Assembly: GCF_021412625.1 (NCBI RefSeq)
Contig: NZ_JAKCFI010000006.1
Span: 248,001-312,000, forward strand
Reading direction: 5' to 3'
Source of the DNA: Myxococcus stipitatus
Lineage (GTDB): Bacteria > Myxococcota > Myxococcia > Myxococcales > Myxococcaceae
Length of the DNA stretch: 64,000 bases
Every line of letters begins with the position of its first letter. The stretch's first letter is position 1. Of this stretch, positions 1 through 64,000 are shown one piece after another. The translations under genes and the position numbers were made by a program. The notes under the pieces were generated by a model that was not told where the DNA came from, searched no databases, and was given only the letters and a program-made list of their open reading frames with translations.

Positions 1-283
1 TCGGGGTGGGTTGTCTGGAGGTCGCTCGCGGGGGGCATGCGCTCACGGCGCGTCGAGGGTGGAACGACGAGGCGGGTGAGGTGGTGCCGAGGATGGTGCC
101 GCGCCCACCCTCTGCGGTGACTTCACGCTCGGGGAGCGGAGGGCATTCGGTGGGGCGTGGGTGTGTGCGCACGGCGGGCGTTGCGTTGCCGTGAGGGCTT
201 CGTCGGGTCGGTGGTGGGGACTCGAGCGCGTGGCCCGTCCCCGACCGTGTCATCGGGCGGGGACGGGGCCAGGGTGACGCGGA

Positions 284-742
284 CTACCTGCGCGAGCCGC
301 GGCTGCGCGAGGTGGTGCGACGGCGGGTGCTCGTGCCTCGGCGGCTGGTCCCCCGCTTCGCCGTGCTCCGGGAGCGGTTGGAAGTCGAGGCGCGGCGCGC
401 GGTGGCCCTGCGCGCGGCGGTGCTGCGCGCGGTGGCCTTGCGGCCCGTGCGCGTGGCGCGGGCGGGCTTGCGCGTCCGGCTGGACGTGGCGCGGCGCGCG
501 GTCGCGGCGCGCTTGCGAGCGGCCTTCCGTGCGTTGGCGCGTGCCACCGGGCGACGGCGGGCCGTCTTGGCCTTGCTGCCGGAGCCGCCCTTCTCACCGC
601 CACCGGTGAGCTTGTTCACGGTGGCCCAAGCGCGGGACGCCGCCGTCTTCTCCGGCGTGCCGCGGCCCTCGTAGGACTGCTCGATCTTCCGGGCCATCCG
701 CTTCTGTTTGGCCGTGTACTTGGCCTTGCTTCCTCGTGCCAT
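284..742 (-). CDS. Small basic protein with histone-H1-like Arg/Ala tail
   Basis: 152 residues. The first ~55 (MARGSKAKYTAKQKRMA..., then ASRAWATVNKLTGGGEKGG) resemble a short family usually annotated as plasmid stabilization or KTI-type protein. The remaining ~95 residues are almost only Arg, Ala, Thr, Ser and Lys, like bacterial histone-H1-type nucleoid proteins. I infer DNA or nucleic-acid binding; no catalytic motif is visible. The ATG at 742 is chosen because GGAGGG lies 6-8 bases upstream and the family homology begins there, although the frame stays open far upstream. The tail is encoded by a GCGC-rich repetitive stretch that also opens all other frames, so those are shadows. The name is family-based and the function uncertain. 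Confidence 0.7.
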   Translation of the reverse strand: MARGSKAKYTAKQKRMARKIEQSYEGRGTPEKTAASRAWATVNKLTGGGEKGGSGSKAKTARRRPVARANARKAARKRAATARRATSSRTRKPARATRTGRKATARSTAARRATARRASTSNRSRSTAKRGTSRRGTSTRRRTTSRSRGSRR

Positions 743-1196
743 GCGTTGCCCTCCAGGCAATGCGTCAAGGCCGGCAAGAAGCCGGCGTCGCCTGGAAGGT
801 GAGCAGCCACATCGCCCGTGGGAAGGGGTGGCGCGACGACTCGGGTCCACTTCGCGAGGTCGGCACCCACATGCGCGGAGATGAGCGCACTCGCGTGGCG
901 GTGAGAAATCGCCGCGCGGATGCGTCACGTGTGGCGGGTTCGCGGCAGGCGAGGCTGGAACCCAAACCCTTGCCGTCTTTGGAGAAAACGCTGAGCCGTC
1001 TCGACATGCGTCATCGCCGCCGCGCTGTGGTTCACGCTGTCCCCGGGATGAGCGCCTGTGGCGACGACACGCCATCGGAGGTGGTGCTCTACGTCGGAGA
1101 GGGCGCCTTCTTCCTTGCCCCCTCCGAGGAGGGCGACGCGGTGGTTGGAGCGAGCGCGGCGCGGAGGGTGGCGATGCGCGACGAGCACGTGAGTGA

Positions 1197-1420
1197 CTGG
1201 AGGCGCTCGACGCGAACGACGATGAGACGGAGCAGCAGGCGGCGCGCGCTGCTGTCCGCGCTCATTGGGCGGAGAAGCGCGCCGAGCTGATGGACGCGTA
1301 CGACACGGCGTGCTGGACGACGGCGAGCACGTGGCGCTGCGCCAGGACCGCGTGGCCGCAGCGCAGGAACGCCGCGCGGAGCCGATGGAGGCGTGGGACA
1401 CGGATGCGATGACAGGCTGA
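1197..1420 (+). pseudogene. Decayed reading frame of unknown function
   Basis: A frame from 1197 reads LEALDANDDETEQQAARA and continues to EKRAELMDAYDTA; at about 1310 one base appears to be missing, and the frame beginning at 1310 continues as VLDDGEHVALRQDRVAAAQ and ERRAEPMEAWDTDAMTG to a stop at 1418-1420. The echo of ERRAELMDAYDTA in ERRAEPMEAWDTD suggests an internal repeat of one original alpha-helical protein. No start codon with ribosome site and no recognised family. It could be chance coding-like composition in GC-rich DNA. Confidence 0.25.
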
Positions 1421-1634
1421 GCGTGGAGGCAGCACTGCCGCTGCGGAAGGAGCTCCGGCGCCACATCATCGAGGGGCACGACATGGAGAAGTGAAGCGCC
1501 CGGAGGTGCACGGACTCCAAGGTCGAACCCCCTGGTCACCCTCCTGGCAACCTGGGGGTTCTCCGCGTGGGCGCCCTCCTGCGTGGCGACGCTGGTGGCG
1601 CGGGAGGTGCGTGCACAGCTTTGCGAGCACGCAC

Positions 1635-1641
1635 AAGGAGG
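1635..1641 (+). promoter_or_regulatory. Consensus Shine-Dalgarno that decides a CTG start
   Basis: AAGGAGG, a full anti-16S match, followed by a 6-base spacer and CTG at 1648. No ATG/GTG/TTG sits at a usable distance downstream, and the in-frame GTG (1567) and TTG (1621) upstream have no comparable site at proper spacing. Confidence 0.6.
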
Positions 1642-1647
1642 CGTCCC

Positions 1648-2622
1648 CTGGAATCCGCCCTCATCGAGCCCCCCCGACGGCAGGTCCTGGACGAGGGCCC
1701 CGCGGCCCTGGTGGTCAACACGCAGTCACGCTCGGGACGGGAGGCGTTCGAGCGCGCGAAGGCGGTCCTGGAGGAGCGCGGTGTCGACTTGGTGGAGAGC
1801 CACACCGTGTCGAGGAGCGGACGATTGCGGCGCGTGCTGGAGCAGCTCGTAGCGCGGGGGACGCGGCGCATCCTGATTGGCGGTGGGGATGGGACGCTGA
1901 GCGGCGCGGTGGCGCATCTGCTCGGGCGGGAGGTGACGCTCGGGGTGTTGCCGCTGGGGACGGGGAATGACTTCGCGCGCTCGCTCGGGATACCGCCGGA
2001 CGTGGAGGCCGCATGTGACGTCATCGCGCGGGGGTATGTGGCGCGCGTGGACGTGGGCCTGGCGAACGGGCGCCCGTTCCTGAATGCCGCGAGCCTCGGG
2101 CTGGCGACGGCGATCGCGCGGAGACTGACGAAGGAGCTGAAGCAACGAGCGGGCAAGCTGGCGTACCCCATGGCCGCCGCCGCCGAGGTGAAGGACCTGA
2201 AGCACTTCCGCGTCCGGCTGTGGGCGGACTCGCAAGAGCTGGAGCTGGATGCGCTCCAGTTGGTCGTGGGAAATGGGCGGTACCACGGCGCGGGGAACGT
2301 GGTGGCACCGGATGCGACGCTGGATGACCGGCGACTGCATGTCTACGCGGTCTCGGCGCCGTCCGCGGCGGCGGGGCGTGATGGGACGGGGTTGGGACAG
2401 TTGCAGGATGTGGCCACGCTGGCCCGTGTCGCGCTGGCCGTGCGCACGGGCGAGCATGTGGAGCATCCTTCGGTCACTTCGCTTCGGGCAGCGCGGCTGT
2501 ACGTGGAAGCGAACCCCGTGCAAGAAGTGAACGCCGACGGTGAGCTGGTGGGGATGACACCCATGCGGTTCGAGGTGGCTCCAGCGGCACTTCGGGTCTA
2601 CGCGCCTGGGCCAACGACGTGA
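1648..2622 (+). CDS. Diacylglycerol/lipid kinase (DagK/YegS family)
   Basis: About 324 residues, usual for the family. The DAGK catalytic domain begins at LVVNTQSRSG and carries the nucleotide-binding signature IGGGDGTLSGAV, then LPLGTGNDFARSLGIP; the C-terminal half has the beta-sandwich with the NADGE motif typical of YegS/BmrU-type kinases. It should phosphorylate diacylglycerol or a related lipid at the cytoplasmic membrane face. Start: the frame is open from GTG 1567, but a perfect AAGGAGG six bases before CTG 1648 and the family's usual N-terminal length favour CTG; TTG 1621 is an alternative. It stands alone, upstream of the CRISPR leader, with no visible operon partner. Family assignment is firm, substrate inferred, start uncertain. 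Confidence 0.88.
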   Translation: MESALIEPPRRQVLDEGPAALVVNTQSRSGREAFERAKAVLEERGVDLVESHTVSRSGRLRRVLEQLVARGTRRILIGGGDGTLSGAVAHLLGREVTLGVLPLGTGNDFARSLGIPPDVEAACDVIARGYVARVDVGLANGRPFLNAASLGLATAIARRLTKELKQRAGKLAYPMAAAAEVKDLKHFRVRLWADSQELELDALQLVVGNGRYHGAGNVVAPDATLDDRRLHVYAVSAPSAAAGRDGTGLGQLQDVATLARVALAVRTGEHVEHPSVTSLRAARLYVEANPVQEVNADGELVGMTPMRFEVAPAALRVYAPGPTT

Positions 2623-2639
2623 GTGTGAAGGGGTGAGCG

Positions 2640-3013
2640 CCCACGAGAAGACTCCGGATCGCGCCCTGCGATGGATTGGGCCAGGTCTGGCGTCTTTGCT
2701 GCTGCGGGCTCGGAGACAAGGGCGAGGTAAGAATCCGAGGGGATGGCGTCTTGCGGGAGCGGAGGCGAATTGTTCGATCAAGCATCTCCGCGTGGCGGAG
2801 CCAGAACGGACCCGAAATGGCGAAAAGCCCTGTGCCATCAAGGGGTTGGGGCTCTTTGACAGGTGAATAGGTGCTTGCATGGCATTTTCCCAGTGAGTTC
2901 AAGCGGTTACAGGAAGACACACTGTGTCATCGCAAATCCATGCACGAACCAAGGGAGGTGCTTGCAAACAGGGGTGATAACCCATGGAAAATACAGGGAT
3001 TTTGGAGGCCGCA
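2640..3013 (+). promoter_or_regulatory. CRISPR leader region
   Basis: Gene-free and clearly more AT-rich than its surroundings, directly before the first repeat. It contains a perfect palindrome GACACACTGTGTC (2916-2928), an 11-bp direct repeat AGGTGCTTGCA (2869-2879 and 2956-2966), and a TTGACA at 2856-2861 as possible -35 (the -10 is poor). These are the kinds of signals found in leaders that drive array transcription and spacer insertion. That the leader is at this end is inferred from AT content. Confidence 0.5.
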
Positions 3014-3915
3014 GTCCCGCTGGCCGTGATGCCGAGAGGTGTTGAGCACTTCTTCCGCGACGCCAGTGTGCCAAAAGCCATCTCTGGTCCCGCTGGCCGT
3101 GATGCCGAGAGGCGTTGAGCACCGGGAGGTGCTCCAAGGTGAAGGTCGTCATGGCTGCAAGTCCCGCTGGCCGTGATGCCGAGAGGCGTTGAGCACTCGG
3201 CCAGCCTCATGCGGAGCCGAGCCACCGTCCGGTCCCGCTGGCCGTGATGCCGAGAGGCGTTGAGCACCACATGGCACTGCGTGGATTCAGTCGGAAGGGC
3301 CGGTCCCGCTGGCCGTGATGCCGAGAGGCGTTGAGCACTCCGAGAGAGTGGCAGCGGCGTTGCGCGTGATGCTGTCCCGCTGGCCGTGATGCCGAGAGGC
3401 GTTGAGCACTCGGCGGCGGAGAGCTGGTCAAGCTGCCCCGGCGGCGTCCCGCTGGCCGTGATGCCGAGAGGCGTTGAGCACTTGAGCGTGCAGCCCGTGG
3501 TGGCCAACAAGGCGACGTCCCGCTGGCCGTGATGCCGAGAGGCGTTGAGCACAGATCCTGATAGTCCTCGAAGTCCTCCAGGCTCTCGTCCCGCTGGCCG
3601 TGATGCCGAGAGGCGTTGAGCACCCCCGGGTCTCGGGTTCTTACGAAGGGAACAGCGCCTGTCCCGCTGGCCGTGATGCCGAGAGGCGTTGAGCACGTCG
3701 CGTGGTCTTTCGTTACCAAATCCCAGTCTTTCTCCCGTCCCGCTGGCCGTGATGCCGAGAGGCGTTGAGCACTTCTTGGCGCTCTCCCAGGACGGCTTCT
3801 CGCCGGCGGTCCCGCTGGCCGTGATGCCGAGAGGCGTTGAGCACCCGTCAGGAGCGAACGCCGGCGCGAACCGAAACTGGTCCCGCTGGCCGTGATGCCG
3901 AGAGGCGTTGAGCCC
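3014..3915 (+). CRISPR. CRISPR array, 13 repeats of 36 bp and 12 spacers
   Basis: Repeats begin GTCCCGCTGG and end GTTGAGCAC, starting at 3014, 3087, 3161, 3232, 3303, 3374, 3446, 3517, 3588, 3661, 3737, 3809 and 3880. Spacers are 35-40 bp and all different. Eleven repeats are identical; the first has one change (GGTGTT for GGCGTT) and the last one (GAGCCC for GAGCAC). The repeat RNA read on the plus strand can fold AUGCC-GAGA-GGCGU, a 5-bp stem (one U-G pair) with a GNRA loop; the opposite strand has an A-C mismatch, favouring plus-strand transcription. No cas gene lies in the window. Subtype not assigned: the repeat alone does not settle it. Confidence 0.97.
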
Positions 3916-3953
3916 CCAGCATCACGCTGGAGGTCACGAGCGGCGACCACTTT

Positions 3954-3967
3954 ATAGGGACACGACC
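3954..3967 (-). repeat. Detached IS256-type terminus
   Basis: Fourteen bases (ATAGGGACACGACC) identical, in the same orientation, to the outer end of the IS256 remnant at 4766-4779. It sits 38 bp after the last CRISPR repeat. Read inward it would belong to an element extending left, toward the array. Probably the footprint of a second insertion or of a rearrangement at the array's trailer end. Confidence 0.5.
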
Positions 3968-4038
3968 CGAAAGGGGCCGAGCGACGGTAGCCCGGCTCCT
4001 CCTGGTTCCTACGGTTGGACCTGGAGCGGCTTCAACAG

Positions 4039-4066
4039 GGTCAAGTCCCGAATCGTGTGTAGTTGG
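4039..4066 (+). repeat. Left terminal inverted repeat of IS256 remnant
   Basis: Reads inward GGTCAAGTCCCGAATCGTGT..., matching the opposite end in 20 of 28 positions. Confidence 0.6.
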
Positions 4067-4105
4067 TTGGGAGGGGGTTCGGGGGAGGAATGCTCCTTGG
4101 TGGCG

Positions 4106-4763
4106 TCAATCAGCGGCAGTGTCTGGGGTTGAGTTGAGCAGAGACATGTCGAGGTAGCGGCAGTCGTCCCAGATGCCCGTGACTTCGAGGGCGACGGCGG
4201 TGATGAGGCGCAGGGCGCTGGCGCGGTCCGGGAAGGCGCCCACGGAGCGGATGCGGCGCTTCACCTCGCCCTGGAGACGCGCCAGGCCGTTGGTGCTGCG
4301 CAGGCGCTTCCAGTGGGCCTCACGCCGTAGGCCAACAGGGCCGAGACGTTCTGCACCGTGCGCGCCCACCGGGCGTCCAGGAGCTTGTAGCGGCCCAGCA
4401 CGGCCTCCGCCGAGCCGTTGGCTCAGGTCCGGGGCACCGTCACCTCCAGGTGCCCCATGGACGTCAGCAGCCCACGCAAGGAGCTGCCATTGCGCTGGTC
4501 CTTGTGCCCGCCACCTGCAGCCAACGCCCGGCGCCCACCAGGCCCCGAATCTCCTCCTCCAGCAGCATCTCCAGCGTCATCCGGATGGCTCTCAGGAAGA
4601 GGCCTCGCACGTCGGTGCGCGCCCCCTCGTGCGAGGGCGCGGCAAACTCGGTATCGTCCACGGCGGGGACCTCCTCGTCTCCCCTGTCAGGGGAGACCGT
4701 CTCGGTTGGTTTCACCGAGGAGCTTCCCTCTTTCCAGTTCGCCCTTCCTCGCCGTCTACACAC
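4106..4763 (-). pseudogene. IS256-family transposase, broken
   Basis: N-terminal piece (from 4763): LRAIRMTLEMLLEEEIRGLV...GRWLQVAG, typical of the IS256 N-terminus. The frame is lost near the expected TKDQRNGSSLRGLLTS, which continues in another frame up to VTVPRT and a stop. The central DDE catalytic region is deleted. C-terminal piece (4106-4369): STNGLARLQGEVKRRIRSVG then FPDRASALRLITAVALEVT, the conserved C-terminus. With a frameshift, an in-frame stop and no catalytic core it cannot encode an active enzyme. Confidence 0.85.
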
Positions 4764-4779
4764 TCATAGGGACACGACC
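4752..4779 (-). repeat. Right terminal inverted repeat of IS256 remnant
   Basis: On the minus strand reads GGTCGTGTCCCTATGAGTGT..., next to the transposase N-terminus. The outer 14 bases recur at 3954-3967. Confidence 0.65.
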
Positions 4780-4804
4780 GACACCAAGGTCCGGGGGGAC
4801 TTCC

Positions 4805-5539
4805 ATGGCGATGTTGCGTGCGTGGTGGGTGGTGGTGCTGCTCCTGTTGGCCCGCTGCGCGTCGGCGCCCTTCGCTGGGCACGTCGCTCTGTCGCGCGGG
4901 GCCGACTCGGCGGAGGACTGCGCCGAGGCGGCCGAGGAGGACGATGACGAGGGGTGCGTCACCGTTGCGTGCGTCGGTGCCACCTGTGGCCTGTACCGAT
5001 GCGAAGACGTCTCGTCCGCGCCGCTGGCCCTGAGAGGTGGTGGCGCCGCGGCACCGATGGCGGGCGTCGGCACCTCACCTCAGCGCTACTGGGGCGCCCC
5101 ACAGGTCATGCCGGGCCGCGAGCCGGTCCTCGTCTTCCACATGGCGCGGCCCGAGGAATTGCCGAGCACGAAGGCGCTCCGCAAGGCGCGCGAGGAATGG
5201 GAGAAGGTCCCGAAGGAGAAGCACCACATCTTTCCCCGCGCCTTCGAGGAGTACTTCCGGGGACAGCACATCAACATCCACGAGTACGCCCTCGCCATCG
5301 ACATGAAGCGGCACAAGGAGCTTCACCGAGGCGAACGAGGCGCACCGTGGAATGCGGACTGGGAGGCCTTCATCTGGCGAATGGAGCGAGAGCGCGAAGG
5401 CGGCGTCCCTCGAAGCGAGATTCGGCGTCGACTCTTCGAGTTTGCCGGGGGCATGATTCAAAGGTACCGACTCGTCGGGATGCCCTTGTCGTACTGGCAA
5501 ACGCTCACGGCGAATATGCGGCTGGCGGAGGCTGGGTGA
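4805..5539 (+). CDS. sitA: SitA6-like polymorphic toxin lipoprotein (TIGR02269 type)
   Basis: 244 residues. Hydrophobic signal MAMLRAWWVVVLLLLARC, an acidic linker with paired cysteines (residues ~35-70), then a C-terminal toxin domain with EKHHIFPRAF, INIHEYALAID, a later HKELH and PWNADWEAF: the His-rich, HNH-like layout of the myxobacterial TIGR02269/SitA6 lipoproteins. SitA toxins move between kin cells by TraA/TraB outer-membrane exchange and kill cells lacking the cognate immunity protein (known for the family). The lipobox LARC has Arg just before Cys, which is unusual. ATG 4805 is chosen for GGGGGGA upstream; ATG 4811 is possible. The stop overlaps the immunity start (TGATG). No sitB-like gene precedes it; an IS256 end does. 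Confidence 0.82.
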   Translation: MAMLRAWWVVVLLLLARCASAPFAGHVALSRGADSAEDCAEAAEEDDDEGCVTVACVGATCGLYRCEDVSSAPLALRGGGAAAPMAGVGTSPQRYWGAPQVMPGREPVLVFHMARPEELPSTKALRKAREEWEKVPKEKHHIFPRAFEEYFRGQHINIHEYALAIDMKRHKELHRGERGAPWNADWEAFIWRMEREREGGVPRSEIRRRLFEFAGGMIQRYRLVGMPLSYWQTLTANMRLAEAG

Positions 5540-6285
5540 TGCGCTACTTCGAGCTGGGTCCGACATCCGAGACAGTTGCTCCGAAGTGGCGATGGAGCCT
5601 CGCGGGCAAGCGCCCTTGGCGGCTTCCTGGAACGGAGTGCCCCAGCTGCGAGGCAGGCGGCGCGACCATCGCGCTCAACTACCCGAGCGTGGACCTGTCG
5701 GAACTGAGCGAGGAGCGCGAGTACCGGAGACCCCGGTTTGCGCCTTGGGATGAGTACGTCCGGCTTCGTGACCGGGCCCTGCCGCTCATGCCGCAGGGTG
5801 CTGTTGTGCGGCCGGGGACGGCGATGGGACCACTGGCGGGAAGGTTGCGAGGGCTCCCGCCGCCAGTGGCGATGGATGCGCCGTGGAACCTCTTCGCCCA
5901 GCCCGAGGGCGTGGAGCGACTCCTCGGTGCGGGGCTTCGCGGCATCAAGCCCGTGCCCACCGCGCTGAAGGTCGGACGCGACGTGCCCCCGTCGCTGGAG
6001 CTGGAACTGCAGGTAGGGGGGGACTACGCACCCGAGTGCCGTCCGCCGCTGGTGGGAGAGCCGTGCCCCATGTGCGGGACGCAGCGGCGGGGCCTTGCTC
6101 CGTACCGATGGTGGCTAGACCCTGCCGCGCTGCCGGAAACCGACGTGTTCCGCTTCCGGCACAACCCAGCTTGCACCATCGCGAGCGAGCGCTTCGTGGA
6201 AGTCCTTCGGAGCATGGGCGACACCGGCATCCGGGCGACGGAGATTGCGCCGCCTGCCGCGCGCGAGATGGGGGCACTGACGTAG
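5539..6285 (+). CDS. sitI: SitI6-like double-CXXC motif immunity protein
   Basis: 248 residues beginning MRYFELGPTSE, the standard opening of the double-CXXCG family (TIGR02264) linked to SitA6 toxins. Two metal-binding-type cysteine pairs are visible: CPSCEAGG (~residue 33) and CPMCGTQRRG (~residue 177). The first has Glu where the motif usually has Gly. The ATG overlaps the toxin stop codon by one base (TGATG), implying coupled translation so that immunity is made with the toxin. It should act in the cytoplasm by binding the cognate toxin; metal binding is inferred from the cysteines. No transmembrane or signal segment. Confidence 0.83.
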   Translation: MRYFELGPTSETVAPKWRWSLAGKRPWRLPGTECPSCEAGGATIALNYPSVDLSELSEEREYRRPRFAPWDEYVRLRDRALPLMPQGAVVRPGTAMGPLAGRLRGLPPPVAMDAPWNLFAQPEGVERLLGAGLRGIKPVPTALKVGRDVPPSLELELQVGGDYAPECRPPLVGEPCPMCGTQRRGLAPYRWWLDPAALPETDVFRFRHNPACTIASERFVEVLRSMGDTGIRATEIAPPAAREMGALT

Positions 6286-6757
6286 GCAACCTCTTGCCTG
6301 GGGCTACCGCTTCGATTTCGAGCGAGCGGCAATGGCCTCGTCGAGGAGCTGCCGGTGGCGCTACACCGGTCTCGTGGCTCTCCCGCAGTTTGTGTGGAGG
6401 GTGTCCCGAGGAGGAAGCTGCGCGAATGGCCGTTCTGTCGCTCGCTCTCCAAAGGGAGAGTCACCGGGGCGTGGATGACGACAGGCCCAAGACCAGACTT
6501 CCCTGCTGGATGCGTCGGGTTCGAAGCTCGCCGTGTCTCCCTGTCGCCTTCGAGGGGAACCACACAATGTACGGGAGAGCCACGAAACCGACACGACTCC
6601 ACCCCATATCTGAGCAAGGACGGCTTTTCGCCAGACGCCTCATTCTTCGTGCCCCCCCCTGGGAGACGCTGCGCCCAGGAGGCCCCAGGAAGTTCTGCTC
6701 ATCCCCGAGGTCTACATCTCTCGGGGAGCGGAGAGCGCACCGTGGCCTCCGGGTTCG
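6286..6757. other. Intergenic, no gene recognised
   Basis: Between the sitI6-like stop and the convergent dehydrogenase stop. Short open frames on both strands lack start signals and family resemblance. No terminator hairpin with a T-run, no inverted repeats of note. Probably decayed accessory DNA. Confidence 0.4.
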
Positions 6758-8089
6758 TCACTGCGGCGTGACCTTGAGCAGCTTGCCGTTGGTGGCGTCG
6801 GTGAGCAGGTAGAGGGCGCCCTCGGGGCCCTGGACCACCTCGCGGATGCGCGCGTTCAGGTTCTTGAGGAGGTGCTCCTCGCCCACCACGCGGTCATTGC
6901 GCACCATGAGCCGCACCAGCGCCTGGGCGGCCAGGCCGCCGATGAACATGTTGTTCCGCCACTCGGGGAACAGGGTCCCGGAGTAGATGGTCATCCCCGA
7001 GGGGGCAATCACCGGGTCCCAGTAGTACACGGGTTGCTCCATGCCCGGAGCCTGGGTGCTCTGGTGGATGGGCGCGCCGGAGTACTCCTCCCCATACCCG
7101 ATGGTGGGCCAGCCGTAGTCCTTGCCTGCCTCGGTGAGATTGACCTCGTCACCTCCCTGCGGCCCCATCTCCACCGTCCACAGCCGGCCCTGGCTGTCGA
7201 GCGCCGCGGACAGGACATTGCGGTGACCCACTGACCAGAGCTCCGGCTTCGCATCGGGGTTGCCCAGGTACGGGTTGTCCTGGGGCACGGTGCCGTCGGG
7301 ATGGATGCGAACCACCTTGCCGAGGTGGCTCTTCACGTCCTGGGCCTGGACACGGCCCGCGAGGATGGAGCGCTCCCCGAGCGTGACGAACAGCTTGCCG
7401 TCCGGGGTGAACACCATCCGTCCCCCCGAGTGCAGCGTCGACTCGAGCGTGGGCATCATGCGGAAGATGATCTGGACGTTCTCCACGCGAGGCTGCGCAC
7501 CGTCCACGAGGCGCGCGCGCGCCACCGCCAGTCCGTTGCCGCCCGTACGAGGCTCGGAATAGGTCCAAAAGATGCGCTGGCTCTCGGCGTAGTCCGGGCT
7601 CACCTCCACGTCGAGCAACCCGCCCTGACCGCGTGCGTCCACGGCGGGCAGGCCGCTGACGGCGGGGGACTTCGCGCCCTGCTGCGTGACGATGTAGAGC
7701 GACCCGGTGGCCTTCTCCGTCACCAGCATGCGCTGGTCCGGCAGGAAGGCGATGGCCCAGGGGTTCCTGAAGCCCGAGGCAATCTCAGTGACCTGGATGG
7801 GCGTCTTCGTCTGGATGGCGGGGACGCGCGTCTGCCCGGGGAAGGCCGGATTGAACTCGGGCACGTTGGGCGGGCCCTGCGGAACCGGGGGACCGCTGGG
7901 GAGCGGATCTTCAGGGACGCCCGCGTCGTCCTCCGGGACACCCGCGTCGTCTTCAGGGATACCCGCGTCATCTCCAGAGACGCCAGAGTCCTGCTGCAAG
8001 GCGCCCGAGTCCGGTGACGTGGGTTCTGAATCGTCTCGGCAACCGACCAGGAGGGTGGCAACGATGAGGGGCATCGACAGTATGCGCAT
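6758..8089 (-). CDS. PQQ-dependent sugar dehydrogenase-like lipoprotein
   Basis: 443 residues. Signal MRILSMPLIVATLLVGC with a canonical lipobox (LVGC, Cys17), an acidic linker of DDAG(V/I)PE repeats, then a six-bladed GSDH/Asd-type propeller from about residue 75: GFRNPWAIAFLPD, QGGLLDVEVSPDY, HSGGRMVFTPDGKLFVTLG, LWSVGHRNV, GKDYGWPTIGYG. The conserved His before GGR is the expected catalytic base. It should be a surface or periplasmic lipoprotein oxidising an aldose with PQQ, although many relatives have unknown substrates. ATG 8089 is chosen for the lipoprotein signal and GGAG 8 bases upstream. A second family member is at 43276-44442 on the other strand. Convergent with the sitI6-like gene. 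Confidence 0.88.
   Translation of the reverse strand: MRILSMPLIVATLLVGCRDDSEPTSPDSGALQQDSGVSGDDAGIPEDDAGVPEDDAGVPEDPLPSGPPVPQGPPNVPEFNPAFPGQTRVPAIQTKTPIQVTEIASGFRNPWAIAFLPDQRMLVTEKATGSLYIVTQQGAKSPAVSGLPAVDARGQGGLLDVEVSPDYAESQRIFWTYSEPRTGGNGLAVARARLVDGAQPRVENVQIIFRMMPTLESTLHSGGRMVFTPDGKLFVTLGERSILAGRVQAQDVKSHLGKVVRIHPDGTVPQDNPYLGNPDAKPELWSVGHRNVLSAALDSQGRLWTVEMGPQGGDEVNLTEAGKDYGWPTIGYGEEYSGAPIHQSTQAPGMEQPVYYWDPVIAPSGMTIYSGTLFPEWRNNMFIGGLAAQALVRLMVRNDRVVGEEHLLKNLNARIREVVQGPEGALYLLTDATNGKLLKVTPQ
7910..7972 (-). repeat. Three 21-bp units encoding DDAG(V/I)PE
   Basis: Units at 7910-7930, 7931-7951 and 7952-7972 with few substitutions, forming the acidic tether between lipidated Cys and the propeller of the dehydrogenase. 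Copy number is likely variable between strains (inference). Confidence 0.75.
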
Positions 8090-8520
8090 GCGACTCGCTC
8101 CAGAGGGGGAAGGAAGGGACCATCGCGTCCTTTGCATCGACTGGGAAGGACGCATTACGACGATGCGCTCCGGCCCAGGACCGGCGACGAGTCCTTCACC
8201 GTTGCCGTGGTGGCGTTGGTGCCCCGACTCGGCACCAGGTTTACCGTTGCGAAGCCCGCGAACCGACGGAGGGCGAAGGTGTTCGTCGAGGGTGGAAAAA
8301 TCTGCCGTCAGCCCGATTGAGGTTCGAGGGCATTCCTGTCGGCCCATCGAGACAGGTTGGAGGCGAGCGGGCCGAATTCCCTGGATAGGCACGCAGGCTG
8401 GGCAGCCCCTTCACTCAACCTCAGAGGCCCAGTCAATTATCATGGACCCTTGAGACTGTCAGACTCATTTGCTGTGCCGCGCATCGCATGCCGATGTGCT
8501 GATGGCTGACCGGGGGGCAC
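8090..8520. promoter_or_regulatory. Divergent intergenic region with imperfect palindrome
   Basis: No gene seen. It separates the minus-strand dehydrogenase from the plus-strand sitA5-like toxin and should hold both promoters. Near the toxin end it is AT-richer and has a 15-bp palindrome with one mismatched pair, GAGACTGTCAGACTC (8453-8467), overlapping TTGAGA (8451-8456). A possible operator or -35 for the toxin; no good -10 seen. Confidence 0.3.
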
Positions 8521-9843
8521 GTGAGAGCTTTAGCCATTGCTGCATTGTTGCTGCTAGCGAGCGGGTGCGCGTCGACTCGTGTCGTCCACCTCGACACGGG
8601 GCGAGGCGACCCAATCGCCTTCACGCCGGAGGAGTCCGAACCCGTCGAGATAGGAGAAGACGCGTTCAAGAGTGCGGTCGCGCAGCTCGTCCTGGACATG
8701 CGATTGGACGTCGCGTTCCAGGAGGTCGAGCAGGACGACCGGCGTTCCCTGCTGGCTTCCTCGGCGGGCCTCGTCGACGGTGCGCAAGGAAAGCCGGTCC
8801 ACCCGTCCTATGAGCGCATCTGCCAGCGGCAGGATGAACCCCACACCTGCCTGAGCCTGCTTGCCGGTGGGTTGGCGCTCGGGCCCACGGAGCGGCGCAT
8901 CTTCGCGCTCTACTTCGCCCTCGACACAGTGTGGAAAGGCGTCGAGGAAGCGATTCGCGACATGGTGAACGCCGCGGCCCTTCGCGCCATGGTGACGACG
9001 ATGATCGGAACGGCGCTCGTCATGCTGGTAGCGCCCGAGCCCATCACGAAGCTGATAGCCATCGCGCTGACCGCCTCATTGATTGCGTATCTGGGGACGG
9101 GGCCTGTCTGGAACATCGGACAAGGCTTCCTCCGACTCATGGACGAGTCACGGGATGCCGTGCGCGTCGACGAACTGGCGAGCGCGGGACATCGCTTCGG
9201 CAAGGTGCTGGGAGACAATGGGGCCCGTGTCCTGGTGGTGGTCGCCCTGGCGGCGCTCGGAGGGAAGAGTGCCATGGCCGCCCAGGGGCCACGCATGCCG
9301 GGCTTCGCTCAGGCGGCTGCTCGGGCTCGGATGGAAGGCGGCTTCCAGCTCGCGGGGGCATTGACTGGAGAGGTCCAGGCCATCTCGGTCCCGTCGGCTG
9401 GGGTGTTGAACGTGACGCTCGCGCCAACCGCGGTCGCCGCGGTTGCGATGGAGGCTGGCGAAGGCACTGGGGCCGTGACGGGAGCCGCGGGCGGCATCCA
9501 GGGCGACCCCGACGGCAAGGTGCATCACATCTGCACGGACAAGAACACGATCTCCGACACGAATGGAGGACCGTGGACACAACGGTTTCAGGCGCTCTTC
9601 GACAAGGCGGAGATGAGCCTCAATGATCCCGCGAACCTCATACGCATCACAGGACACCAGGGGCCACACCCCATTGAGTATCACAGGGCCATCTTCGCCA
9701 GGCTCACCAACGCGACTGCTCGCTGCGGCTCAACCGCTGCTTGTCGCGTCGCACTTGAACGAGAGCTTGCCAGGGTTGCTCGGGATCTTCTAAGGGAAGG
9801 GTCGAGCTTGCGGAAGCTGATTACGAAGCGCCCCGGAGAGTAG
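8521..9843 (+). CDS. sitA: SitA5-like polymorphic toxin lipoprotein, AHH nuclease domain
   Basis: 440 residues. Signal MRALAIAALLLLASGC with perfect lipobox (ASGC, Cys16). A long N-terminal domain contains a hydrophobic stretch (~residues 155-200, e.g. MIGTALVMLVAPEPITKLIA), then the C-terminal toxin at ~335-425: VHHICTDKN, FQALFDKAEMSLNDPANLI, GPHPIEYHRAIF. HH...GHxGPHPxxYH is the AHH-type HNH nuclease signature found in SitA5 toxins. It would be delivered by outer-membrane exchange and degrade nucleic acid in non-immune recipients. The GTG start at 8521 follows a G-rich site. The partner immunity gene begins 3 bases after its stop. Family firm, specificity unknown. Confidence 0.85.
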   Translation: MRALAIAALLLLASGCASTRVVHLDTGRGDPIAFTPEESEPVEIGEDAFKSAVAQLVLDMRLDVAFQEVEQDDRRSLLASSAGLVDGAQGKPVHPSYERICQRQDEPHTCLSLLAGGLALGPTERRIFALYFALDTVWKGVEEAIRDMVNAAALRAMVTTMIGTALVMLVAPEPITKLIAIALTASLIAYLGTGPVWNIGQGFLRLMDESRDAVRVDELASAGHRFGKVLGDNGARVLVVVALAALGGKSAMAAQGPRMPGFAQAAARARMEGGFQLAGALTGEVQAISVPSAGVLNVTLAPTAVAAVAMEAGEGTGAVTGAAGGIQGDPDGKVHHICTDKNTISDTNGGPWTQRFQALFDKAEMSLNDPANLIRITGHQGPHPIEYHRAIFARLTNATARCGSTAACRVALERELARVARDLLREGSSLRKLITKRPGE

Positions 9844-9846
9844 TCC

Positions 9847-10416
9847 GTGGAACGACGATTCTTTGATCTGGGTCCAGACGAGTATGTGAAGGGTCGTTGG
9901 TACCTCGGAGACCCGACCCATGGGAACGGCGTGGAGCTCGCTGATGTCTGGAGGTTCTCGGATGGCGAGCCGATCGATCTCTCCGAGCGGCTTCGAGTGC
10001 CGGTTCGCCAAGCTGGAGCTGCACTCGACATCGAGTTCGCGGGAGTGGGTCTCACTCCTATCGTCTCCGCGCGCGTCGCATCTGTGTTCCGCGAGCGAGC
10101 CCCAAACGACGTTCAGCTCTTCCCTGTCGATGTGGACGGAGAGTCGAAGCCCTACTTCCTTCTCAATGTGATTCGGAAGATTCGGTGCATTGATGACGAG
10201 GCTTCCGAAGAAGTTCAGCTTCGCACCGCGGAGGACTATGAGGACCGAATCGGGGAGTATTGCTCAGTCATTGGATTGCGTATCGACAAGTCCAAGGTAG
10301 GCACTGCGCGGGTGTTCCGATTGTGGGGCTGGCGTGTTCCGCTGGTGGTCGACGAGGACATCAAAGATGCCCTCGAGGCCAACGGCATTTCTGGAGGACG
10401 ATTCGACGAGGTCTGA
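9847..10416 (+). CDS. sitI: Imm11 (MXAN_0049-type) immunity protein
   Basis: 189 residues, complete for PF07791-type Imm11 proteins: RRFFDLGPDEYVKGRWYLGD at the start, then DDVQLFPVDV..., NVIRKIRCIDDEASEEVQ, SVIGLRIDKSKVGTARVFRL and a C-terminal WGW...DIKDALEANGISGG...F. No signal peptide, so cytoplasmic. Starts at GTG 9847 with GGAGAG upstream, 3 bases after the toxin stop, so it is cotranscribed with and presumably neutralises the adjacent AHH toxin. A different immunity fold from the double-CXXC protein 4 kb upstream, so the two cassettes should not cross-protect (inference). Confidence 0.85.
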   Translation: MERRFFDLGPDEYVKGRWYLGDPTHGNGVELADVWRFSDGEPIDLSERLRVPVRQAGAALDIEFAGVGLTPIVSARVASVFRERAPNDVQLFPVDVDGESKPYFLLNVIRKIRCIDDEASEEVQLRTAEDYEDRIGEYCSVIGLRIDKSKVGTARVFRLWGWRVPLVVDEDIKDALEANGISGGRFDEV

Positions 10417-10431
10417 ACAGCTTCGCCTCAG

Positions 10432-10545
10432 ATGCCCCATTGTCGTTGGAATGGGGCTCGAGGCGGGCGGCCTCGGCGCTGGGACGTGCGAGAGTTGTTC
10501 GACGCCGTGCTCTACGTCCTACGCAGCGGCTTCCGCTGGGTCGGC
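10432..10545 (+). pseudogene. IS5-type transposase N-terminal fragment
   Basis: About 35 codons read GGRPRRWDVRELFDAVLYVL then RSGFRW, the conserved N-terminal block of IS5-like transposases (usually followed by a QWRxLP-type motif). The match ends abruptly near 10540 and the frame runs on into unrelated sequence. No catalytic region or second end is visible. The break marks a recombination junction just upstream of the DUF2239 promoter. Confidence 0.55.
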
Positions 10546-10580
10546 CGGCCAGTCCCCGTACAAGCTGGCGACCCCATTTC

Positions 10581-10621
10581 TACCCGGATGATATTGACCG
10601 ATATTTTCGCCCGGGTATAAA
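10581..10621 (+). promoter_or_regulatory. Strong sigma70-type promoter with flanking inverted repeat
   Basis: TTGACC (10594-10599), 16-bp spacer, TATAAA (10616-10621), unusually close to consensus for this genome. An inverted repeat TACCCGG (10581-10587) / CCGGGTA (10611-10617) brackets the -35 and overlaps the -10, the layout of a repressor operator (TetR-like by style, inferred). No regulator gene is adjacent. Drives the DUF2239/carotenoid-oxygenase pair. Confidence 0.6.
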
Positions 10622-10650
10622 TAGCGCCATTCTGGATTCGAGCTCCGGCA

Positions 10651-11283
10651 ATGGCGATGACGACTTCCACGCACCTGCCCTCCTACACGGCCTTCGACGG
10701 ATACCGGCGCCTTGCTTCGGGACCACTCGCGACGGTGGCCCTCGCGGTCAAGCGCGTCGCGGACGACGGGATGTCCGGCACGGTCGTTATCTTCGACGAC
10801 GCGACGGGCCGTTCGATCGACATCGACGTGCGCGGCACGGTGGACGAAGTCCGAGCGCGCTTCGCTCCTCCGTCGAGCGACGCATCGGGCACAGCCGGTG
10901 AACCGGTTGCCGAGGGAGAGCCTCGCGGCCGCGGCCGGCCGAAGCTCGGCGTCGTGTCGCGTGAAGTCACGCTGCTGCCGCGTCACTGGGAATGGCTCGC
11001 CGCGCAACCGGGCGGTGCGTCGGTGGCGTTGCGCAAACTCGTCGAGGACGCGCGACGCAACCGTGCGGCGGACGACCGGCGCCGCGATGCACAGGCACGC
11101 GCATACCACTTCATGTTGGCGATGGCGGGCGACCTCCCCGGTTTCGAGGAGGCCACGCGCGCCCTGTTCGCGAACGACCTGGCTCGCCTGACCGCGCTGA
11201 TCTCCGAATGGCCGGACGACGTGCGTGACCATGCGCTCGCGCTCGCGCGCGGCGACCTTCCTCCTTTGACCGAAGACCGCTGA
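10651..11283 (+). CDS. DUF2239 family protein
   Basis: 210 residues, near the family's usual length (~190-200). Visible family features: PSYTAFDGYRRLASGPLATV at the N-terminus, VVIFDDATGRSIDIDVRG, a flexible linker ending GRGRPKLGV, then REVTLLPRHWEWLAAQPGGA and a C-terminal helical part with ARAYHFMLAMAGDLPGFEEA. Function unknown. Starts at ATG 10651 (ATG 10657 also possible), ~30 bp after the -10. It is followed after 13 bp by the carotenoid oxygenase, so they form one operon. Composition and the consensus promoter look unlike neighbours and recall beta-proteobacterial genes, suggesting transfer. Confidence 0.85.
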   Translation: MAMTTSTHLPSYTAFDGYRRLASGPLATVALAVKRVADDGMSGTVVIFDDATGRSIDIDVRGTVDEVRARFAPPSSDASGTAGEPVAEGEPRGRGRPKLGVVSREVTLLPRHWEWLAAQPGGASVALRKLVEDARRNRAADDRRRDAQARAYHFMLAMAGDLPGFEEATRALFANDLARLTALISEWPDDVRDHALALARGDLPPLTEDR

Positions 11284-11296
11284 CAGGAGCCCCCTC

Positions 11297-12628
11297 GTGA
11301 CTGCATTCGACCTGAACCACGGCGCGGTCGCGCCGGTCGCCGACGAGGTCGACCTCGTCGAACCGCCCATCACCGGAAACATCCCGCGAGAACTCGACGG
11401 CACGCTGCTGCGCAACGGCCCCAACCCCCTGCGCGGCCGCTTCGAAGGCAACGACGTGCTGTCGTGGTGGCCGGAAGCCGCGATGCTGCACGCCATCTCA
11501 TTCGAGGATGGGCGCGTGGCCTCCTACCGGAACCGCTGGGCGCGCACGCGCCGCTGGGCCGACGTGTACGCGCCCGAGCGGGCGCCACAGCTGCCCGACA
11601 CCAATCCGAACGTGAGCGTGCTGCTGCATGCGGGCGAGCTGCTGGCGATGGCGGAAGGCGGCGCACCGCTCGCAATCACGACCGGACTCGATTCACTCGG
11701 GGTCCCTCGTCGACACGAGGGCTTCGGTGGCGGAATGACCGCGCACCCGAAGGTCGACCCACTGACGGGCGAACTCATCGCCTTCAGGGCGGACTGGCGC
11801 GCACCGTGGTTACGCTATGGCGTCGCGGACGCGCAGGGGGTGCAGCGTGTCGACCTCGCCATCGACGTGCCGGCGCCGTCGATGATGCACGACATCGCGA
11901 TCACCGAGACCCGCAGCCTGCTGCTCGACCTGAACGTCGGGTACGACTTCTCGATGCTGAAGCACGGCCACCGGATGCCGCTGCGTTGGTATGACGACCG
12001 ACAGGCACGCATCGGCGTGATTCCCCGGCACGGCGGCGACGTACGCTGGTTCGGCATCGAGCCCTGCTTCATCCAGCACGTCGTGAATGCGTATGACCGC
12101 GACGAAGCACATGTCGTGCTCGATGCGGTCCGATACCCGTCGTATCTCCGGCTCGACGCGAGTACGGGCAGGTTCGCCGACAACCCTGTCGCCATGCTGT
12201 GGCGCTATGTCATCGATACGGCGAACGGCATCGTCGAAGAAGGACCTCTCGCCGATGGTGGGCTCGAGCTGCCGCGCATCAACGAAAGCCGGACAGGGCG
12301 TCGCTACCGTTACCTCTATGCGGTCGAGCAGCCGACCCCAGTCGAAATGCGCGGCGTGGTCCGCTTCGACCATGAGCGCGGCACGACCCTGCGGTACGCA
12401 GTGCCAGCTGGCGACCAGAATAGCGAGCCCGTGTTCGTGCCGCGACCCGGAGGCGTCGACGAGGATGACGGCTGGCTCCTGGTGATGGTCTACCGCGCGG
12501 CGACGGACACCAGTGACCTCGTGATTCTTGACGCACGTGAGCTTCACACAGGGCCTGTCGCGACCGTCCACCTGCCGCGCCGGGTGCCAGCCGGATTCCA
12601 TGGCGCGTGGGTGCCGCGGACGCACTGA
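11297..12628 (+). CDS. Carotenoid/stilbene oxygenase (RPE65/CCD family)
   Basis: 443 residues, full length for bacterial carotenoid cleavage or lignostilbene-type dioxygenases. N-terminus VEPPITGNIPRELDGTLLRN is the family signature. The four iron-binding histidines lie in TAHPKVDP, SMMHDIAIT, FIQHVVNAYD and, at the extreme C-terminus, AGFHGAWVP. It should cleave a C=C bond of a carotenoid, apocarotenoid or stilbene with O2; the substrate cannot be told. GTG start at 11297 with CAGGAG 8 bases upstream, second gene of the DUF2239 operon. Cytoplasmic, no signal. Probably acquired with DUF2239. Confidence 0.93.
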   Translation: MTAFDLNHGAVAPVADEVDLVEPPITGNIPRELDGTLLRNGPNPLRGRFEGNDVLSWWPEAAMLHAISFEDGRVASYRNRWARTRRWADVYAPERAPQLPDTNPNVSVLLHAGELLAMAEGGAPLAITTGLDSLGVPRRHEGFGGGMTAHPKVDPLTGELIAFRADWRAPWLRYGVADAQGVQRVDLAIDVPAPSMMHDIAITETRSLLLDLNVGYDFSMLKHGHRMPLRWYDDRQARIGVIPRHGGDVRWFGIEPCFIQHVVNAYDRDEAHVVLDAVRYPSYLRLDASTGRFADNPVAMLWRYVIDTANGIVEEGPLADGGLELPRINESRTGRRYRYLYAVEQPTPVEMRGVVRFDHERGTTLRYAVPAGDQNSEPVFVPRPGGVDEDDGWLLVMVYRAATDTSDLVILDARELHTGPVATVHLPRRVPAGFHGAWVPRTH

Positions 12629-12924
12629 GCCGCAGGCGCAGCGCATCGATGAGCGTCGTCCGCCCTGCGTCGGAGTCGCCACGGCAAGCAGACGGACTTT
12701 CCACCCCCCCCCGCCACGGAGCCGAGCCATGCCCACGGCGAGGCGCTCGACACCAAGCCCTCGTCGACGCAACGGCGACACCTTCGCCAGCCGGATTCGC
12801 ATCCAAACCCGCCCACTCTCCGTGCGAGGCTTCCTGCCCGCTCGAACCGGAGCGCCCACGCGCTTGCAGCCGAGGCCCGGACACTGAAGGATCCTCGGGC
12901 ATCATCGTCGCCCGAGGGAGCCCA
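12629..12924. other. Intergenic junction with possible P-loop remnant
   Basis: No intact gene. On the minus strand, across ~12630-12710, two adjacent frames join to read KVRLLAV + GDSDAGRTTLIDALRLRL, resembling a Walker A segment (GxxxxGKT, with Arg for Lys). It is frameshifted, runs next to a run of nine C, and stops matching at the carotenoid oxygenase stop. It may mark the right edge of the transferred block; it could be chance. Confidence 0.25.
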
Positions 12925-13665
12925 TTGAGTACGCTGGCACGGCTGAAGGGTACGGCGTTCGCGTCGGGGACGCGGATGCTCTATGTCGGTCCGCTGGTTG
13001 CCACGGAGCGCCACTCGCACCACGCGGCGCAGATCATCATCGCGTCACAGGGAGTGGACCTCGCGGACGGAGCCAACGGACGCATTCGCGCCTGCACGGC
13101 CGTCATTCCCCCTCACGTGCCCCACGGACACGGTGCTTGCGAACATGGGGCCATCCTGTTCCTCGACGGCGACGACCTGGTGAGCCGAGCCCTCTCGCGT
13201 AACGCCGAGCCTCGGTGCGAGGCGTGGAGACGTCCCGCGCTCGACGTGCCCCTCCCTCCCAACCCGACGCCGGAGCAGGCACGCGGCATCATCGCGTCGG
13301 TCCTCTCCGCCCTCGACCTCTGTCAGCCCCCGGGACCACGACACCCGGCGACGCGCAGGATGGGCGCCGCGCTCGACAGCTCCGACCCCGTCGACCTCGC
13401 GAGCCTCTCCCTCGAGGCGGGACTCTCGCCCCGGCAGATGCGTCACGCCTTCGCCCGCGACTTCGGGCTCCCGATGCGCGCCTATGTGCGGTGGAAGCGC
13501 CTGCGCCGCGCCATCGCCGCGGTGGAGGAAGGGGCGAACCTGAGCGCCGCCGCGGCCTCCGCCGGGTTCGCGGACAGCGCCCACCTGACCCGCGTCTTCC
13601 GCGAGCAGTTCGGCATGACGCCCTCACAGGGGCTGAGCTCGGTCACGTGGCGGACGCTCGACTGA
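12925..13665 (+). CDS. AraC family transcriptional regulator
   Basis: 246 residues. N-terminal cupin-like sensing domain (ERHSHHAAQIIIA, CTAVIPPHVPHGHG), then two helix-turn-helix motifs: VDLASLSLEAGLSPRQMRHA and NLSAAAASAGFADSAHLTRV followed by FREQFGMTPSQ, the AraC C-terminal signature. The frame is open far upstream, but homology begins at STLARLKGTAFASG; TTG 12925 with GAGGGAG just upstream (spacing ~4) is the best start, though the spacing is short. It ends inside the 3' end of the convergent DinB gene (23-bp overlap). Its target is unknown. Confidence 0.85.
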   Translation: MSTLARLKGTAFASGTRMLYVGPLVATERHSHHAAQIIIASQGVDLADGANGRIRACTAVIPPHVPHGHGACEHGAILFLDGDDLVSRALSRNAEPRCEAWRRPALDVPLPPNPTPEQARGIIASVLSALDLCQPPGPRHPATRRMGAALDSSDPVDLASLSLEAGLSPRQMRHAFARDFGLPMRAYVRWKRLRRAIAAVEEGANLSAAAASAGFADSAHLTRVFREQFGMTPSQGLSSVTWRTLD

Positions 13666-14176
13666 GGAGGAACTCGGGGACCCCATCCCTCCGGCGCGGC
13701 ATCCCGGTCTGGAGCATGATGACGTCCACGTTCCCGCGATGATGGGTCGTGTGCAGGACCACGTGGAGCAGCATCGCCGCCGGGGTCATCGTCACGACCT
13801 TCCCGTCGGTGAAGCGCACCTCACGAGGCCGCGCGAGTTCCTCCGGACGGAGCGACGCCACGGTCTCCACGTACCAGCGATCGAGGATCTCGAACTCCAG
13901 GTCCAGTTCCTGGAACGAGGGGATGACCGCCCGCTGGGGCGCTGTGAAACCATGCGAGACGCCCTGCAGATGCGCCTGGAACACGCTCCTGACGACGTGG
14001 ATGTGGTCCAGGGCCCGCATGATCAAGTCCGCGCCCTTCTGCGACTCGAAGGCCTCGACCGCGCGCAGGGCGGAGAAGAGCTGTCGATTGGCCCATGCAC
14101 AGTGGGTCACGAGGAGCTCGAGAGGCGTTGAAGAGAGCGACACATCACCGGACACCATCGAGGCTTGAAGGTTCAT
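13643..14176 (-). CDS. DinB/DUF664-type metal-binding protein
   Basis: 177 residues, typical of DinB four-helix-bundle proteins: LELLVTHCAWANRQLFSAL at the N-terminus, a helix with MRALDHIHVVRSVFQAHL, and the C-terminal HVVLHTTHHRGNVDVIMLQT with the histidines that bind metal in the family. Likely a cytoplasmic metal-dependent thiol-transferase-like or stress protein; exact role unknown. ATG 14176 has a poor ribosome site; the alternative ATG seven codons in is no better. Convergent with, and overlapping by 23 bp, the AraC regulator. Confidence 0.85.
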   Translation of the reverse strand: MNLQASMVSGDVSLSSTPLELLVTHCAWANRQLFSALRAVEAFESQKGADLIMRALDHIHVVRSVFQAHLQGVSHGFTAPQRAVIPSFQELDLEFEILDRWYVETVASLRPEELARPREVRFTDGKVVTMTPAAMLLHVVLHTTHHRGNVDVIMLQTGMPRRRDGVPEFLLSRASAT

Positions 14177-14353
14177 GCCTCGGAAAATAGGGAGCGTCCG
14201 GAAGGTGCGCTTGAACGCAACGGCGGACCCGAAGCCTCACCCCTTCGCTACCGCCACGTCTGTGATATCCAATCACTGACACCACGGTCCCCACGTAGAC
14301 GACAGCCCTCGTCCCCTGGATGGCCCTCAATCGCATCGCGCCCCCCTCGAGCG

Positions 14354-15373
14354 TCAGCGCTCCGCCGATGCAGCCGCGTCCACGGCAACCGGACCTCTCC
14401 GACGGTGCTCCCTCCGGTACGTCCCCGGAGCGCGCCCGTCCCAGCGCTTGAAGGCCCGATTGAACGAGGCCTCGCTCTGGTAGCCGATGGTCGTCGCGAG
14501 CTCACTCAACGGGACGTCGCTCTCGCGAAGCAGCTGGGCGGCCTTCGTCATCCGCCACCGCGCCAGGTACTCCAACGGTGGCGTCCCGACGAGTTCCGTG
14601 AAGCGAGCGGCGAAGCCGGAGCGCGAGAGGGCCACGGCCGAGGCCAGGCTCTCGACGGTCCAGGGCGCGGCGAGGCGCTCGTGGATGAGCGAGAGGGCCT
14701 TGCGGACATGAGGGTCCGAGAGCGCGCACAACCCATGCTCCCGACACGGCCTCGTCGCGATGTGCGCCCGCAGGGCCTGCACGAGCAGGATGTCCGCGAG
14801 CCGGCTCATCACGACGGACGCCCCCGGACTGGACGACGCGCTCTCGGCGATGAGCAGTTGCGCCGTCGACGCCAGGGACGGGGCGAGCGCCGGGTCATCC
14901 GAGGCGATGTGGACGAGGCTCGGGAGTCGCTCGAACAGCAGCGCGCGTGGCGCGGCGCCGAACCGGAAGGCGCCCGAGACCATCGTGGTGCGTTCGCCAT
15001 CCCCTCCGAACCGGATCGGCCCCACCCCTCGGGCGGCCTTGCACTCCCCCTGCCCCAGAACGAGGAGCGGGCTCCCTTCCGCGTCGCGAATCGTGTGCGC
15101 GCCCCCATGCGGGAGCACGGCCAGGTCACCAGCCGACAAGGTGACCGCGCCCTCCATGCCCTCGACCTCCAGGCGAGCGCTCCCCCGCGCCAGCAGGAGC
15201 ATGCGCGCCACGGGCCTCTCGCAGAACTGGATGCCCCAGGGCGCGGACAGCTCGAACCGGCCATACATCACGGTCGACAAGCGCATCGTGTCCAGCACGT
15301 CGGCGAGGACATCCGAGCCCAGCTCGTCCACCGGGTCTGGACGCCCTGCAAATTCTTTTGGACTGGATGACAT
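14354..15373 (-). CDS. AraC family transcriptional regulator (cupin_6 type)
   Basis: 339 residues. N-terminal AraC_N/cupin_6 domain: STVMYGRFELSAPWGIQF, LLARGSARLEVEG, LSAGDLAVLPHGGAHTIRD. C-terminal AraC DNA-binding domain: WTVESLASAVALSRSGFAAR and PLSELATTIGYQSEASFNRA followed by FKRWDGRAPGTYRREHRR. Divergent from the alkene reductase, whose gene it probably controls, in response to a small molecule bound by the cupin. Start choice: ATG 15373 (MSSSPKEF) fits the family; an upstream ATG at 15409 has GGAG 9 bases before it but would overlap the reductase start codon. Confidence 0.88.
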   Translation of the reverse strand: MSSSPKEFAGRPDPVDELGSDVLADVLDTMRLSTVMYGRFELSAPWGIQFCERPVARMLLLARGSARLEVEGMEGAVTLSAGDLAVLPHGGAHTIRDAEGSPLLVLGQGECKAARGVGPIRFGGDGERTTMVSGAFRFGAAPRALLFERLPSLVHIASDDPALAPSLASTAQLLIAESASSSPGASVVMSRLADILLVQALRAHIATRPCREHGLCALSDPHVRKALSLIHERLAAPWTVESLASAVALSRSGFAARFTELVGTPPLEYLARWRMTKAAQLLRESDVPLSELATTIGYQSEASFNRAFKRWDGRAPGTYRREHRRRGPVAVDAAASAER

Positions 15374-15407
15374 GGCCCGTCCATAGCGACCGAGGCATTC
15401 CCTGGCC

Positions 15408-16496
15408 ATGCCAAATATCTCCAAGCTCCTGTCCCCCTTTCGCCTCGGCCGTCTCGAACTGAAGAACCGGATGGTCATGGCGCCCATGACCCGCAGCCGG
15501 GCGCTGGTCGACGGCAACGTGCCCACGCCCCTGGCGGTGCCCTACTACACGCAGCGCGCCTCCACGGGGCTCATCATCAGCGAGGCCACCCAGGTCAGCC
15601 CCCAGGGCGTGGGGTACGCGCGCACGCCGGGCATCCACTCCCCCGCGCAGGTCGCGGGCTGGAAGAAGATAACGGAGGCCGTCCACGCCGTGGGCGGAGT
15701 CCTCTTCGCGCAGCTGTGGCACGTCGGGCGCGTCTCCCATCCGGACTTCCATGAAGGCCGCCTGCCGGTGGCGCCGTCGGCGATCAGCGCCAACAAGGAG
15801 ATCTTCACCTACGAGGGGAAGAAGCGCTCCGTGACGCCGCGGGCCCTCGAGACCGAGGAGATTCCCGGCATCGTCGAACAGTTCCGCCGCGCGGCCGAGA
15901 ACGCCCTGGAGGCGGGCTTCGACGGCGTCGAGATTCATGGCAGCAATGGCTACCTGCTGGACCAGTTCCTCCGGGACGGCTCCAACCAGCGCACGGATGC
16001 GTATGGCGGCAGCATCGAGAACCGGGCGCGGTTCCCGCTGGAGGTGGCGCGAGCGGTGGCGGGCGTCTGGGGCCCCGAGCGGGTGGGGTACCGGCTCCTG
16101 CCCCAATCAACCCCCTACGCGAGCATGACGGACTCCACGCCCGTCGAGACGTTCACCTACATGGCGCGCGAGCTGAACCGCTTGGGGCTCGGCTACCTGC
16201 ACGTGACAGAGGCCGTGTCGGGCGAGGGCGTTCCGGCGCCGGAGCAGCGCATCTCCCCGCTGCTGCGCAAGGTGTTCCAGGGCGCCTTCATCGTCAACGG
16301 CGGCTACGACGCGCGAACCGGCGAGGCTGCGGTCGCCCAGGGCGAAGCCGACCTCGTGGCGTACGGCGCGCCATTCATCGCCAATCCGGACCTGCCGGAG
16401 CGATTCCGACACGGGGCCCCGCTCAACCCGGCGGATGCCTCCACCTTCTTCACGGGCGAAGAGAAGGGCTATCTCGACTATCCGACGCTGCGCTGA
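15408..16496 (+). CDS. Alkene reductase, Old Yellow Enzyme family
   Basis: 362 residues, full length for NemA-like OYEs. FMN-barrel signatures: LKNRMVMAPMTRSRA, FAQLWHVGRVSHPDF, the substrate-binding block EIHGSNGYLLDQFLRDGSNQ with the His/Asn pair, RTDAYGGSIENRARFPLEV and FIVNGGYD near the C-terminus. It should reduce activated alkenes or nitro compounds with NAD(P)H. ATG 15408 has GAGG about 10 bases upstream. Transcribed divergently from an AraC gene with only ~34 bp between start codons, implying shared control elements. Confidence 0.93.
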   Translation: MPNISKLLSPFRLGRLELKNRMVMAPMTRSRALVDGNVPTPLAVPYYTQRASTGLIISEATQVSPQGVGYARTPGIHSPAQVAGWKKITEAVHAVGGVLFAQLWHVGRVSHPDFHEGRLPVAPSAISANKEIFTYEGKKRSVTPRALETEEIPGIVEQFRRAAENALEAGFDGVEIHGSNGYLLDQFLRDGSNQRTDAYGGSIENRARFPLEVARAVAGVWGPERVGYRLLPQSTPYASMTDSTPVETFTYMARELNRLGLGYLHVTEAVSGEGVPAPEQRISPLLRKVFQGAFIVNGGYDARTGEAAVAQGEADLVAYGAPFIANPDLPERFRHGAPLNPADASTFFTGEEKGYLDYPTLR

Positions 16497-16688
16497 ACCC
16501 TGGAGCCCGTGCGTCTCCAGCCAACACGCGAGCATCGCCGCGAGCAGGTCATCGACCTGCCCGTGCCGATGCCGCGCGCCCCACGAGCGCACGCTGGACA
16601 TGCAACACGGTTGCTGGAGCTTCTCGGCACGAGGTACCGTGCGCTCGCGAATCCCGAGTGAAACAGCACGCCACCGAGAGCCGACAAC

Positions 16689-17867
16689 ATGAGAACGCTG
16701 CGTATCTGGATTCTGGGTGCACTGCTCACCAGCGGTTGCGCCACGGCCCCCGTGCCGCGTGAGACATCGTCCGTCCCGAACATCGCCGCCCTCGACGCCG
16801 AGGTGGCGCGGGCCATGGCCGCGACGGGCGCGAAGGGACTGGCCATCGCGGTCATCGACCACGGGGACGTGGTCGCGACACGGGCCTACGGCGCTCGCAA
16901 CGCGAAGGGAGAGCCGCTCCAGACGGACACGGTGATGTACGGCGCCTCCATCACCAAGACGGTCTTCGCCTACCTGGTGTCGCAGCTCGCGGACGAGAAG
17001 CGCCTGGACCTGGGGACCTCCATCGCCCAGTACCTGGAGAAGCCGCTGCCCGAGTATCCGGACGAGCGCCGCTACTCGACGTGGTCCCATCTCTCCGGGG
17101 ACGAGCGCTGGCGAGCCATCACCCCGCGCGTCCTGCTCACCCACAGCTCCGGCTTCGCCAACTTCGGCTTCCTCGAGCCCGACGGGAAGCTGCGCATCCA
17201 CTTCGCCCCCGGCAGCCGCTACGCGTACTCCGGCGACGGCATCATCCTGCTGCAGTTCGTGCTCGAACGCGGGCTCGGCCTGGACGTGGGCGCCGAGCTC
17301 CAGAAGCGGGTGTTCGACCGCTTCGGCATGCGCAACACGAGCATGGTCTGGCGCCCGGACTTCGCCAACAACCTCGCGGACGGCTGGATGCTCGATGGCG
17401 GCGTCGAACCCCATGACGAGCGCGGCACCGTGCGCGCGGCTGGCTCCATGGACACCACCATCGACGACCTCGCGCGCTTCGCCGCCGCGCTGGTGCGGGG
17501 CGAGGGCCTCTCTCCCCAGGCCTTCACCCAGATGACCTCGCCGCGGCTGCCCATCACCACCCGGAGCCAGTTCCCCACCCTCCAGGACGAGCTGCCTCCG
17601 GAGCAGCGCCGCGCGGGCCTCGCGGCCGGACTGGGCGTCGTCGTGTTCGACGGCCCGCAGGGACGCGGGTTCTTCAAGGGCGGCCACAACGAGAGCACCG
17701 GCAACACCCTGGTCTGCCTGCCTCGCGGCCAGCGCTGCGTCCTCATCCTGTCCAACGACGTCCGCGCGGAGCCGGCGTTCCCGCATCTGGTGCGCTTCGT
17801 GCTCGGCGACGCCGGCGTGCCCTGGGATTGGGAGTACGGCGACAAGGAGTTCTGGGACGGGCACTGA
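16689..17867 (+). CDS. Serine hydrolase lipoprotein, class C beta-lactamase fold
   Basis: 392 residues. Signal MRTLRIWILGALLTSGC with lipobox TSGC. Beta-lactamase/PBP-like domain from ~residue 35: SxxK motif in GASITKTVFAYL, second motif YAYSGDG (Tyr-Ser-Gly where many have Tyr-Ser-Asn), and FFKGGHNEST in the place of the KTG/HxG motif. LLTHSSGFANFGF is the usual family block. It is likely an esterase or D,D-peptidase-type enzyme on the envelope rather than a resistance enzyme. Stands alone; no BlaI-type operator near it. Confidence 0.88.
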   Translation: MRTLRIWILGALLTSGCATAPVPRETSSVPNIAALDAEVARAMAATGAKGLAIAVIDHGDVVATRAYGARNAKGEPLQTDTVMYGASITKTVFAYLVSQLADEKRLDLGTSIAQYLEKPLPEYPDERRYSTWSHLSGDERWRAITPRVLLTHSSGFANFGFLEPDGKLRIHFAPGSRYAYSGDGIILLQFVLERGLGLDVGAELQKRVFDRFGMRNTSMVWRPDFANNLADGWMLDGGVEPHDERGTVRAAGSMDTTIDDLARFAAALVRGEGLSPQAFTQMTSPRLPITTRSQFPTLQDELPPEQRRAGLAAGLGVVVFDGPQGRGFFKGGHNESTGNTLVCLPRGQRCVLILSNDVRAEPAFPHLVRFVLGDAGVPWDWEYGDKEFWDGH

Positions 17868-18053
17868 AGAGGACCCGGGAGCTGTCCCGATGAGGGCGGA
17901 CCGTCGTTCCGCCCCGGTTGAACCTCCCGGAGCGTCACGCCTCGATGGCGCGATGCGGCGATGCCCCGCTCGTCCCTGAATTCCGAAATGACCCGGTGTG
18001 GCTTACGCTAAGGCCCTTCCGCGGCGGAGCGCCGTTCGCGGGGAGGACGCGTT

Positions 18054-20915
18054 GTGCGCCAGCGTTACCGAGTTCCCCTCCTCTTCGCCTCCATCCTCGC
18101 CGTCTGCGCAATACTCTTGCTCTGGTTCCGGGTCCCCCCGAACACGCAGGGCTCCCCGACTCCCACGGCCCCCCTCGCGCCGCCCGCCGCCACCGTCGCC
18201 TCCTCCACCTCGCCTCGCGCGCCCGCCCCCGCCACTCCGTCCCTGGAGTCCCCCTCCTCACCAGCCGACGGCGCCTTCGTCGTGCGCGTCGTCGCCACCA
18301 CCGGCCCCGTCCCGGGCGCTCGCGTCCGCGCGTGGCTGCGCGTCGCCCACGAGGACGTCGAGGCCACCCCCTGGAGGCTCGCGAACGAGGGCACCACGGG
18401 CGCCGACGGCACGCTGCGCCTGCCCGCGGGCCCCGGCGACTACCTGCTCTCCGCCCACCTGACAGGTCACGCCCCCGCGCGTCGCGAGGCCACCCGCCCC
18501 GTGGGCGAGGCGGAGACCGCCGTGGAGCTGACCCTCGCCACCGGCGTGTCGCTCCACGGTCGCACCCTCGCGGAGGGCAGCGGCGAGCCCGTCCCCCTGG
18601 CGGACGTCACCCTGCGCCCCTACCCCGGCGCGGCCATCGCCTGGGCCGAGCCCACCTCCCTCCCCGAGGAGTCCGCCGTCGCCACGAGCGACGAGCGCGG
18701 CCGCTTCCAGTTCACCAACCTCGCCCCCGGCCGCTATGCCCTCGCCGCCGAGGCCCCCGGCTTCAGCCCCCGCCTGCTGCGCTTCCTCCAGGTGCCCACC
18801 GCCGGCGAGCTGGTCGTCGGCCTGTGGGGCGCGGGGACGCTGGAGGGCTTCGTCGTCGACGCCAGGGGCCAGCCCGTCGCCGGCGCGGAGGTCCTCGCCT
18901 CCGGCGGCCCCGCCCCCGTCCGCGCCACGACGAGCGAGGGCGGAGGCTTCGCGTTCGAGGTCCAGGCCGGCTCCTGGGTCCTCACCGCCCGACGCGCCGA
19001 CGCCGTGGGCCGACTGCCCGGTACCCTGTCCGTCGCGCCCGGCGAGACGCTGCGCGGCCTCACCGTGACGCTCGGCGCGGCGAGCGGACTCGAGGGCCGC
19101 GTCACCACCCCGGACGGCGCCCCCGTGCGCGACGCCACGCTCGTCGCGAGCCCCTCGCGAGCGAAGGGCGCGCTGGGCCGCGCCACCTCCGGCGGCGAGG
19201 GCATCTACCGCCTGGAGCTCCCCGCCGGGGACTACGACCTCGCCGTCCAGGCCCCCGGCTTCGCCACCACGCGCGTCACCGCCATCGTCGTCCCCTCCGG
19301 CGCCTTCGCCCCGCTCGACGTGAAGCTCGAGCCCGCCACGGCGGAGGTCGAGGGCACCGTGACGAACACCTCCGGCCAGCCCGTCGCTCACGCCGAGGTC
19401 CGCGCCGAGCAGCGCGAGGGCGGCGTCGCGCGCAGCACGCGCACGGACGAACAGGGCGCCTACCTGCTCACCGGCCTCGCCCCGGGGCCCACCTCCGTCC
19501 GCGCCCGGCGCGATGGCGTCCAGGGCTGGGCCCTCCGCGAGGGGACGCTCAAGTCCGGCGCGCGCGCCCGCATCGACCTGACGCTCGCCGAGTCCGGCAT
19601 GGTCCAGGGTCGCGTGACGCTCGCGTCCGGAGAGCCCGTGCCCGAGCCCGCCATCGTGCGCGCCATGCCTCGCGGCGCGCCCGGCGGCGGCGCGAACATG
19701 TCGTGGACGGAGACGGACGCCGAGGGCCTCTACCACCTGGAGCTGCCCGCGGGCGTGTACCAGCTCACCGCCGTGCTCCCCCGCGCGCGCTTCGTCTACT
19801 TCCACCAGGACGACCCGGCCGTCACCATCCAGGAAGGCAGCGCCATCCAGCAGGACCTGGTCCTCCTGGAGGAGCGCGGCATCACCGGCACCGTCCGCGA
19901 GTCCTCCGGCGCCCCCAGTCCCCTCGCCGTCGTCGCCGCCGTGCAGGGAGGCGACTTCCCCCTCACCGTGCGCGTGCTCGCGGACGAGGACGGCTCCTTC
20001 GCCATCCCCACGCGGCCGCCAGGCGCCCCGCCGCTCACGCAACTCGTCGCCCACAACGCCGGACGCGTGGCGCGCGTCGCGAACGTGAGCGAGGGCCGGG
20101 GCCCCGTGGAGCTGCGGCTCCAGCCCGCCGCCCACCTGCGCGGCCGCGTCGTCGCGCGCGCCGGCACGCCTCCTGACGGTTTCACCCTCACCCTCACCGA
20201 GGCGAACGGCGAGGAGCTGCCCTGGGCGAGCGCGGCCCTCACCACCCGCCAGTTCCCCGGCAGCACCTTCGAGCTGCGCGACGCCCCGGGCCAGCCGCTC
20301 CAGGTCTCCGTCCGCACCCGCGACGGCCGCTCCGGCGAGGCCCAGGTGACGCTGTCCCCCGGAGGGAGCGCGGACGTGGAGGTGCTCCTCACGCAGGGCG
20401 ACTCCTCCATCTCCGGCCGCGCCGTGTGGAGCCGCAACGGCGGCCCGGCCTCCGGCGTCGCCGTGTTCCTCGACCGGGCCGTGACGGCCAGCCCCGACAC
20501 CGTCACCACCGCCGACGGCCGCTTCCACCTGGACGCCGTCCGCCCCGGCGCGCACACCGTGCGCCTCATGCCCCCCGAGGGCCGCGTGGAGACGCGCGCG
20601 GTGAAGGTCGCGGAGGTCGAGGCCACCGACCTGGGCGACATCTCCGTCTCCCCTCGCCGCGCCACGCCCGGCACGCTGGGCGCCGGCTTCAGCGAGGACC
20701 GGGGCCATGTCTCCTTCGCGTGGCTCACCCCCGAGGGCCCCGCCGCGCGCGCGGGCATCGCCGTGGGAGACCGGCTCGTCGCCGTGGACGGCGTCGTCGT
20801 GCGCAACCGCACGGAGGCGGAGCTGCGCTCACGCGGCGCGCCGGGCTCGTCCGTCCGCCTGCGACTGGTGCGCGGCGGCGGCGAGCAGGAGCTCCAAGCC
20901 ACGCGCGCGGACTGA
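18054..20915 (+). CDS. Membrane-anchored CarboxypepD-regulatory repeat protein with C-terminal PDZ
   Basis: 953 residues. N-terminal transmembrane anchor VPLLFASILAVCAILLLWF, a Pro/Ala/Thr/Ser-rich spacer (~30-75), then about eight to ten CarboxypepD_reg/MSP-type beta-sandwich repeats recognisable by G-x-V-x-D-A-x-G-x-P-V-x-G-A and AGSWVLTARR/APGRYALAAEAPGF blocks. The C-terminus (~880-950: FAWLTPEGPAARAGIAVGDR, LVAVDGVVVRNR, SVRLRLVRGGGEQ) is a PDZ domain. Such proteins are envelope scaffold or adhesive proteins; ligands are unknown. GTG 18054 with GGGGAGG seven bases upstream. Very high GC opens long false frames on both strands. Confidence 0.85.
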   Translation: MRQRYRVPLLFASILAVCAILLLWFRVPPNTQGSPTPTAPLAPPAATVASSTSPRAPAPATPSLESPSSPADGAFVVRVVATTGPVPGARVRAWLRVAHEDVEATPWRLANEGTTGADGTLRLPAGPGDYLLSAHLTGHAPARREATRPVGEAETAVELTLATGVSLHGRTLAEGSGEPVPLADVTLRPYPGAAIAWAEPTSLPEESAVATSDERGRFQFTNLAPGRYALAAEAPGFSPRLLRFLQVPTAGELVVGLWGAGTLEGFVVDARGQPVAGAEVLASGGPAPVRATTSEGGGFAFEVQAGSWVLTARRADAVGRLPGTLSVAPGETLRGLTVTLGAASGLEGRVTTPDGAPVRDATLVASPSRAKGALGRATSGGEGIYRLELPAGDYDLAVQAPGFATTRVTAIVVPSGAFAPLDVKLEPATAEVEGTVTNTSGQPVAHAEVRAEQREGGVARSTRTDEQGAYLLTGLAPGPTSVRARRDGVQGWALREGTLKSGARARIDLTLAESGMVQGRVTLASGEPVPEPAIVRAMPRGAPGGGANMSWTETDAEGLYHLELPAGVYQLTAVLPRARFVYFHQDDPAVTIQEGSAIQQDLVLLEERGITGTVRESSGAPSPLAVVAAVQGGDFPLTVRVLADEDGSFAIPTRPPGAPPLTQLVAHNAGRVARVANVSEGRGPVELRLQPAAHLRGRVVARAGTPPDGFTLTLTEANGEELPWASAALTTRQFPGSTFELRDAPGQPLQVSVRTRDGRSGEAQVTLSPGGSADVEVLLTQGDSSISGRAVWSRNGGPASGVAVFLDRAVTASPDTVTTADGRFHLDAVRPGAHTVRLMPPEGRVETRAVKVAEVEATDLGDISVSPRRATPGTLGAGFSEDRGHVSFAWLTPEGPAARAGIAVGDRLVAVDGVVVRNRTEAELRSRGAPGSSVRLRLVRGGGEQELQATRAD

Positions 20916-20949
20916 CGGCGGCCCACCGCCGTGACGGCGAGGCCCCGCC

Positions 20950-21981
20950 CTACACCTTCTCCAACACGCGCGACAGCACGTGCGCGGTGAAGTTCACCAG
21001 CGGAATCACGCGCCGGTAGTCCATGCGCGTGGGGCCGATGACGCCCACGGTGCCCAGCACCTGGTCCTGCGTGCCGTAGGGGCTGGCGATGACAGACACG
21101 TCCCCCGCGGCGGAGAAGTCGCTCTCCGCGCCGATGAAGATCTGCATCTCGTTGGCGCGCTGCACCCGGTCCAGCAGCGTCAGCAGCTTGTTCTTCTCGT
21201 CCAGCGCCTTGAACAGGGCGCGCATGCGCTCCACGTCCGCGAACTCCGGCTGCTCCAGGAAGGAGCCGGTGCCCTGGATGAGCACGCGGTCCGTGGTGGG
21301 CAGGTCCGTGGCCGCCGCGCCCAGCTTCAGCGCCTTGGCCGTCAGCGCGTTGTAGAGCGCCTGCTCCTGGTCCATCTCCGTGCGGATGCGCTCACGCGCC
21401 TCCTCCAGCGGCACCTCGTGCAGCAGCTCCGACAGGTAGTTGCTCGCCTTGAGCAGCTCGTCCGAGGTGATGGGGAAGTCGACGGTGATGGCCTTGTTGT
21501 GCACCTGGCCGCTCTGGCCCACGAGGATGGCCAGCACCCGGTCCTCGCGCAGGCGCACGAATTCGATGCGGCGGAACACCGCGGTGTCCGGCCGGGGCGT
21601 GACGACCACGCCCGCGTGGCGCGTCAGCGAATGGAGGATGCGGCTGGCGTCCCCCAGCACCTCCTCCAGGTTCGCGTCGTGGAACAACCCGGCGTGGATG
21701 AACTCGCGGTCCTTCGGGGACGGGTCCTTCAGCTTGACCAGCGTGTCCACGTAGAACCGGTAGCCCGCGTCCGTGGGAATCCGCCCCGCGGACGTGTGCG
21801 GCTTGTCGAGGAAACCCAGCTCCTCCAGGTCGGCCAGCACGTTGCGCATGGTCGCCGAGGAGACCTCGAACCCAGGCCGACGGGCGAGCTGCTGGCTGCC
21901 CACGGGCCCGCCCGTGGAGATGTATTCCTGCACGACGGCTCGCAGGACTTCCTTCTCGCGCTCACCCAGCTCTTCCGACAT
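20950..21981 (-). CDS. hrcA: Heat-inducible transcription repressor HrcA
   Basis: 343 residues. N-terminal winged helix: MSEELGEREKEVLRAVVQEY, STGGPVGSQQLAR, SSATMRNVLADLEELGFLDK and HTSAGRIPTDAGYRFYVD, all hallmark HrcA blocks. The middle and C-terminal GAF-like region has NYLSELLHEVPLEEARER and DRVLIQGTGSFLEQPEF, IFIGAESDF, GVIGPTRMDYRRVIPLV. It represses chaperone genes by binding CIRCE and is inactivated on heat shock (known). No grpE/dnaK/dnaJ neighbour and no CIRCE element is seen here, so its targets lie elsewhere. ATG 21981 matches the family start; an upstream GTG four codons earlier is possible. Confidence 0.96.
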   Translation of the reverse strand: MSEELGEREKEVLRAVVQEYISTGGPVGSQQLARRPGFEVSSATMRNVLADLEELGFLDKPHTSAGRIPTDAGYRFYVDTLVKLKDPSPKDREFIHAGLFHDANLEEVLGDASRILHSLTRHAGVVVTPRPDTAVFRRIEFVRLREDRVLAILVGQSGQVHNKAITVDFPITSDELLKASNYLSELLHEVPLEEARERIRTEMDQEQALYNALTAKALKLGAAATDLPTTDRVLIQGTGSFLEQPEFADVERMRALFKALDEKNKLLTLLDRVQRANEMQIFIGAESDFSAAGDVSVIASPYGTQDQVLGTVGVIGPTRMDYRRVIPLVNFTAHVLSRVLEKV

Positions 21982-22195
21982 CCCCGCGTTCACGCTCCAG
22001 AGCCCACGGCCCTCGCCACCACAGGGCTCCTTCACGATTTTAGGGAAGCGCGACCGGAGGTTCAATCCAGGTCGCGCCGACAGCCGGCGCATGGCCCGCT
22101 CGATTCCCACGCGGAGCGACCAGGAAGCCGAGCGGGCGGAGGCGCGCACGCGGTGACATCCACCCGCACTGTACCGCCCCGGAGAATCGAGGACT

Positions 22196-23194
22196 GTGGG
22201 GTATGGCAATGCGCACATGGCTACCGGGGTATTCCGCCGCTACAAGCCGCGCACCGTGTCCGCCTCGACCGCCACCTCGCCAACATCCACCGCGCTCCCC
22301 GTCCCATCCCCCGCCCAACCCACCCCGGAGGCTGGCCCCCACCGGGGGATGCTCATCCTCTGTCTGCTGACGCTCTATCTCATCTGGGGCTCCACCTACC
22401 TGGCGGGTCGCTGGATGCTGCAGAGCGGCCTGCCGCCCTTCCTGAGCGCCGGGTTCCGCTTCTGCGTGGCGGGCGCGCTGCTGTTCACCGTGCTGAGGAT
22501 GCGGGGCGCCCCCCTGCCCACCGCGCGACAGTGGCGCTCCAGCGCGGTGGTGGGCCTGCTCCTGCTGACCATCGGCAGCGGGGGCGTCGTCTTCGCGCAG
22601 CAGTGGGTGCCGTCCGGCATGGCGGCGCTGGTGGTGGGCAGCCTGCCCATCTGGTCCGCCCTGTTCGGAGGACTCTTCGGCCAGTGGCCGGGCACGCTGG
22701 AGCGCTGGGGGCTGGCGCTGGGCTTCGGCGGCATCGTCCTGCTCAACCTCGGCGGCAGCCTGGGCGCCGAGCTGGGCCCCACGCTGGTGCTGATGGCGGC
22801 GCCCATGAGCTGGGCGTTCGGCTCCATCCTCAGCCGGCGCATGGAGCTGCCCCGGGGGATGATGGCGTCCGCGGCGCAGATGCTGTGCGGCGGCGCGCTG
22901 ATGCTGGCCTTCGGCCTGCTCCGGGGCGAGCACATCGCCGAGGTGCCGAGCACGCGCGGCATCCTCTCGCTGCTCTACCTCATCACCTTCGGCTCGCTCA
23001 TCGGCTACAGCGCCTACGGCTACCTGCTGCGCCATGCCAGCCCCTCGCTCGCCACCAGCTACGCGTACGTCAACCCGGTGGTGGCGGTGGGCCTGGGCTC
23101 GCTCCTGGCCGGTGAGACGATGAGCCCCCAGGCCTGGGGCGCGATGGCCGCCATCCTCGGCGCCGTCGTGTTGCTGACACGCAAGCGCCGCTGA
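22196..23194 (+). CDS. EamA/DMT family transporter (YedA-like)
   Basis: Up to 332 residues with ten predicted transmembrane segments in two EamA halves; recognisable blocks are LYLIWGSTYLAGRWML, LPPFLSAGFRFCVAGALLF, GMAALVVGSLPIWSALFGG, and in the second half GSLIGYSAYGYLLRH, ATSYAYVNPVVAVGLGSLLA and AILGAVVLLTRKR. An inner-membrane exporter of amino acids or metabolites; substrate unknown. It has a ~45-residue Ser/Thr/Pro-rich cytoplasmic N-terminus. GTG 22196 is used; ATG 22217 (MATGVF) is an equal alternative, neither with a strong ribosome site. Divergent from hrcA. Confidence 0.88.
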   Translation: MGYGNAHMATGVFRRYKPRTVSASTATSPTSTALPVPSPAQPTPEAGPHRGMLILCLLTLYLIWGSTYLAGRWMLQSGLPPFLSAGFRFCVAGALLFTVLRMRGAPLPTARQWRSSAVVGLLLLTIGSGGVVFAQQWVPSGMAALVVGSLPIWSALFGGLFGQWPGTLERWGLALGFGGIVLLNLGGSLGAELGPTLVLMAAPMSWAFGSILSRRMELPRGMMASAAQMLCGGALMLAFGLLRGEHIAEVPSTRGILSLLYLITFGSLIGYSAYGYLLRHASPSLATSYAYVNPVVAVGLGSLLAGETMSPQAWGAMAAILGAVVLLTRKRR

Positions 23195-23344
23195 GCGCGA
23201 GCCTCGGACGAGGGAGGCCGGACCGCCTCCGGGGTTCCGGTCGAGGACACTCCGTGCTCACCGGCAATCACCTTCTGTATCAGGCGGGCTCGCGCGACAC
23301 GGGGGGCTTGACGCTGGTGCCCGCCCTGGCTGTTTAACGGAGCC

Positions 23345-25642
23345 ATGGAACCCGTCCGCGCGCTTCCCCTCGCCTGGCTCCTGGTGGCCAGCCTCGCCTC
23401 CGCGGCGCCCGTCATCCAGGTGCCCGAGGGCGGGGGAATCGTCCCGGTCATCTCCAAGGGCGTGGTGTGTGGCTCCCTCCGGACGGGCTGGGCGCTGTCC
23501 GAGGACCGCCGCTCGGTGCGCCCGCCCGCGCGCGTGGAGCAGGAGGACGCGCGCATCCAGGAGCTGAAGGTGGCGCCCACCGCCGCCCAGTGCGACACCA
23601 CCGAGGAGCGCGTCACCGTCATCGCCACCGGCCCCTTCCCGCGCATCGACGCCAACGGCACGTCGTTCTACCCGGACGAGGGCCGCGTGGAGCTCAAGGG
23701 CCACGGGCTGGAGCAGGTGGGCGTCGCCTGGAGCGCGCCGCCGCCGCGCGGGGCGGAGGACCAGCCGCCCCGGGTGGGCCAGGAGGCCTGCCTCGCCCCC
23801 AGCGCCGAGCGCGGACTGGCCACCTGCACCGTGCCGCTCGCGCGCAACCTGCCCACCAGCGCGTCGCTGTCGTGGACGCCGCCCTACGGCCGCAGCGGCC
23901 CGGACGTCACCACCTACGACGCCGCCGGCAACCTCGTCGCGCCGGAGACCTTCCGCCTGCGCCCCGGCCGCATCATCCTCACCCAGCCGCTCATCCAGTC
24001 GGAGGGCGTGGACGTGTCGCGGGGGCCGGGCACCGTCGTCATCAACCACTCGGAGGCGCTGGCGTCGGTGGAGTGCGGCGGCTCCGTGCGCTGCGAAATC
24101 AACGAGGGCAGCATCTCCCTGCGCAACGTGCCGGGCGTGGACGTGAGCGTGACGCTGCGGCTGCGGCTGGCGCCCCGCATCTACTTCGCGCGCGGCGAGG
24201 TCATGGAGCAGGTGCTCGTCCAGACGCTGCCGGTGCTGGCGTGCCCGCTCACCGCGGTGGAGGGCACGGTGCTGCGCGACGCGGAGAACGCCGCGTTCGT
24301 CGTGCGGCTGGACCCGTCCTGCCAGCACGACCCGCGCAAGCTGCTGTGGTCGGTGAACGACCAGCGCGCGCGGGTGGAGCGCGTGGTGAAGGCGCAGGAC
24401 GGCGTCTACGCCATGCTGCGCACCGGCGGCACCTCCGAACAGCAGGTCACCATCACCGCGCAGACCTCCCGCGTGGAGGGCTCCGTCGTCGCGTCCGAGA
24501 CGACGAAGACGCAGCCGGTGCCCGTGCCGCGCGCGTCCCTGGACCTGGAGGACCAGGGCCCCATCGACTTCATCCCCATCAACCGCCCCGCCGAACTGCA
24601 CGTGGCCTCCAGCGGCGAGCAGGGCCGCTTCGTTCCCCGCCCCATCCCCGGCGCCTACAGCGTCACGTCGAAGGACGGCACCACCCTCATCCAGGGCGAG
24701 CCCACCGCCGGCGGCTTCGTGTCCCTGCGCTTCGGCTACCAGCTGCCCACGCTGCCCGGGGAGCTGGCCACCACGGACCTGGTCGTCGTCAGCGAGCGGA
24801 TCCAGCGCTCCGTGCGCGAGGCCAGCGTGCCCATCCAGGTGGAGAGCGTGGTGGAGTTCGTCTGCGCGGACAAGGACGGCGGCGACCAGGTGCTCGAGCC
24901 CAGCCGGCCGCACCGCATCCCCTACGCGATGCGCGACACCTGCCGCGTCATCATCCACCGCCAGCGCCTCAAGCCCGAGCAGGGCAACCAGGAGATCGTC
25001 CTGCGCATCGACGTCACCAAGCCCGACGGCGCCACGCGCTCGGAGAGCCACGTGGAGCAGCGCATGCTGCTGCGGCCCCAGGGGGAGTCGCGCACCATCC
25101 CCGTGCCGGGGCAACTGGGGCAGTACGACCGCATCCTCGTGCAGGTGTCGCTGGTGGCGGACGAGTCGCGCTACGCGCTGAGCACGGAGAACCGCTCCGG
25201 CCTGCCCTCGGCGCAGTGGACGGCCATCGTCTCCGGCGGGCGCTTCCGCCTCTACACCACCGCCACCATCCCCGCGGGCCTCTACCGCGCGACGGAGCCC
25301 AGCGGACAGCTCATCCTCAACTTCGGCGTGGTGTCGCGCCTGGCGCTGCTCAACAACGAGGGCCAGGAGCGGCTGCTCGGCATCGAGATGGGGCTGATGG
25401 GCATGGGCCTCATCCCCCAGTCCGGCGACATCGAGTTCCCGCCGACGCTGGCCGTGGTGCTGGGGCTGAGCCTGCGCGTGCCCATTGGCCCGGGCGCCGC
25501 GGTGGGCGCGCAGGCGTGGGTGGCGCGCGAGTTCCGCGACGACGTCACCCGCAGGTCGGACGGCGCCGTCGTCCCCTCCAGCCGCTGGTCCTTCATCTTC
25601 GGACCCAGCATCTCCGTGGGCAACGTGGGCTTCAACCTCTGA
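23345..25642 (+). CDS. Large secreted/outer-membrane protein of unknown function
   Basis: 765 residues. Signal peptide MEPVRALPLAWLLVASLASA. The body is beta-rich with several Ig-like stretches and six scattered cysteines (e.g. VCGSLRTGW, EACLAP, VECGGSVRCEIN). The C-terminal ~150 residues (LILNFGVVSRLALLNN, LGIEMGLMGMG, AVVLGLSLRVPIGPGAAVG, SISVGNVGFNL) have the alternating pattern and final Leu of outer-membrane beta-strands. I infer an outer-membrane or surface protein; no family recognised. ATG 23345 precedes the signal directly. Convergent with the sensor kinase downstream (20-bp gap). Confidence 0.7.
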   Translation: MEPVRALPLAWLLVASLASAAPVIQVPEGGGIVPVISKGVVCGSLRTGWALSEDRRSVRPPARVEQEDARIQELKVAPTAAQCDTTEERVTVIATGPFPRIDANGTSFYPDEGRVELKGHGLEQVGVAWSAPPPRGAEDQPPRVGQEACLAPSAERGLATCTVPLARNLPTSASLSWTPPYGRSGPDVTTYDAAGNLVAPETFRLRPGRIILTQPLIQSEGVDVSRGPGTVVINHSEALASVECGGSVRCEINEGSISLRNVPGVDVSVTLRLRLAPRIYFARGEVMEQVLVQTLPVLACPLTAVEGTVLRDAENAAFVVRLDPSCQHDPRKLLWSVNDQRARVERVVKAQDGVYAMLRTGGTSEQQVTITAQTSRVEGSVVASETTKTQPVPVPRASLDLEDQGPIDFIPINRPAELHVASSGEQGRFVPRPIPGAYSVTSKDGTTLIQGEPTAGGFVSLRFGYQLPTLPGELATTDLVVVSERIQRSVREASVPIQVESVVEFVCADKDGGDQVLEPSRPHRIPYAMRDTCRVIIHRQRLKPEQGNQEIVLRIDVTKPDGATRSESHVEQRMLLRPQGESRTIPVPGQLGQYDRILVQVSLVADESRYALSTENRSGLPSAQWTAIVSGGRFRLYTTATIPAGLYRATEPSGQLILNFGVVSRLALLNNEGQERLLGIEMGLMGMGLIPQSGDIEFPPTLAVVLGLSLRVPIGPGAAVGAQAWVAREFRDDVTRRSDGAVVPSSRWSFIFGPSISVGNVGFNL

Positions 25643-25661
25643 GCCCGAGGGGCGGCGGGCC

Positions 25662-27644
25662 TCAGCTCGCCGTGCGACTGCTGGACGCGTGGTGCACGCC
25701 CACGCCGGGGGACTCCGTCTCGCGCGGCAGCCACACGTGGAAGGTGGAGCCCTGGCCGGGCACGCCCGGGGACTCCACCCAGATGCGGCCGCCGTGCTGT
25801 TCGACGATGCCCTGGCTGATGGTGAGCCCCAGCCCCAGGCCGCCGTACTTGCTGCCATGCGCGCGGCCGAAGCGCTCGAAGATGAGCCCCTGCTTCTCCT
25901 TGGGGATGCCCACGCCGCTGTCCTTCACGGACAGGTGCACGCCCGCCTTGCCCTCGCCGCCCAGGCGCACCAGCACCGCGCCGCCCTCCGGCGAATAACG
26001 GATGGCGTTGGACAACAGGTTGGTGAGCACCTGGTCCAGGCGCCCCCGGTCCCATGTGCCCACCAGGTGCTCGGGCGTCTCCACCTGGATTTCGTGCCCC
26101 TGCGACAGCACCGCCATGCGGTCGCGCGTCTCCTGCACCAGCTGGCTCAGGTCGAACTTCTCCAGCTCCAAGGACAGCCGCCCCGCCTGGAGCCGGCTGA
26201 TGTCGAGCAGGTCCTCCACCAGCTTCGCCATGCGGTCGATTTGACGGTTGATGATCTTCAGCGACTTGCCCGGCCCGGCCTCCGTCTCGCCGCCCAGCTT
26301 GAGCAGCGCCAGGTGCGCGTGGCCCTTGGCCGCCGCCAGCGGGGTGCGCAGCTCGTGGCTCGCCGCCGCGAGGAACGCGTCCTTGGCCTCGCTGGCCAGC
26401 CGCAGCGCCGTCTCCGCGCGCTGGCGCTCGGTGATGTCGCGGGCCACGGAGATGAAGCGCCCCATGCCCTCGTCCGCCGCCACGTACTGGAGCACCACCT
26501 CCACCGGCACCTCGCTGCCGTCGCGGCGCCGGTGCGTGGTGGAGTACGTCTGGCTGGGCAGGGTGCCGCTGACCAGCGGCGCCAGCAGCTTGCGGAACCC
26601 CGCCTCGTCGAACGCGCTCTCCACCTCCAGCACGGACAGCCCCACCAGCTCGTCCACGGCGCCCGCCAGCTGCTTGGCCGCGCCCACGTTGGCGTAGGTG
26701 AGCGTGAGCGAGTCCGGGGAGAACATCAGGACGCAGTCCAGCGTCGCGTCCAGCGTCATCTTGAAGCGCCCCAGCGCCTCCTCCGCCCGCCGCTTGTCGT
26801 CGATGTCCGTGGCCACGGCGATCCACCCCACCACCCGGCCCAGCTCGTCGCGCTCGGGCACCGCGCGCGCCAGGTGCCAGCGGTACACGCCGTCGAAGCG
26901 GCGCAGCCGGAACTCGCGCTCCACGCGCTGACCGGTGCGGATGGCCAGCTCCCACGCCGTGCGCATCTCCTCCCGGTCCACCGGGTGGACGAACTCCAGG
27001 AAGGCGTTGAGCGACAGCGGCTGGTCCTCGCGGATGCCCGTGTAGTCGCGCCCCGCGCGGTTGGCGTAGGTGAAGGCCCCGTCCGCGCTCGCCGCCCACA
27101 TCACCTCTGGCAGGGACTCCGTCAGCCGGCGGTAGCGCAGCTCGCTCTGGCGCTCCACCGCCTCCCGCTCGCGCTGACGCAACAGCGCCGCCTGCCGCTG
27201 GATTTGTTGTTCCTTGAGGAACAAATCCACGAAGACGCTGACCTTCGAACGGAGGATTTCCGGGTCGAACGGCTTGAGCAGGTAGTCCACCGCGCCGTGG
27301 GCATAGCCCTTGAAGATGTGGGCGGCGTCCCGGCTGAGGGCGGTGAGGAAGATGATGGGAATGGTCCGGGTCCGCTCCCGCTGCTTGATGATGCTGGCGG
27401 TCTGGAAGCCGTCCAGGCCCGGCATCTGCACGTCCATCAGGATGACGGCGAAGTCCCGCTGGAGCAGGAACTTGAGGGCCTCCTCGCCGCTCGTGGCCTT
27501 GACCAGTTCCTGCCCCAGGGGCTCGAGGATGGCCTCCAGCGCCAGCAGGTTGGACGGGTGGTCGTCCACCATCAGGATGCTCGCCCGGGGACGCGTGAGG
27601 CCGTCCTGGGGGCGTTCGGCGGAGTTGTGTTCGCTAGGCGTCAT
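25662..27644 (-). CDS. Receiver-PAS-PAS histidine kinase
   Basis: 660 residues. N-terminal receiver domain (~20-135: ILMVDDHPSN, phospho-acceptor Asp71 in VILMDVQMPGLDG, Lys in YLLKPFDP), coiled linker, two PAS domains (~170-290 and ~295-405, with a PAC-like FISVARDITERQRAE), HisKA with [19 protein letters not shown] (phospho-His about 430), and HATPase_c with LSNAIRYSPEGG, DSGVGIP, GLGLGLTISQGIV. Soluble, no transmembrane part: it reads another kinase's signal through its own receiver. It lies 116 bp downstream of the giant poly-HAMP kinase in the same direction and may be cotranscribed and phosphorylated by it (inference). ATG 27644 has no strong ribosome site. Confidence 0.92.
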   Translation of the reverse strand: MTPSEHNSAERPQDGLTRPRASILMVDDHPSNLLALEAILEPLGQELVKATSGEEALKFLLQRDFAVILMDVQMPGLDGFQTASIIKQRERTRTIPIIFLTALSRDAAHIFKGYAHGAVDYLLKPFDPEILRSKVSVFVDLFLKEQQIQRQAALLRQREREAVERQSELRYRRLTESLPEVMWAASADGAFTYANRAGRDYTGIREDQPLSLNAFLEFVHPVDREEMRTAWELAIRTGQRVEREFRLRRFDGVYRWHLARAVPERDELGRVVGWIAVATDIDDKRRAEEALGRFKMTLDATLDCVLMFSPDSLTLTYANVGAAKQLAGAVDELVGLSVLEVESAFDEAGFRKLLAPLVSGTLPSQTYSTTHRRRDGSEVPVEVVLQYVAADEGMGRFISVARDITERQRAETALRLASEAKDAFLAAASHELRTPLAAAKGHAHLALLKLGGETEAGPGKSLKIINRQIDRMAKLVEDLLDISRLQAGRLSLELEKFDLSQLVQETRDRMAVLSQGHEIQVETPEHLVGTWDRGRLDQVLTNLLSNAIRYSPEGGAVLVRLGGEGKAGVHLSVKDSGVGIPKEKQGLIFERFGRAHGSKYGGLGLGLTISQGIVEQHGGRIWVESPGVPGQGSTFHVWLPRETESPGVGVHHASSSRTAS

Positions 27645-27760
27645 TGAAATAGGAGCGAGGTATGCCCCGACCGTTCACTGGCCGGACAGGCTAGGCGCGC
27701 TCCCGACCGGACCCAAGTCCGCCGGGAACGAGCCGTGCGCTAGCCATCATTCAGGACCTT

Positions 27761-35197
<7,437 letters not shown>

Positions 35198-35398
35198 GAG
35201 GAGAACCCTTCTGATCGGGATGAGCGCCGCGCACATGCGTCGCGCGGCGGACGGGCGGACCCGAATGTCCTGTGAGTTCGCGGGCTTGTCGATTCAAAGC
35301 CGGGAACACCAGGGGGTTCCGTCCGGTACTGAACCATCGCACGCCTGCCCCCGCGACCCGGCGTGAAGGCCCGTGACGGAGAGCCTCTGTGCAACATC

Positions 35399-36289
35399 TC
35401 AGGGCGGCGGCGCCGTGCAGGGAAAACCGTCGCAGCCCTGGACGTAGAGCGACCGGCTGCCCAGTCTGCGAGCCGGCGTGAGCGAGCGCCCCCCGGGTGT
35501 TTCCTCCAGCCCTCCGGTCCGCACGTCGAGCGTGAAGGACGGCGCCCCGGTCGGGGCGCAGCCGATCAACAAGCGCTCCGGTGCGTCCAGCCACCACACC
35601 GTCTCGACGGGGCACGAGGGCCGCACCTCGTAGGGAGCGAGGGTCCTGGCGTCGTACACGCGCAAGGTGCCCTCGGAGAGCACGGCGGCGAGGGTGTTGT
35701 CGGCGCCCACGAACAGCCGGCCCCCACCTGGAGGGACCTGCGTCTGGCCGAGCAGCGCGCCGTCCGCCGCGACGGAGACGAGTTGGCCGGAGACGTCGAG
35801 CGCCAGCACGCCTTGCGCATGTCCGGCCAGGGCCACGGGGGCGAAGTCGCCCACGGGCTTCAGGGCGCGGCCGTCCTCGCGCAGCAGGCGCGCGCCCGTG
35901 GCGACCCACAGCCGGTTGGCGCCGTCGAAGGTGACGGCGAGGATGCCGGCCACGTCCCGCTGCGTGGCGACGCGGTCGGGGCCGCACACGGCGACGCGGT
36001 GCGAGTCATAGACGGCGGCGCGCGACGCGTCCGGAGAGACGGCCCAGCCCAGCCGCGCCTCGGGGAGCGCCTGCCCGAGGCAGTGGTTGAGCGCGCCGAA
36101 GTTCGGGTCGGTGGTGGGCGACGAAATCAGGTAGGGCAGGCTCGCGGTGGCGACGTAGAGCAGCAGGCCCAGCGACGCGGCGGTGGCCAGCGTGAGGGGC
36201 CAGGGTCGCAGGCTGCGCGCGCGGGTGTTCCGCGCGGGGGCTCGCGCGTTCCTCCTTCCCGTGGTCACCGGGCTCTCGCGTCCACTCAC
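35399..36289 (-). CDS. Membrane-anchored protein with propeller-like repeats, function unknown
   Basis: 296 residues. Short basic cytoplasmic N-terminus (TGRRNARAPARNTRARSLRP), one transmembrane segment (WPLTLATAASLGLLLYVATA), then an extracytoplasmic domain with repeated short beta-blade patterns such as AVSPDASRAAVYDSHRVAVC, ILAVTFDGANRLWVATGARL, VLALDVSGQLVSVAADGALL and LRVYDARTLAP. This looks like a WD40/YncE-type propeller, so a binding protein rather than an enzyme. GTG 36289 is chosen for GAGG seven bases upstream and because coding-like sequence begins there. No family name can be given. Divergent from the GT51-like gene. Confidence 0.65.
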   Translation of the reverse strand: MSGRESPVTTGRRNARAPARNTRARSLRPWPLTLATAASLGLLLYVATASLPYLISSPTTDPNFGALNHCLGQALPEARLGWAVSPDASRAAVYDSHRVAVCGPDRVATQRDVAGILAVTFDGANRLWVATGARLLREDGRALKPVGDFAPVALAGHAQGVLALDVSGQLVSVAADGALLGQTQVPPGGGRLFVGADNTLAAVLSEGTLRVYDARTLAPYEVRPSCPVETVWWLDAPERLLIGCAPTGAPSFTLDVRTGGLEETPGGRSLTPARRLGSRSLYVQGCDGFPCTAPPP

Positions 36290-36431
36290 GACCGCACCTC
36301 GCGACGTCACCGCCGTCCGCGCCCCACCCCAGGCATAGCGCCGTGCCTCCCCGGGAGCCACCCACCCGGAGACACACCCAGGACAACACAGAACCGCGGC
36401 GGGTGCCCATATGCCCTGGTCCGGAGGCTGC

Positions 36432-37223
36432 ATGACGGCCCGGCCCATGCGACGCGAAAACTCCTGGCGACTGCGCCTGTGTCTCTGGGGCCTCATCCTC
36501 GTGTTTCCGCTGGCCGCCATCGAGTGGCTCTATCGCCACACCCTCGCCCTGGTGCCGGAGCTGCCCGCGAAGCCCGCGTGGGAGATGAGCTCCGCCGAGC
36601 AGCTCCGCCGCGACTGGTGGCTGGCCATGGACAGTCGCCGCGCCGAGGTCGACCCCATCTGGCCCTGGACCGTCGCCTTCATCGTGCTGAAGGTCACGCT
36701 CGTCGGCGACCGCTTCGAGGGACCGGCGGGGATGCACCTGACGGACCGCGCCGCTAGACGCTGCCTCGCGAACACGCGGCTCCCACATCTGCCCTGGCTG
36801 GGCCGGCGCATCGCCCTGAGCATCTGGTTCTCCCGGCACTGGAGCGCCGGGGAGCTCATGACGGAGGAGCTCTCGCACCTGTCCGTGGGCGGTCACATCG
36901 TCGGCGCGAGGGAGGTGGCGCGCGCTCTCTTCGGAAAGGAGTGGGCGGAGCTGTCCGCCGCGGACGTGGCCCTGCTCAAGACACTCCACGAGTTGCCGCG
37001 CCAGCGCAGGAACCCTTGGTGCGGCCTCCACCTGGGACACATCCACCGCCGCAGGGACTGGCTGCTGCGTCACCTCGAGGCCGCTGGTGGACTGTCCGAA
37101 CGAGACTTCGCGGTGGCACTCCGCTCACAGCTCGTGTTCGAGCCGGCGTTCCCGGACTGGCCGCCCTGCACCTCGACCCGACTCCAGAGCGAGGAGCCCA
37201 GCGAGGCCCCCATGGTCCGGTGA
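36432..37223 (+). CDS. Degenerate GT51 (PBP transglycosylase-like) membrane protein
   Basis: 263 residues. N-terminal membrane anchor (LRLCLWGLILVFPLAAIEWL), then a domain aligning with peptidoglycan glycosyltransferases: LGRRIALSIWFSRHWSAGEL matches the LRKLREAxLALWLERRLSKxEIL block, and HIVGAREVARALFGKEWAEL then SAADVALLKTLHELP with RRNPW match the YGVEAAAxxYFGKxxxELTLAEAALLAGL...NP block. The catalytic EDxxFxxH region is replaced by LKVTLVGDRFEGPAGM, without the usual Glu-Asp pair, so activity is doubtful. It may be a regulatory or scaffold pseudo-enzyme of wall synthesis. ATG 36432 has GGAGG four bases upstream. Confidence 0.68.
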   Translation: MTARPMRRENSWRLRLCLWGLILVFPLAAIEWLYRHTLALVPELPAKPAWEMSSAEQLRRDWWLAMDSRRAEVDPIWPWTVAFIVLKVTLVGDRFEGPAGMHLTDRAARRCLANTRLPHLPWLGRRIALSIWFSRHWSAGELMTEELSHLSVGGHIVGAREVARALFGKEWAELSAADVALLKTLHELPRQRRNPWCGLHLGHIHRRRDWLLRHLEAAGGLSERDFAVALRSQLVFEPAFPDWPPCTSTRLQSEEPSEAPMVR

Positions 37224-37333
37224 CTCCAGGCCGTGCGGCCGTGCTGCCGCCCCCGCAGCTGGTCCGCTCCTCGCTTGTCGTCGGAATCCGGGGTCCCACC
37301 TTTTCATCCGGTGCGAAGGGAAAGGAACCGACC

Positions 37334-38437
37334 ATGCGACTCGCTCTTGCCTCAGCGGCCCTGACTTTCAGCTTCCTGCTCTCCCCCGCGGCGCTCGCCC
37401 AGACCTCGGGCGGCGCGAGCGGAACGTCCACCCAGGGAACCGGGACCGGAGGTAGCTCGGATACGCAATCCGGCACCGGCGGCACCGGCACCTCCCAGTC
37501 CCCGAGCAGCGGCTCCACCGGGGGGACCTACTCGACCCCGCCTCAAGGCACCACCGGCACCCAGCAGCCGGACAACACAGGCACCGGCGGCGCGGGCACG
37601 AGCAATCCGGGCATGTACAACACCGGCACGGGCACTCCCGACGCAGGCGGCACCGGCGGCGCGGGCAACCAGGACATGAACAATCCCGGCATGGGCGCTC
37701 CCGACGCGGGCGGCACCGGTGGCGCGGGCAGCACGACCCAGCCCGGCACGGGCGGCTCCGACATCGACGGCACGGGCGGCGGCACGACCGGCTCGGGCAG
37801 CACCACGACGCCGGATACGAGCGGCACCGGCGGCTCGGGCACCACGAACCCGAACGATGGCACCAGCCCGAACATGGGCAGCCACACCCAGGCCAGCTCC
37901 GGCACCAGCACCAACCCTCGCGGCGCGGCGCGCGCCACGGACGAGCGCGCGCAGACGCGCAACGCGGACGCCCTCGCCTCGGGCAAGGCCGAGAGCCCCG
38001 AGGAGCTCACCGCCGAGGTCGCCCAGCTGCGCTCCGACGTCCAGCGCCTTCAACGCCAGGTGAACACCCTGCAGGGCGGGCACGCGGACAAGTCCGCCGA
38101 GCAGGGCACGGGAGGCTCGGGCAACACGTCGGCCAATCGCGGGGCGAACCCAGACAAGACAGTGGTGGCGTCGGTGGTGATGAGCGGGCAGGTCGCCTCC
38201 GCCCGCCAGGGGCGCGTCGTCGTGCGTGACGCGGAGAGCGGCGACCTCTACAACCTCCGCGTGGGCCAGGGCACCCAGGTCCTCCATGATGGCCAGCGCG
38301 TCTCCGCCGAACAGCTGCGCCAGGGCACGCCCATCCAGGCGTCCTACAACCTCGTCGCCAACGGCGACAGCTACGCGACCCGACTCCAGGTCGCCCCGAC
38401 ACGACAGCCCCGACAGGCGCCACCCACGCGCCGCTGA
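37334..38437 (+). CDS. Secreted Gly/Thr-rich low-complexity protein
   Basis: 367 residues. Signal MRLALASAALTFSFLLSPAALA, then ~180 residues of Gly/Thr/Ser/Asn low complexity with recurring (A/T)PDAGGTGGAG blocks, a coiled-coil segment (~220-250: ELTAEVAQLRSDVQRLQRQV), and a compact C-terminal domain (~285-355: VVASVVMSGQVASARQGRVV, LYNLRVGQGTQVLHDGQRVS) with an OB/SH3-like beta pattern. Surface or matrix protein by inference; no known family named. ATG 37334 with AAAGGAA upstream. Stands alone between the GT51-like gene and a convergent pair. Confidence 0.72.
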   Translation: MRLALASAALTFSFLLSPAALAQTSGGASGTSTQGTGTGGSSDTQSGTGGTGTSQSPSSGSTGGTYSTPPQGTTGTQQPDNTGTGGAGTSNPGMYNTGTGTPDAGGTGGAGNQDMNNPGMGAPDAGGTGGAGSTTQPGTGGSDIDGTGGGTTGSGSTTTPDTSGTGGSGTTNPNDGTSPNMGSHTQASSGTSTNPRGAARATDERAQTRNADALASGKAESPEELTAEVAQLRSDVQRLQRQVNTLQGGHADKSAEQGTGGSGNTSANRGANPDKTVVASVVMSGQVASARQGRVVVRDAESGDLYNLRVGQGTQVLHDGQRVSAEQLRQGTPIQASYNLVANGDSYATRLQVAPTRQPRQAPPTRR

Positions 38438-38483
38438 AGACACGCCGCGCGTCGCATCCAAGCGACACGCCCGGGACGCGGGC

Positions 38484-38789
38484 TCAGACTCCGCGCTCCC
38501 GGGCGAACCGCTCGATGCGCTGGATGGCCAGCTCCATCTTCTGGCGCGCGGAGCTGTTCGCGGAGTGGACGCGCAGGCGCGGCGGCACGAAGCCTCGCGT
38601 CGCCACCGCCTCCTCCAGCCACAGCAGGACGTCGTAGCCCGTACCGTGGTCGTCGTCCCCGAGGTCGTGGTCGAGGCTCAGCGCCTCCACCCCACCACCC
38701 TCGAGCAGGGCGATGGCCTCCTCGGGCCACCGCGCCGCGACCCAGCCCTCGGGCGTGGGACGCTCGTCATCCAGGTAGACCTTCCGCAC
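38484..38789 (-). CDS. Cyclic-phosphate-processing receiver-domain protein (cREC)
   Basis: 101 residues. KVYLDDERPTPEGWVAARWP, ALSLDHDLGDDDHGTGYDVL and RLRVHSANSSARQKMELAIQ are the hallmark blocks of the small receiver-like cREC family, placed by computational studies in systems that process cyclic phosphate or nucleotide ends. The acidic DDERP and the DHDLG motif correspond to receiver active-site positions. Cytoplasmic single domain. GTG 38789 with GGGGGA seven bases upstream; nothing upstream in frame resembles the family. The small gene at 38830 precedes it on the same strand (40-bp gap), so the two may be cotranscribed. Confidence 0.85.
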   Translation of the reverse strand: MRKVYLDDERPTPEGWVAARWPEEAIALLEGGGVEALSLDHDLGDDDHGTGYDVLLWLEEAVATRGFVPPRLRVHSANSSARQKMELAIQRIERFARERGV

Positions 38790-38829
38790 GGCCGTTCCCC
38801 CGGAGCGTGCCAGCCGGGCCTCCCCCGAC

Positions 38830-39063
38830 TCAGCGCTCGTCGCCGCCGGACGCCTTGCTCTCCGCCAGCTGACGCAGCTTCGCCGCGAAGGGGCTCTCCC
38901 CCTCCACGCGCGGAGGCCCACCCGCCAGCCGCTGCCGACGCGCCATCGCGAGCCCACCCTCCGCGGGCCCCTCCAGCGCCTCCTTCTCGTAGCGGTCCTG
39001 ACCCCCGAGCGCGCGTCCCACCGGACGGGCCGCGCTGATGCGACGCTGGGTATCCACGGGCAT
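38830..39063 (-). CDS. Small hydrophilic protein, unknown
   Basis: 77 residues (MPVDTQRRISAARPVGRALG...), charged, no membrane segment or signal, C-terminal helix FAAKLRQLAESKA. Accepted as real because of AGGAG eight bases before the ATG and its position in line with the cREC gene downstream. No family recognised; possibly an accessory or DNA/protein-binding peptide. Confidence 0.55.
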   Translation of the reverse strand: MPVDTQRRISAARPVGRALGGQDRYEKEALEGPAEGGLAMARRQRLAGGPPRVEGESPFAAKLRQLAESKASGGDER

Positions 39064-39105
39064 GGCTGGAACTCCTGCTCGAAAGCGACGTCCCCGGGTT
39101 CTACC

Positions 39106-39963
39106 TCACCCGACAGCCCCCGGGGAGCCCCTCCCCTCCCCCGGCGGCCAGGCCCCCTCGGGGTCCTCGAGGACGGCGCCGATGTGGCGCAGCACCCGCG
39201 CCACCAGCGTCACGTCGAGCAGGCGGGCGTCCCACGTGCAGGTGAGCGTCATCACCCATCCGGGCACGAGCGCGCCGGCCTCCACCACGGGCACGCGCCG
39301 CACCGAGCCCGGCGCCAGCACCAGCGGCACCCGCGTGTAGGGCGCCATCGCGACGAAGCCCCGCTCCAGCCCGAGCGAGCCCAGGCTCGTCACCACCACC
39401 GAGCCGAACGGGTCCCTCGGCATCCCCACCCAACGCAGGTCCACGTTCAGCGTGAACCAGACGAAGGACAACAGGCGCAGCACCAGGCCCATGAGGAAGC
39501 CGGGGACGAGGGACGAGCGGCGCTTGCCCCGCTCGATGACCGCGTCCTTGCGCGCGCGCACCTGCGCCACCCGCGACTCCAGCGCCCGCGCGAAGTCCTC
39601 CAGCGACAGGGTGTCCGCCCGGGGCACGGTGGCGGTGGTCAGGTCCGCGCGTCCGGAGGACTCGGGCTGCGCCACCAGGACACAGACGCCCACGTCCACG
39701 CGGTGGGCGGGCCGGCCCCAGCGCATCAGCACGTTGGCCTCGGGGTACAGGCGCAGGGCGTCCGCGGCGGCCTTGGCCACCAGGTGCGTGACGGTGAGGC
39801 GTTGGCCCGTGCGGGCGCGCCAGTCCTCGAGGAACGCGAGGGCGCGCTCCATGCGCAGCTCCAGCGTCCCATAGGCGCTCGGGTCCCGGGGGGCGCGCCA
39901 CGTCCCCAGGGCCAGCTTGCGGAAGACACCGGGAGGCGGTGCCGGCTGGAGGTCGAGGTTCAC
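39106..39963 (-). CDS. E2-type acyltransferase-like protein lacking the catalytic His
   Basis: 285 residues matching only the catalytic domain of 2-oxo acid dehydrogenase E2 (PF00198-like): ARTGQRLTVTHLVAKAAADA, YPEANVLMRWG, VDVGVCVLVAQPE, GSVVVTSLGSLGLERGFVAM, VPLVLAPGSVRRVPVV. There is no lipoyl domain. In true E2 enzymes the C-terminus carries DHRVVDG; here the aligned segment is WDARLLDVTL, so the catalytic His is Ala. A hydrophobic insertion (LVPGFLMGLVLRLLSFVWF, ~175-195) may be membrane-associated. Likely a pseudo-acyltransferase or a different acyl-transfer role. GTG 39963 start; ribosome site weak. No E1 or E3 genes nearby. Confidence 0.72.
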   Translation of the reverse strand: MNLDLQPAPPPGVFRKLALGTWRAPRDPSAYGTLELRMERALAFLEDWRARTGQRLTVTHLVAKAAADALRLYPEANVLMRWGRPAHRVDVGVCVLVAQPESSGRADLTTATVPRADTLSLEDFARALESRVAQVRARKDAVIERGKRRSSLVPGFLMGLVLRLLSFVWFTLNVDLRWVGMPRDPFGSVVVTSLGSLGLERGFVAMAPYTRVPLVLAPGSVRRVPVVEAGALVPGWVMTLTCTWDARLLDVTLVARVLRHIGAVLEDPEGAWPPGEGRGSPGAVG

Positions 39964-40080
39964 GCGGGGCCCGCTGGCTTCGCACGGAGCGCCCTGGCCT
40001 GCAACCCCACCCTGCGCGCGAAACGCCGCCCTGTTAGACAGGGGGCCACTGGACGCAGCACCCACCCCCGAGGCCCCGAC

Positions 40081-41013
40081 ATGACGCCCATCGCCCTGGC
40101 CCTGTCCCTCGCGCTCCAAACCTCGCCGTCCCCCAAGGCCGCGCCCGCGAAGCCCGCGCCTCCCACGAAAACCATGTCCTCCCCCGCGACCGCCGAAGAC
40201 CTCGCCACCGCCACGAGCGCCTGGCACGCCCAGCGCATCCAGCGCCTCCAGTCCGAGGATGGCTGGCTCACCCTGGTGGGCCTGTTCTGGCTGGACGAGG
40301 GCGAGCAGACCGCCGGGTCCGCGCCCGACAGCAAGCTCGACTTCCCGGCCAACACGCCCGCGAAGCTGGGCGTCTTCACCCGCGCGGGCAAGTCGGTGAG
40401 CTTCCAGCCCGCGCCGGGCGTGGCCATCACACGCGACGGCAAGCCCTTCACGGGCGGACCGCTGAAGACGGACGAGCAGGGCTCGCCGGACGTGCTGAAG
40501 CTGGGCAGCCTGAACTTCCACGTCATCCAGCGCGGCGACAAGCTGGGCGTGCGCGTGAAGGACTCGCAGGCGCCCGCGCGCCAGCAGTTCCACGGCATCG
40601 ACACGTACCCGGCCAGCGCCGCGTGGCGGGTGAACGCGCGCTTCGAGCCCGCGGCCACGCCGCGCACGCTCCAGGTGCCCAACGTGCTGGGCACGACGGA
40701 GGAGATGAAGGCCCCGGGCACGCTGGTGTTCACGGTGGACGGCAAGGAGCACCGGCTGACGCCCGTGGTGGAGGAGGGCTCGCAGCAGCTGTTCATCATC
40801 TTCGCGGACGAGACCAACCGCGACGCCACCTACGGCGCGGGCCGCTTCCTCTACGCGGACATGCCCAAGGACGGTCAGGTGGTGCTCGACTTCAACCGCG
40901 CCTACAACCCACCCTGCGCCTTCACCCGCTTCGCCACCTGCCCGCTCCCGCCGCGCGGCAACCGGCTCGCCCTGCGCGTGGAGGCCGGTGAGAAGCGCTA
41001 CGGCGACCACTGA
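40081..41013 (+). CDS. DUF1684 family protein
   Basis: 310 residues. Possible signal (MTPIALALSLALQTSP), Pro/Ala linker, then the DUF1684 domain: RIQRLQSEDGWLTLVGLFWL near residue 60, later FHGIDTYPASAAWRVNARFE, GTLVFTVDGKEHRLTPVVEE, LFIIFADETNRDATYGAGRF and the C-terminal LDFNRAYNPPCAFTRFATCP. The last block with its two cysteines is the most conserved part of the family. Function unknown; probably exported. ATG 40081 with GAGG upstream. Divergent from the E2-like gene. Confidence 0.88.
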   Translation: MTPIALALSLALQTSPSPKAAPAKPAPPTKTMSSPATAEDLATATSAWHAQRIQRLQSEDGWLTLVGLFWLDEGEQTAGSAPDSKLDFPANTPAKLGVFTRAGKSVSFQPAPGVAITRDGKPFTGGPLKTDEQGSPDVLKLGSLNFHVIQRGDKLGVRVKDSQAPARQQFHGIDTYPASAAWRVNARFEPAATPRTLQVPNVLGTTEEMKAPGTLVFTVDGKEHRLTPVVEEGSQQLFIIFADETNRDATYGAGRFLYADMPKDGQVVLDFNRAYNPPCAFTRFATCPLPPRGNRLALRVEAGEKRYGDH

Positions 41014-41156
41014 GTCACCCCGAGCACGCTTCACCCCTCCGGGCCGGGTCCGTGTGAGGCGGGCTCGGCCCGCGTGCGTTCCGGGGTGAGGCGACACGCT
41101 TGTGGGCCCCCGGGGCGGCGGGACACACTCGGCCATCCCTCTCGGCATGGGTGCCC

Positions 41157-42458
41157 ATGGCCACGCTGGAACGACTGCTCGCGGTCCTCGGTCGGCTTCC
41201 CGATGCGTCGGAGCCCGAGCTCGCGGAGCGACTCCAGACGGACCTCCCCACCGTGTCCCGGTTGCTCGCGGCCGCGGGGGAGCAGGTCTGTCCCATGCGA
41301 CAGGGCGCCTCGACGCGATACGCGCGGACGCGGGAGCTCCCAGGGCTCGGCTCCCGACTCGGGCTCCATCGCGTCGATGACGCGGGGAGTGTCCACCGGC
41401 ATGGCGTGGTGCACCTGCTCTCGGATGGTGGGCACTGGCTGGAGCGCGCGGAGGGCGAGTCCGAGCGCTTCGAGGGCTTCCTGCCCTTCGCCATGGACAT
41501 GAGCCCCCAGGGCTACCTGGGCCGGAGCTTCCCAGCCCTCCATCCCGACCTGCGCCTGCCCACGCGGGTGACGGATTGGACGGATGACGAATGTCTCATC
41601 GCCCTGAGCCGGCGGGGCGAGGACTGCGTCGGCGCGCTCGTCCTCGGAGACGAGTCGCTCCAGCGCTTCCTGGCCATGCCCCTCCGAGAGGTCGGGGCCG
41701 ACGCGTTCCCCGAGCTGGCCGCCGTCTCCGGGACGCAGCCCTCGGGCGCCCTCGTCGGCGGCGAGCACCCCAAGTTCACGGCGTATGTCGGAGGTCGCCA
41801 CGTCATCGTGAAGTTCGCGGCGGAGGACGGGAGCGAGGCATCGGCGCGTTGGAGGGACCTGCTGGTCACCGAGCACCTGGCCCTCGAGGCGATCCGGAGC
41901 GCGGGGCACGCAGCGGCCAGGTCACGCTGGCTGGAGGCCGCCGGCTACCGCTTCCTGGAGGTCGAGCGCTTCGACCGCGTCGACGCCCGGGGGCGTCGGG
42001 AGCTGCTGTCGTTGGACGCCATCGCCAGTGAGTACCTGGGCCACTGGGGCATCTGGACGCGGTCGGCGCTGAGGATGCAGGAGGCCGGCTTCGTCTCCCG
42101 GGACGACGCGACGCGGATGCGCTGGCTCGACACCTTCGGACAGCTCATCGGCAATACGGACCGGCACTCCGGCAACCTGTCCTTCTTCCCGGAAGGGGCA
42201 CGGCGCTTCCGGCTCGCGCCGGCCTACGACATGCTGCCCATGGTGTTCGCGCCCATGGGCACGGTCGTCCCCGAACGGGAGTTCGAGCCATGCCCACCCA
42301 CGGCCGACACCCTGGACGTGTGGCACGACGCCGCCCGCCACGCGCTCGCGTACTGGACGCGGCTCGCGGAGGAAACCGCATTGAGCCGCGACTTCCGCGA
42401 GCGCTGTGCCCGGTGCGGCGACACGCTCCACGCGCTCGTGAGGCAGGTCCCCGCCTGA
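41157..42458 (+). CDS. HipA-family kinase, YjjJ type
   Basis: 433 residues. N-terminal winged-helix-like part (LAERLQTDLPTVSRLLAAAG), then the HipA N- and C-domains: SGTQPSGALVGGEHPKFTAY and HVIVKFAAEDGS (ATP binding), YRFLEVERFDRVD, catalytic loop IGNTDRHSGNLSFF and the metal-binding LAPAYDMLPM. It matches YjjJ-type HipA proteins, which lack a separate HipB antitoxin and carry their own DNA-binding part. It should be a Ser/Thr kinase affecting translation or persistence; target unknown. ATG 41157 fits the family start. No antitoxin gene adjacent. Confidence 0.9.
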   Translation: MATLERLLAVLGRLPDASEPELAERLQTDLPTVSRLLAAAGEQVCPMRQGASTRYARTRELPGLGSRLGLHRVDDAGSVHRHGVVHLLSDGGHWLERAEGESERFEGFLPFAMDMSPQGYLGRSFPALHPDLRLPTRVTDWTDDECLIALSRRGEDCVGALVLGDESLQRFLAMPLREVGADAFPELAAVSGTQPSGALVGGEHPKFTAYVGGRHVIVKFAAEDGSEASARWRDLLVTEHLALEAIRSAGHAAARSRWLEAAGYRFLEVERFDRVDARGRRELLSLDAIASEYLGHWGIWTRSALRMQEAGFVSRDDATRMRWLDTFGQLIGNTDRHSGNLSFFPEGARRFRLAPAYDMLPMVFAPMGTVVPEREFEPCPPTADTLDVWHDAARHALAYWTRLAEETALSRDFRERCARCGDTLHALVRQVPA

Positions 42459-42473
42459 GGCGACACCGTCCGC

Positions 42474-43061
42474 TCAGTGCACGGAGGACAGCAGTTCGTG
42501 CTCGAAGAGGATGTCGGGCACGAGCGGCGCGTCGAACCGTGGCGCGCTGCCCTCGGCGACCTGACGCAGCAACGCGGAGGTGAACGCCTCCAGGTCCCCC
42601 GGGTCGCGCGAGGTGATGAGGTTGCCGTCCTCCACCACCTCGCGGTCCACCCACCACGCCCCCGCGTTGACGAGGTCGGTCTTGAGCGAGGGCCATGACG
42701 TGACGGTGCGCCCATCCGCGATGTCCGCCTCCACCAGCATCCACGGCCCATGGCACACCGCCGCCACGGGCTTGTCCGCGCGGACGAAGTCCCGCACGAA
42801 CCCCACCATGTCCACGTCCACGCGCAGGTGGTCGGGTGAGTAGCCGCCCGGAATCACCATCGCGTCGAACTCGCGCGACGAGGCGTTGCGCACCGCCCGC
42901 TCGATGGTGACCACCTCCTCGCCCTTCTTCCCCGTCACCCACGTCCCATCATCCAGGCCGACGACCACCGCCTCGTGTCCCGCCTGCCGTACCCGGTCGT
43001 AGGGCACCCGGAACTCCGAATCCTCGAAGTCATCCGCGAGGATGAACGCGATGCGAGCCAT
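42474..43061 (-). CDS. DJ-1/PfpI family protein (type 1 glutamine amidotransferase fold)
   Basis: 195 residues. RIAFILADDFEDSEFRVPYD, FDAMVIPGGYSPDHLR, the nucleophile elbow AAVCHGPWMLVEADI with catalytic Cys, and GRTVTSWPSLKTDLVNAGA are typical of PfpI/YhbO-type proteins (protease or deglycase annotations). Cytoplasmic stress protein acting on glycated or damaged substrates, by family. ATG 43061 with GAGAGG five bases upstream. Convergent with the HipA gene (15-bp gap). Confidence 0.93.
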   Translation of the reverse strand: MARIAFILADDFEDSEFRVPYDRVRQAGHEAVVVGLDDGTWVTGKKGEEVVTIERAVRNASSREFDAMVIPGGYSPDHLRVDVDMVGFVRDFVRADKPVAAVCHGPWMLVEADIADGRTVTSWPSLKTDLVNAGAWWVDREVVEDGNLITSRDPGDLEAFTSALLRQVAEGSAPRFDAPLVPDILFEHELLSSVH

Positions 43062-43275
43062 CTGGACCTCTCCCTGTCGTGCCCGCCTCGCGGGCGCCGT
43101 GCGCTGAAGGTGCCCACGCGCGCCACCCACCGGGAGCAGGTCCCCACCCCACGCGCCCCACGCCCGCCCGCCCTGCCGCCGGGGGCCTTCCCCGAGCCGA
43201 GCCGACATGGCGTCGTCTACCCACCCCGCCCGTCGACGCTGGCCCGCCCACCCTCGGAGGCGCATTAATCCGGGC

Positions 43276-44442
43276 ATGTCCCCCACCCGCCTGCTCACCG
43301 CCGCCCTCGTGGTGCTCACCGCCTCCACCGCCGCCTGCCGCAAGAGCCAGGCGCAGGGGACCGCCTCGCCCCAGGACTGCGTCCTCGTGGAGGACGGCTG
43401 GGGCCCCGCCGGCACCGTGCCCATCACCGTGGACGTGGTCGCCGAGGGCCTGGAGGTCCCCTGGGGCATCGCCTGGCTGCCCGGCGGCGACGCGCTCATC
43501 ACCGAGCGCCCCGGCCGCGTGCGCCTGCTCAAGGCCGGCGCCCTCCAGCCCCAGCCCGTGGCCACCGTGCGCGTCACCCGCGCCGCGGAGGGCGGCCTGC
43601 TCGGCATCGCCGCCCACCCGGACTTCGCCACGAACCGCGCGTTCTACGTGTACGTCACCACCGACGCGAGCGGGAAGGACGAGAACCGCATCGAGCGCTG
43701 GACGCTCTCCGAGGACCACGCCACCGCGACCTTCGACCGCGTCATCTACGGCGGCATCCCCTCCGCCACCTACCACGACGGCGGCCGGCTGCGCTTCGGC
43801 CCCGACGGCATGCTCTACGCCGGCACTGGCGACGCGCGCTCGCCGGACCGCTCCCAGGACGTGAACGACCCCGCGGGCAAGCTCCTGCGCCTCACCCCGG
43901 AGGGGCAGGTCCCCCAGGACAACCCCTTCCCCGGCTCCCCCGCGTTCCTCACCGGCATCCGCAACACCCAGGGCTGGGACTGGAAGGACGCCAGCCACCT
44001 GTACGTCACCGACCACGGCCCCAGCGGCGAGACGATGCGCCGCGGCCACGACGAGGTGAGCTACGCCCGGGCGGGGGACAACCTGGGCTGGCCTGGCATC
44101 TATTCGTGCGAGACGCGCGAGGGCCAGGTCACCCCCTCGCTCACCTTCGACGACGCCGCGCCCCCGGGAGGCGCCGCCCTCTACACGGGCACCGCCATCC
44201 CCGAATGGAAGGGCTCGCTGCTGGTGGGCACCCTGGGCTCGCGCCACCTGCACCGGGTGGAGTTCGCGGCGGACCACCCGGCCCGGGTCGCCCGGCACGA
44301 GGTCTACCTCCAGGACACGTACGGCCGCCTGCGCGAGGTGAGCATGGGACCGGACGGCCACCTCTACGTCACCACCAGCAACTGCGACGGGCGCGGGGAC
44401 TGTGGGCCTGGAAAAGATCGCCTCCTGCGCATCCGTCGCTGA
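43276..44442 (+). CDS. PQQ-dependent sugar dehydrogenase-like lipoprotein
   Basis: 388 residues. Signal MSPTRLLTAALVVLTASTAAC with lipobox TAAC, then the GSDH propeller: GLEVPWGIAWLPGGDALITE, GGLLGIAAHPDF, YHDGGRLRFGPDGMLYAGTG (catalytic His), KLLRLTPEGQVPQDNPFPGS, GDNLGWPGIYSCE, LREVSMGPDGHLYVTTSNC. Two extra cysteine pairs (SCE, NCDGRGDCG) may form disulfides. Aldose oxidation with PQQ is expected but substrate unknown. A paralogue of the protein at 6758-8089 with a shorter linker. Start chosen for the lipoprotein signal. Next gene on the same strand is 65 bp away. Confidence 0.88.
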   Translation: MSPTRLLTAALVVLTASTAACRKSQAQGTASPQDCVLVEDGWGPAGTVPITVDVVAEGLEVPWGIAWLPGGDALITERPGRVRLLKAGALQPQPVATVRVTRAAEGGLLGIAAHPDFATNRAFYVYVTTDASGKDENRIERWTLSEDHATATFDRVIYGGIPSATYHDGGRLRFGPDGMLYAGTGDARSPDRSQDVNDPAGKLLRLTPEGQVPQDNPFPGSPAFLTGIRNTQGWDWKDASHLYVTDHGPSGETMRRGHDEVSYARAGDNLGWPGIYSCETREGQVTPSLTFDDAAPPGGAALYTGTAIPEWKGSLLVGTLGSRHLHRVEFAADHPARVARHEVYLQDTYGRLREVSMGPDGHLYVTTSNCDGRGDCGPGKDRLLRIRR

Positions 44443-44507
44443 GCGCGCGGCGCTCCGGGCGCACGGGGGTCGTGACCTCATCTGCGGCTTCTGGAAGACT
44501 GCGCGCC

Positions 44508-46103
44508 GTGCACTTGGAGATGCCCCTCGTCATTGGATTGATGGTGGCAGCCATCGTCCTCGCCATCGCGGCCAAACGGGCGCGAATGCCATACAACGTC
44601 GCACTTGTCGTGGGCGGGTTGCTCATCTCGATGGGCAACCTGCTCCCCGGAGTGCCGCCCCTCGACCCGGAGGTGGTGTTCCTCGTCTGTCTTCCCGCGC
44701 TGCTGTTCGAAGGAGGCATCACCGCGGACCTGTCGGGCATCCGGGCCAACGCCCTGCCCATCCTCATCCTCTCCACGCTGGGCATGGTGCTAGCGATTGG
44801 GGCCACCGGCACCGCGCTCCACGTCCTGCTCGCCCTCCCGCTGTGGTCCGCGCTGCTCCTGGGCGCGCTGCTGTCCGTCACGGACACCGTCTCCATCCTC
44901 TACGCCTTCCGCCGCGCCCCGGTGCCCCCGCGCCTGTCGGGCATCATGCAGGGCGAGAGCCTCTTCAACGACGGCACCGCGCTCGTCGCCTACGCGGCCA
45001 TCGCCAGCGTGGTGGCCGGGGCGACGACGCCGTCGGTGCCCATGCTCGCCGCGCGCGTGCTGCTGGCCTCCGCCGGCGGCGCGGTGGTGGGGCTGGCGTT
45101 GGGCATGCTGGGCGGCTTCGTCATCCGCCGCACCGAGGACCCGCTGGCCGAAATCATGGTGACGACGGCGGTGGCGCTCGCCTCGTTCGTGGTGGCCGAG
45201 CAGCTCCACCTGTCCGGCGCCATCTCCGCCGTCGTCGCGGGGCTAGCGGTGGGCGCGGCCCTGCGCAAGGACGTGTCCCCGCAGAGCCAGGTGGCCATCC
45301 ACTCCTTCTGGGAGTACGCCACGTTCGGGGTGAACACCTTCCTGTTCCTGGCGGTGGGCCTCACCACGCGCCCGGAGACGCTGCGCGGCTACGTGCCGCA
45401 GACGCTGCTCGCCATGGGCTGCGTCATCGCCGGGCGCGCGGTGGCCATCTACGGCCCGTTCCTGCTGCTCAAGCTCGTCCGCCCGGCGGAGGCGGTGCCG
45501 CCGCGCTGGCAGCACGTCTTCATCTTCGGCAACATCAAGGGCGCGCTCTCCATCGGTCTGGCGCTGGGCCTGCCCGCGTCGACGCCGGGGCGGGAGCAGC
45601 TGCTCGCCGTCACCTTCGGCGTCACGCTCATCTCCCTCGTGGGCCAGGGGCTGTTGCTCACCCGCGCGCTGAAGTGGCTGGGCCTGTTCCAGCAGGACGA
45701 GGTGGCGCTGGCCATGTCCGAGCAGCGGGGCCGGCTCATCGCCAGCCGCGCGGCGCACCAGGAGCTGGCGGTGCTGCACGAGCAGGGACTGGTGCCCCGG
45801 GCCGCGTACGACCACCTGCGCAGCGAGTACCAGGTGAACATCGCCCGGGCGGAGCGCGAGCTGCGCCGGCTCAACGAGCACCACCTGGCGCAGGGCGCGA
45901 AGGACCTCATCACCATGCGGCGGCGGCTCATCGACGCGGAGCGCACGGCGCTCCAGGGCGCGCGCCGCAGCGGCCTCATCCCCGAGACGACGGCGGAGCA
46001 CATGCTGGCGCAGCTGGATGAACGGACGTTGAACCTGGAGAAGATGCTGCACGGGGCCCACGGCGATGACGCCGAGGTCGAGCCCGGGAGGAAGGCGTCG
46101 TGA
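44508..46103 (+). CDS. CPA1-type cation:proton antiporter (NhaP-like)
   Basis: 531 residues with about 12 transmembrane segments: LVIGLMVAAIVLAIAAKRAR, FLVCLPALLFEGGI, ALLLGALLSVTDTVSILYAF (the core Asp), GESLFNDGTALVAYAAIASV (the ND ion-binding motif), FVVAEQLHLSGAISAVVAGL, FIFGNIKGALSIGLALGLP. The last ~130 residues are a soluble helical tail with heptad character. It exchanges Na+ or K+ for H+ across the inner membrane. GTG 44508 (VHLEMPLVIG) is chosen; ATG 44520 would have its site touching the codon. Its stop overlaps the RCK regulator start (GTGA), so the two are translated together. Confidence 0.92.
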   Translation: MHLEMPLVIGLMVAAIVLAIAAKRARMPYNVALVVGGLLISMGNLLPGVPPLDPEVVFLVCLPALLFEGGITADLSGIRANALPILILSTLGMVLAIGATGTALHVLLALPLWSALLLGALLSVTDTVSILYAFRRAPVPPRLSGIMQGESLFNDGTALVAYAAIASVVAGATTPSVPMLAARVLLASAGGAVVGLALGMLGGFVIRRTEDPLAEIMVTTAVALASFVVAEQLHLSGAISAVVAGLAVGAALRKDVSPQSQVAIHSFWEYATFGVNTFLFLAVGLTTRPETLRGYVPQTLLAMGCVIAGRAVAIYGPFLLLKLVRPAEAVPPRWQHVFIFGNIKGALSIGLALGLPASTPGREQLLAVTFGVTLISLVGQGLLLTRALKWLGLFQQDEVALAMSEQRGRLIASRAAHQELAVLHEQGLVPRAAYDHLRSEYQVNIARAERELRRLNEHHLAQGAKDLITMRRRLIDAERTALQGARRSGLIPETTAEHMLAQLDERTLNLEKMLHGAHGDDAEVEPGRKAS

Positions 46104-47230
46104 GAATCGTCATCGCGGGAGGAGGTCGGGTGGGCAGCGTGCTGGCCGCGCGGCTGGTGGCCGAGCAGCACTCCGTCACGGTCATCGAGCGCGACAGCGC
46201 CATCTGCACGCGCCTCTTCGAGGAGGTGGGCGTGGTGACGGTGTGCGGGGACGCGACGAGCCCCCAGGTGCTGGAGGCGGCGGGCATCGGCTCCGCGGAC
46301 GTGGCGGCGGGCGTGCTGGCGCGCGACTCGGAGAACCTGGCGTTCGCGATGCTGGTGCGCAGCACGTCGCCCGCGCGCATCATGGTGCGCATGCTGGACA
46401 CCAGCTACCGCGAGGCGTACCGGCTTGCGGGCGTGAAGGAGTTGGTGGCGGAGGCGGAGGTGGTGGTGGCGAAGATGACCACGGCCATCGACTTCCCGCA
46501 GGTGGCCGGTTCGCTGCCGCTGGGTGATGGCGACACGGTGCTGTTCGAGCTGGCGCTGCCGCTGCGCGCGCGGGTGGCGGGCCAGACGGTGGCGCAGGTG
46601 CGGGCGAGCGAGGGCTTCCCGCGCGAGTGCATCTTCATCGGCATGGTGGACCCGCAGGGGCGCGCGGCGCTGCCGGACGGGAACACGGTGCTGCGCGCGG
46701 GGCACACGGTCATCCTGGTGGCGCGGCGCGCGCAGCTGGCGGACGCGGTGGCCTTCCTCACCGCCGAGCCGGTGAACACCGGCGGCGCCGCGGCGCTGGC
46801 GGCCACGCTGCGCAAGGTGGACTTCCTGGCGCCGCTCAACCCGGAGGAGCTGGAGACGGTGGCGCGCGGCGCGGAGCACCTCCAGCGGCCGGCGGGCACG
46901 GAGCTGTTCCGCCTGGGCGACGCGGGCGAGAGCTTCTACGTGGTGCTGTCTGGCGAGGTGCAGCTCAAGGACACGGGCGGGCAGCCGGTGGCCACGGTGA
47001 AGCCGGGGGGCTTCTTCGGGGAGCTGGCGCTCCTGACGGGCGAGCCGCGCACGGCGACGGCGGTGACGGCCACCGCGTGCGAGCTGGCCGCGGTGGGGCG
47101 CGAGGACTTCCGCAGCGTCGTCATGGCCAACCCCGGCGTCGCGCTGGAGATGAGCCGCATCCTCGGCGAGCGCCTGTCCCGGGCACAGGGCGGCAAACCC
47201 CAGAAGCGCTGGGGGCTCTTCGGCCGCTGA
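46100..47230 (+). CDS. TrkA/RCK regulator fused to a cyclic-nucleotide-binding domain
   Basis: 376 residues. RCK_N (TrkA-N) with NAD-type loop IVIAGGGRVGSVLAARLV and the ribose-binding acidic residue in VIERD; CGDATSPQVLEAAGI; RCK_C at ~145-220 (VAGQTVAQVRASEGFPREC, GNTVLRAGHTVILVAR); cNMP-binding/Crp-like domain at ~235-350 (LFRLGDAGESFYVVLSGEVQ, FFGELALLTGEPRTATAVTA). The PRTATA phosphate-binding cassette is intact, so cAMP or cGMP binding is plausible. Cytoplasmic gate for the adjoining antiporter, joining nucleotide or NAD sensing to ion transport. GTG 46100 overlaps the antiporter stop. Confidence 0.92.
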   Translation: MRIVIAGGGRVGSVLAARLVAEQHSVTVIERDSAICTRLFEEVGVVTVCGDATSPQVLEAAGIGSADVAAGVLARDSENLAFAMLVRSTSPARIMVRMLDTSYREAYRLAGVKELVAEAEVVVAKMTTAIDFPQVAGSLPLGDGDTVLFELALPLRARVAGQTVAQVRASEGFPRECIFIGMVDPQGRAALPDGNTVLRAGHTVILVARRAQLADAVAFLTAEPVNTGGAAALAATLRKVDFLAPLNPEELETVARGAEHLQRPAGTELFRLGDAGESFYVVLSGEVQLKDTGGQPVATVKPGGFFGELALLTGEPRTATAVTATACELAAVGREDFRSVVMANPGVALEMSRILGERLSRAQGGKPQKRWGLFGR

Positions 47231-47257
47231 CGGGTGCGCCCCGCCTCGGCCTCCGGC

Positions 47258-48471
47258 TCACGCCGCCTTCTTCTTGACCGTGTACACCACCGGGCAATGG
47301 TCGAACTGGGCGAGGATCTCGCACCACATCTCGACGGTCGGACAGTTTGGCTCGGCCGTGACCTCGAGCCCCTTCCCATGGATGACGTAATCAATCACTC
47401 CACGGGGATCCACGGGGAAGCTCAGGGCCTTCCCCTCTGGCAGATGCAGCTTCTGTGAATACCCCCGACCCGTCGAGCCCCTCTGCTCATGGTTCCACTG
47501 GGTGAAGTTCAGGCGCGAGCCATCATGGGCGAGAGGATGACAGACCCTGGCTCCATCACTTGCCGCCTTGGCGATTCCGCGATTGAAGTCCCCGCCCCAC
47601 AACGAAAGCCGCTCCCTTTCCTTCTTCAGGCTCGAGATTGCCTTCTTGACGGCCGCCTTGCCGCCCCAGGCTGATGCATTCGCGTGGATTCCCCAGACAA
47701 CAATCCCTTCCAGCGACGACACCTTCAACCCCATCCGCTTGCCCCCTGCAATCCTCGACGAGAGGGCCCTCGACGCGAACGTGAATTGGTCCCCCTTTTC
47801 AACGCGGCCAGGCACTTCGTCGACTTGTTCATGTTTCGATCCAACATGAAGCAATTCACCAGCATCGACATATCACTATCTACCTCGACCAGGCTCCGCT
47901 TCCATTCCTGCTCTCCGCTCACCCGAGCCTCGACCTCGTCCACCTCGTCCACCTCGAGTTCCTCCTCCTCCTTCTCCTTCGCCTTCCCCTTCCCCGCGTC
48001 CCGCTTCTCGTGCGGCACATCGTCGGACGACGAGGCGTCGACCGACGTATCGAGGGACCACGAGGTGTCGAGGGACGACGAGGCGTCGACCGACGTATCG
48101 AGGGACCACGAGGTGTCGACCGACGTGTCGCGGGACGACGAACCGTCATCGACATATTCCGATCCGGTGTCGTCCCCGTACGTCCCGTTGATGAAGGGAT
48201 CCCAGCGCCTCTTGACGCTGGGGTCGACCTCCGGTCGTGGAGACTCCGCCAGCCGACGCGCCATCGCCTCCCTGTCTTCCATTTCCTCGCGAGCACGCGC
48301 GGCAGCCGATGCCCGAGGTCTCTCTTCCTCCGGGGAATAGAACATCGTGTAGCTGACCTCTTCGAGCACGAGCAGGTCGGGCTTCATGGCCTCACACCAG
48401 CGACGGAAGACATTGCGACGCTCTGGGAAAGAACCCGTCCCGAGATTCACGTTCCAAAAGGCAATCTTCAT
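47258..48471 (-). pseudogene. Endonuclease/exonuclease/phosphatase-fold protein, frameshifted, with acidic insert
   Basis: N-terminal part (from ATG 48471) MKIAFWNVNLGTG...PDLLVLEEVSYTMFY is the start of an EEP nuclease (Asn and Glu metal ligands). The C-terminal part, in another frame (stop at 47258), has VVWGIHANASA, LWGGDFNRGI, VIDYVIHGKGLEV and FDHCPVVYTV: the catalytic Asp/Asn and final DH. The frame changes at the run of five C at 47791-47795 (A4G5 on the coding strand); one extra base would restore a single protein of ~404 residues. Between the halves lies an acidic Ser/Asp/Glu insert (~residues 65-175) with a 16-residue tandem repeat. Either a recent pseudogene or an indel error. Confidence 0.75.
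48026..48121 (-). repeat. Two 48-bp tandem units in the EEP insert
   Basis: 48026-48073 and 48074-48121 are nearly identical and encode a 16-residue unit DTSWSLDTSVDASSSL. A partial third copy lies on each side (SVDTSW, SSSDD). Acidic, Ser-rich and presumably disordered. Confidence 0.8.
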
Positions 48472-48679
48472 CATCCCCCCAGGAATGGAAGCTCCAGCAA
48501 GCCTTCTCAGATTTTGCAAATCACATTCCACCCCCCATGCCCCTGAGGGAGGCGCCCGGTGGACCGCGGCCTGATGCGTCCAGTTGAAACGCGATTGCGT
48601 CCGCGAGAAACGCGTCACCCGAAGCGTTGGATGCGCCCGGCTGGCGTCTCGCGGCCATTGCGCTGGCATCCAGCGCCCG

Positions 48680-49849
48680 TCAGGCGCCCAGCGCCTCCAC
48701 GAGCTTCGCGGCCTGCTCCTTCACGGTGCCCTCGCCCAGCGCCTGGGCCTGCCGCGCGTGCTGGATGGCGAGGGTGGGCTCCGACATCAGCGTCGCCATC
48801 GCCATGAACAGGTGCAGGCCGGCGTCCTTCGGGTGCGTGGCCAGCGCGTGCTCCAGGAGCGCCTTGGCCCGCGCGAAGTCGCTGTCCTGGAGGAGCACCA
48901 GCACCAGGTCGTTGACCGGCTCCAGCGCCGTGGGCGCGCGGGCCACCGCGGCCTCCAGCACCTGCCGCGCCTGGGCTCGCTCGTTCAACGCCAGGTGCAC
49001 CTGCGCCAGCGCCTGCCTCGCCGGCCAGCTGTCCGAGGACAGCGCCAGCGCCTCCTCGAAGAGGGCCTTCGCGTCCGCGAACGTCCCCGCGCTCATCATC
49101 GCCAACCCGTGCATGTAGAGGTAGTTGACGTTGCGCGCGTCCAGCTTGCGCAGCTCCACCGCGGAGCGCTTCGCCCCCTCGGGGCTGCCCGCCGACAGGT
49201 ACAGCTTGAAGAGGTCCTCCAGCACCGCGCGCCGCAGCCCGCCCTGCGCCAGGTCGAGCGCCTGCGTCGCCGCCTGGATGGCCAGCCCCACGCCGCCCGT
49301 CGCCGCGTGCGCGCGCGACAGCATGAGCAGCGGCATCGACTCCTGGGGCGCGCCCTCGGAGGCCTTCTGGAAGTGCGTCACCGCCTCCGCGTGCGCCCCC
49401 TGCTGCAGGTGGATGCGCCCCAGCTCGAAGTGCACGTGCGCGCTGCCCGGCGCGACCTGGAGCGCGGACGCGTACGCCGCCTTCGCCCCCTCCAGGTCGC
49501 CCCGGTCGAGCAGCAGCCCGCCCAGGTTGAAGCGCTCGAAGTAGCCAGCCGTCGGCGCGGCGGCCAGCGTCTTCAGCGCCTCCAACGCCTCCGCGTCTCC
49601 GGCCTGCGCGCGCAGCATCGCCAGGTGGGCCTGCGCCTCGGCATGGTCGGGGCGTACCTTCAGGAGCCGCAGGGCCGCAGCCTCCGCGTCACGGGCGGCG
49701 CCCAGGCTCAGGTGGGTGCGCACCAGCCCCAGCAGACAGTCCACGTCGTCCGGGTCGATGGCGAGCCCCTTCTGGAAGCTCTTCACCGCCTCCTGGGGCT
49801 GTCCCACCTGGAGAAGTCGTCCACCGTCCCGAGCGTGCGTCGATGCCAT
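48680..49849 (-). CDS. Tetratricopeptide repeat protein
   Basis: 389 residues made of about ten TPR motifs (e.g. GRLLQVGQPQEAVKSFQKGL, NLGGLLLDRGDLEGAKAAYA, ELGRIHLQQGAHAEAVTHFQ, MMSAGTFADAKALFEEALAL, FARAKALLEHALATHPKDAG). No signal peptide or membrane segment, so a cytoplasmic protein-interaction scaffold; partner unknown. ATG 49849 is taken as the first in-frame ATG before the first TPR. Next to the aldehyde dehydrogenase on the same strand (91-bp gap). Confidence 0.88.
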   Translation of the reverse strand: MASTHARDGGRLLQVGQPQEAVKSFQKGLAIDPDDVDCLLGLVRTHLSLGAARDAEAAALRLLKVRPDHAEAQAHLAMLRAQAGDAEALEALKTLAAAPTAGYFERFNLGGLLLDRGDLEGAKAAYASALQVAPGSAHVHFELGRIHLQQGAHAEAVTHFQKASEGAPQESMPLLMLSRAHAATGGVGLAIQAATQALDLAQGGLRRAVLEDLFKLYLSAGSPEGAKRSAVELRKLDARNVNYLYMHGLAMMSAGTFADAKALFEEALALSSDSWPARQALAQVHLALNERAQARQVLEAAVARAPTALEPVNDLVLVLLQDSDFARAKALLEHALATHPKDAGLHLFMAMATLMSEPTLAIQHARQAQALGEGTVKEQAAKLVEALGA

Positions 49850-49940
49850 GCGTCGGGTCTACCACGGCCCCGCCGCCCCCGGCACCCACCGCCCGGCCCG
49901 GGCACCCACCACCCTCACCGCGCGCATCAGTGCCCGTCAC

Positions 49941-51659
49941 TCACCTCCGCAGCGCCGCCACCGCGATGCCCGGCACCTTCAACCAGGACGGCCCCAGCTC
50001 GAAGTCCACCAGCCGCCGCCCCAGCGAGCGGAGCCCCCGGTGCCCCGGCACCCACGGCGGCGGGGGCAGGCCCGTCAACGGCGCCCGCAGGACCGACTTC
50101 TCCACCTGCTCCAGCATGAACGTGTTGTGGACCCAGCCCAGCCCGCTCTGGATGTCCCGGGGCGTCGAGGAGGGGTGACCGCCCCAGGGCAGCGTCACCA
50201 GCGCGTAGGCCGCCGCCGGCCACGTGTTCACCGCCACCGTCCCGTAGCGCAGCTCGCGGATGGCCCGCTCCACGGCGGACGCCACGGCCGGGTCCTTCAA
50301 CGACCGGGGATGGACGACGAGGGTGGCGTTCAGCGTGCCCCACACCTTCTCGTTGAGGAACGGCACCACCTGCGCCAGGAACGCCACCGGGTCGTCCCCA
50401 CCCGGCAACCCCGTCTCCGACAACACCGTGCACCACGGCTCGTTGTGGAAGACGCGGTCCTCGGTCCGCGTGGAGTCCACGTCTGGAATCAACGCATAGG
50501 ACAGCTCACCCGGCCCCGCCGTGCCCACCCGGCGCACCTGCGCGCGGTTCTCCGTGAACTGCCGCCAGCGCTGCTCCGCGCCCGGGTAGTACGCGCGCCG
50601 CACCGGCGCCTGCCGCAGGCTCGCCTCCACCCCGTCCACCACCCCCGCGCGCCGCGCCCAGTCCCGGGGCTGTACCAGCAGCTTGGCGGCGTTGCAGTTG
50701 AAGGACGCGTTGTTGGCCACCATGCCGGCGATGTTGTCCGCCTGGAAGCGCAGCTCGCCGTCCGAGTACGGCCCCGGCACGACGATGACGGGGGAGATGT
50801 TGCCCAGCTCGCTGGTGAAGGGCTTGCGCAGCAGCGGCTCGTTGTTCGCGCGGCGCGCGTCCGCGTCCGCCCCTGGAGGCCCCCACACCAGCGCGTCGTG
50901 CGTCCGGTCGCTGCCGGTGATGTGCACCTCGTCCACCATGGCGTGGTTCACCAGCGCCGCGCCCTCGTCGGCGCCGCCGTACACCACCGCGAAGACGTGG
51001 TGCCGCGCCAGGGGCGCGAAGGCCTGCTCCAGGAAGGACCCCAGGTAGGCGTTCACCGGGTTCATCTTGAGCACGCACGCGGTGCCCTCGACGAAGAGCT
51101 TGTAGAGGCAGTCGGCGGGGGGAATCGAATTGACGTTGCCCGCGCCCAGCACCGCGCACAGCCGGCCCTCATGCGGGGCGCGGTAGAAGCGGGCCTGGTG
51201 CTCACGCAGGTTCGCCGCGGTGACGCCGGGCTGGAAGTACACCTCGCCGTGGTTGCGGGGCAGCAGCGTCCCGTCGAGCGCGTCCAGCGGATAGAGGCTC
51301 GCGGCGAGCCGCCCGTCCTCCAGCGTGCGCAACCTCGAGGCGGGGATGAGCGGCACGCCGTGGCGCTGGATGTCCCGCAGGGCGTTGGCCAGCAGCCGCA
51401 GGTTGCGCAGCACCACCAGCGGGCCCGACAGCCACTCCTCCCCGGCCAGCGGCCCCGCGGGGTCGATGCCCTTGGCCTCGCAGGCCGCGCGCACGCTCGG
51501 CTGGGCGATGGCCGCGTAGGCCAGCCGCAGCTCCTCGAGGAGGGCGATGCGCTCGCCCAATCCCAGCCGGACCCAGCCGCGCGAGCCCTCCTTCACCCGG
51601 TGGACGATGGTATCGAGCGTACCGGCGGGAGTGCTCCGAGGAACGGCCGTGACGTTCAT
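49941..51659 (-). CDS. Aldehyde dehydrogenase family protein
   Basis: 572 residues, longer than the ~490 usual for the family. NAD-binding and catalytic blocks are present: AAVLGAGNVNSIPPADCLYK, VDEVHITGSDRTHDALVWG, the general-base Glu in FTSELGNISPVIVVP and the catalytic Cys in NNASFNCNAAKLLV, then LNATLVVHPRSL and WGGHPSSTPRDIQSGLG. The fold resembles divergent ALDHs acting on large or CoA-linked aldehydes; substrate unknown. Cytoplasmic. ATG 51659 begins MNVTAVPRSTPAG with GGAGG about ten bases upstream. No cofactor or pathway gene adjoins. Confidence 0.9.
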   Translation of the reverse strand: MNVTAVPRSTPAGTLDTIVHRVKEGSRGWVRLGLGERIALLEELRLAYAAIAQPSVRAACEAKGIDPAGPLAGEEWLSGPLVVLRNLRLLANALRDIQRHGVPLIPASRLRTLEDGRLAASLYPLDALDGTLLPRNHGEVYFQPGVTAANLREHQARFYRAPHEGRLCAVLGAGNVNSIPPADCLYKLFVEGTACVLKMNPVNAYLGSFLEQAFAPLARHHVFAVVYGGADEGAALVNHAMVDEVHITGSDRTHDALVWGPPGADADARRANNEPLLRKPFTSELGNISPVIVVPGPYSDGELRFQADNIAGMVANNASFNCNAAKLLVQPRDWARRAGVVDGVEASLRQAPVRRAYYPGAEQRWRQFTENRAQVRRVGTAGPGELSYALIPDVDSTRTEDRVFHNEPWCTVLSETGLPGGDDPVAFLAQVVPFLNEKVWGTLNATLVVHPRSLKDPAVASAVERAIRELRYGTVAVNTWPAAAYALVTLPWGGHPSSTPRDIQSGLGWVHNTFMLEQVEKSVLRAPLTGLPPPPWVPGHRGLRSLGRRLVDFELGPSWLKVPGIAVAALRR

Positions 51660-51742
51660 GGGGACCTCCGGAAGGGGCTGGCGAGGAGGAAAAACTAGAG
51701 GAGCGCCATCCCCACGTCACCGGATGTCCGGGCGGACCGTTC

Positions 51743-54028
51743 TCAGGTGGGCAACGGCTGGCCCAGGCCCTTGCTGATCGCCTCCTCGACGATGGCGCGC
51801 ACCTTCTTCTGGGCCTCGCGGTTGACCTCCTCGAACCGCTCACTGAGCTTCTCCTGCTGCTCGCCCAGCTTCTCCTGCTGCTCGCCCAGCTTCTCCTGCT
51901 GCTCGCCCAGCTTCTCCTGCTGCTCGCCCAGCTCCTCCTGCTGCTTGCCCAGCGCCTCCATCTGGCGGTCGAGCTCCTCCTCCTGCTTGTCCAGCTCCGC
52001 CTCGCGCCGGTCGCGCTCGGCCTCGGAGAGCGAGCCCAGGCGCATGCGCTGCAGGCCCAGGCCCGACTTCTCGTGGCCCACCTCCGCCTGCTTCATGCCC
52101 AGCGCCGCCTGCTTCATCCCCAGCTCACCCATCTTCTGGCCCAACGCGCCCATCTTCTCGCCCAGCTCGCCCATCTTCTTGCCCAGCTTGGACTGCTCCT
52201 CGCCCGACGCGCGCAGCGACTCCAGCGTGCCCCGCACCGCCTTCAGCGTGGCCTCGTCGCGGATGATGAACGCCTCGCCATTCAGCCGGGCGAACAGCAG
52301 CGGCGGTCCATTCTTCTTCCGGAACATCCGCGCCAGCTCCAGGTCCGTGGTGGTGCCGCTCATCGTGGCCGTGTTCTCGTCGACCATGAGCACGTAGCCA
52401 AAGCCGTCGTCGCTGATGGAGGGCGGGCGCGGAGGACGAGGCGGGGTGGGAACGGAGGGAGCCATGGCCAGCCGGTGCGGCGGCGGAGGAGCGGGCGGCG
52501 TGGGGAGCGTGGCCCACGACGAAGGCGTGCTCGGCGCCGACGGCGCGGTGGGCACCGCCATGGCGGACGGCGTGGCCCGCACCGGGGGCGTGCCCGGCGT
52601 CGACGGCGCGGCGGGCTGGGAGGGCACCGCCACCGCGGACGGCGTGGCCCGCACCGGGGGCGTGCTCGGCGTCGACGGCGCGGACGGAGCCGCGCTGGCG
52701 GCGGGCGAGATCCGCTCCACGGACTTCGCAGCCGAGGCGGGCGTGGCCTGGGGCTTCGCGGAGGTCGCGACCACCGGCGCCGCCTTCGTGGAGCGCGGGG
52801 CCTCGGGCTTCGCCGAGGGGGCGGCCGCGGAGCGGGAGTCCCCTTCCGAGGGCCTCGCCACCACCTGGTACGGCACCAGCGCCGCGAGTCCGAGGGCGGA
52901 GAGGGCCACCTTCAGCCACCGCCGGGATGGAGGGGAAACGACGTCGACGTGCTCCAGCATGCTCAACCTCCTGTGCAAGACATGAACGTGGTCGGAAGCG
53001 CCCAGCGCGGCGGCCGTGCCGTGGGGACGGGCCACGCCGAAGACGAGCAACAGCTCGCCGTAGTCCGCAGGCTCCGCGCCGGTGAGGCGCAGCGCCTCCG
53101 CGTCACAGGCCTCCTCGCGGGCCAGCGCGTACTCACGGGCCACGCGCCGCGCGAGCGGATGGAAGAAGAGGAGCGCCTCCGCGAGCGCCGGCACCCAGCC
53201 GAGCCACAGGTCGCCACGTCGCAGGTGCGCCACCTCGTGCGCCAGCGCCATGCGCAATCCCTCCACCGGCAACCGCCGCACCGCCTTCGACGGCAGCACC
53301 ACCACCGGGCGCGCCAGTCCGGTGGCCAGCGGGCTCGGCGCCGCGTCCGACACCAGCAGGCCCGGCACGCGCCGCAGCCCCGCGGCCCGAGCCAGCGCGC
53401 GCATCTCCATCTCGAGCGCGGGGTGTTCCAGGACACGCGCCTGACGGCGCAGCGCGCGCATCCGCGTGAAGCCGCGCAGGTGCTCTCGCACACGCCACAG
53501 CACCCCCATGAGCCATGCGCCCGACAGCGCCAGGAAACACCACCCCATCCACGTCTCGCGGGGAATCGCCCTCAGCCGCGCCAGCGGCGAGACATCGCGC
53601 GCCTGCGCCGAGGCTCGCGCCGAATCGCGGGCCGCCGGCGCTCCAGCCGCCGTGGCGACGAGTGGCCGCGTCCCCTCCGGCGCCGCCGTGGCGACGAGTG
53701 GCCGCGTCCCCTCCGGCGCCACCGTGACGACGAGCGGCCGCATCCCCTCCGGCGCCGACGCGACGGCGAGGGTGGGGCGTTCACCCGTCTCCCGCGTGGA
53801 GGGCAGCAGCGGCAGCGCCACCGGCCGCGGGCCGACGAGCGCCACCACGAACTTCAGCGCGACGAGCCACCACAGCCCCGCACGCAGCGACGCAGGCATC
53901 CGCGGCCAGCACCGCGTGAGCCCCCACGCCAGCACGGCGCCCAGCGCGCCCTGCCACGACGCACGCCACAGCCCTTCCGCCCACGAGGCCATCCACGCGG
54001 ACAGGTCCATCATCCCAGCCGTCTCCAT
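51743..54028 (-). CDS. M56 (BlaR1-type) metallopeptidase with long coiled-coil tail
   Basis: 761 residues. N-terminal membrane helices (WQGALGAVLAWGLTRCW, LRAGLWWLVALKFVVALVG), a repetitive loop with three PEG(M/T)RPLV units (~80-115), another helix (WMGWCFLALSGAWLMGVLWR), then the zinc-protease domain with LAHEVAHLRRGDLWLGWVPA (HExxH) and downstream AREEACDAEAL. After the final membrane helix comes a Pro/Ala/Thr linker (~400-560) with duplicated TPPVRATPSA blocks, a small domain (~565-630: GFGYVLMVDENTATMSGTTT) and a coiled coil ending in five identical heptads. On sensing a signal it should cleave the BlaI repressor. Its SD (AAGGAG) lies in the blaI-like gene end, 3-bp gap: coupled. Confidence 0.88.
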   Translation of the reverse strand: METAGMMDLSAWMASWAEGLWRASWQGALGAVLAWGLTRCWPRMPASLRAGLWWLVALKFVVALVGPRPVALPLLPSTRETGERPTLAVASAPEGMRPLVVTVAPEGTRPLVATAAPEGTRPLVATAAGAPAARDSARASAQARDVSPLARLRAIPRETWMGWCFLALSGAWLMGVLWRVREHLRGFTRMRALRRQARVLEHPALEMEMRALARAAGLRRVPGLLVSDAAPSPLATGLARPVVVLPSKAVRRLPVEGLRMALAHEVAHLRRGDLWLGWVPALAEALLFFHPLARRVAREYALAREEACDAEALRLTGAEPADYGELLLVFGVARPHGTAAALGASDHVHVLHRRLSMLEHVDVVSPPSRRWLKVALSALGLAALVPYQVVARPSEGDSRSAAAPSAKPEAPRSTKAAPVVATSAKPQATPASAAKSVERISPAASAAPSAPSTPSTPPVRATPSAVAVPSQPAAPSTPGTPPVRATPSAMAVPTAPSAPSTPSSWATLPTPPAPPPPHRLAMAPSVPTPPRPPRPPSISDDGFGYVLMVDENTATMSGTTTDLELARMFRKKNGPPLLFARLNGEAFIIRDEATLKAVRGTLESLRASGEEQSKLGKKMGELGEKMGALGQKMGELGMKQAALGMKQAEVGHEKSGLGLQRMRLGSLSEAERDRREAELDKQEEELDRQMEALGKQQEELGEQQEKLGEQQEKLGEQQEKLGEQQEKLSERFEEVNREAQKKVRAIVEEAISKGLGQPLPT
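51848..51952 (-). repeat. Five 21-bp tandem units encoding (L/E)GEQQEK heptads
   Basis: Units start at 51848, 51869, 51890, 51911 and 51932; the first four are identical at DNA level and the fifth has three changes. They form the C-terminal coiled coil of the M56 protein. Perfect DNA identity suggests recent slippage expansion. Confidence 0.85.
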
Positions 54029-54031
54029 GGG

Positions 54032-54415
54032 CTACTCCTTGCGCTTCTGCGAGCGAAGCCGCGCCACCACGTCCTGGAGCTGTTGCAAATCCGCGTCCGA
54101 GACATCGTCGGCCTCGGAGAGGTACGCGGCGAACGGGGACAGCGAGCCGGACAGGGTCCGCTGCACGAAGTCTCCCACCACGTCCCGCAGCAGCTCCCCG
54201 GCCGGCACCGGCGAGGCGTACTGGTACACGCCGTCCACCTTCCGCCGCGTCAGGTAGCCCTTCTGCCGCAGCCGCTCCATCACCGTCAGGATGGTGGACC
54301 GCGCCAGCCCTTGCGGCTCACCGAAGCGCTCCGCCACCTCTCCCACCGTCGCGGGCCCGTGCTCGGCCACGTACCGCAGCACCGACAACTCCTGCTCTCC
54401 CACCGGCTTCTTCAT
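54032..54415 (-). CDS. BlaI/MecI/CopY family repressor
   Basis: 127 residues, full length. Winged helix: PVGEQELSVLRYVAEHGPAT, VGEVAERFGEPQGLARSTIL, TVMERLRQKGYLTRRKVDGV, YQYASPV; then the dimerisation helices FVQRTLSGSLSPFAAYL and DLQQLQDVVARLRS. It should repress its own operon by binding the two palindromes just upstream and be inactivated by the adjoining M56 protease. ATG 54415 has GAGG six bases upstream. First gene of the operon. Confidence 0.94.
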   Translation of the reverse strand: MKKPVGEQELSVLRYVAEHGPATVGEVAERFGEPQGLARSTILTVMERLRQKGYLTRRKVDGVYQYASPVPAGELLRDVVGDFVQRTLSGSLSPFAAYLSEADDVSDADLQQLQDVVARLRSQKRKE

Positions 54416-54425
54416 GGATGCCTCT

Positions 54426-54479
54426 GTGACGACAGCTGTAGTCACGAAGCAAGGTACGCGTGACTACAGCCGTAGTCAA
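54426..54479 (-). promoter_or_regulatory. BlaI-type operator pair embedding the blaI/M56 promoter
   Basis: Two palindromes matching TGACTACAGCNGTAGTCA with one or two changes: 54426-54445 and 54460-54479, centres 34 bp apart. On the minus strand TTGACT (54474-54479), a 17-bp spacer and TACCTT (54451-54456) form a sigma70-type promoter; one operator covers the -35 and the other the start region. This is the layout expected for autorepression by BlaI. No second copy was seen elsewhere in the window. Confidence 0.85.
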
Positions 54480-54598
54480 GCCGGGGTGGTGCGCATGGGA
54501 GCGGCCCTTTCGTCCCGTCGTCGCGCGTCCCATCTTTGGAAGGGAGCAGTCCCAGTGGTGGAACGAGATGCCGAGGAGACGGGGCCTGGGAGGACGCG

Positions 54599-56938
54599 TT
54601 GGCGATGAACGGCGACATGCCAGGGGCTCGCCACGAGGCCGGCCCCTTTGGAGAGGCCGGGCATGACGAGGCGGCGGAGCGGGCCCCCCTGCTCCAGGTG
54701 GGCAGGCACCTGCGCGCGGCGTTGATGGTCGACGACACGGGACGCGTCGCGTGGATGGACTCGGTGCTGGCGCGCGCGGCGGGCTGGGAGGCGGAGGAGG
54801 CGGTCGGGCACTCCGCCAGCCAGGTGCTCGCCCGGCTGGGCTGGCTGGAGCACGCGGTGACCGCTGGGCTGCGGGGCCACGAGGCGGCGTGCGAGGGGAG
54901 CGGGCGCGGCCATCGGCTGCAGGCCCTGGTGCTGCCCGTGTTCGACGGCGGTCGGCTGCTGGGCGTGTGCGCGAGGTTGCGCGTCGTCGAGCCGAGGACC
55001 TCCGGTGCGGTGGAGGCCGGAGGTGGCGACCTCGATGAGCTCGAGCGGGTGCGGCGCCGCTACGAGGCCATCGTCGACGGCATCGACGGCATCGTGTGGG
55101 AGGCCAACGAGGACCTGCGCTTCACCTTCGTGAGCCGCCAGTCCGAGCGGTTGCTCGGCTTTCCCCGGGAGCAGTGGGTGGAGCAGCCGGACTTCTGGGA
55201 GCGGCACGTGCACCCCGATGACCGGGACTGGGCTCGCGCGTACTGCCTGCGTGCGTTCCGCGAGCTGCGCTCACACGAGTTCGAGTACCGCATGGTGGCG
55301 GCGGATGGGCGTGTGGTCTGGCTGCGGGCCCGGGTGACGGTGGCGATCGAGGACGGACAGACGGCGAAGCTGCGCGGCCTCCTGGTGGACGTCACCGAGC
55401 AGCGCCTGTCCCGCGAGCGCCTGGAGCAGGCGCACTCCGTGCTGCGCGCCATCTTCGACTCCATCACCGACGGCGTCGTCGTGGTGGACGTGGCCCGGCG
55501 CATCACCGCCTACAACCGGCGGTTCCAGGAGATGTGGGGGCTGAGCGACGAGGTGATGCGGTCGCGCGACGCGCAGCGGGCGCTGATGACCGCGGCGCCC
55601 CTGGTGAAGGATTCGCGGGGGTTCGTGGAGGCCATCGAGCGCGGCTACTCCCCCGGGGAGGAGACCGACGTGCGGATGGTGGAGCTGATCGACGGGCGCG
55701 TCTTCGAGTGCACGTCGAAGCCGCAGCGGCTCGGAGACACCACCATCGGCCGGGTGTGGAGCTACCGGGACATGACGTCCGAGCGCCGCGCCAACATCGA
55801 GCGGGAGCGGCTGCTCGTCGCCGAGCAGAACGCGCGCGAACAGATGCAGGAGTCCTTCGCGCTCGTCGACACCTTCCTCGCCCACGCGCCGGTGGGGCTG
55901 GCGTTCCTCGACCGGGACTTGCGCTACCTGCGCATCAACGACGCGCTGGCAGCCTTGCATGGGCGGCACCGCGACGAGGAGCTGGGCAGGACGCTGCGGG
56001 AGATGAACCCGCTGATGGCGGACACCATCGAGCCCCGGTTGCGCGAGGTGATGGAGACAGGTCGGTCCATCAGCGGGCTGGAGGTCTCGGGCTACGTCCC
56101 GGCCACGCCGAACGCGCTGCGCCACTGGCGCGTCAACTACTACCCCATCCGCGCGCCGAAGGCCGTCGTGGGGGTGGGCGTGGTGGTGGTCGAGGTGACG
56201 GAGGAGTACCGGGCGCAGAAGGAGCGGGAGCGGCTGTTGAGGGAGGCCGAGGAGGCCATCCGCGTGCGGGACGACTTCCTGTCCATCGCGGCGCACGAGC
56301 TGAAGACGCCGTTGACGCCGCTCAAGCTCCACCTGCAGATGATGAAGCAGCAGGCCGCTGCCGGGAATCCGCCGCGCGAGCACCACGTGGACAAGGCGCT
56401 GGCGCAGGTGAGCCGGCTGGCGGTGCTCATCCACGACCTGCTCGACGCGACGCGCATCCAGGCGGGACGGCTGGAGCTGCGGCGGGAGCCGGTGGACCTG
56501 CAATCGCTCGTGCGGGAGGTGCTCGCGCAGACCACGACGCCCGGCCACGGCCACACGCTGGAGCACGACGAGCCCGAGGAGCCGCTGGTCGTCACGGGGG
56601 ACCCGGGCCGGCTCGCGCAGGTGCTCACGAACCTGCTGGAGAACGCCTTCAAGTACAGCCCCATGGGCGGCCTGGTCCAGGTGTCGCTGGCGCGCGAGGG
56701 AGACCTGGCGCGGGTGTCCGTGCGGGACCACGGCATCGGCATCCCCGAGGACCAGCGCGCCCACCTCTTCGAGCGGCTGTTCCGCGCGCGCAACGCCCCC
56801 ATCTCCGGCTTCGGCGGCCTGGGCCTGGGGCTCTACATCTGCCGCGACATCGTCGAGCGCCACGGCGGACGCATCTGGGTCGAAAGCGAGCTGGGCAAGG
56901 GCTCCACCTTCCGCTTCACCCTGCCGCTCGCGCGGTGA
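54599..56938 (+). CDS. Multi-PAS sensor histidine kinase
   Basis: About 779 residues, soluble. A weak N-terminal PAS (~40-130: LRAALMVDDTGRVAWMDSVL), PAS/PAC (~155-275: GIVWEANEDLRFTFVSRQSE... VDVTEQRLSRERLEQ), PAS (~280-390: AIFDSITDGVVVVD), PAS (~415-535: FLAHAPVGLAFLDRDLRYLR), HisKA (DDFLSIAAHELKTPLTPLKL, phospho-His about residue 568) and HATPase_c (TNLLENAFKYSPMGG, DHGIGIPEDQRAH, GGLGLGLYICRDIVERHGG). TTG 54599 is chosen because GGGAGG lies five bases upstream; ATG 54605, two codons in, is the alternative. No adjacent response regulator. Divergent from blaI/M56 and close to that operator region, ~120 bp away. Confidence 0.9.
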   Translation: MAMNGDMPGARHEAGPFGEAGHDEAAERAPLLQVGRHLRAALMVDDTGRVAWMDSVLARAAGWEAEEAVGHSASQVLARLGWLEHAVTAGLRGHEAACEGSGRGHRLQALVLPVFDGGRLLGVCARLRVVEPRTSGAVEAGGGDLDELERVRRRYEAIVDGIDGIVWEANEDLRFTFVSRQSERLLGFPREQWVEQPDFWERHVHPDDRDWARAYCLRAFRELRSHEFEYRMVAADGRVVWLRARVTVAIEDGQTAKLRGLLVDVTEQRLSRERLEQAHSVLRAIFDSITDGVVVVDVARRITAYNRRFQEMWGLSDEVMRSRDAQRALMTAAPLVKDSRGFVEAIERGYSPGEETDVRMVELIDGRVFECTSKPQRLGDTTIGRVWSYRDMTSERRANIERERLLVAEQNAREQMQESFALVDTFLAHAPVGLAFLDRDLRYLRINDALAALHGRHRDEELGRTLREMNPLMADTIEPRLREVMETGRSISGLEVSGYVPATPNALRHWRVNYYPIRAPKAVVGVGVVVVEVTEEYRAQKERERLLREAEEAIRVRDDFLSIAAHELKTPLTPLKLHLQMMKQQAAAGNPPREHHVDKALAQVSRLAVLIHDLLDATRIQAGRLELRREPVDLQSLVREVLAQTTTPGHGHTLEHDEPEEPLVVTGDPGRLAQVLTNLLENAFKYSPMGGLVQVSLAREGDLARVSVRDHGIGIPEDQRAHLFERLFRARNAPISGFGGLGLGLYICRDIVERHGGRIWVESELGKGSTFRFTLPLAR

Positions 56939-57036
56939 CGGGCCACCTGGCCTGGCGCGAGGACGAGCCCCCGGGCCCTTCCCATCCATCTCCGGCTGGA
57001 CGCGGGTCAGGCGCGGCAGGGCGCCTCTCGCGCACC

Positions 57037-58434
57037 TCAGCGCTGGAAGTCCACGCCCACGCCCGCGCCCACCGTCACGCCGCGCACCAGGTGGCCATCG
57101 GCCTGGGGGAAGTGGACCGTGCCGCCCGAGCCCCAGGCGTACAGGTAGTTCATCAACCGCTGACGCAGCTCCATCCCCACCGAGTAACGCGGCCTGTCGC
57201 CCAGCGCCGTCAGCACCGTGCGCGCCAGCACGCGCGTGCGGCCTCCCGGCAGCTCGAAGCCCGCGGACACGTCCAGGTCCGTGCGGCCGAAGCCGTGGTA
57301 CTGCGCGGCCAGGCTCCCCAGCAGCAGCAGCGAGTCCGGGCCGCCCTTCGCGATGGACGCCTCCAGGTAGCCCGCGAAGCCGTCCTCCAGCTCCTCCTCC
57401 GCGATGGGCTGCTCCGACAGGCCCGTGCCGGAGAAGCGCGCCAGCTCGTAGTCCGGGCCGAACATGCCGAAGCGGAAGCGGCCTCCCTGCTTGCGTCCCT
57501 GGAGCGTGACGCTCAGCTGCGTGCCGGACGCCGTCTGCCCCTCCAACGCCACGCCCAGCAGCACGCCGCCCGCCGCCGAGTGCTCCGAGTCGAACCGCGC
57601 GCCACCCGCCAACAGGGCCCAGGCGCGCAGCCGCTCGCCCTTGTACAGCGCGATGTCGCCCCCCACCGAGACCAGCGTCAGGTTGGGCGCCTCGCCGCCC
57701 GCGTCGCCCACGTCGTGCGCGCCCGACAGGCGCAAGAGGTACCGGTCGAACTTGCCCGCGTCGTCGCTGCCCGCGCGCCCCAGGTCCAGCATCAGCTCGC
57801 CCGCGAAGATGCGCGCGCCGAGCACGTCGCTGGCCAGCACCTCCGCGCGCACCGGCCCCTTCGTCACCGTCAGCGAACCGCCCGCCGGGTGGTAGTCCGG
57901 CGACAGCACGTTGCTGTAGCGCCCCACCAGGTAGCCGCGCCCCAGCGACTCGTCCACGAAGGGCTCCACGCGCAGATGGAACGGGCGCCCCTCCTGGCCG
58001 ATGCGCAACATGCGCACCACCTGGCCGATGTCGCTCAGCTCGTCCCAGTCCTCGCGACGCAGGTGCGCGCCATAGTCGCCGTCCGTCTGCTTCGGCTCCT
58101 CGTCCACCATCCGCAGCCGCAGGTTCGCCCCCAGCCGCAGCACGAAGGTGTCCCCCTTCGTCAGGCCCAGCACCGGCTGGACGCGGACGAACAGGTCCTG
58201 CCCGCCGCCCGGCGTCCCCGACGGAAGGCTCAGCGCCCCCGCCTCCAGCTGACCACTGAAGTGGAACCCCTCGCCGCCCTTGCGACTGCCCGGGGGCACC
58301 GGCTCGTCGAGCCGCGCCGCGGACACGGGGGAGTCGAAGCCGCTGGAGGTCTCCTCCGCGGGCCCCTCTTCATAGATGGTGGAGCTCTGCGTCGAGACGA
58401 GGGACAGGAGGACGAGGAGAGGGGCGCCGGTCAT
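57037..58434 (-). CDS. Outer-membrane beta-barrel-like protein, unknown
   Basis: 465 residues. Short signal-like N-terminus (MTGAPLLVLLSLVSTQ), then many amphipathic beta-strands with loops: DLFVRVQPVLGLTKGDTFVL, GGSLTVTKGPVRAEVLASDV, FAGELMLDLGRAGSDDAGKF, ALEGQTASGTQLSVTLQGRK, and final VGAGVGVDFQR with an aromatic near the C-terminus. This is the pattern of a surface barrel or porin-like protein of the myxobacterial envelope. Family not recognised. The start is the first in-frame ATG, with G-rich sequence before it. Convergent with the multi-PAS kinase gene. Confidence 0.7.
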   Translation of the reverse strand: MTGAPLLVLLSLVSTQSSTIYEEGPAEETSSGFDSPVSAARLDEPVPPGSRKGGEGFHFSGQLEAGALSLPSGTPGGGQDLFVRVQPVLGLTKGDTFVLRLGANLRLRMVDEEPKQTDGDYGAHLRREDWDELSDIGQVVRMLRIGQEGRPFHLRVEPFVDESLGRGYLVGRYSNVLSPDYHPAGGSLTVTKGPVRAEVLASDVLGARIFAGELMLDLGRAGSDDAGKFDRYLLRLSGAHDVGDAGGEAPNLTLVSVGGDIALYKGERLRAWALLAGGARFDSEHSAAGGVLLGVALEGQTASGTQLSVTLQGRKQGGRFRFGMFGPDYELARFSGTGLSEQPIAEEELEDGFAGYLEASIAKGGPDSLLLLGSLAAQYHGFGRTDLDVSAGFELPGGRTRVLARTVLTALGDRPRYSVGMELRQRLMNYLYAWGSGGTVHFPQADGHLVRGVTVGAGVGVDFQR

Positions 58435-58563
58435 CGTCCCCCGAGTCTACCCGGGCTCGCGCGCCGACGAAGGACCCGACACCTTCCCGTGTGGGTGGTG
58501 CTGGGGTGACTCGGCACACCGCGCGCGCTTCACCGGAAGTGCGACACACCCGTGGCACACCCG

Positions 58564-60171
58564 TCAGTGGAACCGGCCCCCCTCGTCATCCGAGCCCGCC
58601 GGGAGGATGGCGCGGTGGGGTCGCTCCTCCGCCGCGCCCACCAGCCAGCGCGACAACAGGCGGATGCCCGACGCGAACAGCCCGTCCTCCCCGCTGCGCA
58701 GCGCCTCGAAGAGCGACTCGTCCAGCACGGAGTCCTCCGGGTCGATGATGAGCTCCTCGGGCTCCAGGGACTTGAGCAGCGGGCTCTGGTCGAACACCGT
58801 CTCCAGCGGGTGGGGACGCAGCCGGTGCAGCCCAGCCTCCGCGACGGCGTCCAGGAACTCCACCCAGCGCGCATCCGCCCGCGCCAGCGGCGCCACCTCC
58901 ACCACCCCGCCGAGCCCCGCGAGCTCCGCCATCAGCGACACCCGCACGCGGCGGATGGCGCGCGCCACCGCGTCGTCCGGCGCCCGCGCCTCCCAGCTCA
59001 GGTTCAGCTCCGAGTCCAACCCCAGGCTGCGGTTGGTGGTGTTGGCCGAGCCCAGCGTGAGGAAGCCATCGTCCACCACCATCACCTTCGAGTGGATATA
59101 GGTGTGGACATCCACCCCCGTCTGCTCGTCGCGCGCCGCCGAGCAGTAGACGCGGAAGACATGCCCCGTCCGCCGCGCCACGTGCTCGAGCGTGCGCAAC
59201 AGCCGCACCTGGGCCACGCCCATGGCGAGCTGCTCCCGCAGCGCCTCCGGCTCGCGCGGCAGCACCAGCACCACCTGGAGGCGGGGACGCCCCGCCGCGC
59301 GGAAGCGCCGCACCAGCGCCTGGAAGATGGCGCGCGAGGAGAAGTACTGGTTCTCGATGTAGATGAAGCGGTCGGCCGCGTCGATGGCGTCCAGGTAGAG
59401 CGAGCGCACCTCCTGCACCGCCTCCTGCGGCGGCAGCAGCGTCTTTCCGAAGGTGCGGCTGAGCGCCACAGGCCCCGGCGGCGCGGGGACGCTCGCGCTG
59501 AAGCCCACGTCGTCGCGGGACACGCGGGGCAGCCTCAGCTCGCCGCCCCCCGAGTGCGCCCACCGCGCCTCGAACAGCTCCGTCAGCCGGTCCACCACCG
59601 GCCCCGTGAGCACCGCCTGCACGTCGTGGTAGGGGCCGTGGGGTTCGCGCCCGCTGTCGCAGCGCAGCGGCGAGCGCGCCACGTGCGCCCGGTCGTCCCA
59701 CCGGCAATCGCAGACATCCATGCCGCCGCTGAACGCCACCACGCCGTCGATGACGACCAGCTTCTGGTGGTGCGCGCCATACAGCGGACTGGAGGCGTCG
59801 AAGCGGAAGCGCACCCGCTCGTTCGTCGTCCAGTTGAAGAGCAGGTGCTGCATCCACTCGCGCTCCATCGCGAGCAGCAGGCTGAAGTCCCACGCCAGGA
59901 CGTAGACGTGCAGCTCCGGGTTGGCCCGGCACAGCTCGTCCAGCATGGGCAACAGCCGCGCCTCGCCCCCGCGCGCCTCGTCGAGGTCCTCACCGCGCAG
60001 CAGCGACACGTCGCTGTCGAACTGCCAGCCCGTCATCACGATGTAGCGCCGGGCCTTCTTCGCGGCCCGGTACAGCTCCCGGTAGTAGGCGCGCCCGTCC
60101 ACCAGCACGCCCGCGTCCGCCGTCTCCTCCACCGTCCAGCAGTTGCGCCCGGGAATGATGATGCGCCTCAC
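58564..60171 (-). CDS. Phospholipase D-like protein with two HKD motifs
   Basis: 535 residues. First motif HHQKLVVIDGVVAFSGGMD (~residues 137-155), second HSKVMVVDDGFLTLGSANTT (~357-376), both complete HxKxxxxD. Other family blocks: YIVMTGWQFDSDVSLL and FIYIENQYFSS. Two HKD halves form one active site that hydrolyses or transfers phosphodiesters (phospholipase D or cardiolipin-synthase-like). The very C-terminal ~100 residues (VEVAPLARADARWVEFLDAV...) fit the eukaryote-like PLD form. GTG 60171 start; ribosome site weak. Substrate and location inferred; no signal peptide. Confidence 0.92.
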   Translation of the reverse strand: MRRIIIPGRNCWTVEETADAGVLVDGRAYYRELYRAAKKARRYIVMTGWQFDSDVSLLRGEDLDEARGGEARLLPMLDELCRANPELHVYVLAWDFSLLLAMEREWMQHLLFNWTTNERVRFRFDASSPLYGAHHQKLVVIDGVVAFSGGMDVCDCRWDDRAHVARSPLRCDSGREPHGPYHDVQAVLTGPVVDRLTELFEARWAHSGGGELRLPRVSRDDVGFSASVPAPPGPVALSRTFGKTLLPPQEAVQEVRSLYLDAIDAADRFIYIENQYFSSRAIFQALVRRFRAAGRPRLQVVLVLPREPEALREQLAMGVAQVRLLRTLEHVARRTGHVFRVYCSAARDEQTGVDVHTYIHSKVMVVDDGFLTLGSANTTNRSLGLDSELNLSWEARAPDDAVARAIRRVRVSLMAELAGLGGVVEVAPLARADARWVEFLDAVAEAGLHRLRPHPLETVFDQSPLLKSLEPEELIIDPEDSVLDESLFEALRSGEDGLFASGIRLLSRWLVGAAEERPHRAILPAGSDDEGGRFH

Positions 60172-60201
60172 CCGTCACCACCCCCTCGCCGCCCTCCCGA
60201 C

Positions 60202-60441
60202 TCAGCCCACGAAGACGATGCGCCGGCCCGTCGCCAGCGTCATGTCGCGCGACGACACCACCTGCTTCACCTTCTTCACCTCACCGCCCACCGTGTCGAA
60301 CGCCGCCGCGATGAGGTCGCCCAGCGTCATCTGCACCTGGCGCGCGCGCCGCCCCGCGCCCGTCACCGCGCGCCTCGTCGTCACCTTCACCTGCCGAGCC
60401 TTCCGCTGGATGCCCTGTCCACGCCGCTGAGCCTTCGCCAT
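60202..60441 (-). CDS. Small basic protein, unknown
   Basis: 79 residues: highly basic N-terminal half (MAKAQRRGQGIQRKARQVKV..., TGAGRRARQVQMTLGDLIAA), then AFDTVGGEVKKVKQVVSSRD. No cysteines or membrane segment. GGAGAAG upstream of ATG 60441 supports it as real. A nucleic-acid-binding or nucleoid role is plausible from charge alone; no family recognised. Lies just before the PLD-like gene on the same strand. Confidence 0.55.
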   Translation of the reverse strand: MAKAQRRGQGIQRKARQVKVTTRRAVTGAGRRARQVQMTLGDLIAAAFDTVGGEVKKVKQVVSSRDMTLATGRRIVFVG

Positions 60442-60822
60442 GGGTTCTTCTCCAAGGTTGAGGAGTTGCCTGCACCACCACCGCACCCGCCCGCCGCCGC
60501 CCGCCCTCCACGGCAAAGCAACGCGCATGCCGCTAGCCAACCCCTTGTTTTCACTGGGGCCGACCGCTCGCTCCCTCCCCCTCCGAGCCTGGAAGGACTG
60601 CCATTTTTTCAGTCCGGCGTGCGATTTCCGCCAGTCGCGCCCGCCCGCACCCGCCCCCACCTCCACTGTCCACCAGCGCACAACGACACATGACACATGG
60701 GTCAACTCCGCCCCAATTCCATACGTCCTCGCATAGCGGAAAAGTTTAGACATATCAGTCAATTTGAAAATCATTGAGAAACCCGCTTCAATGTCTTTCA
60801 ACGCACCCCAGGACGAGCGCGC
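60442..60822. promoter_or_regulatory. Long intergenic region with AT-rich promoter zone
   Basis: No gene seen. An inverted repeat GGACTG (60595-60600) / CAGTCC (60610-60615) has a 9-base loop with six T, but no T-run after it, so not a clear terminator. The last ~100 bp are AT-rich (TTTAGACATATCAGTCAATT, 60745-60764) compared with the 70% GC around and should hold the promoter of the downstream V4R-like gene; no consensus -35/-10 pair stands out. Confidence 0.4.
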
Positions 60823-61404
60823 ATGGAATTGAAAATCCCGCAGGTCCCGAGTCAGACAGAAGCGAAGGCCCCCCTCACCGCCTTCCAGGGAGTCGAGGTC
60901 GTGGGCCAGTCCATCCTCGCCATCGTCAACGGCATGGAGCTGGCGCAGGCCCGCGCCCTGCGAATCCTGGCGGAGAACGGCATCACTCCGCTGGAGGCCA
61001 AGACGTGGTACCCGATGCCAGCGCTGTTGAAATCATTCAGTCTGGTTTTCGAGAAGATTGGCCCCAGCACGGTGCGAACGATTGGCCGGAAGATTCCAGA
61101 CAGCGCGCATTTCCCTCCCGACATCGACACGCTGGAGAAGGGCTTGCGCGCGGTGGACCTGGCGTACCGGATGAACCACCGTGGCAAGGGCGCCATCGGC
61201 GGTTATCACTTCGAACCGGTGGACCGGCGCAACGCGAGGATGCGCTGCGACAATCCCTATCCGTGCGACCTGGACTACGGCCTGCTCGAGGCCATCACCG
61301 ACCGCTTCCGACCCAAGGATTCGCTGTGGGTCCGTATTGAACATGACTCCAAGAGTTGCCGCCGTCGCGGCGACGGGGCCTGCACATACAACATCAGTTG
61401 GTAG
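60823..61404 (+). CDS. V4R/DUF2378-like ligand-binding protein
   Basis: 193 residues. The C-terminal part (DLDYGLLEAITDRFRPKDSL, VRIEHDSKSCRRRGDGACTY) resembles the cysteine-containing end of 4-vinyl-reductase-like (V4R) and DUF2378 proteins, which bind hydrophobic ligands or heme. Middle helices (PALLKSFSLVFEKIGPSTVR) fit the same fold. Cytoplasmic. Four cysteines (two near CDNPYPC, two near CRRRGDGAC) could bind metal. ATG 60823 with AGGACGAG upstream. Assignment is by pattern only, so the exact family is uncertain. Followed on the same strand by the diiron protein, 117 bp later. Confidence 0.5.
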   Translation: MELKIPQVPSQTEAKAPLTAFQGVEVVGQSILAIVNGMELAQARALRILAENGITPLEAKTWYPMPALLKSFSLVFEKIGPSTVRTIGRKIPDSAHFPPDIDTLEKGLRAVDLAYRMNHRGKGAIGGYHFEPVDRRNARMRCDNPYPCDLDYGLLEAITDRFRPKDSLWVRIEHDSKSCRRRGDGACTYNISW

Positions 61405-61521
61405 CCCACACCACCGGCCCGCCGCGTCCGCCCCATCAGCCTCGCGGGGGATGTGAGTGATTCGAGAGGGACCCCCTTCCGCCGAGGGCCGGGGCGGGAG
61501 GGCGCAACCGGGAGGGACAAC

Positions 61522-62301
61522 ATGAAGGCCGTGCTCCAACACATCGCGGTGTGCGAGGAGCGGTTCGCCTCACACCCGTTCTTCTCAGACCTGCGCCAGG
61601 ACCGCCCGCTGGAGCAGGTGATGGCGTTCGCGCCGCGGCTGGCGTTCTGGGTGATGACCTTCCAGGACGTGCTGCGCCTCAACGCCCACTTCGTGCAGGA
61701 CGCGCACCTCAAGGCGCTGGCCACGCGGCACCACGCGGAGGAGGGCGGGCACGACCAGTGGTTCGAGGACGACATCGCCGCGCTGACGGGCGGGTCGCTG
61801 AGCATCGGCACGATGTACGGCAAGGCGCACGCGAAGACGCGCGACGCGGCCTACGCCATCATCAGCGAGGTGCACCGGCCGCTGGACGACCGGCTGCGCA
61901 TCGTCCTCTTGTGGGCGCTGGAGTCCACCAGCCACGTGTTCTTCAGCCGCACGGCCATCCTCACCGCGGCGCGGGGGGCGGACGAGCGGCTCAAGTACTT
62001 CTCCGACCACCACATGCGCGCGGAGGCCCAGCACGCCATGTTCGAGCAGCAGCTGGCCGAGGAGCTGGAGGCCATGGAGCTGGGCCCGGACCTGCGCGCG
62101 GAGGCGCTGGCCGTGGTGGAGCGCATCTACGCGGCGTTCGACACCATGTTCGACGGGCTGCGCATCCACCTGGAGCACGAGCGCGCCGACGAGGCCCGGC
62201 CGCGCCTGGCGATGCCCGCGAACCCGGACGAGGCGCCCGCGAGCGACGACGCGTCCGCCGAGGACACCGTCATCCAGCTCACCGGGGAGCGCGCCGCCTG
62301 A
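61522..62301 (+). CDS. Iron-containing redox enzyme, heme-oxygenase-like diiron fold
   Basis: 259 residues. Helical TENA/heme-oxygenase-type fold: RLAFWVMTFQDVLRLNAHFV, LATRHHAEEGGHDQWFEDDI (first E/H metal ligands), IVLLWALESTSHVFFSRTAI and HMRAEAQHAMFEQQ (second set). The EExxH and ExxH spacing fits the HDO (heme-oxygenase-like diiron) superfamily, which oxidises small molecules or C-N/C-C bonds. Substrate unknown. ATG 61522 with GGGAGGG six bases upstream. A hydrophilic tail of ~40 residues follows the core. Same strand as the V4R-like gene; possible functional pair. Confidence 0.78.
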   Translation: MKAVLQHIAVCEERFASHPFFSDLRQDRPLEQVMAFAPRLAFWVMTFQDVLRLNAHFVQDAHLKALATRHHAEEGGHDQWFEDDIAALTGGSLSIGTMYGKAHAKTRDAAYAIISEVHRPLDDRLRIVLLWALESTSHVFFSRTAILTAARGADERLKYFSDHHMRAEAQHAMFEQQLAEELEAMELGPDLRAEALAVVERIYAAFDTMFDGLRIHLEHERADEARPRLAMPANPDEAPASDDASAEDTVIQLTGERAA

Positions 62302-62325
62302 GGGGGCGCGCCCGGGGACTCCACC

Positions 62326-62784
62326 TCAGCGCGACGGCGGGGACAGCACGAGGATGAGCTCCCCGCCCACGTGCTTGCCGGCCTTCTGGTAGACGGCGCC
62401 CTGCCGGCCCAGCTCCACGTCCAGCGTGGGCTGGCGGGGGATGGCGACGCGCACCGTGGCGATGCCGTCCTTCATGCCCAGCAGCTGCAGGGAGGCGTTG
62501 CTGCCGTTGGGCAGCTTCACCTCCACCGGCTTCTTGTCCCCCACCTCCAGCACCTCCATGGAGATGCGCTTGAAGGAGGTGAAGTTGAAGTTCTGCTTCT
62601 CGAACTGCTCCTTCATCTTCACCAGCTCCGGGGGCTCGACCTCGGAGCCCTTCCGGGACGCCAGCACCACCTCCGCCTGGACGCGGACCTTCTGCTCCTC
62701 CTGGGCCCGTGCCACCAGCGGCATGAGCAGCCCCAGTCCCAGTACGGCCAGGAGCACTCGACCCGACGTCACATGCGTTCTCAC
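62326..62784 (-). CDS. Secreted small protein of the sigma-factor operon
   Basis: 152 residues. Signal peptide RVLLAVLGLGLLMPLVARAQ, then a beta-rich domain (VRVQAEVVLASRKGSEVEPP, FNFTSFKRISMEVLEVGDKK, SLQLLGMKDGIATVRVAIPR, GGELILVLSPP). No family recognised. GTG 62784 overlaps the anti-sigma stop by four bases (GTGA), so it is translationally coupled as the third gene of the unit and is likely periplasmic or outer-membrane associated. Confidence 0.78.
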   Translation of the reverse strand: MRTHVTSGRVLLAVLGLGLLMPLVARAQEEQKVRVQAEVVLASRKGSEVEPPELVKMKEQFEKQNFNFTSFKRISMEVLEVGDKKPVEVKLPNGSNASLQLLGMKDGIATVRVAIPRQPTLDVELGRQGAVYQKAGKHVGGELILVLSPPSR

Positions 62785-63422
62785 AGGGGACCTCCCGAAG
62801 GCCTCTCGACGTCCGTCTTCGGCTTGGGGCCGGGCTGCCGGCCTCCCTTGCGAAGACCACCCACATCCTCTTGCAGCTCCTCGTCCTCCTCGGAGGACGA
62901 CGCGCCGTTCTGCACCTCGTCATCCACCAGCCAGATGATGGTGCCACCATTGTCGGTCTCCATCACCACCGGCGCCACCCGGGCGTCCTGGTAGGGTTGG
63001 ATGGCCTTCACCGTCATCCGCTCGCCGGCGTACCCCACCGGGGCCCTGTCCCGCATCAACAGGGGCACCGCCACCAGCGCCAGCACCGCCGCCGTGGCGA
63101 ACGAGGAGACCATGGCCGTGCGCTGGTAGAGGAACATCTCCGACAAGGACAGCCTCAGCCGCTCCAACAGGGGCGGCTTCTCCGGCGTCACCCGCGCCAT
63201 CACCTTCAGGGCGAAGTCCTTGAAGTCGACGTCGTCCACCGCCATGTCCAGGCCGACCCGGAGCAGGCCCGACTCCGCGCGCAGGTCCGCCGCGCGCCCC
63301 GTGCAGTCGCGGCACGCGGAGAGATGGCGCTCCACGTTGACCCGCTCCGCGGGGGTCAGCTCTCCGTCGACGTACGGAGAGAGCATGGGGACGAAACGCT
63401 CACATGCGGGATTTCCGGCCAT
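62781..63422 (-). CDS. Membrane anti-sigma factor with zinc-finger (zf-HC2)
   Basis: 213 residues. N-terminal ASD/zf-HC2 motif CERFVPMLSPYVDGELTPAE, RVNVERHLSACRDCTGRAAD (H-x3-C-x2-C), a linker, one transmembrane helix (TAMVSSFATAAVLALVAVPL), and an extracytoplasmic part ending in a charged tail. It should bind the sigma factor encoded just upstream and release it on an envelope signal. ATG 63422 is chosen with GGGTGAAGG upstream; GTG 63431 is possible. Its stop overlaps the downstream gene start. Confidence 0.9.
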   Translation of the reverse strand: MAGNPACERFVPMLSPYVDGELTPAERVNVERHLSACRDCTGRAADLRAESGLLRVGLDMAVDDVDFKDFALKVMARVTPEKPPLLERLRLSLSEMFLYQRTAMVSSFATAAVLALVAVPLLMRDRAPVGYAGERMTVKAIQPYQDARVAPVVMETDNGGTIIWLVDDEVQNGASSSEEDEELQEDVGGLRKGGRQPGPKPKTDVERPSGGPL

Positions 63423-63494
63423 AACCTTCACCCTGCTCGGTGGTGGGGATGCGATCGCTGTGACGCGGGGGTCCCTCGGATATTCGAGGCCCCC

Positions 63495-64000
63495 TCATTC
63501 GTTCCCCACCCCACTCTTCGCTTCGTCCAACTCCAGGTATTCACTGAGGATTTTCTGGACCTTGGCCCGGGCATGGAAGAGGCGGCTCATCACGGTGCCC
63601 TTGGGGATGTCCAGGGTCCGGGCGAGGTCCTCGTAGGACATGCCCTCGATTTCCCGCAGCAGGAGGATGGCGCGGTGCTTCTCCGGGACGGTGCCCAGGG
63701 CCTCCTGGATTTTCTCCGCCAGCTCCCGCCGCAGCGCGCTCTTCTGGGGGTTGGTGCCCAGGCGGCTGCCCAGCGCGCCGATGCGCGCCTCGGACAGGTC
63801 CATGGCCTGGGTTTCGTCGAACTCCACCGCTTCACCGCCGCCGCCGCGCTTGCGCAGCACGTCGATGCAGATGTTCACGGTGATGCGGTAGAGCCAGGTG
63901 TAGAAGGACGAGTCGCCCTTGAAGTGGTCCAGGTACTTGTAGACCTTGACGAACGCCTCCTGGGAGACGTCCATCGCTTCCTCCTTGTCCTTGAGCATTC
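63495..64000 (-). CDS. ECF RNA polymerase sigma factor (N-terminus beyond window)
   Basis: At least 167 residues, cut at the window end. Region 2: MLKDKEEAMDVSQEAFVKVY and STFYTWLYR-like block (SSFYTWLYRITVNICIDVLR); region 4: LGTVPEKHRAILLLREIEGM, SYEDLARTLDIPKGTVMSRL, FHARAKVQKILSEYL. This is an RpoE-like ECF sigma with a ~30-residue linker between regions (GGGGEAVEFDETQAMDL). It directs RNA polymerase to a specific promoter set and is presumably held by the downstream zf-HC2 protein. 72 bp separate its stop from the anti-sigma start. Confidence 0.95.
   Translation of the reverse strand, partial: MLKDKEEAMDVSQEAFVKVYKYLDHFKGDSSFYTWLYRITVNICIDVLRKRGGGGEAVEFDETQAMDLSEARIGALGSRLGTNPQKSALRRELAEKIQEALGTVPEKHRAILLLREIEGMSYEDLARTLDIPKGTVMSRLFHARAKVQKILSEYLELDEAKSGVGNE

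Follow-up and report, generated by a model that had tools for sequence, protein, structure and literature searches.

BlaR1 is known as an antibiotic-resistance receptor. The Staphylococcus aureus protein combines an H201ExxH motif with an E242xxxD motif and has an N-out/C-out topology, and its partner repressor BlaI is cleaved at the N101-F102 bond, as stated in PMC9834060. In the locus described here, the protease/repressor half of such a system is joined to a predicted hairpin module that apparently is also secreted as a separate protein, and the module is represented in two phyla. Among the papers listed by full-text searches of the open-licence PMC literature, none describes, judging by title and the beginning of the abstract, the hairpin module or a myxobacterial BlaI/M56 pair.

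The M56 gene, which encodes a protein of 761 amino acids, is located on the minus strand (51743-54028) of the window, that is, the whole analysed stretch of 64,000 nucleotides from Myxococcus stipitatus (contig NZ_JAKCFI010000006.1), directly behind the gene for a BlaI-type repressor (Table 1). A Pfam search assigns the core to Peptidase_M56 (PF05569) with an E-value of 9.1e-34 and 117.4 bits against a gathering score of 31. The H264ExxH motif corresponds to H201ExxH of BlaR1, and the spacing from the histidine to the glutamate of the second motif is 41 residues in both proteins, according to PMC9834060. The top Foldseek matches of the M56 protein are the cryo-EM models of S. aureus BlaR1 (8exq, E 2.3e-5), and VIA-align superimposes 209 residues between positions 54 and 386 on BlaR1 with Z 13.6 and an rmsd of 5.0; the full-length AlphaFold2 model is weak overall (pLDDT 65.2, pTM 0.36). 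A hydropathy scan recovers three of the four expected membrane segments, with the first predicted helix falling below the threshold. Given the BlaR1-like core and the topology reported for BlaR1, the protein is expected to be periplasmic from approximately residue 390 onwards. No penicillin-binding or transpeptidase family is detected in the protein at E<=1 in Pfam or NCBIfam, and the NCBIfam model blaR1_generic reaches 57 bits against a cut-off of 400 and covers the protease part only. These results support the claim of an earlier reading of this DNA, made from the letters alone (hereafter, the sequence-only reading), that the M56 protein is devoid of a penicillin-binding domain; within the scope of these searches, no BlaR1-type beta-lactam sensor is found.

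Table 1. Features of the BlaI/M56 locus in window coordinates; the alignment of 17 sequences includes one acidobacterial member.
Feature	Positions	Strand	Evidence
BlaI-type repressor	54032..54415	-	Penicillinase_R, E 6.5e-25 (Pfam); MecI and BlaI structures by phmmer
Putative operator palindrome 1, GACGACAGCTGTAGTC	54428..54443		Motif scans of the window, loci and genomes
Putative operator palindrome 2, GACTACAGCCGTAGTC	54462..54477		Motif scans of the window, loci and genomes
M56 (BlaR1-type) membrane metalloprotease core, residues 20-358	52955..53971	-	Pfam PF05569, Foldseek, VIA
Zinc motif H264-E-V-A-H268	53225..53239	-	H264, E265 and H268 invariant in 17 aligned sequences
Second gluzincin motif E305xxxD309	53102..53116	-	E305 and D309 invariant in the 17-sequence alignment
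36-bp x 3.1 repeat, loop between helices 46-65 and 157-196	53646..53757	-	TRF; disordered, not conserved
Pro/Ala-rich linker, about residues 392-541	52406..52855	-	pLDDT <50 for 382-474 and 476-540
Base domain (beta-beta-alpha-beta-beta) of the module, residues 543-590	52259..52402	-	AlphaFold2; 17-sequence alignment
Hairpin arm 1, residues 592-666	52031..52255	-	AlphaFold2; near-constant length
Hairpin arm 2, residues 669-752	51773..52024	-	AlphaFold2; near-constant length
Run of four identical 21-bp units within arm 2 (LGEQQEK x4, residues 700-727)	51848..51931	-	Direct listing; TRF
C-terminal end, residues 753-761, strand 756-758	51746..51772	-	AlphaFold2; conserved G..P ending

The 10.1-Mb host genome contains six M56 matches, the window gene included. 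Among the other five, one gene encodes a TonB_C domain, one encodes an SLT transglycosylase domain, and the remaining three show no tail family above its cut-off; both the hairpin module and the operator pair are absent at all five of these loci. Within the window protein, the loop that contains the 36-bp repeat is predicted to be disordered (pLDDT below 50 for residues 66-121 and 123-157 of the full-length model), and the repeat is not common to the orthologues in the 17-sequence alignment. The repeat itself is real, but because it is neither conserved nor predicted to be ordered, the proposal that this repetitive loop acts as the sensor finds no support and is rejected. The Pro/Ala-rich linker houses a further repeat (72 bp x 1.9, 52550-52683, TRF), and its length ranges from 51 to 242 residues across 45 rows, some of which are duplicates.

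The open reading frame of blaI is open from 54445, and the ATG at 54415 is probably the actual start because the operator at 54428-54443 falls inside the longer version. The two putative operators precede blaI and are 34 bp apart, start to start. A scan of the window with up to three mismatches yields 5 operator matches compared with 0.37 expected, a number that none of 100 shuffles reached; the five consist of the two sites, each counted on both strands, and one match with three mismatches elsewhere. Among the 25 Myxococcaceae-type loci (L007-L031), the operator pair is present in all 25 and a BlaI gene is found upstream of the M56 gene in 23, the exceptions being L027 and L028, both of which also lack the module. 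Of 21 genomes, all chosen because they contain the module, 19 have the strict operator pair at the locus of the module, and the other two retain one strict site. In the acidobacterial locus L129, the second operator site is imperfect; another acidobacterial locus with the module, L032, has no operator of the GACGACAGCTGTAGTC/GACTACAGCCGTAGTC pattern, and the separate module genes of loci L115-L128 have no BlaI-type operator at >=13 of 14 positions.

A remote regulon was sought in the genome of the window and was not found. One further site with two mismatches (L036) and two strict matches (L171 and L172) were detected, all three inside predicted coding sequence, so that there is no second intergenic operator at up to two mismatches or by strict degenerate match; with three mismatches, the sites are no more numerous than in the reversed control (42 versus 69 strand-wise matches). 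Given that the only intergenic pair found at these stringencies precedes blaI, regulation by the switch seems largely confined to its own operon in this organism. The autoregulatory loop is not closed everywhere, however, because one other genome (G385) contains a second operator pair at a gene for a small predicted membrane protein and another one (G384) contains a single site in a similar position.

The part of the protein that follows the linker was described in the sequence-only reading as a small domain and a separate coiled-coil tail. Both elements are indeed present; what had to be replaced is the division between them, because the structure prediction suggested in that reading gives a single module in which two antiparallel arms emanate from the base. 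An AlphaFold2 model of the tail alone, built with 16 homologues and as a monomer only, has a pLDDT of 93.3 and a pTM of 0.69 and consists of two strands, a short helix, two more strands, a helix of 75 residues, a break of two residues, a helix of 84 residues and a short strand. In the full-length model, the same region, from residue 541 on, is predicted in ten-residue blocks at pLDDT 82-95, the last residue excepted. Thus, as predicted, the module is an antiparallel helical hairpin on a base domain that is closed by the C-terminal strand, and G754 and P758 of this C-terminal end are invariant in the 17 aligned sequences.

In 16 members scanned, the base domain of the module has no meaningful Pfam match (the best E-value is 0.0069, and each family is matched in one member only), and an NCBIfam search with 10 module proteins returns, besides BlaR1-type and HtpX protease matches, only matches of the coiled-coil kind below the cut-offs. 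The structural neighbours of the tail are antiparallel hairpins, namely EmrA, MSMEG_4306, the iSH2 region of PI3K, the dynein stalk and SMC arms; in the Foldseek search with the tail alone, no E-value reaches 0.001, the best being 0.0077. A tail profile compared with PDB sequences matches best Sc-apCC-2-KLHL20-4 (E 4.7e-4), followed by spike S2' constructs, KIF21A and further coiled-coil proteins, and viral models give nothing at E <= 0.001. The module is a defined domain, without an entry in the Pfam copy searched, that can be looked for elsewhere.

The lengths of the two arms are matched, which provides a sequence-level argument for the antiparallel hairpin. When measured from the base to a motif past the turn and from this motif to the end, the distances are (87,83) in 23 of 34 distinct Myxococcaceae tails, (88,83) in 8 and (81,76) in 3; hence, 31 of the 34 tails agree with one another in arm lengths to within one residue, and the three shorter tails differ from the (88,83) group by seven residues, that is, one heptad fewer, in each arm. 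Two members (L106 and L112) show, by eye, almost no insertion and a similar C-terminal ending, which, together with the matched arms, fits a hairpin inserted between two neighbouring elements of the core. Two cruder tests lend no support to a central turn. With a naive turn finder, the arm lengths were not positively correlated (r -0.34, Spearman -0.27, n 26), as the base proline or Gly repeats dominate its choice, and with a restricted turn finder, applied to 27 members, the result varied with the size of the window used (a turn as central arose in 7, 187 and 91 of 400 shuffles for sizes of 7, 10 and 14, respectively); duplicates and truncated or doubtful loci were left out of both tests.

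The four identical 21-bp units singled out in the sequence-only reading are real, and TRF gives this repeat as 21 bp x 5.1 at 97%. Among the tails tested, which are part of those fetched, four identical consecutive units occur only in the window gene, and the others have one to three. Nevertheless, the window gene has the commonest arm lengths, which it shares with 22 other distinct tails, so that the units are best explained by local homogenisation and not by a longer coil; lengthening of the coil by repeat expansion is accordingly ruled out. The comparison of heptad counts proposed in the same reading thus reveals no free variation between species across the 34 distinct tails.

A genome scan detected 27 relatives, namely the 25 Myxococcaceae-type loci, an Acidobacteria MAG in which the tail is present (L032), and a distant M56 protein without the tail (L033). 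Among the 25, the tail is complete in 15 and missing in 2, and the other 8 loci are cut off before it. One of these loci (L011) is an orthologue in the record of M. xanthus strain AM003, so that what BlaR1-like proteases without a penicillin-binding domain sense becomes testable in M. xanthus. In the window's phylum, 195 genomes were compared with a profile of the base domain, which matches in at least 64 of them (26 of 27 in the genus, its own genome included, 35 others in the family and 3 in the order); for Acidobacteria, the phylum of L032, the first profile matches in at least 8 of 297 genomes, two of the eight being near the limit of 0.001, and a broader profile in at least 15 of 148 genomes of one class. 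All these counts are lower bounds because scoring was limited to 20, 30 or 40 candidates in each genome. Plasmid records contain no relative of the L032 tail. The M56-fused module with an adjoining BlaI gene is also found in four other loci of the acidobacterial phylum (L129-L132), which share the operator design of module-bearing M56 genes, and L032 itself contains an ORF that appears, by eye, to be BlaI-like.

The search for the small domain in other proteins, another suggestion of the sequence-only reading, showed that the base domain, which matches no Pfam family, also exists apart from M56 in Acidobacteria and in a myxobacterial family, in proteins most of which have a signal peptide. The separate module ORFs are mostly 137-304 residues long, stop to stop. 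By a crude hydropathy rule, a signal peptide is scored in 16 of 19 such ORFs, a set that includes L104, which, like L057, is probably not a true member, and the partial L112. The separate module of L055 has no signal-peptide score and contains, by eye, a lipobox. Some of the separate modules are encoded in adjacent pairs, as is the case for L054/L058 and also for L165 and L166 in genomes of the window's order. Taken together, the signal peptides of the separate versions and the BlaR1-like core, with the N-out/C-out topology reported for BlaR1, indicate that the tail of the M56 protein is very probably periplasmic, in line with the external location assumed from the sequence.

These observations are, in our view, fairly likely to reflect an autoregulated BlaI/M56 switch of the BlaI-BlaR1 design that responds to a different input, with a periplasmic hairpin sensing the state of the envelope or a partner. 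In such a switch, BlaI bound to the operator pair would repress its own operon, and the M56 protein would span the inner membrane with the zinc site towards the cytoplasm, so that the disordered Pro/Ala linker beyond the last transmembrane helix would carry the hairpin module into the periplasm. An envelope cue, most likely a protein or a wall component bound or released by the hairpin, might then alter the state of the membrane protease, and the altered protease would inactivate BlaI, leading to expression of the operon and thus to production of more receptor, if the response runs in this presumed direction. Given that the protein contains no recognised antibiotic-binding part and that the stalk-like module seemingly is secreted alone by some other bacteria, the condition of the cell envelope, and not the presence of penicillins, is probably what the system monitors. 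The earlier suggestion that the external part senses force or protein partners is retained in so far as a protein partner or an envelope signal is plausible; for force, there is no evidence either way. A tether, in which the hairpin and the linker anchor the protease in the cell wall or the outer membrane and react to tension or to the distance spanned, would be compatible with a disordered linker of 51-242 residues and a predicted rigid hairpin. However, a fivefold difference in linker length is hard to reconcile with a spacing ruler, Pfam reveals in the tail no known family that binds the wall or a membrane, and separate versions without the M56 anchor exist; we consider this arrangement improbable. 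The BlaI partner and the BlaR1-like protease would also be expected of a true receptor for beta-lactams or peptidoglycan fragments with an unrecognised ligand-binding part; given that no PBP-type family is detected and that, at the stringencies examined, no second intergenic operator that could drive a resistance gene was found in the host genome, such a receptor seems highly improbable.

The remaining alternative treats the module as a Skp- or prefoldin-like holdase arm, so that the M56 receptor would sense unfolded envelope proteins and the secreted versions would be stress-induced chaperones. The motif GCTAAC-N15..17-CGT, which we take to resemble a sigma-E-type (ECF-like) promoter, has 7 occurrences in the 177,847 bases of 18 loci, all of them just upstream of a separate module gene, and it is present in 7 of 14 loci with separate modules; because the loci were picked for the module, these counts speak for a fixed position but not for specificity. 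Across six genomes, a stricter version of the pattern is no commoner than its reversed control (11 versus 10 matches), and its matches comprise five before modules and six before other ORFs that start, by eye, with export or membrane signals. In 4 of the 14 fetched loci with separate modules (L117, L120, L122 and L124), the module is followed by genes for M16 peptidases, of which the second one in L120 was assigned by clustering only, and this context also would suit a chaperone. PMC8144458 likens Skp to a jellyfish whose tentacles are alpha-helical and places its gene under sigma-E control; the small base with its long helical hairpin resembles this description, which makes a holdase-like sensor attractive. 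Four of nine module proteins match OmpH (PF03938, the Skp family) with E-values of 2.7e-4, 0.041, 0.069 and 0.1, and the window protein does so with 0.96, but all these matches are below the gathering score (21.6 bits for the best relative versus 32.4) and fall for the most part in the helices, which unrelated families of coiled coils match too, and there is no Skp among the PDB fold matches listed. A holdase accordingly appears rather doubtful as the primary explanation. A broader proposal, that the module (base, inserted scalable hairpin and closing strand) is a quality-control device for envelope proteins, is one that we regard as unlikely, and the same grade applies to the two uses that it implies: in Acidobacteria and some myxobacteria, the module would be secreted and act as an ECF-sigma-driven holdase, and in BlaR1-type proteases that lift repression by BlaI, it would be the sensor. 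If true, BlaR1-type receptors would add one more kind of envelope-stress circuit to those based on anti-sigma-factor proteolysis and on two-component systems.

Among described systems, the periplasmic adaptor EmrA (4tko; VIA Z 11.5, rmsd 2.4, 126 residues) and MSMEG_4306 (5y05; Z 12.6, rmsd 5.4, 165 residues) contain similar antiparallel hairpins, where a Z below about 13 may merely reflect a common arrangement of long helices, and CT398 (4ilo) is another protein with such a hairpin; the EmrA/HlyD adaptors differ in that no HlyD-type Pfam family is detected in the M56 protein at E<=1. The likeness to Skp/OmpH is one of general layout, by description, and consists of a small body, long helical arms and envelope-stress control. 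The other five M56 proteins of the host genome, also without a PBP domain, share the PF05569 family with the window protein but not the module or the operator pair. BlaR1 and MecR1 of S. aureus and B. licheniformis differ from the system described here in their recognised, acylatable C-terminal PBP-type sensor, the place of which is taken by a disordered linker and the hairpin, and in their operators, which front a beta-lactamase or PBP2a gene, whereas the only intergenic pair found here, at the stringencies examined, precedes blaI. The residues of the window's BlaI that align with the scissile N-F of S. aureus BlaI, as given in PMC9834060, are Y-L, which makes cleavage at such a bond doubtful. 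What the two systems have in common is the M56 gluzincin core, the predicted fold, the adjoining BlaI-type repressor and the palindromic sites before the repressor gene.

The gene for a multi-PAS histidine kinase, which is divergent and adjoins the operators preceding blaI, is matched at the same place in some relatives only, and the ALDH-like gene downstream is missing in three relatives (L011, L012 and L026). A syntenic Myxococcus-type locus is present in a record labelled Comamonas sp. KCTC 72670 (L030, BNCN01000017.1), with the neighboring ALDH-like, BlaI and OMP genes at 75-91% identity; this record is probably mislabelled or contaminated. The stretches from relatives L017-L019 and L021-L025 stop within the Pro-rich linker or ahead of it, in most cases where the contig ends or close to that point, and the GC-rich repetitive region may break assemblies here.

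Two Myxococcus species possess a second, reduced copy of the system (L027 and L028). Both copies retain the operator pair and an M56 gene without the hairpin module; no blaI was found in either. By eye, the 3' end of blaI seems to be left as a remnant in L027, and an NRPS-like ORF adjoins this copy.

Outside the blaI-M56 locus, operators occur in two module-carrying genomes, G384 and G385. The associated ORFs as called consist of 129 codons in G385 (locus L168) and 104 codons in G384 (locus L169), their starts being uncertain.

Features at and beyond the blaI-M56 locus
Feature	Location	Remark
Multi-PAS histidine kinase gene	window:54536-56938	
Reduced copy	L027:3880-5230	
Reduced copy	L028:3816-5170	
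Further operator pair, G385	L168:2592-2639	5' end of small predicted membrane protein gene
Single operator site, G384	L169:1488-1503	5' end of small predicted membrane protein gene
Separate protein	L092:1072-1947	Signal peptide, two base domains
M56 paralogue	L004:400-2403	Followed by short repeated motifs, VTPEYIQAL-like (by eye)
M56 paralogue	L005:772-2481	Fused to SLT transglycosylase domain (E 1.5e-18)

In the separate module protein (L092), almost no hairpin follows the first base domain and a hairpin is present after the second. Among the M56 paralogues encoded in the genome of the window, the SLT fusion (L005) possibly represents another wall-linked M56 receptor.
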